From Akkermansiaceae bacterium (GTDB taxonomy: Bacteria; Verrucomicrobiota; Verrucomicrobiia; Verrucomicrobiales; Akkermansiaceae): a DNA stretch of 39,638 bases. The notes under the pieces are model-generated. The model was given only the letters and a program-made list of their open reading frames with translations, ran no database searches and was not told the origin of the DNA. The DNA lies in assembly GCA_029253285.1 (NCBI GenBank), contig JAQWZU010000138.1:1-39638 (forward strand). The letters run 5' to 3'. Below, one piece after another: positions 1 through 39,638 of this stretch. Position numbers and translations under genes: made by a program. How positions within the stretch are numbered: position 1 is the first letter of the stretch; every line of letters begins with the position of its first letter.

Positions 1-59
1 CCCCAGAGTTCCCGGTAGAGGAGATCGAGACTGTCGTAGAGTTTCGCGTTGGTTGACAT
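1..59 (-). CDS. 5' end of a probable SAM-dependent methyltransferase (partial)
   Basis: An ATG at 59-57 on the minus strand opens a frame that runs off the window start and gives 19 complete residues, beginning MSTNAKLYDSLDLLYRELWG. It starts 3 nt after the TGA of the FMN-binding gene, so the two are probably co-transcribed. The YDxxxxLYRxLWG pattern resembles the N-terminus of gamma-tocopherol/O-methyltransferase-like class I methyltransferases. No cofactor motif is inside the window, so the family assignment is tentative, whereas the presence of a gene start is fairly secure from spacing and frame. Confidence 0.45.
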   Translation of the reverse strand, partial: MSTNAKLYDSLDLLYRELW

Positions 60-62
60 GAG

Positions 63-1664
63 TCAACTGAGGGTTGCGGCGATGAGGAGGAGTCCGACGA
101 TGAGATCGCGGGAGGAGAATTTTTCGGTGGCGGAGGTTTTGCGGAGGAAGTGGAAGAGGGCTCCGGTGGGGCAGCCGTATTTACAGTAGGCGAGGGGGAT
201 GAAGAGGGACGCGAGGAGGCCGAGGATAGCGATGACGATGGTGGCGATGCCGGCGGAGCGCCAGAGCCAGGCGTCGAAGGCTTCGAAGTCGGCAAGGTTG
301 AGAGAGGCTCCGAGGAAAAGGGAAGCCACGATGGTGACGAGGAGGAAGGAGGGTAATTTGGAGAGAATTTTGTGAAGGGTGGGCGGGATTTTGAGCGGCT
401 TGATGGGAAGCTTGATGAACCATTGCTGGAGAAAGCCGTGGGGGCAGAGGTGGTGGCAATAAAGTTGGTTGCCGCTGGCCCAGGGGACAAGAAGAGCAGC
501 GGTAGCGAGGAGGATGAGACCGTAGGAATCGGCGAGAGGAAGTCCGTGTTTAGCCCAGCCGATGAAGAGAGCTTGTGAGAGGAGATCACCGAGGATGAGC
601 CCGAGGGTGATGATGACGAAGAGTTGCCAGGAGAGGCGGAGGAAGGGTCGGCCGCGGAGTTTGGTGAAGGAGAAGACGATGGCTCCGAAGGTAAGGATGA
701 TGAGGAGAAGGTTACGCCATGGGAATTCGAAGGGGACGGGTTGGCGTTGGGAATCGAGATGGGCGAGGCGACGTTTGACGCTCTCGGCGATGGCCCAGGA
801 AGTCATGGTGGCTCCGCTGACGCCTTCGATGCCGGCTTTGGCGTGGTCGAGATCGATGATCTCCTGCACGGATTTCCCGTTGTAGAGCTCGAGGTAATTC
901 TCGTCGTCGAGAATGCGTTCGTAGTATTCCTCGTTGTCGTAACTTTTGCGAAAACGAAGGCCCGTGATGGTGTCGCCGTCGGGATCGAGAACGATGAGAG
1001 TGTCGGTGGGGCCCTGGTAGCCATGGAGGTATTCAAGAGATGGTGCGGTGCGGAGGGCTTGACCAATGATGTTTTTTTTCTCGTCGAGGACTGTGGTGAC
1101 GCCGGGCCATTCCGGGTGAGGTTCAAGTGAGTTGGCGGCGGGGAGAATCTCGCCAAATTCCGCGAGGAGGATCTCGGTGGGGAAAAGACGGGAAGTGGTT
1201 TCTCCGCCGAGGCGTTCGATGATACTGCGGGTGATGGCGTGACTGGTGAGGGTGGAGCCGGAGACGGCGTCGATTTGCGGATCACCGGGTGAGCCGAGCG
1301 CGAGGCCGAGATGGGCGTTAAGGAAATAGGGATCGTTGGTGATGTCTTCGACGTGGTCGGCGGTGTCGGCGGAGGCGAGGATTTTGACATCGATAAGCTT
1401 GCCGGTGGGGTCGAGGGCGAGACCGAGATTGGTGGGTCCGGAGTAGCCGCGGAGGTGATCGGTTCGAGGAGAAGTGTTGAGGTAGTATCCGAGAAGCTTC
1501 TTGTCGGCGTTGCGGACTTCGTTGGATTCGGCGTTGTAAGCAGTGCCGTCTGGGAAGGCCTGGGAATAGTCGATGGCGATCGCGGGGAGTGGGCTTTCCT
1601 GACGCAAGAGCCACGCGATTGCAATGATCACGGCGAGGCGGTAGAGGCGAACGAGGAAGGGCAC
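63..1664 (-). CDS. NosR/PceC-like membrane flavoprotein with two FMN-binding domains
   Basis: The 533-residue protein has an N-terminal hydrophobic segment (about residues 5-20), two successive FMN-binding domains and then about six membrane segments (about 317-533). The flavin-attachment type motifs are SGSTLTS at 135-141 and SGATMTS at 283-289; in RnfG/NosR-type domains FMN is joined to the last Thr of such a motif. Two CxxxCP motifs, CHHLCP at 403-408 and CKYGCP at 494-499, lie in the membrane part, as in NosR, NirI and PceC. The C-terminal ferredoxin cluster of true NosR is missing. A role in electron transfer between the quinone pool and an outer-face acceptor is inferred. The start is GTG at 1664, with no clear ribosome binding site and only about 30 nt from the upstream terminator hairpin. 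The domain duplication is unusual, since the family normally has one FMN domain. Confidence 0.8.
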   Translation of the reverse strand: MPFLVRLYRLAVIIAIAWLLRQESPLPAIAIDYSQAFPDGTAYNAESNEVRNADKKLLGYYLNTSPRTDHLRGYSGPTNLGLALDPTGKLIDVKILASADTADHVEDITNDPYFLNAHLGLALGSPGDPQIDAVSGSTLTSHAITRSIIERLGGETTSRLFPTEILLAEFGEILPAANSLEPHPEWPGVTTVLDEKKNIIGQALRTAPSLEYLHGYQGPTDTLIVLDPDGDTITGLRFRKSYDNEEYYERILDDENYLELYNGKSVQEIIDLDHAKAGIEGVSGATMTSWAIAESVKRRLAHLDSQRQPVPFEFPWRNLLLIILTFGAIVFSFTKLRGRPFLRLSWQLFVIITLGLILGDLLSQALFIGWAKHGLPLADSYGLILLATAALLVPWASGNQLYCHHLCPHGFLQQWFIKLPIKPLKIPPTLHKILSKLPSFLLVTIVASLFLGASLNLADFEAFDAWLWRSAGIATIVIAILGLLASLFIPLAYCKYGCPTGALFHFLRKTSATEKFSSRDLIVGLLLIAATLS

Positions 1665-1691
1665 GAGGAGATGTTGGCTTAAATCGGGGGA

Positions 1692-1726
1692 GAAAAAAAG
1701 CCTGACACCGAGGTGTCAGGCTTTTT
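1692..1726 (-). terminator. Rho-independent terminator after the Na/Pi cotransporter gene
   Basis: A 9-10 bp perfect stem (arms 1700-1709 and 1712-1721) is flanked by A7 on one side and T5 on the other, so it could work in both directions. It lies just past the cotransporter stop codon at 1749 and ahead of the flavoprotein gene, which therefore needs its own short promoter or read-through. Confidence 0.85.
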
Positions 1727-1748
1727 GAGAGGTTTTGATCTTTTCCAG

Positions 1749-3482
1749 TTAGGTAGTCGGCGGAGTCGCCTGATTACTCGCTTCAATCACATTGAGGGTG
1801 TGATTGGCGAGGGCCTCAAGCTGATTGTTGATGTCGGTGTAGATCATCTCAACCTTGATATCTCCCTCAGCCATACGTTTGATCGCTTCCTTGTTGAAGG
1901 TCTTGCGCATGTTGTCGGTTTGGTCCTCGAGGGACTTTACCGAGGTGATGACTTCAGCGGGGATAGGCTGGAGGATGTAGTTGTCTACCGCACTCAGTGC
2001 TTGTCCAGCCACAGAGGTCATTTCGCCAATGCGCTTGGTTTGGTGCTCGGTGAATTGGTGATCCTTGTTGTATTTCCGTTCGATCAGTTTCACGAGGCGA
2101 TAGATGGTATCGGTGATTTCCTCGAGCTCGGAGACGATGCGGATCATGCTGGCAATACTGGCAGCCTGCGCTTCTCTGATGTCATGGGCGGAGCATTTCA
2201 CGAGGTATTCCGTGATGTCCTGCATCATGAGGTCGGCTTCATCTTCCATCTTTTTCAAGCGGGAGACTTCCGAGGAGAGGTCCGCGCCCGGAGTATCGAA
2301 CACTTTTACGAAGCCTTGATACATTTCGTTGGTGTGTGCGGACATTGTGCGGATGGCGCTTTCGGCTTCGACGAGGTTGAGTTCACCGAGGTCGACGAGG
2401 TTTTGGGAGACGTAGCGAAGACGGGGCTTTTCAGATTCGGAGTCATCTTTCTTGGGAACCCATTTTACGACGAAGGCTGCGATTTGAGGGACGAACCAGA
2501 TCAGGACGAAGACGTTGATCAGGTTGAAGGTGGTGTGGAAGATGGCGGTTGCGAAGGCGACCTCACTGGCTCCAAAGTCATCTTTTGCAGATTTTAATCC
2601 TTCGGGAAGTTGATCGGCAATCATCCAAACCATGCCTGCAAAGAGCGGGAAGATGGCGAGCATCCAGACGGTTCCGATGACGTTGAAGGTGAAGTGGGCT
2701 CGTGCCGCTCGTTTGGCTTCGGTGTTGGCTCCCAGCGAGGCGAGCCAGGCGGTGACGGTCGTTCCGATGTTTTCTCCAAGTACGACTGCGGCTGAGATTT
2801 TGAAGACTTCAAAGGCATCGGTTCCAAACCATCCCTGGGTAGCGCAGGTGATGGTGATGGCCATGGCGGCCGAAGAGGATTGCACGACGAGAGTCAGGAC
2901 GATTCCTGCGATCATGAAGAGGACGTAGGATAGATATCCCTTGTTGCTGAGAACAGAGATCCACCACTGGATGTTGGCTATGACGCCTTCGTCTGCTTTG
3001 ACGCCGCTCTTTAAGTCAGGTACGGCTCCTTTGAGGAGGCTGAGTCCGAGGAAGAGAAGTCCGAATCCCACGACGAATTCACCGAAGGATTTCATCTTTC
3101 CTTTGGCGATGAAAAAGATGGGGAAGCCAATTCCGATAATTGGGACGGCGATCTTGGCGAGACTGAACTTGCCGATTGAAGCGACAATCCAGGCCGTGAT
3201 GGTTGTTCCGAGGTTGGCGCCCATGATCACTCCGATCGATTCGACCAAGGTGAGGAGTCCGACGTTCACAAAGGAAACGACCAGAACGGTCGTTGCGGAT
3301 GATGATTGCACCAAACTGGTGGTGAAGAGGCCGGTAAGGACGCCTTTGAAGCGGTTTCCGGTTGCGGAGGCCAGTGCGGACCGCATACGGGCGCCTGCGA
3401 ATTTCTGGATACCCTCGGACATGACTTTCATGCCGAAGAGGAATACGCCGAGGGCGCCAAGGATGGTGAGTGCGGTTGTCAT
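1749..3482 (-). CDS. Na+/phosphate cotransporter with C-terminal PhoU-like domain
   Basis: This 577-residue inner-membrane protein belongs to the Na/Pi-cotransporter II (NptA/YjbB) family, which moves phosphate with sodium. The two inverted halves each carry the family's signature: QSSSATT at 59-65 with GANLGTT at 88-94, and QSSSAAM at 201-207 with GENIGTT at 236-242. About nine hydrophobic segments span residues 1-350. The remaining ~220 residues are helical and charged, with E/D-rich repeats typical of PhoU (about 360-570). The start is ATG at 3482. A strong terminator follows. A Pho-box-like element 90-110 bp upstream suggests phosphate-starvation control, though this is an inference from sequence. 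Length and domain order are normal for bacterial members. Confidence 0.92.
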   Translation of the reverse strand: MTTALTILGALGVFLFGMKVMSEGIQKFAGARMRSALASATGNRFKGVLTGLFTTSLVQSSSATTVLVVSFVNVGLLTLVESIGVIMGANLGTTITAWIVASIGKFSLAKIAVPIIGIGFPIFFIAKGKMKSFGEFVVGFGLLFLGLSLLKGAVPDLKSGVKADEGVIANIQWWISVLSNKGYLSYVLFMIAGIVLTLVVQSSSAAMAITITCATQGWFGTDAFEVFKISAAVVLGENIGTTVTAWLASLGANTEAKRAARAHFTFNVIGTVWMLAIFPLFAGMVWMIADQLPEGLKSAKDDFGASEVAFATAIFHTTFNLINVFVLIWFVPQIAAFVVKWVPKKDDSESEKPRLRYVSQNLVDLGELNLVEAESAIRTMSAHTNEMYQGFVKVFDTPGADLSSEVSRLKKMEDEADLMMQDITEYLVKCSAHDIREAQAASIASMIRIVSELEEITDTIYRLVKLIERKYNKDHQFTEHQTKRIGEMTSVAGQALSAVDNYILQPIPAEVITSVKSLEDQTDNMRKTFNKEAIKRMAEGDIKVEMIYTDINNQLEALANHTLNVIEASNQATPPTT

Positions 3483-3572
3483 TAGTCGTAGTGAAAAATG
3501 GAATTCGTTTGGCCCGGTGGGGGGCAGGTGACAGAGTAAGGTGAAGAAATCGACACGGGTCCCTTTTGGCTT

Positions 3573-3590
3573 TGTGACAATTTCGTCACA
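3573..3590 (-). promoter_or_regulatory. Inverted repeat / Pho-box-like site upstream of the Na/Pi cotransporter
   Basis: TGTGAC and GTCACA form a perfect dyad separated by 6 nt. Read toward the cotransporter gene, the same bases give ATGTGAC, four bases, TTGTCAC, i.e. two 7-bp units 11 bp apart as in a PhoB box. A further CTGTCAC half-site lies at 3528-3534, nearer the gene. No convincing -10 element was identified, and a different dyad-binding regulator is equally possible. Confidence 0.4.
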
Positions 3591-3607
3591 TTGGGGGTTA
3601 AAGGTCC

Positions 3608-3652
3608 AAAAAAGCCCACAACCACGGGGAAAACCGCAGATTGTGGGCTTTT
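3608..3652 (-). terminator. Rho-independent terminator after the FAD oxidoreductase gene
   Basis: An 8-bp GC-rich stem (GCCCACAA at 3614-3621 with TTGTGGGC at 3641-3648) encloses a 19-nt loop. On the minus strand it is followed by six T residues (A6 at 3608-3613 on the plus strand). It begins 12 nt past the oxidoreductase stop codon. Confidence 0.8.
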
Positions 3653-3663
3653 GAAGAGGGAGC

Positions 3664-5919
3664 CTATTTTTTCATCACTTGGACGGCGTCGACGTGGAGA
3701 AGCCCGGAACTTTTATTGGTGAAAACAACGGAGCCCTTCAGAACGTCGTTGAATTCATAGGTCCCGAGGACCTGGTATTGGCCCTGGGCGGGCTTTTTGG
3801 TGAGGTCGAGCATGACGGTGTCCTTGCCTCCGGCGTGGGTGATTTCGGCCTGGGCGGCTTTGGTGCGGGCGTGGTGGGGTTGCCAGTAAAAGCGGACTTC
3901 GTATTTTCCGGTATTCTTGATGCGGAATTGGAAGAGGGCAGAAGCGTCACCGGAGGCGTAGTGGTAGCCGTTTCCGATATGAGGCTTGAGGCCCTCGGAG
4001 TGTGACCAGGTGCCGGTGAACTTGGCTTTGGTGTCATCGACCACGATGCCTTTCAAGTTGATCACCAACTTTTTCTTTGGGCGGGTTCGCAGTCCGCCTT
4101 CGGGAAGAGGGGGGACGACTAGGTCTCCATTCAGGGAGGCACGACGGGCACGACCGGGAGTTTCCATGAGTTCGATGAGCTGGGGGAGATAGTTCGCGTA
4201 AACTCCACGCGGGTTCGTCTTATTGTTGGTAGCAATCCAAGCCGCCTTGCCGACGACTTCACCCATCATGCCGCAGGTGCGCATGACGCGGATCGTTCCG
4301 AGGGCGCGACGATCGACGGAAACACAGCGTCCGGCCATGAAGAGGTTATCGATGTTCTTGGAATACATGACGCGGTAAGGGATGGGGTAGCCGTTCTGGC
4401 GGTCGACCTTGCGGTCATGAACGGCGATGGCGATGAAGGGGTTGTCCTTGGCGGGGCCTTTTAGGTATTCCTTTTTGGGATAGTGGAGGTCGATAGACCA
4501 AGTGGTGGGAGCGGAACCGTCGGGAAAGTCCTTGCGGGCGGTGATATCGTCGCCGGTGAGGATAATGTCCCCTTCGAGACGACGAGATTCGCGGTTTCCG
4601 CCGACGTAAGCCATCCACATGAGCTTGGCATTGGCGTTGGCCTTGTTCTTTTTGATGTTGGTAAAGGCTCCGAAGTTGGCGCGGAGATTCCAGTCGCGGA
4701 TGAGCTCGAGGTCGTTGATAGGATGTTTGTCGTAGCCGCCTTCCCAAAACCACTCGGCTTTGTGGAATTTCTCGTAAGGTCCGCGTGAGAGGTGAAGTTT
4801 GGGAAAGTGTTCTTCTTCAAGAGGAAGAGCCCAGGGCGTTTCGGGCCAGGCGACGGGGTTGTCGCTATTCTTGTAGGACCACATATTAGACATGCCCATG
4901 TGCCCTTTCTCGGCCATCATGAATTCGGCCCCGGCTTGTGCTCCGATCGTGCCGTGGCCGGTGGTGTCGGCGAAAAGATTACCGGCGATGCGGACGAACT
5001 CGCCGGAGGTCGTATCAACGACGTCGACCGAGACGATTTTGTCGCCCTTGGTGTTCGTTTTGTAAGCGAAGTGTTCGAGATAGAGATCGATGTTCTTTTC
5101 GGCCTTCACGACCTGGGTTTTGAGGTCGTCTTGAAATTCTTCAATGAGACCGGGTGAATCGCGCGAATAGTCGGTGAACTCTCCGATAATTTCACCGAGG
5201 TGGGGGAATTTGCCCCTTTTTGTTTCGCCCATGGCCCAGACCTGGACCTCGGAGGAACCGTTGCCGCCGAGGATGGAGCGGTCGTGAATGAGAGCGACTT
5301 TAAGCCCCTGACGTGCTCCGGAAATTGCGGCTCCGAGTCCGGAGTATCCGCCGCCTACCACGACGAGGTCATAGCCGTCTTTCGTCGGCGGAGTGGCGGG
5401 GAGATTGAGTTTTTCCCGGCGAAATTTGAAGAGAGCCTCGGCTTCGTTGGGCGGGGTTTCTGCGCCGTTCTTGGAAAAGAAGATGGCGTCACAACGCCCG
5501 TTGAATCCGGCAAGGTCCTTGATGGAGAGAGAGGTTTTTGTCTCGGAGATTTCAACTTTGCCACCGTCTTGCCAGTGCCACTCGGATCCGGTTGTTCCGA
5601 AGGTAGTATCGACAGCCTTGCCATTGACGAGAACCTGAAACTTACCCGGAGCCCCCTCGACTTTCCAAGGTCCCACCCAGTCCTTGGTGCGGACGTGCAG
5701 GTGGTAGGTGCCGGCAGAGGGGAAAGTAACTTCGGTCTTGGCATCGGCGACAGGCGTTCCGAGTCCGTGGGCGATGAGGTAGGCCGATCCCATATTGAGA
5801 ATGAACTGTGAGTCGGTGGACCAGCCGCCTTTATCAGAGAAGGCTTCGGCTTCGACGAATACTGAATCCGCGGCGTGGGCCGAGAGGGTTAGCAGGGAGC
5901 AAAGAATAATTTTGTGCAT
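3664..5919 (-). CDS. Secreted FAD-dependent oxidoreductase with golvesin-like C-terminal domain
   Basis: The ATG at 5919 gives 751 residues starting with a clear signal peptide (MHKIILCSLLTLSAHA, cleavage after AHA). A longer upstream frame to 6303 would overlap the divergent sigma factor gene and has no signal peptide, so it is not used. Residues 20-150 form a carbohydrate-binding-like beta domain. At 185-210 a Rossmann fold begins with the FAD-binding GGGYSGLG (189-196), typical of the FAD_oxidored family seen next to glycoside-degrading genes in Planctomycetes and Verrucomicrobia. Residues ~635-751, with GTWSHS, PHIGNGYHY and a DAVQV end, match the golvesin/xanthan-lyase C-terminal domain. 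It probably oxidises or reduces a sugar-like substrate outside the cytoplasm, but the substrate is unknown. It has its own terminator and is divergent from the sigma factor gene. Confidence 0.85.
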   Translation of the reverse strand: MHKIILCSLLTLSAHAADSVFVEAEAFSDKGGWSTDSQFILNMGSAYLIAHGLGTPVADAKTEVTFPSAGTYHLHVRTKDWVGPWKVEGAPGKFQVLVNGKAVDTTFGTTGSEWHWQDGGKVEISETKTSLSIKDLAGFNGRCDAIFFSKNGAETPPNEAEALFKFRREKLNLPATPPTKDGYDLVVVGGGYSGLGAAISGARQGLKVALIHDRSILGGNGSSEVQVWAMGETKRGKFPHLGEIIGEFTDYSRDSPGLIEEFQDDLKTQVVKAEKNIDLYLEHFAYKTNTKGDKIVSVDVVDTTSGEFVRIAGNLFADTTGHGTIGAQAGAEFMMAEKGHMGMSNMWSYKNSDNPVAWPETPWALPLEEEHFPKLHLSRGPYEKFHKAEWFWEGGYDKHPINDLELIRDWNLRANFGAFTNIKKNKANANAKLMWMAYVGGNRESRRLEGDIILTGDDITARKDFPDGSAPTTWSIDLHYPKKEYLKGPAKDNPFIAIAVHDRKVDRQNGYPIPYRVMYSKNIDNLFMAGRCVSVDRRALGTIRVMRTCGMMGEVVGKAAWIATNNKTNPRGVYANYLPQLIELMETPGRARRASLNGDLVVPPLPEGGLRTRPKKKLVINLKGIVVDDTKAKFTGTWSHSEGLKPHIGNGYHYASGDASALFQFRIKNTGKYEVRFYWQPHHARTKAAQAEITHAGGKDTVMLDLTKKPAQGQYQVLGTYEFNDVLKGSVVFTNKSSGLLHVDAVQVMKK

Positions 5920-6087
5920 TGTAGAAAAGTTGTTTTTTGGAAATCCGGGGATCACGATCAAACGTCTCCCCGAGAGGGATTGTGTTGGGGGATTAGCGAT
6001 GACACATTTTTTTGAAGTTTTTTCCCAGAAAGAGTTTTTCAAAATCAGATGTGGCAAAATGGGTGTGTCGGGACAAATACTCAGGAG
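5920..6087. promoter_or_regulatory. Divergent intergenic region between FAD oxidoreductase and sigma factor
   Basis: This 168-bp AT-rich stretch must hold the promoters for both divergent genes. A 6-bp inverted repeat (CGGGGA at 5946-5951, TCCCCG at 5967-5972, 15-nt loop) lies in the leader of the oxidoreductase gene. No confident -35/-10 pair could be assigned by eye. Confidence 0.35.
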
Positions 6088-6684
6088 ATGAAGGGATCTG
6101 GAGAAAAAAAGCAGGAAAACTTTCCAGGCCGGGATGAGATGGTGGCTCAGGCGAAAAAGGGAGACCTCGCGGCTTTCGAGCAATTGGTTCGGCAGGAGCA
6201 GGATGGCATTAGGGCATTTCTGGCTGTTCGGATGGCTAGGACCGATGAGGCGGAAGATTTGGCCCAGGAAACCTTCATTGTGGCCTATCGTGAGTTGGGT
6301 CAATTTGACTCTGGGCGGCCATTACGGCCGTGGCTAATTGGGATTGCCCACAATTTGTTGCGGAATCATCTGCGGAAATTTCGGCCGGAGCCTATTGGCG
6401 GTAATGAGGAGCTGCAGAAAATGTTCGACGGGTATTTATCACTTCAGCGGGGAGATGGGCACGCCGCGGAGGTGTTCGTTTATTTGGATGAGTGTCTGGC
6501 GAAGCTCGAAGGGAAAGCCAGGGAGGTGATTGAGGCGCGCTACTTGAAGGGTGAAACGATTATGGAAATGCGCAAGAAGAGTGGGAAAGGGCATTCGGCG
6601 CTGACGATGTATCTCCATCGTATCCGCGAAACGCTTGGGTCCTGCATAGAGGGGAAGATGAAACATGCCGGAGAAGGGAACTAG
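6088..6684 (+). CDS. ECF-type RNA polymerase sigma factor (cassette 1)
   Basis: The protein is 198 residues from ATG 6088, which is preceded directly by AGGAG; the abutting spacing is poor, so ATG 6139 is an alternative. Region 2 is recognisable in DEAEDLAQETFIVAYREL followed by RPWLIGIAHNLLRNHLRK (core and -10 binding). Region 4 is the C-terminal helix-turn-helix around REVIEARYLKGETI and ALTMYLHRIRETLG. No additional domain is present. The gene is followed 6 nt later by a FecR/LamG membrane protein, the standard arrangement for PVC-group sigma factors in which the downstream protein is thought to act as anti-sigma partner or sensor. The regulon cannot be read from the sequence. Confidence 0.88.
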   Translation: MKGSGEKKQENFPGRDEMVAQAKKGDLAAFEQLVRQEQDGIRAFLAVRMARTDEAEDLAQETFIVAYRELGQFDSGRPLRPWLIGIAHNLLRNHLRKFRPEPIGGNEELQKMFDGYLSLQRGDGHAAEVFVYLDECLAKLEGKAREVIEARYLKGETIMEMRKKSGKGHSALTMYLHRIRETLGSCIEGKMKHAGEGN

Positions 6685-6690
6685 ACCGCC

Positions 6691-8316
6691 ATGAGTGAGG
6701 AAGAGATTGAAAAATTGTTGGCGGAGGCTGGGGACGGCCAGCTTGATGAGGCGAAGGCAGCGCAGCTCAGGGATTTGTTGGGGCGTGATGATGAGCTGAC
6801 CCGGAGATTTGGTTTGGTGGTGACGCTTGACCGTATGTTGGCTTTGTATTTCTCAAGGGATGAAGGGCAAAAGTTTTCGCAGGATACCGTGCAGAGGATT
6901 CGTCTTCAGCAGGAAGTCGAGTCTGGAGAGCTCTTTGCATCGGCCGTGGTCGAGAGATTGGAACGAAGAAAGCGCAAGCGGCGTGTTTGGCTTGGCGGGA
7001 TTGCTGCTGCGGCAGCAGCGTTAGTGCTCGCGTTCATTGGATGGAATGAGAAAAACGCCGACGAGGCTTTTCTAGTTCTGGCGACGATCGTCGGAAGTGA
7101 AACGGGAGCAGATATTGCGGGAATCACGAGAGGGTTGGTAGCCGGGAACCGGGTGGTGTTCGATGAGGGTCTGTTAGAAGTTGAGTTTGTGACCGGGGTG
7201 ACGGTGGTTTTGAACGGTCCCATAGATTTTGAGATTACCGGGCCGAATAGTGGCTACCTGCATCATGGGCGATTGGTGGCCGAGATTGGAGATGAGAGAG
7301 GGGAAGGATTTACGATCGATGGTGCGAGCGGGCGCTTGATCGACCTAGGCACAAAATTTGGAGTGGCAGTCGAGCCCAGTGGTGAAATGGAGGTTCACGT
7401 TTTGGAGGGAGTAGTAGATGCCGAGACGGCCAGCGGATCGAAAACCCGTCTAAAAAAAAATGAGGCGATGAGGTTGACGGGAAAGAGCTCCCGTTTGCTT
7501 GCGAAGGCTGACAAGGGAGCTTTTGTGACCGAGCTTCCTCCCAAAGCGGACTCTGTGCAGAACTACGTGCGTTGGAGTTTCGATGAAGAAGAGGGCGAAA
7601 TCTGTCACGATACGGGAAAAGGGCTCGGAGATGGGAAGGCGGCCGCGGGGTTCCAAGTTGATGTGGAGGGTGGAGAGGGGCCAAAGAGGATCGAAGGGCC
7701 GTTTTCGGGCGCAATCCATCTGGGAGGGCGCGCTTATCTGGCTTCGAGATTTGGGGGGATTGGAAAGACACAATCCCGTTCGGTGGCCTTTTGGGTTCGG
7801 GTTCCGAAGGACTTTGGTGCCAATGAGGGATTTGGAGTAGTGAGTTGGGGGAGCTATCGTACGGCCGGAACGGCGTGGCAGGTGGCGATCAATTCATTGG
7901 AAGAAGAAGGCTTGCCCGGGCGCTTGAGAATTGGAACCAACCCAAAGGAGGTGGTGGGCCATACCGATCTTCGCGACGGAAAATGGCATCACTGCGCAGT
8001 GGTGCTTTACGGTGATGCGGAAGGTCGAGCGAGTGCCGGGACTCATGTGCTGCTCTATGTTGATGGACGATTGGAGTCCACAGCTCGCAAGTCGGTCCTG
8101 GCTGTGAATACCGACCTCGATCGTCAGTTGAATCGAGACGATCATGGAGCCTGGATTGGTCGGAATCTCGCTTATCGTGCTGGAATGTCGCCAGGCCGAG
8201 CGGGGAAGTATTTTCGGGGAGGCCTGGACGAGCTCGTCATCTGTGATTGGGCCTTGAGTCATGACGATGTGAATGCGCTGATGAAGCTCAATCATTTCGC
8301 GGGCAACGATGACTAG
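6691..8316 (+). CDS. FecR/LamG membrane protein, putative anti-sigma partner (cassette 1)
   Basis: The 541-residue protein has a cytoplasmic helical N-terminus (1-95) with the short acidic pattern of PVC anti-sigma domains. A single membrane segment lies at about 98-117 (GGIAAAAAALVLAFIGW). It is followed by a FecR-like beta domain (~125-275, including RLIDLGTKFGVAV) and a LamG/concanavalin-like domain (~290-535, with RSVAFWVRV, KWHHCAVVLY and GGLDELVICDWAL). The topology fits a receptor that senses an extracytoplasmic ligand, possibly a glycan bound by LamG, and controls the adjacent sigma factor. That regulatory link is inferred from gene order and family knowledge. The start is ATG 6691, 6 nt after the sigma stop codon. 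Confidence 0.85.
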   Translation: MSEEEIEKLLAEAGDGQLDEAKAAQLRDLLGRDDELTRRFGLVVTLDRMLALYFSRDEGQKFSQDTVQRIRLQQEVESGELFASAVVERLERRKRKRRVWLGGIAAAAAALVLAFIGWNEKNADEAFLVLATIVGSETGADIAGITRGLVAGNRVVFDEGLLEVEFVTGVTVVLNGPIDFEITGPNSGYLHHGRLVAEIGDERGEGFTIDGASGRLIDLGTKFGVAVEPSGEMEVHVLEGVVDAETASGSKTRLKKNEAMRLTGKSSRLLAKADKGAFVTELPPKADSVQNYVRWSFDEEEGEICHDTGKGLGDGKAAAGFQVDVEGGEGPKRIEGPFSGAIHLGGRAYLASRFGGIGKTQSRSVAFWVRVPKDFGANEGFGVVSWGSYRTAGTAWQVAINSLEEEGLPGRLRIGTNPKEVVGHTDLRDGKWHHCAVVLYGDAEGRASAGTHVLLYVDGRLESTARKSVLAVNTDLDRQLNRDDHGAWIGRNLAYRAGMSPGRAGKYFRGGLDELVICDWALSHDDVNALMKLNHFAGNDD

Positions 8317-8448
8317 AGAGCCGGATTCTGCTATTGCTGTTTATCGTCGGGGCAGTTTCCGGACTCTTTAAAATTCCCCATCAAGAGGGTGAGCCAGGGA
8401 AGAGATTTCAGTGACAAGTGCCCATCTGGCATTAAGGTCGCACTCGTC

Positions 8449-9720
8449 ATGGATTGGGAGCTGTCAAAGTTTGGAGAAAATCTCTGCGAGGGAAGCGGAA
8501 TCGGCGAATTGATGGACGATTTGGGCGAGGCTCTCGCGGGTGGAGGCGATGTCAAAATGCTCGGAGGCGGCCAACCGGCACATATTCCCGAAATGGACGA
8601 GGTATGGCGTCGTCGTATGGAAGAAATTCTTGCTGAGCCTGGTGGCATGGAGCGAGCTCTGGGCAATTATGATGTCCCGGCCGGTAATGAAGCTTTTCGT
8701 GTGGCACTGGCGAACCTTTTCAAAGAGGAATTCGGCTGGGAGGTCACCGCGGAAAATTTTGCGGTCACGATGGGCGGGCAGACGGCCTTCTTTATGCTTT
8801 TTAATGCGCTGGCCGGACGCTTTGCGGACGGTCGACGAAAGAAAATCCTTCTTCCTCTGCTTCCGGAATACATCGGCTACAGCGATCAGGCGGTAGGAGA
8901 AGATTTTTTCGAGGCCATTCCGGCGAGGATTGAGAAAACCGGGCCACATGAATTTAAATACCACGTTGATTTTGATGCGGTAGATCCTGGAGACGATATC
9001 GCGGCGATTTGTGTATCGCGTCCGACGAACCCGTCCGGGAATGTGCTGACCGATGATGAAATCGAACATCTTCGCGAGATTGCGCGGGAGAAAGGAATCC
9101 CGCTCATCGTGGACAACGCTTACGGCGCGCCTTTTCCTAATGTCATCTTTTCCGAAGTGAAGCCGGTTTGGGATGAGGGCATGATTCTCACGTTGAGCCT
9201 TTCCAAGATCGGGTTGCCTGGAACGAGAACAGGAATCGTGATCGCCGACAAAAAGATCTGCCGCGCCTTGTCGTCGATGACATCGATAGTGGGATTGGCC
9301 AATCCAAACCTCGGTCAGGAAATCATGCGTCCACTTGTGGAGAGTGGAGAGGTCCTGCGACTGAGCCGGGAAGTAGTGCGGCCTTTCTACGAAGTGCGTT
9401 CGCAAATGGCTCAGAGATGGTTTGCGAAGTATCTCCCCGATGAAATCCCCTATTATATACATCGAAGCGAAGGAGCCTTGTTTCTTTGGCTTTGGTTCGA
9501 AGGCCTGCCGATCACGTCTAAAGAACTTTACCAGCGACTCAAAGGGCGAGGAATTCTCGTAGTGCCGAGCGAGTATTTCTTCTTTGGTTTGCCCGAAGAC
9601 ACAGATTGGCCGCATATCCGAGAGTGTATTCGTGTCAGTTACACCATGCCTGAAGAGGTGGTGGAAGAGGGGATTCGCATCATTGCGGATGAAGTCAGAA
9701 AAGCCTACGAAGAAGCATGA
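8449..9720 (+). CDS. avtA: Valine--pyruvate aminotransferase
   Basis: This cytoplasmic PLP-dependent fold-type I aminotransferase exchanges amino groups between valine and pyruvate (alanine/valine metabolism). It aligns along its full length with Escherichia coli AvtA as I recall it: GGGQPAHIPEM, NYDVPAGN, LLPEYIGYSDQ, VSRPTNPSGNV (Asn195), VDNAYGAPFP (Asp222/Tyr225) and the Schiff-base lysine Lys253 in SLSKIGLPGTR. ATG 8449 gives 423 residues and begins like the E. coli enzyme (MDWELSKFGENL); a GTG at 8389 would add 20 unmatched residues and is not chosen. Its stop overlaps the next gene by ATGA, so the two are translationally coupled. The family match is very strong, though the exact amino-acid preference is inferred. 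Confidence 0.93.
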   Translation: MDWELSKFGENLCEGSGIGELMDDLGEALAGGGDVKMLGGGQPAHIPEMDEVWRRRMEEILAEPGGMERALGNYDVPAGNEAFRVALANLFKEEFGWEVTAENFAVTMGGQTAFFMLFNALAGRFADGRRKKILLPLLPEYIGYSDQAVGEDFFEAIPARIEKTGPHEFKYHVDFDAVDPGDDIAAICVSRPTNPSGNVLTDDEIEHLREIAREKGIPLIVDNAYGAPFPNVIFSEVKPVWDEGMILTLSLSKIGLPGTRTGIVIADKKICRALSSMTSIVGLANPNLGQEIMRPLVESGEVLRLSREVVRPFYEVRSQMAQRWFAKYLPDEIPYYIHRSEGALFLWLWFEGLPITSKELYQRLKGRGILVVPSEYFFFGLPEDTDWPHIRECIRVSYTMPEEVVEEGIRIIADEVRKAYEEA

Positions 9721-10493
9721 AAACTATCTTTGCCCTTTTCTTGTTGGGAATCGGAATAGCCTCGGCGGAGACCTCAAAGCTGCCGCCATTAAATCAATAC
9801 GTGCTGTGGGCCGTGAACCAGATGCCACAGGGCGGAGGGTATCTGGCCTCGAAGAAAGCGATCGTGAATTTGCAAAATGGAGTGGCTTTGAGTGATCAGG
9901 GTATTAGCACCAAACCCAAAGTTGCGAGCCCTTCATTTTGTTCCGGAGCAACCTACCTCGTATTTTTAAAAGTCATCAACAAGCTCATCGAGAATGGTTC
10001 CTTGAAAATGACCGGCAGACAACGATGGGAGTTTTTGAAAATCGACGAAGTTCCCGATGGTCACGGTATCTGGGGCAGATGGAATGCCAACGGCCCGGGC
10101 ACGGCCAAGCTATTTGCCGAACTCAAATGCGGGAAGAACTTCACGAGTTACGATCATGCGCTACCGGGAGACTTTATGAAAATCTGGTGGACGGAAGAAA
10201 TCGGCGGCAAGGAGCGGGGCCATTTGGTGGTGTATTTGGGAGCGATGATGAAAAACGGGAAGAAGCATATTCGATTTTGGTCGTCCAATATCCCTGGAGG
10301 CTACGGCGAAAAAGTGGTCGCCCTGACAGACATTAAACATGTGCTCTTCAGTCGCTTTGAAAACCATCGCCAATTGGCCAAAGCTGGAAGCCTTCCGGAA
10401 AAGAATCGATTTCTCGAGGACATGCTTCGTAAGAGCTTTACCTGGAAGCAAGTGGCGAAAGAATGCCGTGTTCATACCACTCCGGGTGGATGA
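9717..10493 (+). CDS. Secreted NlpC/P60-like cysteine hydrolase candidate
   Basis: The 258-residue protein starts at an ATGA overlap with avtA and has a signal peptide (MKTIFALFLLGIGIASA). I do not recognise a named family. The order of motifs resembles NlpC/P60 or CHAP hydrolases: Cys75 at the start of a helix (SFCSGATYLVFLKVI), then His169 in RGHLVVYLG on a beta strand, then a polar WSSN at 188-191. PGDFMKIWW at 150-158 matches the strand that often precedes the His. If real, it would cleave peptide bonds in peptidoglycan or a related substrate in the periplasm. The coupling to an aminotransferase that yields alanine, a cell-wall precursor, is suggestive but unproven. It could also be a catalytically inactive relative. 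Confidence 0.6.
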   Translation: MKTIFALFLLGIGIASAETSKLPPLNQYVLWAVNQMPQGGGYLASKKAIVNLQNGVALSDQGISTKPKVASPSFCSGATYLVFLKVINKLIENGSLKMTGRQRWEFLKIDEVPDGHGIWGRWNANGPGTAKLFAELKCGKNFTSYDHALPGDFMKIWWTEEIGGKERGHLVVYLGAMMKNGKKHIRFWSSNIPGGYGEKVVALTDIKHVLFSRFENHRQLAKAGSLPEKNRFLEDMLRKSFTWKQVAKECRVHTTPGG

Positions 10494-10604
10494 TTTTTTC
10501 GGACGAAATGCCATGCGGCATCCGCAGTTAAAAATTTTTCTCTTCCAGCTTCAGAGCAGATCCGCGTGTTGAGATCCAACTCTCCAACAACCCGGAAGGA
10601 GAGG

Positions 10605-13109
10605 CTACTCCTGGATGACCTGGGCGCGACCAGGTTTGCGGAAGATGGGGTCGGCCAAGCCTTTGGCGGGGCGGGTGAAGGGCGATGGTTGCCACTTTGG
10701 GTTGGTGAAGTCGCCGGTGCCGCGGAACTGAAACATTCCTTTTAACAGCGTGAGAGGCGTGGTGAGCAAGCCGAGAAGGCCGCGGGCATTGATGCGGACA
10801 ATCATTTCGAGGCGTTCGGTTTTAAGATCGATCCATCCCTCGCCGGTGAGATTAAGACTGGTTGAGACAGCGCTGAAATCCTTGGTCATCCAAACTCCGT
10901 CTTTGATGGCGAAGGTGGCGGAGGCATCCTTGGCTCGCTCGTAGCCCATCCGTTTATCCCCCAGAACGCCTGCGATGAGGGGGGAGAGAGGGCCGAAGAC
11001 AGGGAGGGCGACAAGGTTTCCTTTTTCGATTCCAATGACTCCGGTGGCGTTGAATTGCCTTAGGTCACTTTCGGCTCCGCTAAAGCTGATTTGGCCGCTG
11101 AGCCATCCCTTTTCTTTCTCTTTAAATTTGTAGACTTTGGAGATTTCGGGGAAGTGAAGCCGGTTCCATCTCATGTTACCGGTATACTTGGGGGGGGCTT
11201 GTCGGGTAGTGTCGATGACGACTTTTCCCGCCGCAGTTCCACCGACCGTGGAGAATGACAGCTTATCCACGGTGACCCGGGAGCGCCGAACGGTGACGTT
11301 GGTTTTTAGTTTGGTGACGGGGAGTGGTTTGCCAAGGAAGGGATAGTCAGTTTGACCCTCGGTCTGGATTTCAACGAGATAAATATTTTTCTCATCGCTT
11401 CCGAGTCGATTATCGAACGATCCGTTGAGCTTGAGAGCAGGTGGCTGGTGGAAGCGGTAGGTTTTTTCGAGGTGGGCCGATGTTTTTGGGGCGAAAATTC
11501 GAACGATGGGCGAGGGCCAGAATTTGCCTTGGAGATTACTGATGACGGTTTGTTTTCGTTCGCGATCGACGAGGACGCTGCCGATGGTGAGTTCGCTGGA
11601 GGCTTTGCCGCGCACCCGGGTGCGGGCGACTTCTTTTTCATCGTTGATGAGGCACTTGACGTTTTTGAACTCCTGTTTCTTTGGCCCGATTTCGAAGTCC
11701 ATTGCAAGGCGATGAAGAGCAGTGTCGCGATAGATGAGATTGTTCACGTGGGCCTTGCCGGTGGAGGTCCAGGTGGTGAGATCATCGCGGTTGATCTCAC
11801 CTTGAATGTTGAGATCAAGGAGGGAGTTTTTGCCGAACTTGACGCGCTCGAGTTCTTTTTTGGTCTTGCTTCCCGGAGTGATGAAGGGATCGAAGGCAGA
11901 GAGTGGAAGAGTGGAGGTGAGGTTGTAATTCACCAATCTGCCGCGGGACAGAATGTTGCCATCGAGCTGCCCGTCGGCGTGTTTCACCATGAGATCCCGG
12001 AGGTAGAGGTCTCCATCGTACCAGGAGAACTGTGAGCTGAGTTCTTCGTAGCGGGTGTTAAGGAATTGAAAATCTTCGAGGTGGGCCGAGCCGGAAGCTT
12101 TTACAGAGAAATTTTCGTCGGAAAGAGCGGTGAAGCTTCCGGAAACAGAAATTACCGGCGATCGGGCCATGTTGAGGCGGGGGAGGATCTCCTTTTTCTC
12201 ATCTTCGATAAAGCAGGAGTTGATGAAGTCTTTGAATTGAAGACCGGAGTCGAGATTGAAGCGGCCTTCGCGGCGCTTGATGCTCCAGTCCGCCTGGCCG
12301 GAGGCGTGGCCGGTTTCGTCCTCGAGGTAGATGGTGTCAAGCGTGACCAATTGGGCCCGGAGATCGCCCTCGATTTTGAGTCTTTTCAAGGCGTAGTCGT
12401 TGCGCTTGAGGTTGCGTGCGCTGAAGGAAAATTCGGTGTTGATTCGGTCGGGATGGCTCAGGTCGCCTCGAACGACAAACTCGAGTTCGGGGGGGGAATC
12501 GTTCGGGAGCTCCCAGCGGTCCATTTCTTCAAGAATAAGATGGAGAATTTTGTTGGCGGGGCTGGGTTCCTTTTTTTGCCCGTCTTCAGGAGGGCTCTTT
12601 TTTTGTATCGGAGCCTTGAAATCAGCTTTGAAGGAAACCTGAATGCCTTCAATTAAACCGCTGGCATCATGAAAACGGATACGTCCGGAATCGGTCATAG
12701 TGACCCGGCCGTTGATGTCCGAGGCTTCGAGCTTTTCGTCTTCTTTTTCGGTTGGGACCAAGGTGGAACCATCTATGATGATCAGGTTGATGAGTTTGAA
12801 ATCCCCTCGAAGGGCCTTTGTCTTATCAAGGTCGAGGGTGATCTCCTGGGCCTCCAGAATGGGGATGGAGTCCCGCTCATTGGCATAGAATTGGACATCG
12901 GTGGCGACCAGCCCACGCCGGAGGTCGAAGCGCAGGGAGGTAAAGTCAAGATGAAGCCCTCGCTCGGAAAGTTCACTGCGAACCCAGTCGCCGTATTGGC
13001 CGGGAAAGCCGACCTGGTTGAGGTAGATCAGGCCGCCGGCGATCACGAAAAAACCGGTCCCAAGCGCAAGTGCGAGAACGGTTTTGGCAAGGCGAAAAGC
13101 GTATCCCAT
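10605..13109 (-). CDS. AsmA-like / AsmA_2-type envelope protein
   Basis: The 834-residue protein has one N-terminal membrane anchor (about residues 8-30), followed by a long repetitive beta-rich region and no catalytic motif. The C-terminal ~170 residues (GVIGIEKGNLVALPVFGPLSPLI, LNLTGEGWIDLKTERL and GLLGLLTTPLTLLKGMFQF) match the C-terminal part of AsmA/TamB-type repeating beta-groove proteins, which bridge inner and outer membranes and are implicated in phospholipid transport. It is the last gene of a minus-strand run with the MoxR gene 42 nt upstream. The start is ATG 13109. Function is inferred from family alone, and lipid transport in this lineage has not been checked. Confidence 0.75.
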   Translation of the reverse strand: MGYAFRLAKTVLALALGTGFFVIAGGLIYLNQVGFPGQYGDWVRSELSERGLHLDFTSLRFDLRRGLVATDVQFYANERDSIPILEAQEITLDLDKTKALRGDFKLINLIIIDGSTLVPTEKEDEKLEASDINGRVTMTDSGRIRFHDASGLIEGIQVSFKADFKAPIQKKSPPEDGQKKEPSPANKILHLILEEMDRWELPNDSPPELEFVVRGDLSHPDRINTEFSFSARNLKRNDYALKRLKIEGDLRAQLVTLDTIYLEDETGHASGQADWSIKRREGRFNLDSGLQFKDFINSCFIEDEKKEILPRLNMARSPVISVSGSFTALSDENFSVKASGSAHLEDFQFLNTRYEELSSQFSWYDGDLYLRDLMVKHADGQLDGNILSRGRLVNYNLTSTLPLSAFDPFITPGSKTKKELERVKFGKNSLLDLNIQGEINRDDLTTWTSTGKAHVNNLIYRDTALHRLAMDFEIGPKKQEFKNVKCLINDEKEVARTRVRGKASSELTIGSVLVDRERKQTVISNLQGKFWPSPIVRIFAPKTSAHLEKTYRFHQPPALKLNGSFDNRLGSDEKNIYLVEIQTEGQTDYPFLGKPLPVTKLKTNVTVRRSRVTVDKLSFSTVGGTAAGKVVIDTTRQAPPKYTGNMRWNRLHFPEISKVYKFKEKEKGWLSGQISFSGAESDLRQFNATGVIGIEKGNLVALPVFGPLSPLIAGVLGDKRMGYERAKDASATFAIKDGVWMTKDFSAVSTSLNLTGEGWIDLKTERLEMIVRINARGLLGLLTTPLTLLKGMFQFRGTGDFTNPKWQPSPFTRPAKGLADPIFRKPGRAQVIQE

Positions 13110-13151
13110 CCGAAGGAACTATAAATCAACTTTCTAAAATCAAAAGATGAA

Positions 13152-14051
13152 TCAAGGAACAGGGGTCTGTTCGAGGGCGTTTGCGAGGAGAGAGTCGGCG
13201 TCGGGCGTTTCTTCGGCGAGGAGTCGGTGGCGCAGGACGAAGGGGAAAATGTTCTGCACGTGGTCGGGATGGACCTCGCTCCGGCCGTCGAGGAGGGCTG
13301 CGGCTTGGGAGGCACGCTGGAGGGCCAGAGTGGCCCGGGTGGAGACGGAGTGATCCTGCCCGAGGGTGGCGCGGACGGCCTGGCAAAGGGCCAAAAGGTA
13401 GCGTTGCAGGGTATCGGAGACAGGGAGGGTGGCGGATTGATCCTGAAGTGATTTGAGTGGGTCGAGATCGATGACGGGCTCGACTTCGACCTTCGGCTGC
13501 TCCGAATGATAGCGGAGGATTTCCAGTTGGGTTTGGTCATCGGGCAGGCTCATCGGGATAGAGAGGAGGAAGCGATCGAGTTGTGGCTCGGGTAGAGGAA
13601 ATGTGCCGGTGGACGAGGTGTCGTTCTGGGTTGCGACGACAAGGAAAGGGTCGGGAAGTTCTCTGGTTTCGCCGTCGATGGTGACCTGGCGTTCGTTCAT
13701 TGCTTCGAGAAGAGACGACTGGGTGCGGGGAGAGGCGCGGTTGATCTCGTCGGCGAGGAGGAGATTGGCAAAAACCGGTCCAGGGATGAATTCGAACTCG
13801 CCACTTTGCTGGCGGTAGAGATTGTAACCGAGAATGTCAGACGGGAGGAGGTCGGGGGTGAATTGCACGCGGCGAAAGCTTCCGCTCAGCGAGGTGGCCA
13901 GAGTGTGGGCGAGAGTTGTCTTTCCGATGCCCGGAGGGCCGGTGACCAAGGCATGTCCGCGAGCGAGAAGGGCTGTGATCAGCAGATCGACGGAGTCGGC
14001 AGATCCGAGAACCGTAGAGAGTAGTTGGTCGCGAAGTTTAGGAAGGGACAT
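13152..14051 (-). CDS. MoxR-family AAA+ ATPase
   Basis: The 299-residue cytoplasmic ATPase shows Walker A GPPGIGKT (38-45), Walker B LLLADEIN (97-104), sensor 1 ATQND (140-144) and the MoxR signatures PGPVFANLLLADEINRA and EPQLDRF. The C-terminal lid follows. MoxR proteins act as chaperone-like ATPases for metal insertion or complex assembly, usually beside a DUF58 and VWA-domain gene. None is present here; the neighbours are a YcgQ-type protein (9 nt upstream) and the AsmA-like gene. The length is slightly short, but no motif is missing. The client protein is unknown. Confidence 0.9.
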   Translation of the reverse strand: MSLPKLRDQLLSTVLGSADSVDLLITALLARGHALVTGPPGIGKTTLAHTLATSLSGSFRRVQFTPDLLPSDILGYNLYRQQSGEFEFIPGPVFANLLLADEINRASPRTQSSLLEAMNERQVTIDGETRELPDPFLVVATQNDTSSTGTFPLPEPQLDRFLLSIPMSLPDDQTQLEILRYHSEQPKVEVEPVIDLDPLKSLQDQSATLPVSDTLQRYLLALCQAVRATLGQDHSVSTRATLALQRASQAAALLDGRSEVHPDHVQNIFPFVLRHRLLAEETPDADSLLANALEQTPVP

Positions 14052-14060
14052 GAGGGCTTG

Positions 14061-14927
14061 TTACTGGCGTAGGAGGAACTCGGAGTAGGGTTCTTCAGTC
14101 GGAATGACCACGCGGACCTTGAGGAGGGGGAGAACTTTATTGTCGATGGTTTCGAAAGTGAGGATGCCGGAAGCCTTGACCCATTCGTCGACGGCGGGGC
14201 GTTTGGCGTCGTCAGGGAATTCCATGGAAACACCGACAAACTGGGCATCGGCTGCACAGCAGGACATGATCTTTCGGAAAATGCGCATGCGGTTACCGGC
14301 TTCGTTACCGATTTTCTCAGGGGCGACCCGTCCTTCCAGTTCGACGGGCAGGCCTTCGTAGATACTTTGAACTTCACGGTCACCGGCGGCCCAGTAGGCG
14401 GCGAAAAGTTGAAGTTGAAATTCGCCCTCTTCGTTTTTTGGGACCCGTTTTTCGAGGTCTTCCCGGGTGAAGGCGGTTGGTGCGTTCAGGCCATTGAGGG
14501 CGGGTGCTTCGTAGAGGCCTTTCTTGGCCATGCCCCGATTGGAAAGCTTGTCCTGGGTATGGGTCATCGCGACGATGAGGGGAACGAGGGTGAGGAGGTA
14601 AGTCGCGACGGGGCCATGACCCTCGTGCTCATGGTCGCAGTCGCCGCAGTGCTCTTCTTCACCGTGGTCATGATCATGTTTATGTTCGTGGTCATGGTCG
14701 TCATGATCATGTTTGTGCTCGTGGACACAGCTGCTTTTCTTTTCCTGCGGATTGATCAGCGAGTAGAGACCGAGGACGATGATGCCAATCCCTCCGGCGA
14801 GGACGAGCGTGTGAAAGTCCCTGGCAAGGTAATCTTGAATGCGTTGCGAGTGATAGAAATAGATCAGCGCACAGCCCCAGCAAAGGGCGAGCAGTCCAAA
14901 GAGCCGGGTGTGGAGAGCTGACATCAT
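14061..14927 (-). CDS. YcgQ/TIGR03943-type membrane protein with His-rich metal-binding stretch
   Basis: ATG 14927 overlaps the TGA of the permease gene as ATGA and gives 288 residues; an in-frame start at 14945 adds only six. Two N-terminal membrane segments (about 8-28 and 38-58) are followed by a stretch of about 40 residues very rich in His, Asp and Glu (about 68-107), including CVHEHKHDHD and CGDCDHEHEGH, then one more hydrophobic segment. The soluble C-terminus carries the family motif SCCAADAQFVGV. In other bacteria this family pairs with a YcgR-type permease, as here. The His-rich loop very likely binds Zn2+, Ni2+ or Co2+. Whether the pair moves a metal or senses it is not shown by the sequence. 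Confidence 0.82.
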   Translation of the reverse strand: MMSALHTRLFGLLALCWGCALIYFYHSQRIQDYLARDFHTLVLAGGIGIIVLGLYSLINPQEKKSSCVHEHKHDHDDHDHEHKHDHDHGEEEHCGDCDHEHEGHGPVATYLLTLVPLIVAMTHTQDKLSNRGMAKKGLYEAPALNGLNAPTAFTREDLEKRVPKNEEGEFQLQLFAAYWAAGDREVQSIYEGLPVELEGRVAPEKIGNEAGNRMRIFRKIMSCCAADAQFVGVSMEFPDDAKRPAVDEWVKASGILTFETIDNKVLPLLKVRVVIPTEEPYSEFLLRQ

Positions 14928-15847
14928 GGTTGCGCGGATTCCCAATAGTTTTCGTAAACGGTCTCAGCGAGGATGGACAATCCTCCGGTGAGAACGAAGA
15001 GAGCGGCGAGGAGAACAATGATGAATTTCCAGCGGAAGACGGTGGAATAGAGGAAAAGGAGCTTGGCATCCATCATGGGGCCGAAGACCATGAAGGCGAG
15101 TTTCGGTGCGTAGGAAAAGTTACCGATGTTGGCCGCGATGAAGGCGTCGGAGGTGGAGCAGAGGCTGAGAAAGAAAGCCAGGCCCATCATAGCGGGAGTG
15201 GCCAGGATGGAGTTGTCGGTGAGGCCTTTCCAGAAGTCGGTGGTGGGGTCGATCCAGGTGGTTTTGAGGAGGGAGGTGAGAATGACGCCGATGGTGAAAT
15301 ATAGTCCGACGTCCATGAAGTCGCGCAGCGAATTATTCATCGCGGAATTCAGGTTCCGCGGATGATGGTGTTCGTGGCCGGACTCGGCTTGTGCGGAGGG
15401 TTTGAGGAATCGTCCGTGGGCAACCCGCAGGATGGCAATGCCGACGAGAACGGCGATGAGGTATCCCATGCCGAGTCGGGCTCCGACGACGAAGTAGGAA
15501 TCATTGAAGGCCTTAAAGGTGCTGATCGCGGTGACGGGATTGAAAATGGGAGCCGCCAGCATGTAGGCGAGGGCGCAGGAGACGGGGAGGCCGTTTTTAA
15601 CGAGGCGTCGGATAACTGGCACGACAGCGCATTCGCAGACGGGGAAAACGGCGCCGAGGAGACCGCTCGCCATGATGGCGAGGATGGGGTTTTTCGGGAG
15701 AACCTTCTCGAAGGCGTTGCGCGGGAGGTAGGTTCCGAGGAATCCGCTGACGAGGGTGCCAAGGAAGATAAAAGGAAGGCCCTCGAGGAAGATCGCGAGA
15801 AATTCGTATGAGCCGTCCTGAAGCTGGTCCCTTGTGCTGTCAGTCAC
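14924..15847 (-). CDS. Permease of the YcgR/UPF0718 (ArsP_1-like) family
   Basis: This 307-residue inner-membrane protein has about eight hydrophobic segments in two halves. The family signature CECAVVP at about 73-79 and the second-half SLCSTSDAFIA at about 229-239 carry the conserved Cys residues of the group. A loop with GHEHHHP at about 158-164 may bind metal. It is first in a run with the His-rich partner (ATGA overlap), MoxR and AsmA-like genes. The substrate is unknown: ArsP members export organoarsenicals, while the YcgQ/YcgR pair is suspected of metal handling. No Zur-type operator could be seen in the short upstream region. Confidence 0.85.
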   Translation of the reverse strand: MTDSTRDQLQDGSYEFLAIFLEGLPFIFLGTLVSGFLGTYLPRNAFEKVLPKNPILAIMASGLLGAVFPVCECAVVPVIRRLVKNGLPVSCALAYMLAAPIFNPVTAISTFKAFNDSYFVVGARLGMGYLIAVLVGIAILRVAHGRFLKPSAQAESGHEHHHPRNLNSAMNNSLRDFMDVGLYFTIGVILTSLLKTTWIDPTTDFWKGLTDNSILATPAMMGLAFFLSLCSTSDAFIAANIGNFSYAPKLAFMVFGPMMDAKLLFLYSTVFRWKFIIVLLAALFVLTGGLSILAETVYENYWESAQP

Positions 15848-15883
15848 TTGAAGATAAAGCGCAGATCATGGGCAGTGATCCAA

Positions 15884-15915
15884 TAAAAAAAGCGAGCCCG
15901 TGAAGACTCGCTTTT
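15884..15915 (-). terminator. Rho-independent terminator after the small lipoprotein gene
   Basis: AGCGAG (15891-15896) pairs with CTCGCT (15907-15912) around a 10-nt loop. It is flanked by A-rich and T-rich tracts, so it could work in both directions. It lies 20 nt past the lipoprotein stop and just ahead of the permease gene. Confidence 0.75.
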
Positions 15916-15935
15916 GGAAAGTGATGATCCGCGCC

Positions 15936-16283
15936 CTAGTTGACGCTGAAGTTCCAGGTGTATCGGCTGTTGCGGCCGAAGCTTTTGTAACCTGAGATCG
16001 TATTCGTATTCTTGGCGGTCGCGGCATACTTGTAGAGGCCCGAGCTGAGGCTCACTGTGCGGCTGCCTCGGGCGGGGAGTGAGATGAATTTAGTCTCCGG
16101 ACCGCGGAGTCCCAGCATGATGCTTGAGTGGGAATTGTTCCGGATGGTTACGAGTGGCTTGAAGGCTACGCGAGGAGTGGGAGTGTTGGTTCTTCTTGGC
16201 GGCGGAGACGGGCTACAGCTGGAAAAAATCAAGGACGTTGCGAAAATTGCAAGTGCTGGCAGGGGGCTGGAGAATCTACGCAT
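15936..16283 (-). CDS. Small predicted lipoprotein of unknown function
   Basis: The protein is 115 residues with an N-terminal signal and a lipobox ending LIFSSC (Cys23), so the mature protein would be lipid-anchored. After a Pro/Thr-rich linker (25-38), the rest reads as a small beta-sandwich: VTIRNNS, MLGLRGP, FISLPARGSRTVSL, GLYKYAATA, SRYTWNFSV. The arrangement resembles small bacterial Ig-like surface domains, but I do not recognise the family. It is a single-gene unit bounded by its own terminator. The start is ATG 16283. Confidence 0.65.
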   Translation of the reverse strand: MRRFSSPLPALAIFATSLIFSSCSPSPPPRRTNTPTPRVAFKPLVTIRNNSHSSIMLGLRGPETKFISLPARGSRTVSLSSGLYKYAATAKNTNTISGYKSFGRNSRYTWNFSVN

Positions 16284-16384
16284 TGTTTTTAGGGATTAAG
16301 ATTTTGAGCGTGATTTCTTTTCGTAATAAAATTTGTCTCTTGGTCACATTTTCAAAAACCCGCCAAAATTGCCAGTGGAATGAT

Positions 16385-18388
16385 TTAGGGATTCACTCGA
16401 ATCACGCGGTAGAACTTGCGTGTCAATGAGTTCTCCGTATCCAAGAAGCTCGCGTTGGTTCCCTCGTAAGTTTCCACCGGCGAGAGTGTGGTGAAGCTTG
16501 CAGGGTCGAGGTTGGTGGATGACTGGACCTGGTATTCGTATCCCGGCAGACAAGGCCAGGTAATGGTCATTCCTTCCGGAGAGGGAGAAGCTGTGCAGGA
16601 GAAATTCTCGAGAACGCTTCCGTTGATATATTGCAGTGCTTTGTTAAAGGCCCCGATGCCAACTTCCGACCCAATGATGCGTCCGGGGCCGTCGTCGGGA
16701 GCGACGTGAATGCCGCCGTAGAGGCGGGAGATGCCGGCCTGATCAGCCGCGTCGAAGTAGGTGGCCCATTGGAGTTGGACCTCGGCGGAAGGGCCGTATT
16801 CAAATTCGAGATGTCCTGCTTCCACGGTGTGCGTGCCCAAGCCTCCGGGGAAAAACGGGCTTCCGGTAAAGGCGGTGAGGACTTCGGCGGCAGCCCGGCT
16901 GAAGGCGCTGTGACCGGAAACGTATCCTGCAAAGGCCGGCGTGACGAAAGTGTCGCGTTGGTAGGGGAGCCAGTTTCTCGCAGCAATCCAACCTACGCCC
17001 CCGAATTCGGTTTCGGGGTCATTGGGTTCTCCCTGCCAGGTGCGGATGGCGATGCTGTTTGGAGTAAGTCCTTCGTGACGTTGGCCTACGGCGGCGGTTT
17101 CCACGGTGACGGCTTCAACCAGGTCCGGTTCGAGAGGGATCCCGCCGGAGTGATAAAGCGGACCGCCGGGATCGGATGATTGACCGAGGCCAGCGAGGTA
17201 GCGAATACTCGTGATAGGACGAACGTAGTCGTATTTTTCTTTATTCCACCAAGCGGCAATGGCGGCATCATGTAAGGCCCCGTTGAGAGCGAGGTAGAGT
17301 TTAATATCCCACTCGAGATCATCGAGGACGGGGCCGGTTCCGCGGAATTTTTTTTCCAGGCGGGGGTCGTCGGAGACCTCATTGGCGATGGCGTTCCAGT
17401 GTCCCGGCGGTGTTTCGGAGGAAGGTCCGTCGGCCCAAAATTCTGCAACGACGCGACCGAAGTCGGCGTGGTTGACGATGTTGGGCGTGTAGGGTTCCAG
17501 GGCGATGGGATTGTAGGAATACCCCGTGCCGTTGTTGGTCCCGAGAGGGTTGTCACCGAGGGAAGCCGGAGAAATATCGATGTCGCCCGAAGTGGTCGGA
17601 TCGAGGTGCGAACTAAAGCGAATAACCTCGACGTTGTTGTCTTTGAATTCTTGGTCTCCGACTCCGCCCAGAAAGGGTGGTGGTCCGGGATCGATATTAC
17701 CGGTGAGAGCGAAGGGAGTGACATCGCCCCAGTGCGAGCCGATGAAGATCTGGACCTTGCTGGCGATCTGGCCGTTTTGTGTGAAGGCGACATCGAAGGC
17801 GAGTGGCTGCCAGCGATTGGGATTAACCAGCGGGCCGGTTCCCGAATTCTGAAGGATGAGTGGCTGGTTAATTGGGAGGTAGCCGTCGAGACCCTGGTAA
17901 TCTTGCAGTTCGTTGGAGCCGTCGTTTCGTTGCCCTTGAATGATCGCGGCGGCGCAACGGTTGCCGACGACTTGCGGGGTGGTTCCAACGACGGAGGCGC
18001 TGGTGACGGGGTAGCCAAATTCCGTCATGCGGGCGGTGAGTTCAGCGATTGTTTCTTCCTCTCCAATGGCGCGGGAGTAGCGCGAACGGAGCACCCAGTA
18101 GGCGGCGTAGCTGATCGCTTCGTGGCGGGCGGCTTGGAGGTCTTCGGCGGTCGCGCTTTCGTTGTGAAAGACCCCTACCGCGGTGTCATCGTAGGCAGCC
18201 CAGGCGTCATACATCGCAGCCGAGCTGTGGAAAAGATTCCGCGCATGGACGGTGGGCGCGGGGAAATCCCGACGGATGGCCGCGAGGCAATGTTCATTCC
18301 AGAGACGGGCGACGGAATCCTCGGCTTGGGTTTGTCCGCTCAGGAGAATGACTCCAAGAGTGTATTTCGAGAGACGGGGATTGGTCAT
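16385..18388 (-). CDS. Vanadium-dependent haloperoxidase / PAP2-type protein
   Basis: The 667-residue secreted protein (N-terminal signal to about residue 22) carries the complete vanadate/phosphate-site signature: Lys383-x6-Arg390-Pro391 (KEKYDYVRP), Ser491-Gly492-His493 and Ser554-Arg555-x5-His561-x3-Asp565 (SRLYGGIHVAPD). These are the residues that hold vanadate in haloperoxidases and form the active site of PAP2 phosphatases. Length and the helical inserts favour the haloperoxidase branch, with H2O2-dependent halide oxidation. The C-terminal ~80 residues form a short beta domain (WPCLPGYEYQVQSSTNLDP) common in secreted verrucomicrobial proteins. It is 27 nt downstream of the TPR-redoxin gene and probably shares its transcript. 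Halide preference, or phosphatase activity instead, cannot be told from sequence. Confidence 0.85.
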   Translation of the reverse strand: MTNPRLSKYTLGVILLSGQTQAEDSVARLWNEHCLAAIRRDFPAPTVHARNLFHSSAAMYDAWAAYDDTAVGVFHNESATAEDLQAARHEAISYAAYWVLRSRYSRAIGEEETIAELTARMTEFGYPVTSASVVGTTPQVVGNRCAAAIIQGQRNDGSNELQDYQGLDGYLPINQPLILQNSGTGPLVNPNRWQPLAFDVAFTQNGQIASKVQIFIGSHWGDVTPFALTGNIDPGPPPFLGGVGDQEFKDNNVEVIRFSSHLDPTTSGDIDISPASLGDNPLGTNNGTGYSYNPIALEPYTPNIVNHADFGRVVAEFWADGPSSETPPGHWNAIANEVSDDPRLEKKFRGTGPVLDDLEWDIKLYLALNGALHDAAIAAWWNKEKYDYVRPITSIRYLAGLGQSSDPGGPLYHSGGIPLEPDLVEAVTVETAAVGQRHEGLTPNSIAIRTWQGEPNDPETEFGGVGWIAARNWLPYQRDTFVTPAFAGYVSGHSAFSRAAAEVLTAFTGSPFFPGGLGTHTVEAGHLEFEYGPSAEVQLQWATYFDAADQAGISRLYGGIHVAPDDGPGRIIGSEVGIGAFNKALQYINGSVLENFSCTASPSPEGMTITWPCLPGYEYQVQSSTNLDPASFTTLSPVETYEGTNASFLDTENSLTRKFYRVIRVNP

Positions 18389-18415
18389 AATTATTCAGAC
18401 CCTAGGCCAATTCCC

Positions 18416-20674
18416 CTAGCGATGCAATTCCAGGAGTCGGTTTGATTCGTTGATGAGGAAATCGATTTCCATAAATGGGTCGGCTGAGACGTCGGCCCAG
18501 AGAACGCGGCCTTTTCCATCGACGAGGAAGGTTCCGTGGAGAGGCTGGTTTTCAAAGTCATCGTGTGCGGAGAATTTCTTGAAGATCTCTTTTTGATGAT
18601 CGGAAACGATGGGGAAGGGAATATCGCCTTTTTCGTAGTTGTCTTGGCTCTTCTTGAGGTCGGCGACCTTGTCGGTAGAGATGGCCAGGATGGGGAGCTT
18701 GGCCTTTTCAAAGTCCGAGTAGCGGTCGGCCATGGCGGTGAGTTGTTCGGTGCAGTGGAGGCATCCGGCGCCGAGGTAAAAGACGAGGATGTGCGGTTCA
18801 CCGGCCATGCTGGAGCTGGAGATGTTTTTTTGGTGTTGGTCCGGAAGGTTGAAGGCAGGCGCGGCGGGAGGGGTCCAGTGCAGCGGACCGAGGGTGCCGA
18901 GATCGGGACGTGGGAGGAGATCGTCGGCGGGCTTGTGGGCTTGACGCCAGTCGGCAGGGTAGCCGAACTCCTTGGCAATCGGCGCGAGCCGTGCGAAGGG
19001 ACGGGACTTGAGGTTGACCTCGGAAGAAAAGACGCGAAGCTTTTCGAAGCCTTTTTTTGCATCCTCCTTTTTGCCCATTCGGTGGAAAAGGGTAATGGCG
19101 TTGGCGAGTGAAACGGTTTCTTTTTTATCGCCGTCGAGAACGCTCCGGGCGGCTTTCTCGGCCGCTTCCTTGTTACCGAATTGGAGTTCGCGGAGCGCCT
19201 TGAAGGTGGCGGAGCCCGAGGATTTGGCGAGTGACTCTTTGGCGGTCTTTTCGTCGTCGTTCATTTCGGCGAGATAACCGAGGAGTTCGGAGCAATCTTT
19301 TTCGAGCGACCCGATGAGGCGGCTGTATTTCTTGCCGGCTGCTGCGACGGCTTTCTTGATCTCGCCCTCCTTCTTTTTCTCTTTGGCGGCCTTTTCCTTG
19401 GCCTTCTCTTCATCGGCTTGCTTTTTTGCTTTTTCGTTGGCGAGCAGGTCTTCGACTTGATTGATGATTTGCATCAACTCCACGCGATGGCCAAGGTGGA
19501 AATTGGCGATGCCGATTAGTCTGAGCCGGGCGCGATCATGAGTCGGTTGCTTGGGCAGGGTTTCGAGCCACTGGGTATTCGAGAGTTCGAAGGTCTCCTC
19601 CCAGAGTTCAAATTTCTCAAGAGTTTTGAGGAGGTTGTTGCGACCGTATTTGTAGGAATGGGAGCGGCCTTCCAGAGTGTTGAGTTTCGGGTGACGCGGG
19701 TTGGCGAGGAGAGACTTGGCCATGGCTACGGCGGCGGGGGCATCACCAAGGTGACCGAAGTTGCGCGAGAGCCATTCGTTGTTGTGCGCGTAGTTGTGGA
19801 TTTGGTCGGGGATGAGGAAATGCTTGGCCATGTGTGCGTGGTCGACACGGGCGGAGGACTGTTGGCTGAAGACGGCATCGTGATAGCGCTTGGCCTTGGA
19901 GTAGATGTGTCCGGGCATGTGCCACATATGGGCGATGCCGGGTGCGGTTTTTCCGAGGCGGGCGGCGGAATCGAGCGCTTGCTCGTGCTTGCGGTTGTCC
20001 CAGAGGTGGATGGCGTAGTGGTGGGCGGGGTGATTGGGTTCTTTGGCAAAGATTTGCTCGAGAATGGCGTCGAGTCCGAGGTAGCTGCTGATGGGAACAC
20101 CTTTGCGGTTGAACTGCCAGCGGCGGCAAACGAGGAGGGCCTTGGCTTCGATGTCGTCGGGGTGGTTCAGAATGAGGTCTTCGTAAGCGCGGATGAAATT
20201 TTTGATGCGCTTTTTGGAGTCCTTCTCCTTTTTGTCATCGTGATAGGCGATTTCGGCGTCGAGATAGGCGCGTTCGTGAGGGGTGATTTTTAAGTTTTCT
20301 TTTTTGAGGAGTTCGGTGGCCTTGGCGATGAATTCCTTGGCACGTTTCTCGTTAGAGAAATTGGCCTGAGAGAGTCCCCAGTAGGCCATGGCGCAATTGG
20401 GATCGTGAGCGAGGATCTTACGGAAGGAACGTTCTGCTTCGTAGTACCAAAATCCGTGAAGCTGGCCAAGGCCTTGGTTGAAGTAGGCCTGGCCTTGATT
20501 CCAGGAGCTTGTGATGGGGAGGTGGACTTTTCCGGTGTCTCCGATGAGCGGGGATGCCTGGCGTGGTCCCTCGTTGAAGGCGTGGCCCTGATGGGAATGT
20601 CCTTCCTTGATCTCTGTGGGCTCTTCACCAAGAAGAAGGGAGCAAAACAGGGGCAAAATCAAAAATCGTTTCAT
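18416..20674 (-). CDS. Secreted TPR protein fused to a C-terminal redoxin domain
   Basis: ATG 20674 is chosen because it gives a signal peptide (MKRFLILPLFCSLLLG); the open frame continues 44 residues upstream as a charged, non-signal sequence. The product is 752 residues. The first ~560 contain several TPR-like helical hairpins, with the conserved HMWHMPGHIYSK region seen in PVC-group TPR proteins, and a Lys/Glu/Ala coiled segment midway. The last ~150 residues are an AhpC/TSA redoxin with CxxC-type active site GAGCLHC, then ISTDK and GTFLVDGKGRVLW. It may reduce or oxidise partner proteins in the periplasm, with the TPRs providing binding surfaces. It lies directly upstream of the haloperoxidase-like gene. 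Confidence 0.82.
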   Translation of the reverse strand: MKRFLILPLFCSLLLGEEPTEIKEGHSHQGHAFNEGPRQASPLIGDTGKVHLPITSSWNQGQAYFNQGLGQLHGFWYYEAERSFRKILAHDPNCAMAYWGLSQANFSNEKRAKEFIAKATELLKKENLKITPHERAYLDAEIAYHDDKKEKDSKKRIKNFIRAYEDLILNHPDDIEAKALLVCRRWQFNRKGVPISSYLGLDAILEQIFAKEPNHPAHHYAIHLWDNRKHEQALDSAARLGKTAPGIAHMWHMPGHIYSKAKRYHDAVFSQQSSARVDHAHMAKHFLIPDQIHNYAHNNEWLSRNFGHLGDAPAAVAMAKSLLANPRHPKLNTLEGRSHSYKYGRNNLLKTLEKFELWEETFELSNTQWLETLPKQPTHDRARLRLIGIANFHLGHRVELMQIINQVEDLLANEKAKKQADEEKAKEKAAKEKKKEGEIKKAVAAAGKKYSRLIGSLEKDCSELLGYLAEMNDDEKTAKESLAKSSGSATFKALRELQFGNKEAAEKAARSVLDGDKKETVSLANAITLFHRMGKKEDAKKGFEKLRVFSSEVNLKSRPFARLAPIAKEFGYPADWRQAHKPADDLLPRPDLGTLGPLHWTPPAAPAFNLPDQHQKNISSSSMAGEPHILVFYLGAGCLHCTEQLTAMADRYSDFEKAKLPILAISTDKVADLKKSQDNYEKGDIPFPIVSDHQKEIFKKFSAHDDFENQPLHGTFLVDGKGRVLWADVSADPFMEIDFLINESNRLLELHR

Positions 20675-20866
20675 GGCAGGTGTTTGCAGAGTCGAACTAC
20701 GCGCTGGGTGTGACTTCTTTTGCATCAGATGGCGATCTTCTTTCTTCGAAGTCGCGTCGCGGTCTTCCTTCCCAAGCGGCATCTTCCCTTCGCCAGCTTG
20801 CATCACTAAAGCATTCGGCTGCTGTAGGCGGGGTTTTAGGAATGAGGTCGTAAAACAGTAATTTTT

Positions 20867-20882
20867 AACGGGCCTTCGCCCG
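20867..20882 (-). terminator. Weak hairpin after the sulfatase gene
   Basis: A 6-bp perfect stem (ACGGGC/GCCCGT) with a four-base loop lies 20 nt past the sulfatase stop. The expected T tract on the minus strand is absent (TTAAAAATT follows), so it is only a possible terminator or RNA-stabilising hairpin. The region from 20675 to 20902 otherwise holds only the leader of the TPR-redoxin gene. Confidence 0.35.
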
Positions 20883-20902
20883 TGCGGGAAAGTGAATTGA
20901 GT

Positions 20903-22270
20903 TTAAGGCGTAAACTTTGGATTCTTCTCGGTGGGAATAGGAGCCTTGGTTTTCTTTTGCCAGGCTTTGAGTTCGGTGAGGAGTTCTTTGACTTTTTCGG
21001 GCTTCTTTGAAGCGAGGTTGTTCTTTTCGGAGAGGTCGCTCTTGAGGTTGTAGAGCTCCGCACTGTTGTCTTCGAAATATTCGATCAATTTCCAATCGCC
21101 CTTCCTGATCACGCCGCAGGGTGTGGTGCGGAAGTGTTGGGAGGCCGAACCGTTCCCGGCACTATATCCCTGGAGGTAGGCGGGGAAGTGCCAGAAGAGC
21201 GGGCGCTCGGGGAGAGCTTCTCCTTTGAGGGCGGGGAGGATGTTGAGTCCGTCGAGAGAGGAGTCGGGTTTTCCACCGGCTAGTGAAACGAGTGAGGGGA
21301 AGAGGTCGACTTGATGAATCGGGGTATCATTGGTCGTTCCTGCCTTGATCATGCCGGGGAATCGGGCAATGAAGGGCTCGCGGATGCCACCTTCATAATA
21401 CATTCCCTTCGATCCCCGTAAGGGATCGGCGGTGGAGATCGCTCCGTGCGGCCCGTTGTCTGAGGTGAAAATGACGAGGGTGTTACCGGCGACCTTGAGA
21501 TCATCGAGCGTCTTGAGGACCTGCCCGATGGCGGTATCCATGGATTCGATCATACCGGCGTAGGCCGGGTTGTTGTGGGATGTGTTGCCGGACTTTTTGG
21601 TGTACTTGGCTTTGAGTTCCTTGGTCGACTGAATGGGGGTGTGCACCGAGTAGAAGGGGAAGTAGACGAAGAAGGGGGACTTGGCGTTCTCCTTAATCCA
21701 GCCCGAGACATCGCGGCCGAGGCGCTCGGGGAGATGCTCTCCTTTCGGTCCGTCTTTGAGGTAGGGATTTTTGTAGGGCGAGAAGTAGGACTTGGGATGT
21801 CCCCAGGTGGTGCCGCCAAAGTTGGTGTGGAAGCCGTCCTTGGTCGGGTCTTCGGTGAGATGCCATTTGCCCGCGACGCAGGTGCGGTAGCCGCGGGCCT
21901 GGAGAGCTTCGCCGAGGGTGGTGAATTTCGGATCGAGGATTGTGGTGTTCTTGATCGGAATGAGCTTGCGGTGCCGCGCTTTGCCGCGATCGGAGTTGCC
22001 GACAGTAAAGATTCCATGACGCGGGGTGTAGTGGCCGGTCATCAGGGAAGCGCGGGACGGAGCGCAATTGGCGGCCGAGGCGTAGGCTTGGGTGAAACGC
22101 ATTCCTTCCTTGGCGAGGCGGTCGAGATTGGGGGTTTCGTAGTATTTCGACCCCTGGCAGGCGAGGTCGGTGTAGCCAAGGTCATCAGCGTAGAAAAGGA
22201 CGATATTGGGCGTTGAGGCACCCCAGGAATGAAGTGTAATGAGTAAAAAGAATGGGAGTTTCCACATCAT
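20903..22270 (-). CDS. Formylglycine-dependent sulfatase
   Basis: The 455-residue secreted enzyme (signal peptide to about residue 18, SWGA) belongs to the type I sulfatases, which hydrolyse sulfate esters, usually of polysaccharides. The key motif CAPSR at 69-73 supplies the Cys converted to formylglycine by a maturase that is not in this window. The metal ligands Asp29/Asp30 (YADDLGYTD) and SDNGPHG near 270-276 are present, as is the second signature GKWHL. No glycoside hydrolase or PUL neighbours are seen, so the substrate is open. The start could be either of two tandem ATGs (22270 or 22267). Confidence 0.92.
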   Translation of the reverse strand: MMWKLPFFLLITLHSWGASTPNIVLFYADDLGYTDLACQGSKYYETPNLDRLAKEGMRFTQAYASAANCAPSRASLMTGHYTPRHGIFTVGNSDRGKARHRKLIPIKNTTILDPKFTTLGEALQARGYRTCVAGKWHLTEDPTKDGFHTNFGGTTWGHPKSYFSPYKNPYLKDGPKGEHLPERLGRDVSGWIKENAKSPFFVYFPFYSVHTPIQSTKELKAKYTKKSGNTSHNNPAYAGMIESMDTAIGQVLKTLDDLKVAGNTLVIFTSDNGPHGAISTADPLRGSKGMYYEGGIREPFIARFPGMIKAGTTNDTPIHQVDLFPSLVSLAGGKPDSSLDGLNILPALKGEALPERPLFWHFPAYLQGYSAGNGSASQHFRTTPCGVIRKGDWKLIEYFEDNSAELYNLKSDLSEKNNLASKKPEKVKELLTELKAWQKKTKAPIPTEKNPKFTP

Positions 22271-22341
22271 GGAGCCAGTAAACGTTGGTAAATAGAGGAT
22301 TCAATCACTGAGGCCGCAAAGTCAGGAATTCTAATTCCCGC

Positions 22342-22371
22342 TTGCCTAAAAGGTTAATTTTTTAGAATATT
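22342..22371 (+). promoter_or_regulatory. Possible promoter with inverted repeat ahead of the coiled-coil OmpA gene
   Basis: TTGCCT (22342-22347) and TAGAAT (22363-22368) make a -35/-10 pair with a short 15-bp spacer. Overlapping it is a perfect inverted repeat CTAAAA (22346-22351) and TTTTAG (22360-22365). It lies about 20 bp before the start codon, between divergent genes. Confidence 0.3.
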
Positions 22372-22389
22372 CCACTCTTCCGCACCATT

Positions 22390-25300
22390 ATGGCGAAAAA
22401 TTTTAAAGTTCTAGCGGCGTTTTGGCTGACGCTGTGTTCCCCGATCTGTGCCCAGGAGGCTGATAAATCCCGTGAGGAACGGGAGAAGCTGATCAAATTG
22501 GTTCTCCAGCTCGAAACGGATTTTGGACAGACCCTGCGGGACTATCGTGCCCTGCAAAAGGATTACGCCAAGCTCGCAAAGCGCCCTCAGGTTCCGGATC
22601 AGCGGGGCAAGGTCGAGCAACTGCAGAAGCAGCTCGATGAAGCGGCTCAAAAAATTCGGGAGCATCAGAAGCTCGAGGCTGAGGCTCGTAAGGGCATGAA
22701 GGCGCAAGGTAACGAGATGGTAGCTCTTCGGAGAAAGGTCGAAAGCGATTTGGCCGGCTTGCGAAAGTCACTCAGGGAGGAGCAATCGGCACTCGCGGTG
22801 GCACAGGTGAAGCTCAGCCAGCTGAAGGCATTGCAGGATCGCACCAAGAAGCTGGAAGAACTGCTTCGCGACGAAACCGTCGAACGCTCAACGCTTTTGG
22901 GTCAGTATCAGGTTTTGCGCGGCGAGAAGAATGCGCTGATTGCGCGGGTCGATGAACTCTTCAAGCGCGCCTCGGTAGCTGAGGTGGCTCAGATCAAATC
23001 GGTCCAGCGGATCGCCTTGCTGGAGGAGCAGGCCGGTGCAATTAAAACTCAACTCGCTTCCCGTGATGCGGAGATCAAGCGTCTCGAAACGGCTAATGCC
23101 AAAGGTCGCGCGTTGAGAGCGGATTTACAAAAAGCCGAGAAGGGGCAGGAGAAGCTCAACAAGCTTTTGGCGAGCCGTGAATCGGAAATGGCGGAACTCC
23201 GGACAGATATTGCCGCAGCGAGAAAGAAAGCGCTCGATGCCCCGGTCCTAATTAAAGTGCGCGACGACTTGCGGGGCAAGTTGGCGATGGCGGCCAAAGA
23301 GCAGGAGAAGCTCACTGGTGAGCGGGCTCGCTTGCAGAAGGAATTGGCTGATGCAAATGTCGGTCTCGATCAATCCCAACGCAAAATGGCGGAGCTCGAA
23401 GGCCGTCTGGCCAAAACAATGGAGCAGGCTGCGATGGCTGGAAAAATTGGCAAACAGAACAAGGCGCTTTTGGGGGAACGTGATGAATTGGCAAACAAGC
23501 TGGAACTCGCGGTGGAAGAAACGCTGGTCGCTAAAAATGAGCAGGAAGTCATCAAGGCGGAGCTAAGAAAGAATGTCACCCTCGCTCAGGCCGCGAAGAA
23601 ATTAGAAGACACTCATAAGAAGTTGATCGTAGAGCGTGATGGCTTGCAGAAGAAGTTGACCCAATCAACAAAAGAGTTGGCGCAGCGCCAGAGCGACGCG
23701 AAGTCGATGCAGGTCGCGTTGACCAGAGCGACGGCGCTTGCTGCGCGTGCCGCCAAGCTGGGGAAAGAGAACCAGGAATTGATGGCCCGCCGTGATGCTT
23801 TGGCAAGAGAGGTAACTGCGAGTAAGACTGGCATGACTACTCTTGAAGGAATGGTGAAATCTTTGGAGGCTGATCTGGCCAAAAATAAGGAGACCTCGAT
23901 GGCGGCGAAGAAGCTGGCCGCTGCCAACAAGAAGTTGACTGGCGAACTGGCGGACCTTCAGAAGAAACTGACTCAAGATCAAGGGGCCGCGAAGTCGATG
24001 CAGGCTGCGTTGACCAAGGCGACGGCACTTGCCGCGAATGCCGCCAAGCTCGGAAAAGAAAACCAGGAATTGATGGCCCGCCGTGATGCTTTGGCAAAAG
24101 AGATGGCGGTCAGCAAGACCGCAATGAAATCTCTCGAAGGGAAGGTGAAATCTTTGGAGGCTGATCTGGCCAAAAATAGGGAGACCGCGATGGCGACGAA
24201 GAAGCTGGCCTCTGCCAACAATAGGTTGACTGGCGAACTGGCGGACCTTCAGAAGAAACTGACTCAAGATCAAGGGGCCGCGAAGTCGATGCAGGCTGCG
24301 TTGACCGAGGCGACGGCACTTGCCGCGAATGCCGCCAAGCTCGGAAAAGAAAACCAGGAATTGGTGGCCCGCCGTGATGCCTTGGTCAAGGAAGTAGCGG
24401 CAAGCAACTCCGCAATGACCACTCTCGAAGGAAAGGTGAAGTCAATGGAGGTTGAGCTGAACAAAAACAAGGAGGCCGCGATGGTCGCAAATAAACTGAA
24501 GGCAGAGCGTGACGGTTTGAAGAAGAAGTTGGAGCAAACAACAGTCGAGCTAGCCCAGTTGCGCAATGGCTCGAAGACGATGCAGTCGGATTTGAAAAAG
24601 GCGACCGAGTTGGCGGCTAAGGCAGCCCAGCTTGGAAAGGATAATCAGGAACTGGTCCTTCGGCGTGATGCCCTGACCAAGGAAGTGGCCACCAGCAAAT
24701 CGGCGATGGCGTCGCTTGAGCGAAAGGGGAAGACTTTGGAAGCCAATCTCGCGAAAAGCAAAGATGCGGTAATGGCCGCGAACAAGCTGGCTCGGGAAAA
24801 GACTGCGCTTGCAGCTGATCTTGAGAAGGCGAAGAGAGATTACGAAGATTCGCAAACCTTGTTGGAGGCGATGAATACCAAGGTTTCTGAAAGTATGAAG
24901 CTCGCAGCTTCGGCCAAGAAGCTGGGAGCCGAGCGAGACCAACTCGGGAAGGAGTTGAAAGCGGCCCAAACCGATTTGAAGGCAGCCAAGAAGACGATGA
25001 AGCTTGTCGAAACCAAATTGACGGAGAATACCAAATTGGTCGAAGCCTCCAAGAAACTCGGTAAGGAAAATGCCGAGCTCTCGGCCAAGAGTAAGCAATT
25101 GAATCAGGAGCTGGAAAAAGCGCGTGCCGCTTTGATTGAGGCCAAAGCCGGTATGAGCACCGCGCAAACGGAGATGGCCAAGAAGATCAAGCTTGCTGAA
25201 TCTGCCGTTCGTCTGACTACCGAACGAGACCGACTTCAAAAGACTCTGGCGGAGACGAAGACGCGCCTTGCCCGGGCGGAGCTGGAATCAAAGAACTCCG

Positions 25301-25956
25301 CTGCGGTTGCAGCCGAAGCGAAGCAACTGAAGAAAGATTACGCTACCGTTTCGGCTCGGGTGGAGGCTCTGGAACAGGACAAGGAAAGGCTGAGTGTAGA
25401 GGTGACGAAGAAAGATGCTGACTTAAAAAAAGCTCGCGCAGGAATGAAGGCAAAGCCTGACCAGCAGGCAAAGCTGGCTAAATTAGAGAGCGAGAAAAAC
25501 AAGCTCAATGTTGACTTGGCAGCCAAGACCGCTGACTTGAAAAAGGTTCGCATGGATCTGGGGCGTTTGCATCTCAGTAATGTCTCGATGGAGAAGCAAC
25601 TTGATCAACTCCGGCGTCGTATGGCGACGATTGATCCCATTCGCTACGCCAAGGGAGAGGCCGATGTGAAGGAACAGCAAACAAGGGTGCTCACCCAAGT
25701 GAAAGAGGTGCTTATGCTGTATCCCGAGGCTCGTTTTGAGATCGTGGGACATACCTGTGATCTCGGAAGAAAAGCGGGTAATCTGAAGCTGAGCCGCGAA
25801 CGTTCGAAGGCTCTGCTCGATTTTCTGGTCAGTCAGGGGGTTCCCGCCGAGCGATTGAAATCTCTTGGTGTCGGAGACAGCCAACCGGCGGTTCCGAACG
25901 AAGATGAGGCCAGCCGTCGCAAGAATCGCCGGGTCGAAGTTCATATTCTCGATTAA
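22390..25956 (+). CDS. Long coiled-coil envelope protein with C-terminal OmpA domain
   Basis: The protein is 1188 residues with a signal peptide (cleavage after SPICA, ~21), about 1030 residues of Lys/Glu/Ala/Leu-rich coiled coil, and an OmpA/MotB peptidoglycan-binding domain at about 1070-1188 (FEIVGHTCD, then NLKLSRERSKALLDFL and RRKNRRVEV). The N-terminal signal and C-terminal OmpA fold suggest a periplasmic rod anchored to peptidoglycan. Within the coil, four to six copies of a 97-residue unit are tandemly repeated. No other domain is visible. The aldose 1-epimerase gene begins 20 nt downstream. A role in spacing envelope layers or cell shape is inferred only. Confidence 0.85.
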   Translation: MAKNFKVLAAFWLTLCSPICAQEADKSREEREKLIKLVLQLETDFGQTLRDYRALQKDYAKLAKRPQVPDQRGKVEQLQKQLDEAAQKIREHQKLEAEARKGMKAQGNEMVALRRKVESDLAGLRKSLREEQSALAVAQVKLSQLKALQDRTKKLEELLRDETVERSTLLGQYQVLRGEKNALIARVDELFKRASVAEVAQIKSVQRIALLEEQAGAIKTQLASRDAEIKRLETANAKGRALRADLQKAEKGQEKLNKLLASRESEMAELRTDIAAARKKALDAPVLIKVRDDLRGKLAMAAKEQEKLTGERARLQKELADANVGLDQSQRKMAELEGRLAKTMEQAAMAGKIGKQNKALLGERDELANKLELAVEETLVAKNEQEVIKAELRKNVTLAQAAKKLEDTHKKLIVERDGLQKKLTQSTKELAQRQSDAKSMQVALTRATALAARAAKLGKENQELMARRDALAREVTASKTGMTTLEGMVKSLEADLAKNKETSMAAKKLAAANKKLTGELADLQKKLTQDQGAAKSMQAALTKATALAANAAKLGKENQELMARRDALAKEMAVSKTAMKSLEGKVKSLEADLAKNRETAMATKKLASANNRLTGELADLQKKLTQDQGAAKSMQAALTEATALAANAAKLGKENQELVARRDALVKEVAASNSAMTTLEGKVKSMEVELNKNKEAAMVANKLKAERDGLKKKLEQTTVELAQLRNGSKTMQSDLKKATELAAKAAQLGKDNQELVLRRDALTKEVATSKSAMASLERKGKTLEANLAKSKDAVMAANKLAREKTALAADLEKAKRDYEDSQTLLEAMNTKVSESMKLAASAKKLGAERDQLGKELKAAQTDLKAAKKTMKLVETKLTENTKLVEASKKLGKENAELSAKSKQLNQELEKARAALIEAKAGMSTAQTEMAKKIKLAESAVRLTTERDRLQKTLAETKTRLARAELESKNSAAVAAEAKQLKKDYATVSARVEALEQDKERLSVEVTKKDADLKKARAGMKAKPDQQAKLAKLESEKNKLNVDLAAKTADLKKVRMDLGRLHLSNVSMEKQLDQLRRRMATIDPIRYAKGEADVKEQQTRVLTQVKEVLMLYPEARFEIVGHTCDLGRKAGNLKLSRERSKALLDFLVSQGVPAERLKSLGVGDSQPAVPNEDEASRRKNRRVEVHILD
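23695..25440 (+). repeat. Tandem 291-bp (97-codon) repeats inside the coiled-coil gene
   Basis: Units begin at 23695, 23986, 24277, 24568, 24859 and 25150, all exactly 291 bp apart. Anchor residues (KLG followed by KEN or ERD at unit positions 21-25) hold register. Units 2 and 3 are almost identical in DNA over long stretches, which means recent duplication; units 5 and 6 are degenerate. Within a unit a 45- and a 52-residue half-repeat can be seen. Confidence 0.85.
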
Positions 25957-25976
25957 AAGGCCAACTTTTTTAAAAG

Positions 25977-27017
25977 GTGGAAACTTCTCTTTACGGTATA
26001 ACTTCGGAGGGGCATCCCGTTGAGGTTTTCACCCTTCGAAATGCCAACGGGCTCAAAGCAGAAGTGATCGAATACGGCGCGATTTTGGCCTCGATGAAAG
26101 TGCCTGATCGTGACGGGATCGTTTCGGAGATCACCTTGAACCATCAGACCTTGGGCGATTGGGAGGGCGATGAGTCATTTCTCGGCGCCACCGTGGGACG
26201 GTTTGGAAATCGTATTGCGCGCGGGAAATTTACTCTGGATAGTAGAGAATACTCTCTGGCTACCAACAACGAACCGGGCGGCATTCCATGTCATTTGCAT
26301 GGCGGGGAGAAGGGGTTCAATCAAGCGCTTTGGAAAGGGGAGGCTGTCAGCCGAAAAGGAGCGGAGGGAGTGCGTTTGACCTATCGTTCCGTCGATGGCG
26401 AGGAAGGCTATCCGGGGAATCTCGATGTTATGGTGAGCTATTGGTTGTCCGAGGAGAACGAGCTCACTTTTCATGTCGAAGCCAGCACTGATGCGCCCAC
26501 TCCGGTAAATATCGTGAACCATACTTATTGGAACCTCGGCGGCGATTTCACGAAAACGATTCTCGATCACGAATTGCAAGTTCACGCCGATCATTATTTG
26601 GCAACCGATACCGGATTGATTCCCACGGGAGAGCGTGCCGTGGTGAAAGGAACTCCGATGGATTTCACCGAGCTGTCCTTCGTCGGTGAGCGGATTGAGG
26701 GTGATTTCGAGGCCTTGAAATCCGCCGGGGGTTACGACCATTGTTGGATTCTCCGCGAAGGAGAGGGTGTCCGTCCGGCAGCCAAGCTGCACGACCCCAA
26801 ATCGGGCCGATCCATGGAGGTCTTCACTGATCAGCCGGGAGTGCAATTCTATGCCGGGAACTTTCTCTGCGATAATCCTTTCGGAAAGCGCACCGGCTTG
26901 TGCTTGGAAGCGGAAGGGTTTCCCGACGCGCCGAATCAGGCGGATTTTCCGAATTCAATTCTTCGACCGGGGGAGGTTTACGAACACACCTTGGTGTTTC
27001 GTTTTTTGGTTGATTAG
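25977..27017 (+). CDS. galM: Aldose 1-epimerase (mutarotase)
   Basis: The 346-residue enzyme interconverts alpha- and beta-anomers of aldoses such as galactose and glucose. Family motifs are in order: GRFGNRIA (74-81), LHGGEKGFN (107-115, substrate His), NHTYWNLGG (181-189, catalytic His region) and FYAGNFL near 290. A conserved Glu in CLEAEGFPD (about 317) would be the catalytic base. The GTG start at 25977 overlaps an A-rich AAAAGG; no ATG suits the family start. It follows the OmpA gene by 20 nt with no terminator between, so co-transcription is possible. No signal peptide is present, so it is cytoplasmic. No other galactose gene is nearby. Confidence 0.93.
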   Translation: METSLYGITSEGHPVEVFTLRNANGLKAEVIEYGAILASMKVPDRDGIVSEITLNHQTLGDWEGDESFLGATVGRFGNRIARGKFTLDSREYSLATNNEPGGIPCHLHGGEKGFNQALWKGEAVSRKGAEGVRLTYRSVDGEEGYPGNLDVMVSYWLSEENELTFHVEASTDAPTPVNIVNHTYWNLGGDFTKTILDHELQVHADHYLATDTGLIPTGERAVVKGTPMDFTELSFVGERIEGDFEALKSAGGYDHCWILREGEGVRPAAKLHDPKSGRSMEVFTDQPGVQFYAGNFLCDNPFGKRTGLCLEAEGFPDAPNQADFPNSILRPGEVYEHTLVFRFLVD

Positions 27018-27136
27018 GAGAGGTGTTCATTGCGAAGAGCTCTTAAGGTGGTTTTGCCCTAATCTTTGCGGATCGTGTTCTCCGGACTTGCCAAGATCGG
27101 TTTGCTATCAAAGACTCCGCCCAGCCCGGAAGAAAA

Positions 27137-27219
27137 GCCGCCGTGGCGGAATTGGTAGACGCTGTGGATTTAAAATCCATTGATCCTAGATCGTGCGGGT
27201 TCGATCCCCGCCGGCGGTA
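27137..27219 (+). tRNA. tRNA-Leu(UAA)
   Basis: The 83-nt cloverleaf has acceptor arms GCCGCCG and CGGCGGT with discriminator A and no encoded CCA. The D-arm is GGCGGAATTGGTAGACGC. The anticodon stem GTGGA/TCCAT encloses loop TTTAAAA, with anticodon TAA. A long variable arm typical of leucine tRNAs and a T-arm GCGGGTTCGATCCCCGC follow. A T6 run begins right after and may terminate transcription. It is not a selenocysteine tRNA. Confidence 0.95.
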
Positions 27220-27262
27220 TTTTTTGTAAGCTTGAGAAGCCTCGTTGACGAATCAGCTCTGA

Positions 27263-27784
27263 CTATCGGCTCAGTTCGGCAATTTTTTCGAGAAGTTCTT
27301 GGGCTTGGTTTGCGGCGTCAACTTTTGGGAAGTGGTGGACGAGCTTCCCATCGCGGAAGAGGAAGGTTTCCCGGCTAGGTTTGTTGTCGGGGTGGGCGAC
27401 CTTGAAGGCTTCGCAAATTTTCCCATCGATATCCGCAAGGAGGGGGAAGGTGAGACGGAATTTGTCAGAGAAGGCCTTTTGGTCTGCCACGGTGTCCATG
27501 GAGACTCCGATGACCTGGATCTTTTTTTCGGCGAAAGTGGGCGCTGCAGCCTGCAGCGATTTGACTTGTTTGGCTCACCAGAATGTATCCGCGACCGGAT
27601 AGAAGAAGATGGCGGCCCAGGGCCCGCTGAGGGCGTATTTGAGATCGACCAGTTGTCCGGTTTGGGCGGCGGCAGTGAGTTTGGGAGTCACCCAGCCTGC
27701 GGGGCGGGATTCGACTTCTACGCGGGTGGCGCAGCTTGAGAAAAAAATGGCAAGCAAGCCGAGAATCTTCGTTATTTTCATCAT
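27263..27784 (-). CDS. Lipoprotein peroxiredoxin with in-frame TGA, probable selenoprotein
   Basis: Read through one TGA (27577-27575), this frame gives 173 residues from ATG 27784 (27781 is a tandem alternative). The N-terminus has a lipobox ending FFSSC (Cys18). The AhpC/BCP-type peroxiredoxin fold follows: WAAIFFYPVADTFW, then the TGA as residue 70, then AKQVKSLQAAAP, IQVIGVSMDT, FPLLADIDGK and SRETFLFRDGKLV. TGA takes the place of the peroxidatic Cys of the TxxC motif (Thr67-Phe-Trp-Sec70). Frame and homology are intact on both sides, and a SECIS-type hairpin follows. The only other Cys is in GKICEAF. A standard annotation would see two broken pieces. The alternative is a nonsense mutation (TGC or TGT to TGA) in a Cys enzyme. 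Role if functional: reduction of peroxides at the membrane. Confidence 0.75.
27542..27558 (-). promoter_or_regulatory. Candidate bacterial SECIS element
   Basis: On the minus strand, CGCTGCA (27558-27552), loop GGC (27551-27549) and TGCAGCG (27548-27542) form a perfect 7-bp stem. It begins 16 nt after the TGA, so the apical loop is 23 nt away and opens with G. A 4-bp lower stem (AAGT 27567-27564 with ACTT 27538-27535) can extend it across a small internal loop. These values lie inside the bacterial SECIS model as I recall it (upper stem 4-16 bp, 3-14 nt loop with an early G, 16-37 nt from UGA). Confidence 0.65.
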
Positions 27785-27799
27785 TAAGAAAACTGGATG

Positions 27800-28028
27800 C
27801 CGGCTCCACGAGACGCAATGAAAATTTAGATGCGTTCCCGAGTCGTAGGTGACAGCGACATGCTGCGAGGTGTTGAGGGGGACCGTTGTTGCCGGCCCAA
27901 GAAATCCAAACACCGGAGGCATTATTAAAAACGATTTGGAAGTTGCCTGAGGCTTCCAAGGCGTCGTTGTCGAGTTGGCAGGGGGCTAAGCTCCAAAATT
28001 TCATTGATTGGAGGTAGAGAGGGGGCAT
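27800..28028 (-). pseudogene. Possible remnant of a LamG-domain protein
   Basis: Two different minus-strand frames carry pieces that together read like a LamG domain: SGNFQIVFNNASGVWISW (frame 1, about 27955-27890) and then VPLNTSQHVAVTYDSG (frame 2, about 27880-27830), where family members have WHHVAVTYD. The frame change and lack of a full domain indicate decay. It lies directly upstream of the peroxiredoxin gene and must contain or overlap its promoter. Confidence 0.3.
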
Positions 28029-28037
28029 GGTGGGGAA

Positions 28038-28970
28038 ATGAAAAGGGTGCTGTTGATTCTATTGAGTGTTTCTCTGTGGTCTTTTGCCGAAGTGCGGACG
28101 TGGACGACCGGGGAAGGTGGTAAGACGATTCAGGCGGAATTTGTGAAGTCTTCAGACGGGAAGGTGACGATCCGGAGGTCGAAAGACCGAAAGGTGTTCA
28201 CCATTCAATTGGCGATATTGTCCGAAGCCGACCAGGAATGGGTGAAAGCGAAGCTGGTTGAAATGGAGGAGGCCGAGGCTGCGAAGAATGGCAAGGTGGC
28301 GACGGATGAATTTGCCAAGTTGTTGACGGGTGACTGGGAGCGCACGGAGGGACATGGCCTGAAGTATCGCATTTTCGGTGAGCGGAAGATGAAGAAATCG
28401 AAGGACGTCGGCTATCCCCTCGTGGTGTGGTTACATGGTCGTGGTGGAGACGTCATGACACCGGATGCGCCCGGGCAGGCGCGAACCTTTGCAAGTGGTG
28501 ATAATTTCAGGAAGCGGCCTTGCTTTATCATCTCGCCGCAGAATCCGGATCAGTTGGGTTGGAATGGTGCGAAGGCCGATGGCGTGGTGGAGATTGTGAA
28601 GGAGCTATTGAAGAGTCTTCCGATTGATGAAAAACGGGTTTACCTTGCGGGATACTCGATGGGTGGTTACGGGACCTTTCATATCCTGGCGCAGGAGCCG
28701 AAGTTGTTTGCGGCGGGTGTGCCCATCGCGGGGGGAGGGAATCCGGGATCGGCTTCAAGTATGAAGAAAGTGCCGATCTGGGTTTTCCACGGCGCGAAAG
28801 ATGCCATCGTGAGGGTGAGCCAAAGCCAGGGGATGGTAGAGGCGCTGAAGAAGGCGCGTGCCGAGGTGAAATACACCGAATACCCCGACGGAAACCATGG
28901 GATTGTTGGAGAGGTTCTCCGCACTACCGAGCTGCACGAATGGTTGTTTGAGCAGGCAAAAGGCAAGTAG
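28038..28970 (+). CDS. Secreted alpha/beta hydrolase with N-terminal SHD1-like domain
   Basis: ATG 28038 (preceded by GGGGA) gives 310 residues with a signal peptide (MKRVLLILLSVSLWSFA). Residues 19-70 resemble the SLA1 homology domain 1 that PVC bacteria often fuse to secreted enzymes (RTWTTGEGGKTIQAEFV, ending LSEADQEWV). The rest is an esterase-type hydrolase: HGRGG oxyanion loop (133-137), nucleophile Ser207 in GYSMGG, Asp255 in GAKDAIV and His287 in GNHGIV. The closest functional group is the dienelactone-hydrolase/carboxylesterase class with a PHB-depolymerase-like GYSMGG. The substrate is unknown. It is a single gene, followed 52 nt later by the second sigma factor. Confidence 0.82.
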   Translation: MKRVLLILLSVSLWSFAEVRTWTTGEGGKTIQAEFVKSSDGKVTIRRSKDRKVFTIQLAILSEADQEWVKAKLVEMEEAEAAKNGKVATDEFAKLLTGDWERTEGHGLKYRIFGERKMKKSKDVGYPLVVWLHGRGGDVMTPDAPGQARTFASGDNFRKRPCFIISPQNPDQLGWNGAKADGVVEIVKELLKSLPIDEKRVYLAGYSMGGYGTFHILAQEPKLFAAGVPIAGGGNPGSASSMKKVPIWVFHGAKDAIVRVSQSQGMVEALKKARAEVKYTEYPDGNHGIVGEVLRTTELHEWLFEQAKGK

Positions 28971-29022
28971 CGAAGTTGGAGCGTTAGATTTTTGAGGAGC
29001 GGCAGTAGTAGGGCGGAAAGCC

Positions 29023-29577
29023 ATGTCCCAATCTGAAACAGAATCCGCCGAGGAAGACCTCCGATACGAGGCCTATATCCAACGGTTCACCCATTGTGAG
29101 CCGGACTTGCGGCGTTTTATTCGTTCCTTGCTGCCGACGTGGTCAGATGCGGACGAGGTCATGCAGCAGACCGCTATCGTGGCTTGGCGGAAGTTCGAGC
29201 AGTATGATCTCGAGACGAATTTCATCAAGTGGGCCTGCGTGATAGCACGGTTTGAAGCGCTGGCCTATCGGCGGAAAATGGCGCGGGACCGGCTGGTGTT
29301 TAGAGAGGATGTTTTTGATTTGATGGCGGATGAAGGTGAGGAGGAAATCGAGACCCGTCGGGAGGAGCATTCCGCATTAGAGGAATGTTTGGCGGCGATG
29401 CCGGACAAGCAGCGGCAGTTTATTACCCTGGCTTACACGCCGGGAATCAAGGTGAAGGAGATGGCTGAGGAGGCTGGGAGTAGTGCGGCGGCATTTTATA
29501 TGCGGCTCAAGAGGCTGCGTCATCAGTTGATGGGATGCGTGGAAGGAAAAATCTCAGAGGCAAATCAGATCTCATGA
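29023..29577 (+). CDS. ECF-type RNA polymerase sigma factor (cassette 2)
   Basis: The 184-residue protein starts at ATG 29023. Region 2 is visible in DADEVMQQTAIVAWRKFEQY and FIKWACVIARFEALAYRRK, and region 4 in CLAAMPDKQRQFITLAYTPG and SAAAFYMRLKRLRHQL. It belongs to the PVC-type ECF group that is typically followed by a FecR/LamG gene. Its TGA overlaps the next ATG (ATGA), so partner and sigma factor would be made together. It differs clearly in sequence from the sigma factor at 6088, so the two probably recognise different promoters. Confidence 0.88.
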   Translation: MSQSETESAEEDLRYEAYIQRFTHCEPDLRRFIRSLLPTWSDADEVMQQTAIVAWRKFEQYDLETNFIKWACVIARFEALAYRRKMARDRLVFREDVFDLMADEGEEEIETRREEHSALEECLAAMPDKQRQFITLAYTPGIKVKEMAEEAGSSAAAFYMRLKRLRHQLMGCVEGKISEANQIS

Positions 29578-31217
29578 AGCAGGATCAATTTTCCCAACTC
29601 TCGTCGGAGGAGCAGGAATGGCTCGAGTCCTATCTCAATGGTGAGTTGAGCCCAGAGGACTTCGAGGCGATGCAGGATAAGATGGTCGAGAGTGCGGAAT
29701 ACCGAAAGATCACGCGGCGTTATCTTTCTGTCGATCACTCGCTCGAGATGTTGGAAGGCGAGAGCCCGTTGGAGGTGGTGCCAGAAGAGAAAGTGGAGAC
29801 GGAATTTCCATCGCCGGTTCGATTGGCCGTGGCTGCGGCCGTTGCCTTTTTCTTTGGTGTTCTGGTGATGTCATGGAGGGACGACGATCAGCCGGAAGGA
29901 GCTGCTGAAGTGGAATCGCAAGAGGCGGTTTTACCATCGGCGGAGGGCTTTGCGGTGGTGAGCGGATTGTTCGGGGCAGAATGGAGTGAGGATTCTTCCG
30001 GCTATGTGGAAGGCGACACTCTGGGCCCGGAGGTTTTTCGCCTCGCGTCTGGCACGGCTGAAATCAAATTTTTCTCCGGAGCCAACATGACGGTGGAGGG
30101 GCCGGCGGAGATCTTGTTGAAGTCAGCTTGGGAAGCGGAGTGTCGTGATGGTTTGGTGCGGATGCAGGTGCCTCCGGCAGCGCGTGGATTTAAGCTTCAG
30201 GCCCCGTCGACAGAGATCATTGATTTGGGAACGGAGTTTGGTCTCTCGGTGAGAGATGGGAAGGGTCAGGTCGAGGTCTTTGACGGGGAGATTTCCATTC
30301 GTCATCAGGACGAAGAGAAGCAGTTGTTAGAAAAAGGGGCGGTCTTTTTACTGCCGGAAGATGGGTTGGCGATTGCGACGGAGAAAGGTGGAGTGTCCTA
30401 TCCCGATGCGACGAAGTTCAAAAAGATGGCGGAGGAGGAGCGTCGTAATTCGAGGGAAGCCTGGCAGGTGGAACGCGCGGAGTTGGTAAAAGACGATCGG
30501 CTATTGGCCTATTATTGCTTTGAGAATGTTGACGGGCTGAGCCTGATCCCGAATTTGGCGGAGCCACGGAATCCGGAAACGAACGGAGCGATTATTCTTG
30601 CCGAGCCCGTGGCCGGGCGTTGGGCCGGAGTGCAGTCGGCGCTGGAATTTCGCCGTCCGGGATCGAGGGTGAGGGTGAACATTCCCGGAGAATTTGAAGC
30701 CTTCACCTTTATGAGCTGGGTGCGCATCGACAGCCTCGATCGCCAGTATAATGCGCTTTTCCTTGGCGATGGCTATGAAAACGGGGAACCGCATTGGCAG
30801 ATTCGCGAAGACGGAAAGCTCATGCTCTCTGTGATGGTTGATGAAGATCGACCGAATCCGGAGTTCAAAGACAGGCGCTTTCACCGGCTGTATTATTCGC
30901 CGCCGATTTGGGACCTGTCCATGAGCGGGCAGTGGCTGCACCTCACGTCCGTGTATGATCCCGACCAGCGCCTGGTTTCTCACTTTGTTGACGGAGAGAT
31001 GGTCTCGAGGGAGGAGATCCCCGACGAATATTTGGTGAAAACCTTGCGGATTGGAAATGGTGAGATTGGAAACTGGGGTGAGCCGTTTCGAGAGGATCCG
31101 AGTTGGGCCATTCGGAATCTCAATGGGCGAATGGATGAGATTGCCATATACAAAGATGCCCTGAGTAAGAGTGAGATAGCAGAGATCTTTGCGAGGAGTC
31201 GGTCCGGTCGCCGGTAG
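29574..31217 (+). CDS. FecR/LamG membrane protein, putative anti-sigma partner (cassette 2)
   Basis: ATG 29574 overlaps the sigma stop codon and gives 547 residues; an upstream in-frame ATG at 29535 lies inside the sigma gene and is not used. An acidic helical N-terminus (1-80) is followed by one membrane segment (~85-105, AVAAAVAFFFGVLVMSW). A FecR-like domain (~125-265, EIIDLGTEFGLSV) and a LamG domain (~310-545: FTFMSWVRIDSL, GQWLHLTSVYD, NLNGRMDEIAIY) complete it. It is a probable membrane sensor that sequesters or activates the sigma factor, inferred from order and topology. Confidence 0.85.
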   Translation: MKQDQFSQLSSEEQEWLESYLNGELSPEDFEAMQDKMVESAEYRKITRRYLSVDHSLEMLEGESPLEVVPEEKVETEFPSPVRLAVAAAVAFFFGVLVMSWRDDDQPEGAAEVESQEAVLPSAEGFAVVSGLFGAEWSEDSSGYVEGDTLGPEVFRLASGTAEIKFFSGANMTVEGPAEILLKSAWEAECRDGLVRMQVPPAARGFKLQAPSTEIIDLGTEFGLSVRDGKGQVEVFDGEISIRHQDEEKQLLEKGAVFLLPEDGLAIATEKGGVSYPDATKFKKMAEEERRNSREAWQVERAELVKDDRLLAYYCFENVDGLSLIPNLAEPRNPETNGAIILAEPVAGRWAGVQSALEFRRPGSRVRVNIPGEFEAFTFMSWVRIDSLDRQYNALFLGDGYENGEPHWQIREDGKLMLSVMVDEDRPNPEFKDRRFHRLYYSPPIWDLSMSGQWLHLTSVYDPDQRLVSHFVDGEMVSREEIPDEYLVKTLRIGNGEIGNWGEPFREDPSWAIRNLNGRMDEIAIYKDALSKSEIAEIFARSRSGRR

Positions 31218-31375
31218 GACGGGTCTCCTGAAGATTTCACTTCTGGCCGGTTACACGAGCTCGAGGCGAGAAAATTTTAAATGAGAGGGGGACACATTGC
31301 TGATTCTGCGGATTTAATGATGGGGAAAAGGCCTCGCCCACATTTACCTCCTCGAATATAAAAAACACCGCAACA

Positions 31376-33691
31376 ATGAACTCTTCATTTTCAAATACCT
31401 TCTTCTTATTTCTTCTCTCGGTAGTGGCGATTTTCGCTTCGAATGCCACTGCCAAACTGGTTGCCTGGTATCCTCTGGACGAATCTCCGGCCGCGGCCCT
31501 ACCGGTGACGGAGAATGTCTCGGGAAACGATGCTTCTTTGATTGGCTACGATGCCGACCCTGCGTTCTCCTACGTCACTCGTGGTGTTTCTTCCGCGCGT
31601 CAAAATCTCGGACTGGCGTATCAGTTTGATAAAGACAACACCATTCCGGCCGGTGGTGGATTTGATCTGGGAGCCGTGGCAGCCGTGCAGCCGACGGATC
31701 AATTTACCATTGCCTTCTTTTTTCAACCCCAGACCTTCGATCCCTTTGATCGGTTTTTTGAAACCCTGGTGGGAAACAACAATGCCCAGCAGGGAATTCG
31801 TATCGACACTGGTGCTGCGGGAAACCGGGTGCGGGCCCTGGTGCGTTCGGCAGCCGCAGGCAATACCAACTTTACGCACCCGACTGTCCTGAAGAATGAC
31901 GGGACCTGGTACTTCTTTGCCTTTCGCTATGATAGCACGGGGCTGGATCCCTTCCGCCTCACCTTGATTGAAATGAATAGTGACCCGGTTGACGAGTCGG
32001 TCATTACCTCGGCAACTTCCGCCGCTCCCACTCTCAATACCGGCGCGATGTCTTTTCCTCATGAGGGAAGTAGTTTGGTGGGAGTGGAGCTTCCCGGTGG
32101 CAATAACCCCAACAACTTCGGCGGCGTTATCGACGAGTTTGCGATTTTCGACAACTCCGACGGCAATGGTGTGCTTTCGGATGCGCAGCTTCTCGGCGTC
32201 TTCAATTTCGGACCTTCGGGGGTGGAGTTAATTTCTTCGTTTACGACCGATGTGGCGTCTGCTTCTCCAGAAACTCCCGCGACCATGTCCTGGGTCGTTG
32301 ATGATTCTTTGGATTCGTTGGTGCTGGATGACGGAAACGGTGGAACGGTCGACCTTTTGCCCCTCACGACTGCGGGAGAAGGGTCGACGGCAGTCACTCC
32401 GGCCGAGTCGACGACCTACACGGTGCGCGCGGTCAAGGGAGACGCGGCCAATGTTTCCACGATTAGAATTCTTGCCGGAGCGGCTCCGGAGATCGCGAGC
32501 TTTTCATCATCAGATGGTTTAATTTCCTCTGGATCACCGGTCGATCTTACCTGGTCGGTGGCCGGAGCCGATTCGCTGAGCCTCGATCCCGGTGGCGTTG
32601 ACCTTACCGGTACCACGACCATCAATCTGACTCCGGTGGCAACGACGAATTATGTCCTCAGGGCGACCAATGGTTTTGGGACTTCGACAGCAGTGGTGTC
32701 GGTCGAGGTGATTGACGGTCCGGTGCCGGTGCATCGCTACGTCTCTTCAATCTTGGGCGAGGTTAATGAAAGCATTTGGAATGATTTGGTGGGGGATCGG
32801 GATTGGGGTTTTACTGGAGGATTACTCGGTGATCCGCTGAACCCGCCGAGTGCCAATACCAACATTATGGCCCCGTATACCACTGTCCTTACCGATGGAT
32901 CAAACGGAGCAAGTGCGGGGACCTTCCAATACAACCAATTTTCGGCAGAAATTTGGTTCCGTCCGGGAGAGCTGACCGCTGATCACCAGGTGCTTTTTGA
33001 AACAGGGGGTGGACAGAATGGGCTCGGTGCCTTGATTACGGACACGAATGTTCGATTGATTGGAAGCACCCTGAATGTGCGAAATCTCGACGTGACCATT
33101 TCCACGGGTGGTCTGAATTTGTCGGACTTCATTCAGGTGGTGATTACCAACGATGCGGATGCCGATCTGTTCACAGCATCCTTGCGCGACACCCTCGGGA
33201 ATGTTCGTTCGGTGAGCGAGGCTGCGGATGTTACCGTTGGAGGAAATGGTGCGGGCCTCTTTACCTGGGCCTCGGTCAATCTGGGGGTTTCTCCAAACGA
33301 TCTCGGTGGGCGGACCGAACTACCGGACGCCTCGCCGGCGGGCTTGACCGGATTTTCCGGTGAGATTGGCATCGTGAATATTTACGACCAGATCCTCGAC
33401 GATACAGCGATCGGCGAAGCCTTTGATCGGGTAGCGACAATTGGGCAGGCTCCGGATGGATTGGCGGTGACCGCGATTTCGTTTGATGATGATACGAACC
33501 AGCTCACTCTCACCTGGAACTCGATCAACGGGCAATCATACCTCGTCGAGTTTTCGTCGTCGCTGGAAGATGAGACGTGGTTTGAGCTGGATGACCCGAT
33601 TGTCGCTGTTAGCGATGAGACAACTCAAGTCTTCGGACTCCCACCGAACCTCAGCAAATTGTTTTTCCGGGTTGTTGTTGCTACGCCGTAG
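31376..33691 (+). CDS. Surface protein with two LamG and two Ig-like domains
   Basis: The 771-residue secreted protein has a signal peptide (cleavage near SNATA, ~26). It carries a LamG domain at about 27-285 (LVAWYPLDES, FTIAFFFQPQ, GGVIDEFAIFDN), two Ig-like domains at about 286-455 ending TTYTVRAVKG and TTNYVLRATNGFG, a second LamG at about 460-690 (FSAEIWFRPGEL, GFSGEIGIVNIYD), and a short C-terminal beta module (LTLTWNSINGQSYLVEFSSS). It probably binds or displays glycans at the surface. It lies 158 nt after the FecR/LamG gene and is a candidate target of cassette 2. No catalytic motif and no PEP-CTERM anchor are seen. Confidence 0.8.
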   Translation: MNSSFSNTFFLFLLSVVAIFASNATAKLVAWYPLDESPAAALPVTENVSGNDASLIGYDADPAFSYVTRGVSSARQNLGLAYQFDKDNTIPAGGGFDLGAVAAVQPTDQFTIAFFFQPQTFDPFDRFFETLVGNNNAQQGIRIDTGAAGNRVRALVRSAAAGNTNFTHPTVLKNDGTWYFFAFRYDSTGLDPFRLTLIEMNSDPVDESVITSATSAAPTLNTGAMSFPHEGSSLVGVELPGGNNPNNFGGVIDEFAIFDNSDGNGVLSDAQLLGVFNFGPSGVELISSFTTDVASASPETPATMSWVVDDSLDSLVLDDGNGGTVDLLPLTTAGEGSTAVTPAESTTYTVRAVKGDAANVSTIRILAGAAPEIASFSSSDGLISSGSPVDLTWSVAGADSLSLDPGGVDLTGTTTINLTPVATTNYVLRATNGFGTSTAVVSVEVIDGPVPVHRYVSSILGEVNESIWNDLVGDRDWGFTGGLLGDPLNPPSANTNIMAPYTTVLTDGSNGASAGTFQYNQFSAEIWFRPGELTADHQVLFETGGGQNGLGALITDTNVRLIGSTLNVRNLDVTISTGGLNLSDFIQVVITNDADADLFTASLRDTLGNVRSVSEAADVTVGGNGAGLFTWASVNLGVSPNDLGGRTELPDASPAGLTGFSGEIGIVNIYDQILDDTAIGEAFDRVATIGQAPDGLAVTAISFDDDTNQLTLTWNSINGQSYLVEFSSSLEDETWFELDDPIVAVSDETTQVFGLPPNLSKLFFRVVVATP

Positions 33692-33713
33692 CACCTTTCG
33701 TCTTTAGGCTCAT

Positions 33714-33875
33714 ATTATTCCTACCACGCCATCACTTTCCAAGCTGACGGCGTTTGTTACCATCATTTCGACACCACTTTTCGCAGCTCCGCAGATCACG
33801 GAATTTGTCGCGATCAATGCGAACTCCCAGTTCCGACGACTAAGGGTGGGTGCAGATTTAGATTCCGGTATCTGA
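33714..33875 (+). pseudogene. Decayed 5' fragment of a secreted lamin-tail-type protein
   Basis: One plus-strand frame reads as a signal peptide followed by the usual start of a mature lamin-tail-domain protein: KLTAFVTIISTPLFAAPQIT, then EFVAINANS (33741-33830). No ATG, GTG or TTG precedes it, and the frame stops at 33873-33875 before any domain is formed. It is best read as the leftover of a deleted gene. It occupies most of the 210 nt between the LamG/Ig gene and the dipeptidase gene. Confidence 0.35.
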
Positions 33876-33898
33876 AATCGGAAATTAGAGTCCCTCCC

Positions 33899-34603
33899 GT
33901 GAGATGGGCATTTCCGACAACTCTGGGGCTGAGCCTTTCAGCGGTGGCATTCATTGTGGCTTGCAGTAGCAGCACCCGGTGGGAAGGGGGAAACCCTGTT
34001 TTGGGTGATCTGCCTGTTTCCAAGTCACCTGTTTTAGCCAAAGCGGGCTTGATCGAGATCTCGGAGGTCGATTCGTCGATCAAGATCGATCTTCGTTATA
34101 CCCGCCATTCGGCGATTGCGAAGAAAGCTCTTTATCAGTCCGGCATGCCCGCCTTGCTGCGGCCTGAGACCGCAGTGCGTCTGCGCCGAGCCAATGAAAA
34201 GGTGAAGCTCCATGGTTATCGGATTATGGTCTGGGATGCTTATCGGCCTCCGAGTGCCCAGCTGGTGTTGTGGGATGCTTCGGGGCACGACGATCGATAT
34301 GTCGCGAATCCTTTCAGCAAGCCGTCCCAGCATTCCTGTGGCACCGCAGTCGATGTGACCTTGGTGACTTCTTCGGGAGAGCCTGTCGAGATGCCCACCG
34401 GTTTTGACAGCTTCACTACGGAAGCTGCGGCCATGTATGAACATCCTGATCAGGAAGTGATGGAGCGAAAGCACATTCTGCAGCGAGCCATGATGGACGC
34501 TGGATTTTTTCCGCTGCCAAACGAATGGTGGCATTTCACCGATCGTCGTTTTAAGGCCTATCCCAAGACCATCGCACTCTCCGAGATTCAATCTGCTCTA
34601 TGA
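33899..34603 (+). CDS. VanX-like D-Ala-D-Ala dipeptidase lipoprotein
   Basis: The 234-residue protein has a lipoprotein signal with lipobox IVAC (Cys22) and a peptidase M15D domain. Zinc and catalytic residues are present: SQHSCGTAVD (His145, Asp152 in SxHxxGxAxD) and EWWHF (Glu209 base, His212). Arg115 in AYRPP is the usual substrate-binding Arg. Such enzymes split D-Ala-D-Ala, for cell-wall recycling in organisms without vancomycin resistance. Neither vanH nor vanA homologues are near, so resistance is not implied. The start is GTG 33899; no in-frame ATG lies before residue 83. Its stop overlaps the propeller gene by ATGA. Confidence 0.88.
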   Translation: MRWAFPTTLGLSLSAVAFIVACSSSTRWEGGNPVLGDLPVSKSPVLAKAGLIEISEVDSSIKIDLRYTRHSAIAKKALYQSGMPALLRPETAVRLRRANEKVKLHGYRIMVWDAYRPPSAQLVLWDASGHDDRYVANPFSKPSQHSCGTAVDVTLVTSSGEPVEMPTGFDSFTTEAAAMYEHPDQEVMERKHILQRAMMDAGFFPLPNEWWHFTDRRFKAYPKTIALSEIQSAL

Positions 34604-36006
34604 AAGTTTTTCTTTTTCTCTTCGCCGGACTCGCTTCCCTCTCCGCACAGATCAAGCCGCTCGTCGGTACTTATTTGGGCGACAACCAGCGGAATTTTTA
34701 CGGCAACGTCGCGCCGTCAAAGCTCAGGGTGAAATGGAAAACCTACCTCGGATCAGGCAAGACCACTTTCGGCAATGGCGACACCCGTACTTGGAAGGGG
34801 GCAGGATGGACGGGACAGCCTTTGGTTATTCAGGAGGCAAAGGAACTTTATTTGATTCAGGGAACACTCAGCCATCACGTCAAAAAAATCCGCGCTCGCG
34901 ACGGCAAGGTGATCTGGTCCACAAGCGTTGGCGATGTCATTAAAGGAACCCCCACCTTCATGGATGTTGGTGGCCCGGCAGAGTCGCGCTACGTCCTGAT
35001 CGTGGGAAGCCGAAGCGGCTACGGCCAACATTGGCGGACTGGAACCGCGCATAGCTTGCATGGAGTTTCCTATCTGAGTGGGAAAATTCTTTGGCGTCAC
35101 AATAGTGTCGCGACCGCCTCGAATAGCCGCGACGTCGATGCCTCGGCAATTGACTTGGGAGGGAAGGCCGCAATTCCATTGGAGAATGGATTCTTTACGG
35201 TTTTCTCACCTGATGCCCGCAAGGCTTCCGCAAAGGCGGGCTTCCCGACCCCCAAGATCTACAAGCAGATGAAGCTTTTCAAGGAGAGTGACCGTCAGCT
35301 TTATCGTAGTGAGCTTTGTTGTGAATCATCGCCAACCGTCTATCGGGGAACAGCTTATATTGCGGCCGGAGTGGGTCGTGTTTATGCCTGTGGATTTGGT
35401 TTTTTCGGCGGACTTGGTTGGAGCCTCGATGTCGGAGGCGACCTCAATGGCACCATGCCGCTGACCAATGACAACCACCTCCTGTTAGGCATCGAAAAGC
35501 AGTTCATCAACGGCCGTGGGGGCGTGATGAAATTCGAACCCAAGGGCGGCGTGAAGTGGTATTACCCGCTTCCCGATCGTAAATGGTATACTTGGAATGG
35601 TGGATTAGTTGGCAGTCCCGCTGTGAATCACCGTTACCAATCGGATGTTTCCAAAGACCTCGCTTGCTTCGTCGGAATCGACGGGGTCTTGACTCTTATT
35701 AATCACAAGCAAGTGCAGCCCGGAGTCGTGGTGCCCGGCCCTCGTGGCCTGAAGCAATATCCCACGCCGCTTGTTCTGGACCGGGTGGAACTTCCCCAGG
35801 GTTCGATTTCCACTCCGCTTTTCGTCGGAAACAAAATCATCGTCGGCTACGACAACGGCATGGACCTCTACCAGGTCACTCCCGCTGGCAAACTCCAGCG
35901 ACTTGACCGCCTCAGTGGGCCCATGTTCGATGCCACTCCGATCGTCTGGAATGGTCGAGTCTATGCCGGCTCCAAGAACGGAAATCTCTATTGCCTCGGG
36001 AATTAA
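34600..36006 (+). CDS. Secreted PQQ-like beta-propeller protein
   Basis: The 468-residue protein begins at an ATGA overlap with the dipeptidase and has a signal peptide (MKVFLFLFAGLASLSA). Repeated blade motifs such as RARDGKVIWSTSVGD, YLSGKILWRHNS, VYRGTAYIAAGVGRVYA, IVWNGRVYAGSKNGNLYCL mark a PQQ-binding-like propeller (BamB/quinoprotein-like fold). The PQQ ligands of dehydrogenases are not evident, so a binding or scaffold role is more likely than catalysis. A weak hairpin (CGGT/ACCG) and a T7 run at about 36039-36062 may end the transcript. Coupling to a dipeptidase suggests a cell-wall context, but this is inference. Confidence 0.72.
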   Translation: MKVFLFLFAGLASLSAQIKPLVGTYLGDNQRNFYGNVAPSKLRVKWKTYLGSGKTTFGNGDTRTWKGAGWTGQPLVIQEAKELYLIQGTLSHHVKKIRARDGKVIWSTSVGDVIKGTPTFMDVGGPAESRYVLIVGSRSGYGQHWRTGTAHSLHGVSYLSGKILWRHNSVATASNSRDVDASAIDLGGKAAIPLENGFFTVFSPDARKASAKAGFPTPKIYKQMKLFKESDRQLYRSELCCESSPTVYRGTAYIAAGVGRVYACGFGFFGGLGWSLDVGGDLNGTMPLTNDNHLLLGIEKQFINGRGGVMKFEPKGGVKWYYPLPDRKWYTWNGGLVGSPAVNHRYQSDVSKDLACFVGIDGVLTLINHKQVQPGVVVPGPRGLKQYPTPLVLDRVELPQGSISTPLFVGNKIIVGYDNGMDLYQVTPAGKLQRLDRLSGPMFDATPIVWNGRVYAGSKNGNLYCLGN

Positions 36007-36011
36007 GGGCG

Positions 36012-36167
36012 CTACTTGAGATCAGAAGAAACTGTCCGCGGTCCCCGAACCGAGATTTTTTTGATTCTTGGCGTAGGCCTTTGTGGCGGCTTCGCGGATT
36101 CCTTTTTTTGTTCCATTGCGAAGCCAAACCTCCAGAGCGTCGCGGAGAAAAGAAGGAGCCATTTCAT
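36012..36167 (-). CDS. Possible small secreted protein (51 aa)
   Basis: ATG 36167 opens a 51-residue frame with a signal-peptide-like start (MKWLLLFSATLWRFGFA) and a basic, Pro-rich remainder. A second minus-strand frame starting 5 nt later (36162-36022, 46 residues, MAPSFLRDALEVWLRNG) is also open. Neither has a clear ribosome binding site. Both lie over the probable 3' end and terminator of the propeller gene, so either could be chance. No other gene is seen between 36007 and 36244. Confidence 0.25.
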   Translation of the reverse strand: MKWLLLFSATLWRFGFAMEQKKESAKPPQRPTPRIKKISVRGPRTVSSDLK

Positions 36168-36244
36168 TTTTTCAACAAGCGTTACCTATAAAATCCATTA
36201 TCTCAGGGCTTGGAGCTTTTTAAAAATGGTGCACCCTATCACCA

Positions 36245-38089
36245 GTGACTTTTCTCGCTTACCTTGCCTTCCTTCTTCTTCTCGGCGTCGTGGCCCAGTG
36301 GACCGCCTGGAGATTGAAGCTTCCCTCCATTCTTCTCCTTCTCGTCTTTGGCTTTGCGCTGTCCCAATTTACGGGGACGCGCATCGATGATTATCTGGCC
36401 AACGAATCGGCGCTGCTGAGTTTGGTGGGATTTTTTGTGGCGATCATTCTTTTCGAAGGAGGCCTAACGTTGAAAATATCCGAGCTCAAGGAGGCGGGGA
36501 CGCCGGTCTTTCGTCTTTGCACCATTGCGGTGGTGATCGCGTTCGGGCTGACCACCGTCGCGGCCCGGGTGAGTCTGGGATATCATTGGCAAATCTGCGC
36601 GCTTCTCGGAGCGATCCTGGTCGTGACTGGTCCGACGGTAGTGGCGCCGCTTCTGCGTCTCATCAAACCCCGCCGTAAAGTGGCTTCGATTGTGAAGTGG
36701 GAAGGCATTGTCGTCGACCCTATTGGAGCGGTTCTTGCGGTGCTCGTCTTCATCATCATTCAGCAAGGCGGCTTGCAGCAGGGATGGGACAATGCCGCAC
36801 TTGCCATTTTGAAAACTGTCGTGATCGGAGTCGGGATCGGGTGGCTGCTTTCCAAAGCCACGGAGTATCTCATGGCGGAGCATCTCATTCCGGACTTTCT
36901 GGAAACGATGTTTTTCCTGGCCCTCATTGGGGTGGCCTTCGCGGGATCTAATGCCCTGCAACATGAATCCGGGCTCCTCACCGTGACCGTGATGGGTGTG
37001 GCCTTGGCTAATCAAAAGCGGGTCTCGGTGCGCCACATTCTCGAGTTTAAGGAAAATCTCCGCGTGCTGATTATTTCGCTTCTCTTCCTCATGCTCTCCG
37101 GGCGAATAGGGCTCGATGAACTTCAAGCGGTCTGGAAGAAGGGTCTCTTCTTCCTCGCTCTCCTCATTCTCGTGGTGCGACCGGTCTCAGTGTTTCTCTC
37201 TAATCTTGGCTCGAAAAAAACCTCTTTTAAAGAGCAGCTCTTTCTCGCCCTGCTCGCTCCCCGTGGGATCGTGGCTGCGGCGGTGACTTCGGTTTTCGCG
37301 CTCGAGATCTTGCACACCGCCGAGCACCACCCGGACAATGAAACCTACGCTGCTTTGGCTGCTGAAGCGGGGGAACTGGTGCCACTTGTCTTTATCGTCA
37401 TTTTTGGAACGGTGACCTTTTACGGGCTCCTCGCCGCGCCTCTGGCCCGCCGACTTGGGCTCTCCGATGGCAACCCGACCGGCGTCCTATTCGCCGGAGC
37501 CAATTCTTGGATCCGAGTGGTCGCCAAGGGGCTCGTTGCCGAAGGCCATCAAGTGCTTCTCCTGGATACCCAATACGAAAACATCGCCGCCGCCCGTCTT
37601 GAGGGGCTCCGAGCGGTGCGGGCTAATATTCTTTCCGAATATGCCGAAGAAGAAATCGATCTCTCCGGCCTTGGTCATCTCGTTGCAGCAACCCCCAATA
37701 ACGAAGTGAACTCGCTCGCGGCTCAGGAGTTTCAGCACCACTTTGGAAAGGCCAAGGTCTGGCAAATCACGCCACAGGACGTCGATGCCCATCATTCCAA
37801 AGCCGTTGCCAATCACATGCGCGGACGGTTCTGTTTCTTCGGCGGCCCCAAGCTCCGGGACCTCGGCTTGCTCGTTGCGAAAGGAGCGGTCATGAAAGCG
37901 ACCCAACTCACCGAGAAATTTACTCTCGATGATTTCCGTAAGACTCACGGCGACGATGCCCTCATCCTCTTCCAGTCCGACGAAGAAAAAGGTCTCCGTC
38001 CCATCATGGCAGATGCCGAAGACATTGAGGGCCCGACGACCATTCTATCCTTGGTTTTGGAAAAAGAAGACCCCACACCAGCAGGATGA
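36245..38089 (+). CDS. CPA1-type cation/proton antiporter with RCK-like C-terminal domain
   Basis: The 614-residue inner-membrane protein has about 12 hydrophobic segments (residues 1-400) of the Na+(K+)/H+ antiporter family, with FFVAIILFEGGL (62-73), VTGPTVVAPLLR (127-138) and the ion-site region VDPIGAVLAV (157-166). The rest of the transport domain includes LLAPRGIVAAAV near 340. Residues ~413-614 form a TrkA-N/RCK-like regulatory domain (LFAGANSWIRVVAKGLVAEG, LLDTQYEN) that would bind nucleotide and gate transport. The GTG start at 36245 is the only in-frame start close to the stop at 36221. Ion specificity (Na+ or K+) is not determined. Its last codons overlap the methyltransferase by ATGA. 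Confidence 0.88.
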   Translation: MTFLAYLAFLLLLGVVAQWTAWRLKLPSILLLLVFGFALSQFTGTRIDDYLANESALLSLVGFFVAIILFEGGLTLKISELKEAGTPVFRLCTIAVVIAFGLTTVAARVSLGYHWQICALLGAILVVTGPTVVAPLLRLIKPRRKVASIVKWEGIVVDPIGAVLAVLVFIIIQQGGLQQGWDNAALAILKTVVIGVGIGWLLSKATEYLMAEHLIPDFLETMFFLALIGVAFAGSNALQHESGLLTVTVMGVALANQKRVSVRHILEFKENLRVLIISLLFLMLSGRIGLDELQAVWKKGLFFLALLILVVRPVSVFLSNLGSKKTSFKEQLFLALLAPRGIVAAAVTSVFALEILHTAEHHPDNETYAALAAEAGELVPLVFIVIFGTVTFYGLLAAPLARRLGLSDGNPTGVLFAGANSWIRVVAKGLVAEGHQVLLLDTQYENIAAARLEGLRAVRANILSEYAEEEIDLSGLGHLVAATPNNEVNSLAAQEFQHHFGKAKVWQITPQDVDAHHSKAVANHMRGRFCFFGGPKLRDLGLLVAKGAVMKATQLTEKFTLDDFRKTHGDDALILFQSDEEKGLRPIMADAEDIEGPTTILSLVLEKEDPTPAG

Positions 38090-38829
38090 ATTCCGGATAC
38101 CACGGCCTCGAAGCCCTCTGGCACGACCTCTTCTGGGAAGCCGAAGAAGCTCCCAGCGAGATTCATCTCATCGATGATTTCTTGCGCGATCACGATGGAA
38201 CATCTCTCTACGTCGGCAGTGGTTCCGGGCGGCTTTTGGGTCCTTTGGTTGCAGCGGGGCATCGACTCACCGGGTTGGAGATCTCCCCAGAGATGGTCGC
38301 GCTTTCCCGCGAGAGCTTTCCGGACGTTTCCGTTATTGAATCTTCCTGGCAGGAGCACGAGGCTGATGAGAAATATTCTTCCATCCTCATTCCCGCGTTT
38401 ACCTTTCAGCTCTTCCCCGATCCGCAAAAGCAACTCCAGCGCCTTCGCGCGCAAACGGATCATCTTTACCTCACTCTCTTTTTTCCATGGGCCGAAGTGT
38501 CGGGAGATCTTCCGCAGAACGAATGGTATTTTGATCGTGGCATCCGACTCCCTACCGGGGAAATGGGCGAGCTAGAGACTCGTCACAAGATCAAGGAGTC
38601 TAACGGCTCCCTGACCCGGAAGCACCGCTACACCCTCAAAGACAAATCAGGGAGTGTTGTTCGGCAGGAAATCACGGAACAGGCCCTGCGCTTCTTCCCC
38701 GACGCCTCCCTCAAAAAACTCCTCAAGAATACTGGTTGGGAAATCGAGAAAGAGATCTACAACCTGGGAGAGTCAGAGGAGGACGATCTGGTCTACGTAG
38801 CGACGATGCATCTTCGTGGCTCTGCCTGA
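38086..38829 (+). CDS. Class I SAM-dependent methyltransferase
   Basis: The 247-residue cytoplasmic protein starts at an ATGA overlap with the antiporter. Motif I is SLYVGSGSGRLLGPLVAAGH (about 40-59) and is followed by the acidic residue Glu65 in LTGLEIS, which would bind the SAM ribose. SILIPAFTFQLFPD at about 99-112 takes the place of motif IV. The substrate cannot be named. Coupling to the antiporter may only reflect compact gene packing. Confidence 0.8.
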   Translation: MNSGYHGLEALWHDLFWEAEEAPSEIHLIDDFLRDHDGTSLYVGSGSGRLLGPLVAAGHRLTGLEISPEMVALSRESFPDVSVIESSWQEHEADEKYSSILIPAFTFQLFPDPQKQLQRLRAQTDHLYLTLFFPWAEVSGDLPQNEWYFDRGIRLPTGEMGELETRHKIKESNGSLTRKHRYTLKDKSGSVVRQEITEQALRFFPDASLKKLLKNTGWEIEKEIYNLGESEEDDLVYVATMHLRGSA

Positions 38830-38848
38830 GGCCTGATTCCCCCCATCC

Positions 38849-38877
38849 TTGACCTTTTCGCCCTCTCTGCCTAGCGT
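38849..38877 (+). promoter_or_regulatory. Possible promoter of ileS
   Basis: TTGACC (38849-38854) and TAGCGT (38872-38877) are separated by 17 nt, 15 nt before the ileS start codon. The -35 is good and the -10 is poor. The 63-nt gap between the methyltransferase and ileS shows no terminator or T-box. Confidence 0.35.
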
Positions 38878-38892
38878 CCCGCCTCTAGCGCT

Positions 38893-39638
38893 ATGAGCAC
38901 TCCAGAAGGTAAATCCTACAAAGACACCCTGTTCCTGCCCAAGACAGATTTCCCCATGAAGGGAAACCTGACGGTCCGGGAGCCGGCTCGACTCGAAAAG
39001 TGGAATTCTGAAGGTCTCTATTCGCGAATTATCGCCAAGCGCAAGGCCGAAGGCGCCCCGCGCTTCATCCTCCATGACGGCCCTCCCTTTGCCAATGGCG
39101 ACGTCCACATGGGCACTGGCCTGAACAAGGTCCTCAAGGACTTCGTGGTGAAATCCAAAACCATGGCGGGCTTCGAAACGCCCTATATCCCGGGTTGGGA
39201 TTGCCACGGGCTGCCCATCGAATTCAAGGTGATGCAGGGCGACGATGCCCGCGACGTCGAGCCCGCCGAAATCCGCCGCCGCTGCGAAACCTTCGCTCGC
39301 GGATGGATCGATACCCAGCGTGACTCTTTCAAACGCCTCGGCGTCTTTGGTGATTGGGATAATCCTTACCTCACGCTCAACCCCGCCTACGAAGCCAATA
39401 TCATCCGCACCTTCGCATCTCTCATCGAGAAAGGCTGCATCTATCAGTCGAAGAAACCGGTCCAGTGGTCCTACGGTGCCAAGACCGCTCTCGCGGAAGC
39501 CGAAGTGGAATATCAGGACAAGAAGTCGACCGCGGTTTTCGTCAATTTCGACCTCGCCGACGCGCCCGATTCCGTTCCCGGCGGCACCAGCATCGCGATC
39601 TGGACCACTACTCCGTGGACCCTTCCCGCCAACCTCGG
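38893..39638 (+). CDS. ileS: Isoleucyl-tRNA synthetase, 5' part (runs off the window)
   Basis: The first 248 codons of a class Ia synthetase that charges tRNA-Ile are present. Recognisable blocks are LFLPKTDFPMKGNL (13-26), the ATP-site region HDGPPFANGDVHMG, WDCHGLPIEFKV (about 105-116), RGWIDTQRDSF and WTTTPWTLPANL at the window end, which opens the editing (CP1) domain. The HIGH motif reads HMGT (VHMGTGLNK) instead of the usual HxGH. I recall similar Thr variants in some bacterial IleRS, so this is likely natural. The start is ATG 38893. Confidence 0.97.
   Translation, partial: MSTPEGKSYKDTLFLPKTDFPMKGNLTVREPARLEKWNSEGLYSRIIAKRKAEGAPRFILHDGPPFANGDVHMGTGLNKVLKDFVVKSKTMAGFETPYIPGWDCHGLPIEFKVMQGDDARDVEPAEIRRRCETFARGWIDTQRDSFKRLGVFGDWDNPYLTLNPAYEANIIRTFASLIEKGCIYQSKKPVQWSYGAKTALAEAEVEYQDKKSTAVFVNFDLADAPDSVPGGTSIAIWTTTPWTLPANL

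Follow-up and report, generated by a model that had tools for sequence, protein, structure and literature searches.

The window, by which we mean the whole stretch of 39,638 nucleotides analyzed here from an Akkermansiaceae bacterium, harbors on its minus strand a gene that reads as a full-length peroxiredoxin except for one in-frame TGA, as proposed in a preliminary description (Table 1). When TGA is translated as U, residue 70 is the only U of the protein, and it stands in the context YPVADTFWU. This residue falls at the peroxidatic cysteine position (T67-F-W-U70), within the PxxxTxxU motif of the peroxiredoxin domain. With Cys substituted for U, the Pfam AhpC-TSA domain matched residues 33 to 150 (90.3 bits), and the match runs through the TGA in the same frame, which agrees with the proposed homology on both sides of the codon and the absence of a frameshift. 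The open reading frame listing contained a 115-amino-acid frame (27575-27922) ending at this TGA, in keeping with the loss of the active site that had been predicted for conventional gene calling.

Table 1. Features of the peroxiredoxin gene, in positions of the window
Feature	Position	Strand	Basis
Sec-peroxiredoxin CDS, putatively lipid-anchored	27263..27784	-	173 aa if TGA is Sec, ending at TAG; Pfam; orthologues
In-frame TGA, read as Sec70, peroxidatic position of PxxxTxxU	27575..27577	-	Translation; family alignment
Codon of Cys18, lipobox cysteine (FSSC)	27731..27733	-	Cys there in 23/23 branch members
Codon of Cys124 (+54 relative to Sec70), candidate substitute for the resolving Cys	27413..27415	-	Branch-specific column
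Codon of Arg138, conserved catalytic Arg of peroxiredoxins	27371..27373	-	Arg in 88/88 rows
SECIS-like hairpin CGCTGCA-GGC-TGCAGCG	27542..27558	-	7 bp, GGC loop; 23 nt from TGA to loop

A tRNA-Leu gene (TAA; 27137-27219, plus strand) faces the 3' end of the peroxiredoxin gene. Elsewhere in the window, positions 18416-20806 of the minus strand encode a 796-amino-acid protein in which an AhpC-TSA domain (residues 648-769) lies close to the C terminus; the long portion ahead of this domain gave no Pfam match at the threshold applied. On the plus strand (29023-33691), a sigma-70 family factor with regions 2 and 4 precedes two large proteins that contain Laminin_G_3 domains. No conserved partner gene was found: the window neighborhood was shared by genome G005 alone, G015 and G021 shared two other genes, and G024 shared none of these.

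The N terminus of the protein carries a hydrophobic signal followed by a lipobox cysteine, and the same arrangement was recognized by eye in all 23 members of its branch, referred to as family A. The lipobox claimed in the preliminary description is therefore retained as far as Cys18 is concerned, though the window sequence, FSSC, has Phe at position -3. Across the branch this position is occupied by F, L, M, G, T, or A, making the lipobox loose in some members. In some family A proteins the hydrophobic stretch and the cysteine are reached only from a GTG start, and the lipobox cysteine of L172 was taken from a separate translation. From these features we infer that the window product would be exported and lipid anchored.

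A close TGA-containing orthologue (E under 1e-47) was present in 18 of the 27 genomes of the genus, counting that of the window, and the other 17 orthologues were 49 to 88% identical to the window protein. All 18, once aligned, have TGA at the peroxidatic column. The matches in the remaining 9 genomes were all weaker and fell on a paralogue, termed family B, or on different peroxiredoxin-like genes. Because the same TGA recurs in 18 genomes, an assembly error at this codon is very unlikely. In the GTDB collection, the 17 closest relatives with a name are labeled Verrucomicrobiales, Verrucomicrobiaceae, Akkermansiaceae, Verrucomicrobiia, or Verrucomicrobiota, and one just Bacterium. The search for the wider family covered 244 genomes, at least 156 of which had a match at E up to 1e-12; 60 of the matches listed were fetched. 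Those left aside comprised, among others, five TGA-flagged places in g16 (G082, G089, G095, G101, and G131) and, for eleven genomes in the genus of the window, the family B copy. Such a flag is no proof, as the actual site holds Cys at some flagged places (G062, G137, G143, and G047). In a search of 387 genomes across the phylum, 90 had a match at E up to 1e-30, with no TGA flag outside the family. A plasmid search returned 90 records, every one under 60% identity.

We then considered the residues around the active site in a table of 88 rows, from which L072 (same gene as L011) and L187 (a near-copy of L172 from the same genome) were dropped. Family A, the window's branch, accounts for 23 rows: 18 in the genus, 3 in g11, 1 in g16, and L088. 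All 23 have Sec at the peroxidatic site, and the comparison with related genomes called for by the preliminary description gave TGA, never TGC or TGT, in this column of the branch. None has a Cys at +5, and all have Cys124, at +54. The other 65 homologues present the opposite picture, with a Cys at +5 in 64 and Cys124 in none; their peroxidatic residue is Sec in 23 and Cys in 42. A Cys at +4, with none at +5, was seen in L175 and L181 (family A, g11) and in L223, a Sec-containing relative from g9. An additional phylum-wide table of 29 rows from 27 loci, which includes some genomes already present in the 88 rows, had a peroxidatic Cys in 29/29, a +5 Cys in 28/29 (His in L252), and Cys124 in 0/29.

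A tree built without the columns of residues 70, 75, and 124 separated the 23 family A rows from the rest at a branch supported at 100/98, the program warning of long branches, including L172 and L088, so that the limits of the clade are less certain than this figure suggests. Since all 23 rows fall in one clade, the loss of the +5 Cys and the gain of Cys124 may represent a single event. The TFW motif was found in three of the four members of the window's own clade and nowhere else among the 88 rows; the fourth, in G004, has TF followed by a stop, and the other 19 family A members have TPGU. Pro63, Thr67, Sec70, Cys124, and Arg138 are all retained in the window clade. A branch that joins Sec, a lipobox-type Cys, the absence of the +5 resolving Cys of PrxQ, and a Cys at +54 looks new.

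The window genome contains a second Sec peroxiredoxin, the family B paralogue L037 (G000:C53:33174-33629, plus strand). It has Sec at the same column as the window protein and a related SECIS, and the two are 34% identical; however, L037 has TGGU, keeps the +5 Cys, and lacks both Cys124 and the lipobox Cys. Ten family B proteins of the genus were inspected; all lack a Cys at the lipobox place, two having one inside the hydrophobic stretch. By eye, these ten look like ordinary exported proteins, with an ordinary signal peptide in L037.

The window genome (G000; 4.3 Mb, 96.71% complete) encodes the machinery for selenocysteine insertion, a point on which the preliminary description had made its proposal depend. 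It has selA (490.6 bits, over the curated cutoff), selB (274.6 bits against a cutoff of 242.25), selD (373.5 bits against 125), and a tRNA-Sec (54 bits against an Rfam cutoff of 47) that ARAGORN also calls as tRNA-SeC, with anticodon TCA. Among the 27 genomes of the genus, many of them incomplete, selA was over the cutoff in 25, selB in 24, selD in 23, and tRNA-Sec in 20; the corresponding numbers among 14 control genomes were 1, 2, 2, and 5. No selB over the cutoff was found in G004, a window clade genome that is 80% complete.

The perfect 7-bp hairpin with a GGC loop that the preliminary description had reported at the expected distance from the TGA is indeed present. No such hairpin occurred in 100 shuffles of the window, even with one mismatch tolerated. 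Judged by folding energy, it is unremarkable (z 0.03; equally good folds in 93 of 200 shuffles), and the weight of the hairpin therefore rests on comparison. With the stem register, and the division of its pairs into upper and outer ones, picked after inspection of the rows, and with shuffles that do not remove relatedness, the upper stem (+20..23/+27..30) was paired in 97.7% of the cells in 44 distinct Sec rows versus 55.4% in 42 Cys rows; the Sec value was reached by 0 of 500 shuffles (mean, 89.8%) and the Cys value by 160 of 500. Each upper-stem pair was represented by two or three pair types across the Sec rows, ungapped and in register. The whole 7-pair stem of the window was paired in 85.1% (Sec) versus 41.8% (Cys), values reached by 0 and 319 of 500 shuffles, respectively. 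The outer pair +17/+33 was formed in only 18 of the 44 distinct Sec rows, so the outer pairs are not general.

In the genus, the hairpin takes a form with a 3-nucleotide bulge at the outer pairs, and UCGCUGCGGUCUGCAUU is identical in 14/14 members outside the window clade. The window clade departs from this form: the GGUCU loop is changed, the lower stem is different, and the bulge is gone, with one T-T mismatch in the stem in three of its four members. The apical hairpin of the window, CUGCAGGCUGCAG, is also found in L168, a member from another genus. For a SECIS covariance model, 11 stretches of family A were combined with 8 of family B, excluding the family A gene of the window clade but including the family B gene of G005. 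Among the 150 of 2294 first-look candidates from the window genome that were scored with it, the window hairpin ranked second (24.6 bits; rough E value, 0.008), behind the family B Sec peroxiredoxin (58 bits, partly through kinship to the G005 row). The five further matches among these 150 were weak (19.9 to 13.2 bits), and by eye none lay in a selenoprotein-like open frame. The SECIS of selD itself was absent from the model matches, so the model is no listing of the selenoproteome. Overall, the covariance model, the conservation of the stem, and the shuffles point to a SECIS hairpin shortly after the UGA, although the energy alone is not significant, and this SECIS is better defined by its relatives than by the window itself. 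A co-divergence of SelB with the altered hairpin was not supported: comparing three window clade genomes with ten others, the G020 stretch being excluded because its contig ends there, the C-terminal part of the window clade SelB had a mean identity of 0.66 to the ten others, which share 0.71 among themselves.

The codons after the TGA are also maintained. In the 103 codons downstream of the TGA, G000 and G005 show 29 base differences, 22 at third positions (P 3.4e-6), giving a dN of 0.045 and a dS of 0.324. Omega over this part was 0.27 for G000 versus G001 and 0.21 for G001 versus G005, with a range of 0.14 to 0.27 for the three pairs. These codons are thus constrained, as would not be expected if the product ended at the TGA. 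Upstream of the TGA, the constraint was weaker in the same three pairs (omega, 0.15 to 0.75), which fits a signal peptide followed by a linker.

An AlphaFold2 model, computed from 17 rows with Sec as Cys, had a mean pLDDT of 89.6 (80.8 to 86.9 for the other four models). Its eight best Foldseek matches were of the BCP/PrxQ type by title, indicating a PrxQ-like fold; the matches included the yeast nuclear thiol peroxidase, which we take to be of the same type. The best NCBIfam match of the window protein was likewise PrxQ/BCP (NF006960, thioredoxin-dependent thiol peroxidase), but its 58.3 bits are well below the curated cutoff of 140, and the protein differs from PrxQ/BCP by Sec in place of Cys, the lack of a +5 Cys, and the lipoprotein signal. 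PrxU (NF040737), presumably named after the Sec enzyme of Eubacterium acidaminophilum, is a peroxiredoxin as well, but the window protein reached only 32.5 bits against a cutoff of 270; the window gene was also far below the cutoff of PRK09437. A resolving Cys at +5 is a common PrxQ layout. The accessible text of PMC5302317 describes four PrxQ proteins in which the resolving Cys has no consistent place, and deals with the role of the conserved peroxiredoxin Arg.

Sec-containing peroxiredoxins are known in bacteria, as the preliminary description had stated. In the accessible parts of the respective papers, peroxiredoxin is listed as a selenoprotein with the motif TxxU (PMC13188914), 43 Sec-peroxiredoxin genes are given for the Sargasso Sea set (PMC1088965), a table row with partly visible column heads has the number 12 for peroxiredoxin (PMC1794560), and Sec peroxiredoxins are counted in 78 organisms (PMC5029168). 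The window protein has in common with this TxxU family (PF00578) the peroxiredoxin domain, the PxxxTxxU motif, and a bacterial SECIS after the UGA. Unlike the published proteins, it has a lipobox, the +54 Cys, TFWU instead of TPGU, and no +5 Cys, a distinction drawn from their descriptions, so that some of them may belong to the branch. No word beginning with Verrucomicrob occurs in the accessible main text of these four papers. In the open-access literature searched, none of the best matches had a title on Sec peroxiredoxins in Verrucomicrobiota, and no paper combined a lipoprotein signal peptide, selenocysteine, and peroxiredoxin.

The selenocysteine reading of the TGA is well supported because of the insertion machinery, the conservation of the TGA, the kept stem, and the selection on downstream codons, all of them read from sequence. 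We consider it very probable that the gene encodes a Sec-dependent, exported, lipid-anchored peroxiredoxin of the PrxQ/BCP type, with UGA 70 decoded as Sec; peroxidase activity would follow from the family. SelB and tRNA-Sec would decode the UGA with the help of the hairpin just downstream, and Sec70, surrounded by Pro63, Thr67, and Arg138, would attack the peroxide and become a selenenic acid. As there is no +5 Cys, this selenenic acid could be resolved either by Cys124, through a Sec-Cys bridge that may span a dimer, or by a thiol from outside the protein. We know of no such Sec-Cys bridge in any peroxiredoxin.

The second route would make the protein a 1-Sec enzyme, that is, a peroxidase without a resolving Cys in which Cys124 is structural, a sub-case overlapping the Sec-peroxiredoxin reading that we find plausible, if slightly on the doubtful side. 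1-Cys peroxiredoxins do exist, according to the accessible text of PMC5302317. The nearest solved relative by sequence, a bacterioferritin comigratory protein titled Xanthomonas PrxQ in the fold search, where it is among the best matches, has a Cys aligned with Cys124 of the window protein. The title of one solved form of this relative names a C84S mutant, and we take C84 to be its resolving Cys. A Cys at the place of Cys124 thus need not be the resolver. Against a purely structural role, Cys124 is found in every branch member and in none of the 65 relatives, exactly where the +5 Cys was lost, yet this may amount to one event in one clade. That Cys124 resolves Sec70 can be proposed from this exchange, and we tentatively put forward, while thinking it rather unlikely, a new peroxiredoxin layout in which the resolver has shifted from its +5 place in helix alpha-2 to the short helix that follows the strand at 115-117, giving an exported, lipid-anchored Sec-Cys peroxidase.

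It is improbable, in our opinion, that the window gene is a decaying selenoprotein gene, functional elsewhere in the branch but in a clade that has lost, or is losing, Sec insertion. Several features would agree with decay: the altered hairpin and the TFW motif, the long stem branch of the window clade (0.66 changes per column), and a looser whole-gene omega, which is 0.18 to 0.40 in this clade and about 1 for G001 versus G004, compared with 0.07 to 0.21 for three other family A pairs and 0.17 to 0.28 for family B in the same clade. Furthermore, the G004 copy (L011, G004:C118) has an additional in-frame stop immediately 5' of the Sec TGA, and its other unique changes, although few, are mostly replacing (7, with 1 silent). 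This copy is probably a broken gene, and intact copies are found in three near relatives of G004. Decay of the clade as a whole is, however, at odds with the constraint after the TGA among G000, G001, and G005, with the apical hairpin shared with L168, and with the preservation of all five active-site and candidate residues.

A genome-wide recoding of TGA as Trp or Cys is scarcely credible: we found no support for it, the tRNA-Sec with anticodon TCA accounts for the reading, TGA is the terminal stop of the genus orthologues L010, L014, L023, and L026, and TGA at the Sec column goes together with the hairpin. Finally, a plain pseudogene of, or a sequencing error in, a Cys peroxiredoxin, suggested only by the TGA that breaks the standard frame, can be taken as refuted by the recurrence of this codon in the genus and the branch, the Sec machinery of the genome, and the stem kept in Sec genes.

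If read in this way, Sec peroxidases would extend to Verrucomicrobia, several records being labeled Akkermansiaceae, as surface-anchored enzymes. One bacterial family would then hold three states (Cys with a +5 Cys, Sec with a +5 Cys, and Sec with Cys124 but without the +5 Cys), a natural comparison by which what Sec buys in a peroxidase becomes directly testable. Gene callers that stop at TGA would cut such genes at the active site. The selD gene of the window genome (G000:C135:17623-18552, plus strand) also has an in-frame TGA inside its match. Counting this gene, such a TGA is present in 22 of the 23 over-cutoff selD matches of the genus; the remaining match, in G026, is split, with a TGA in the other piece.
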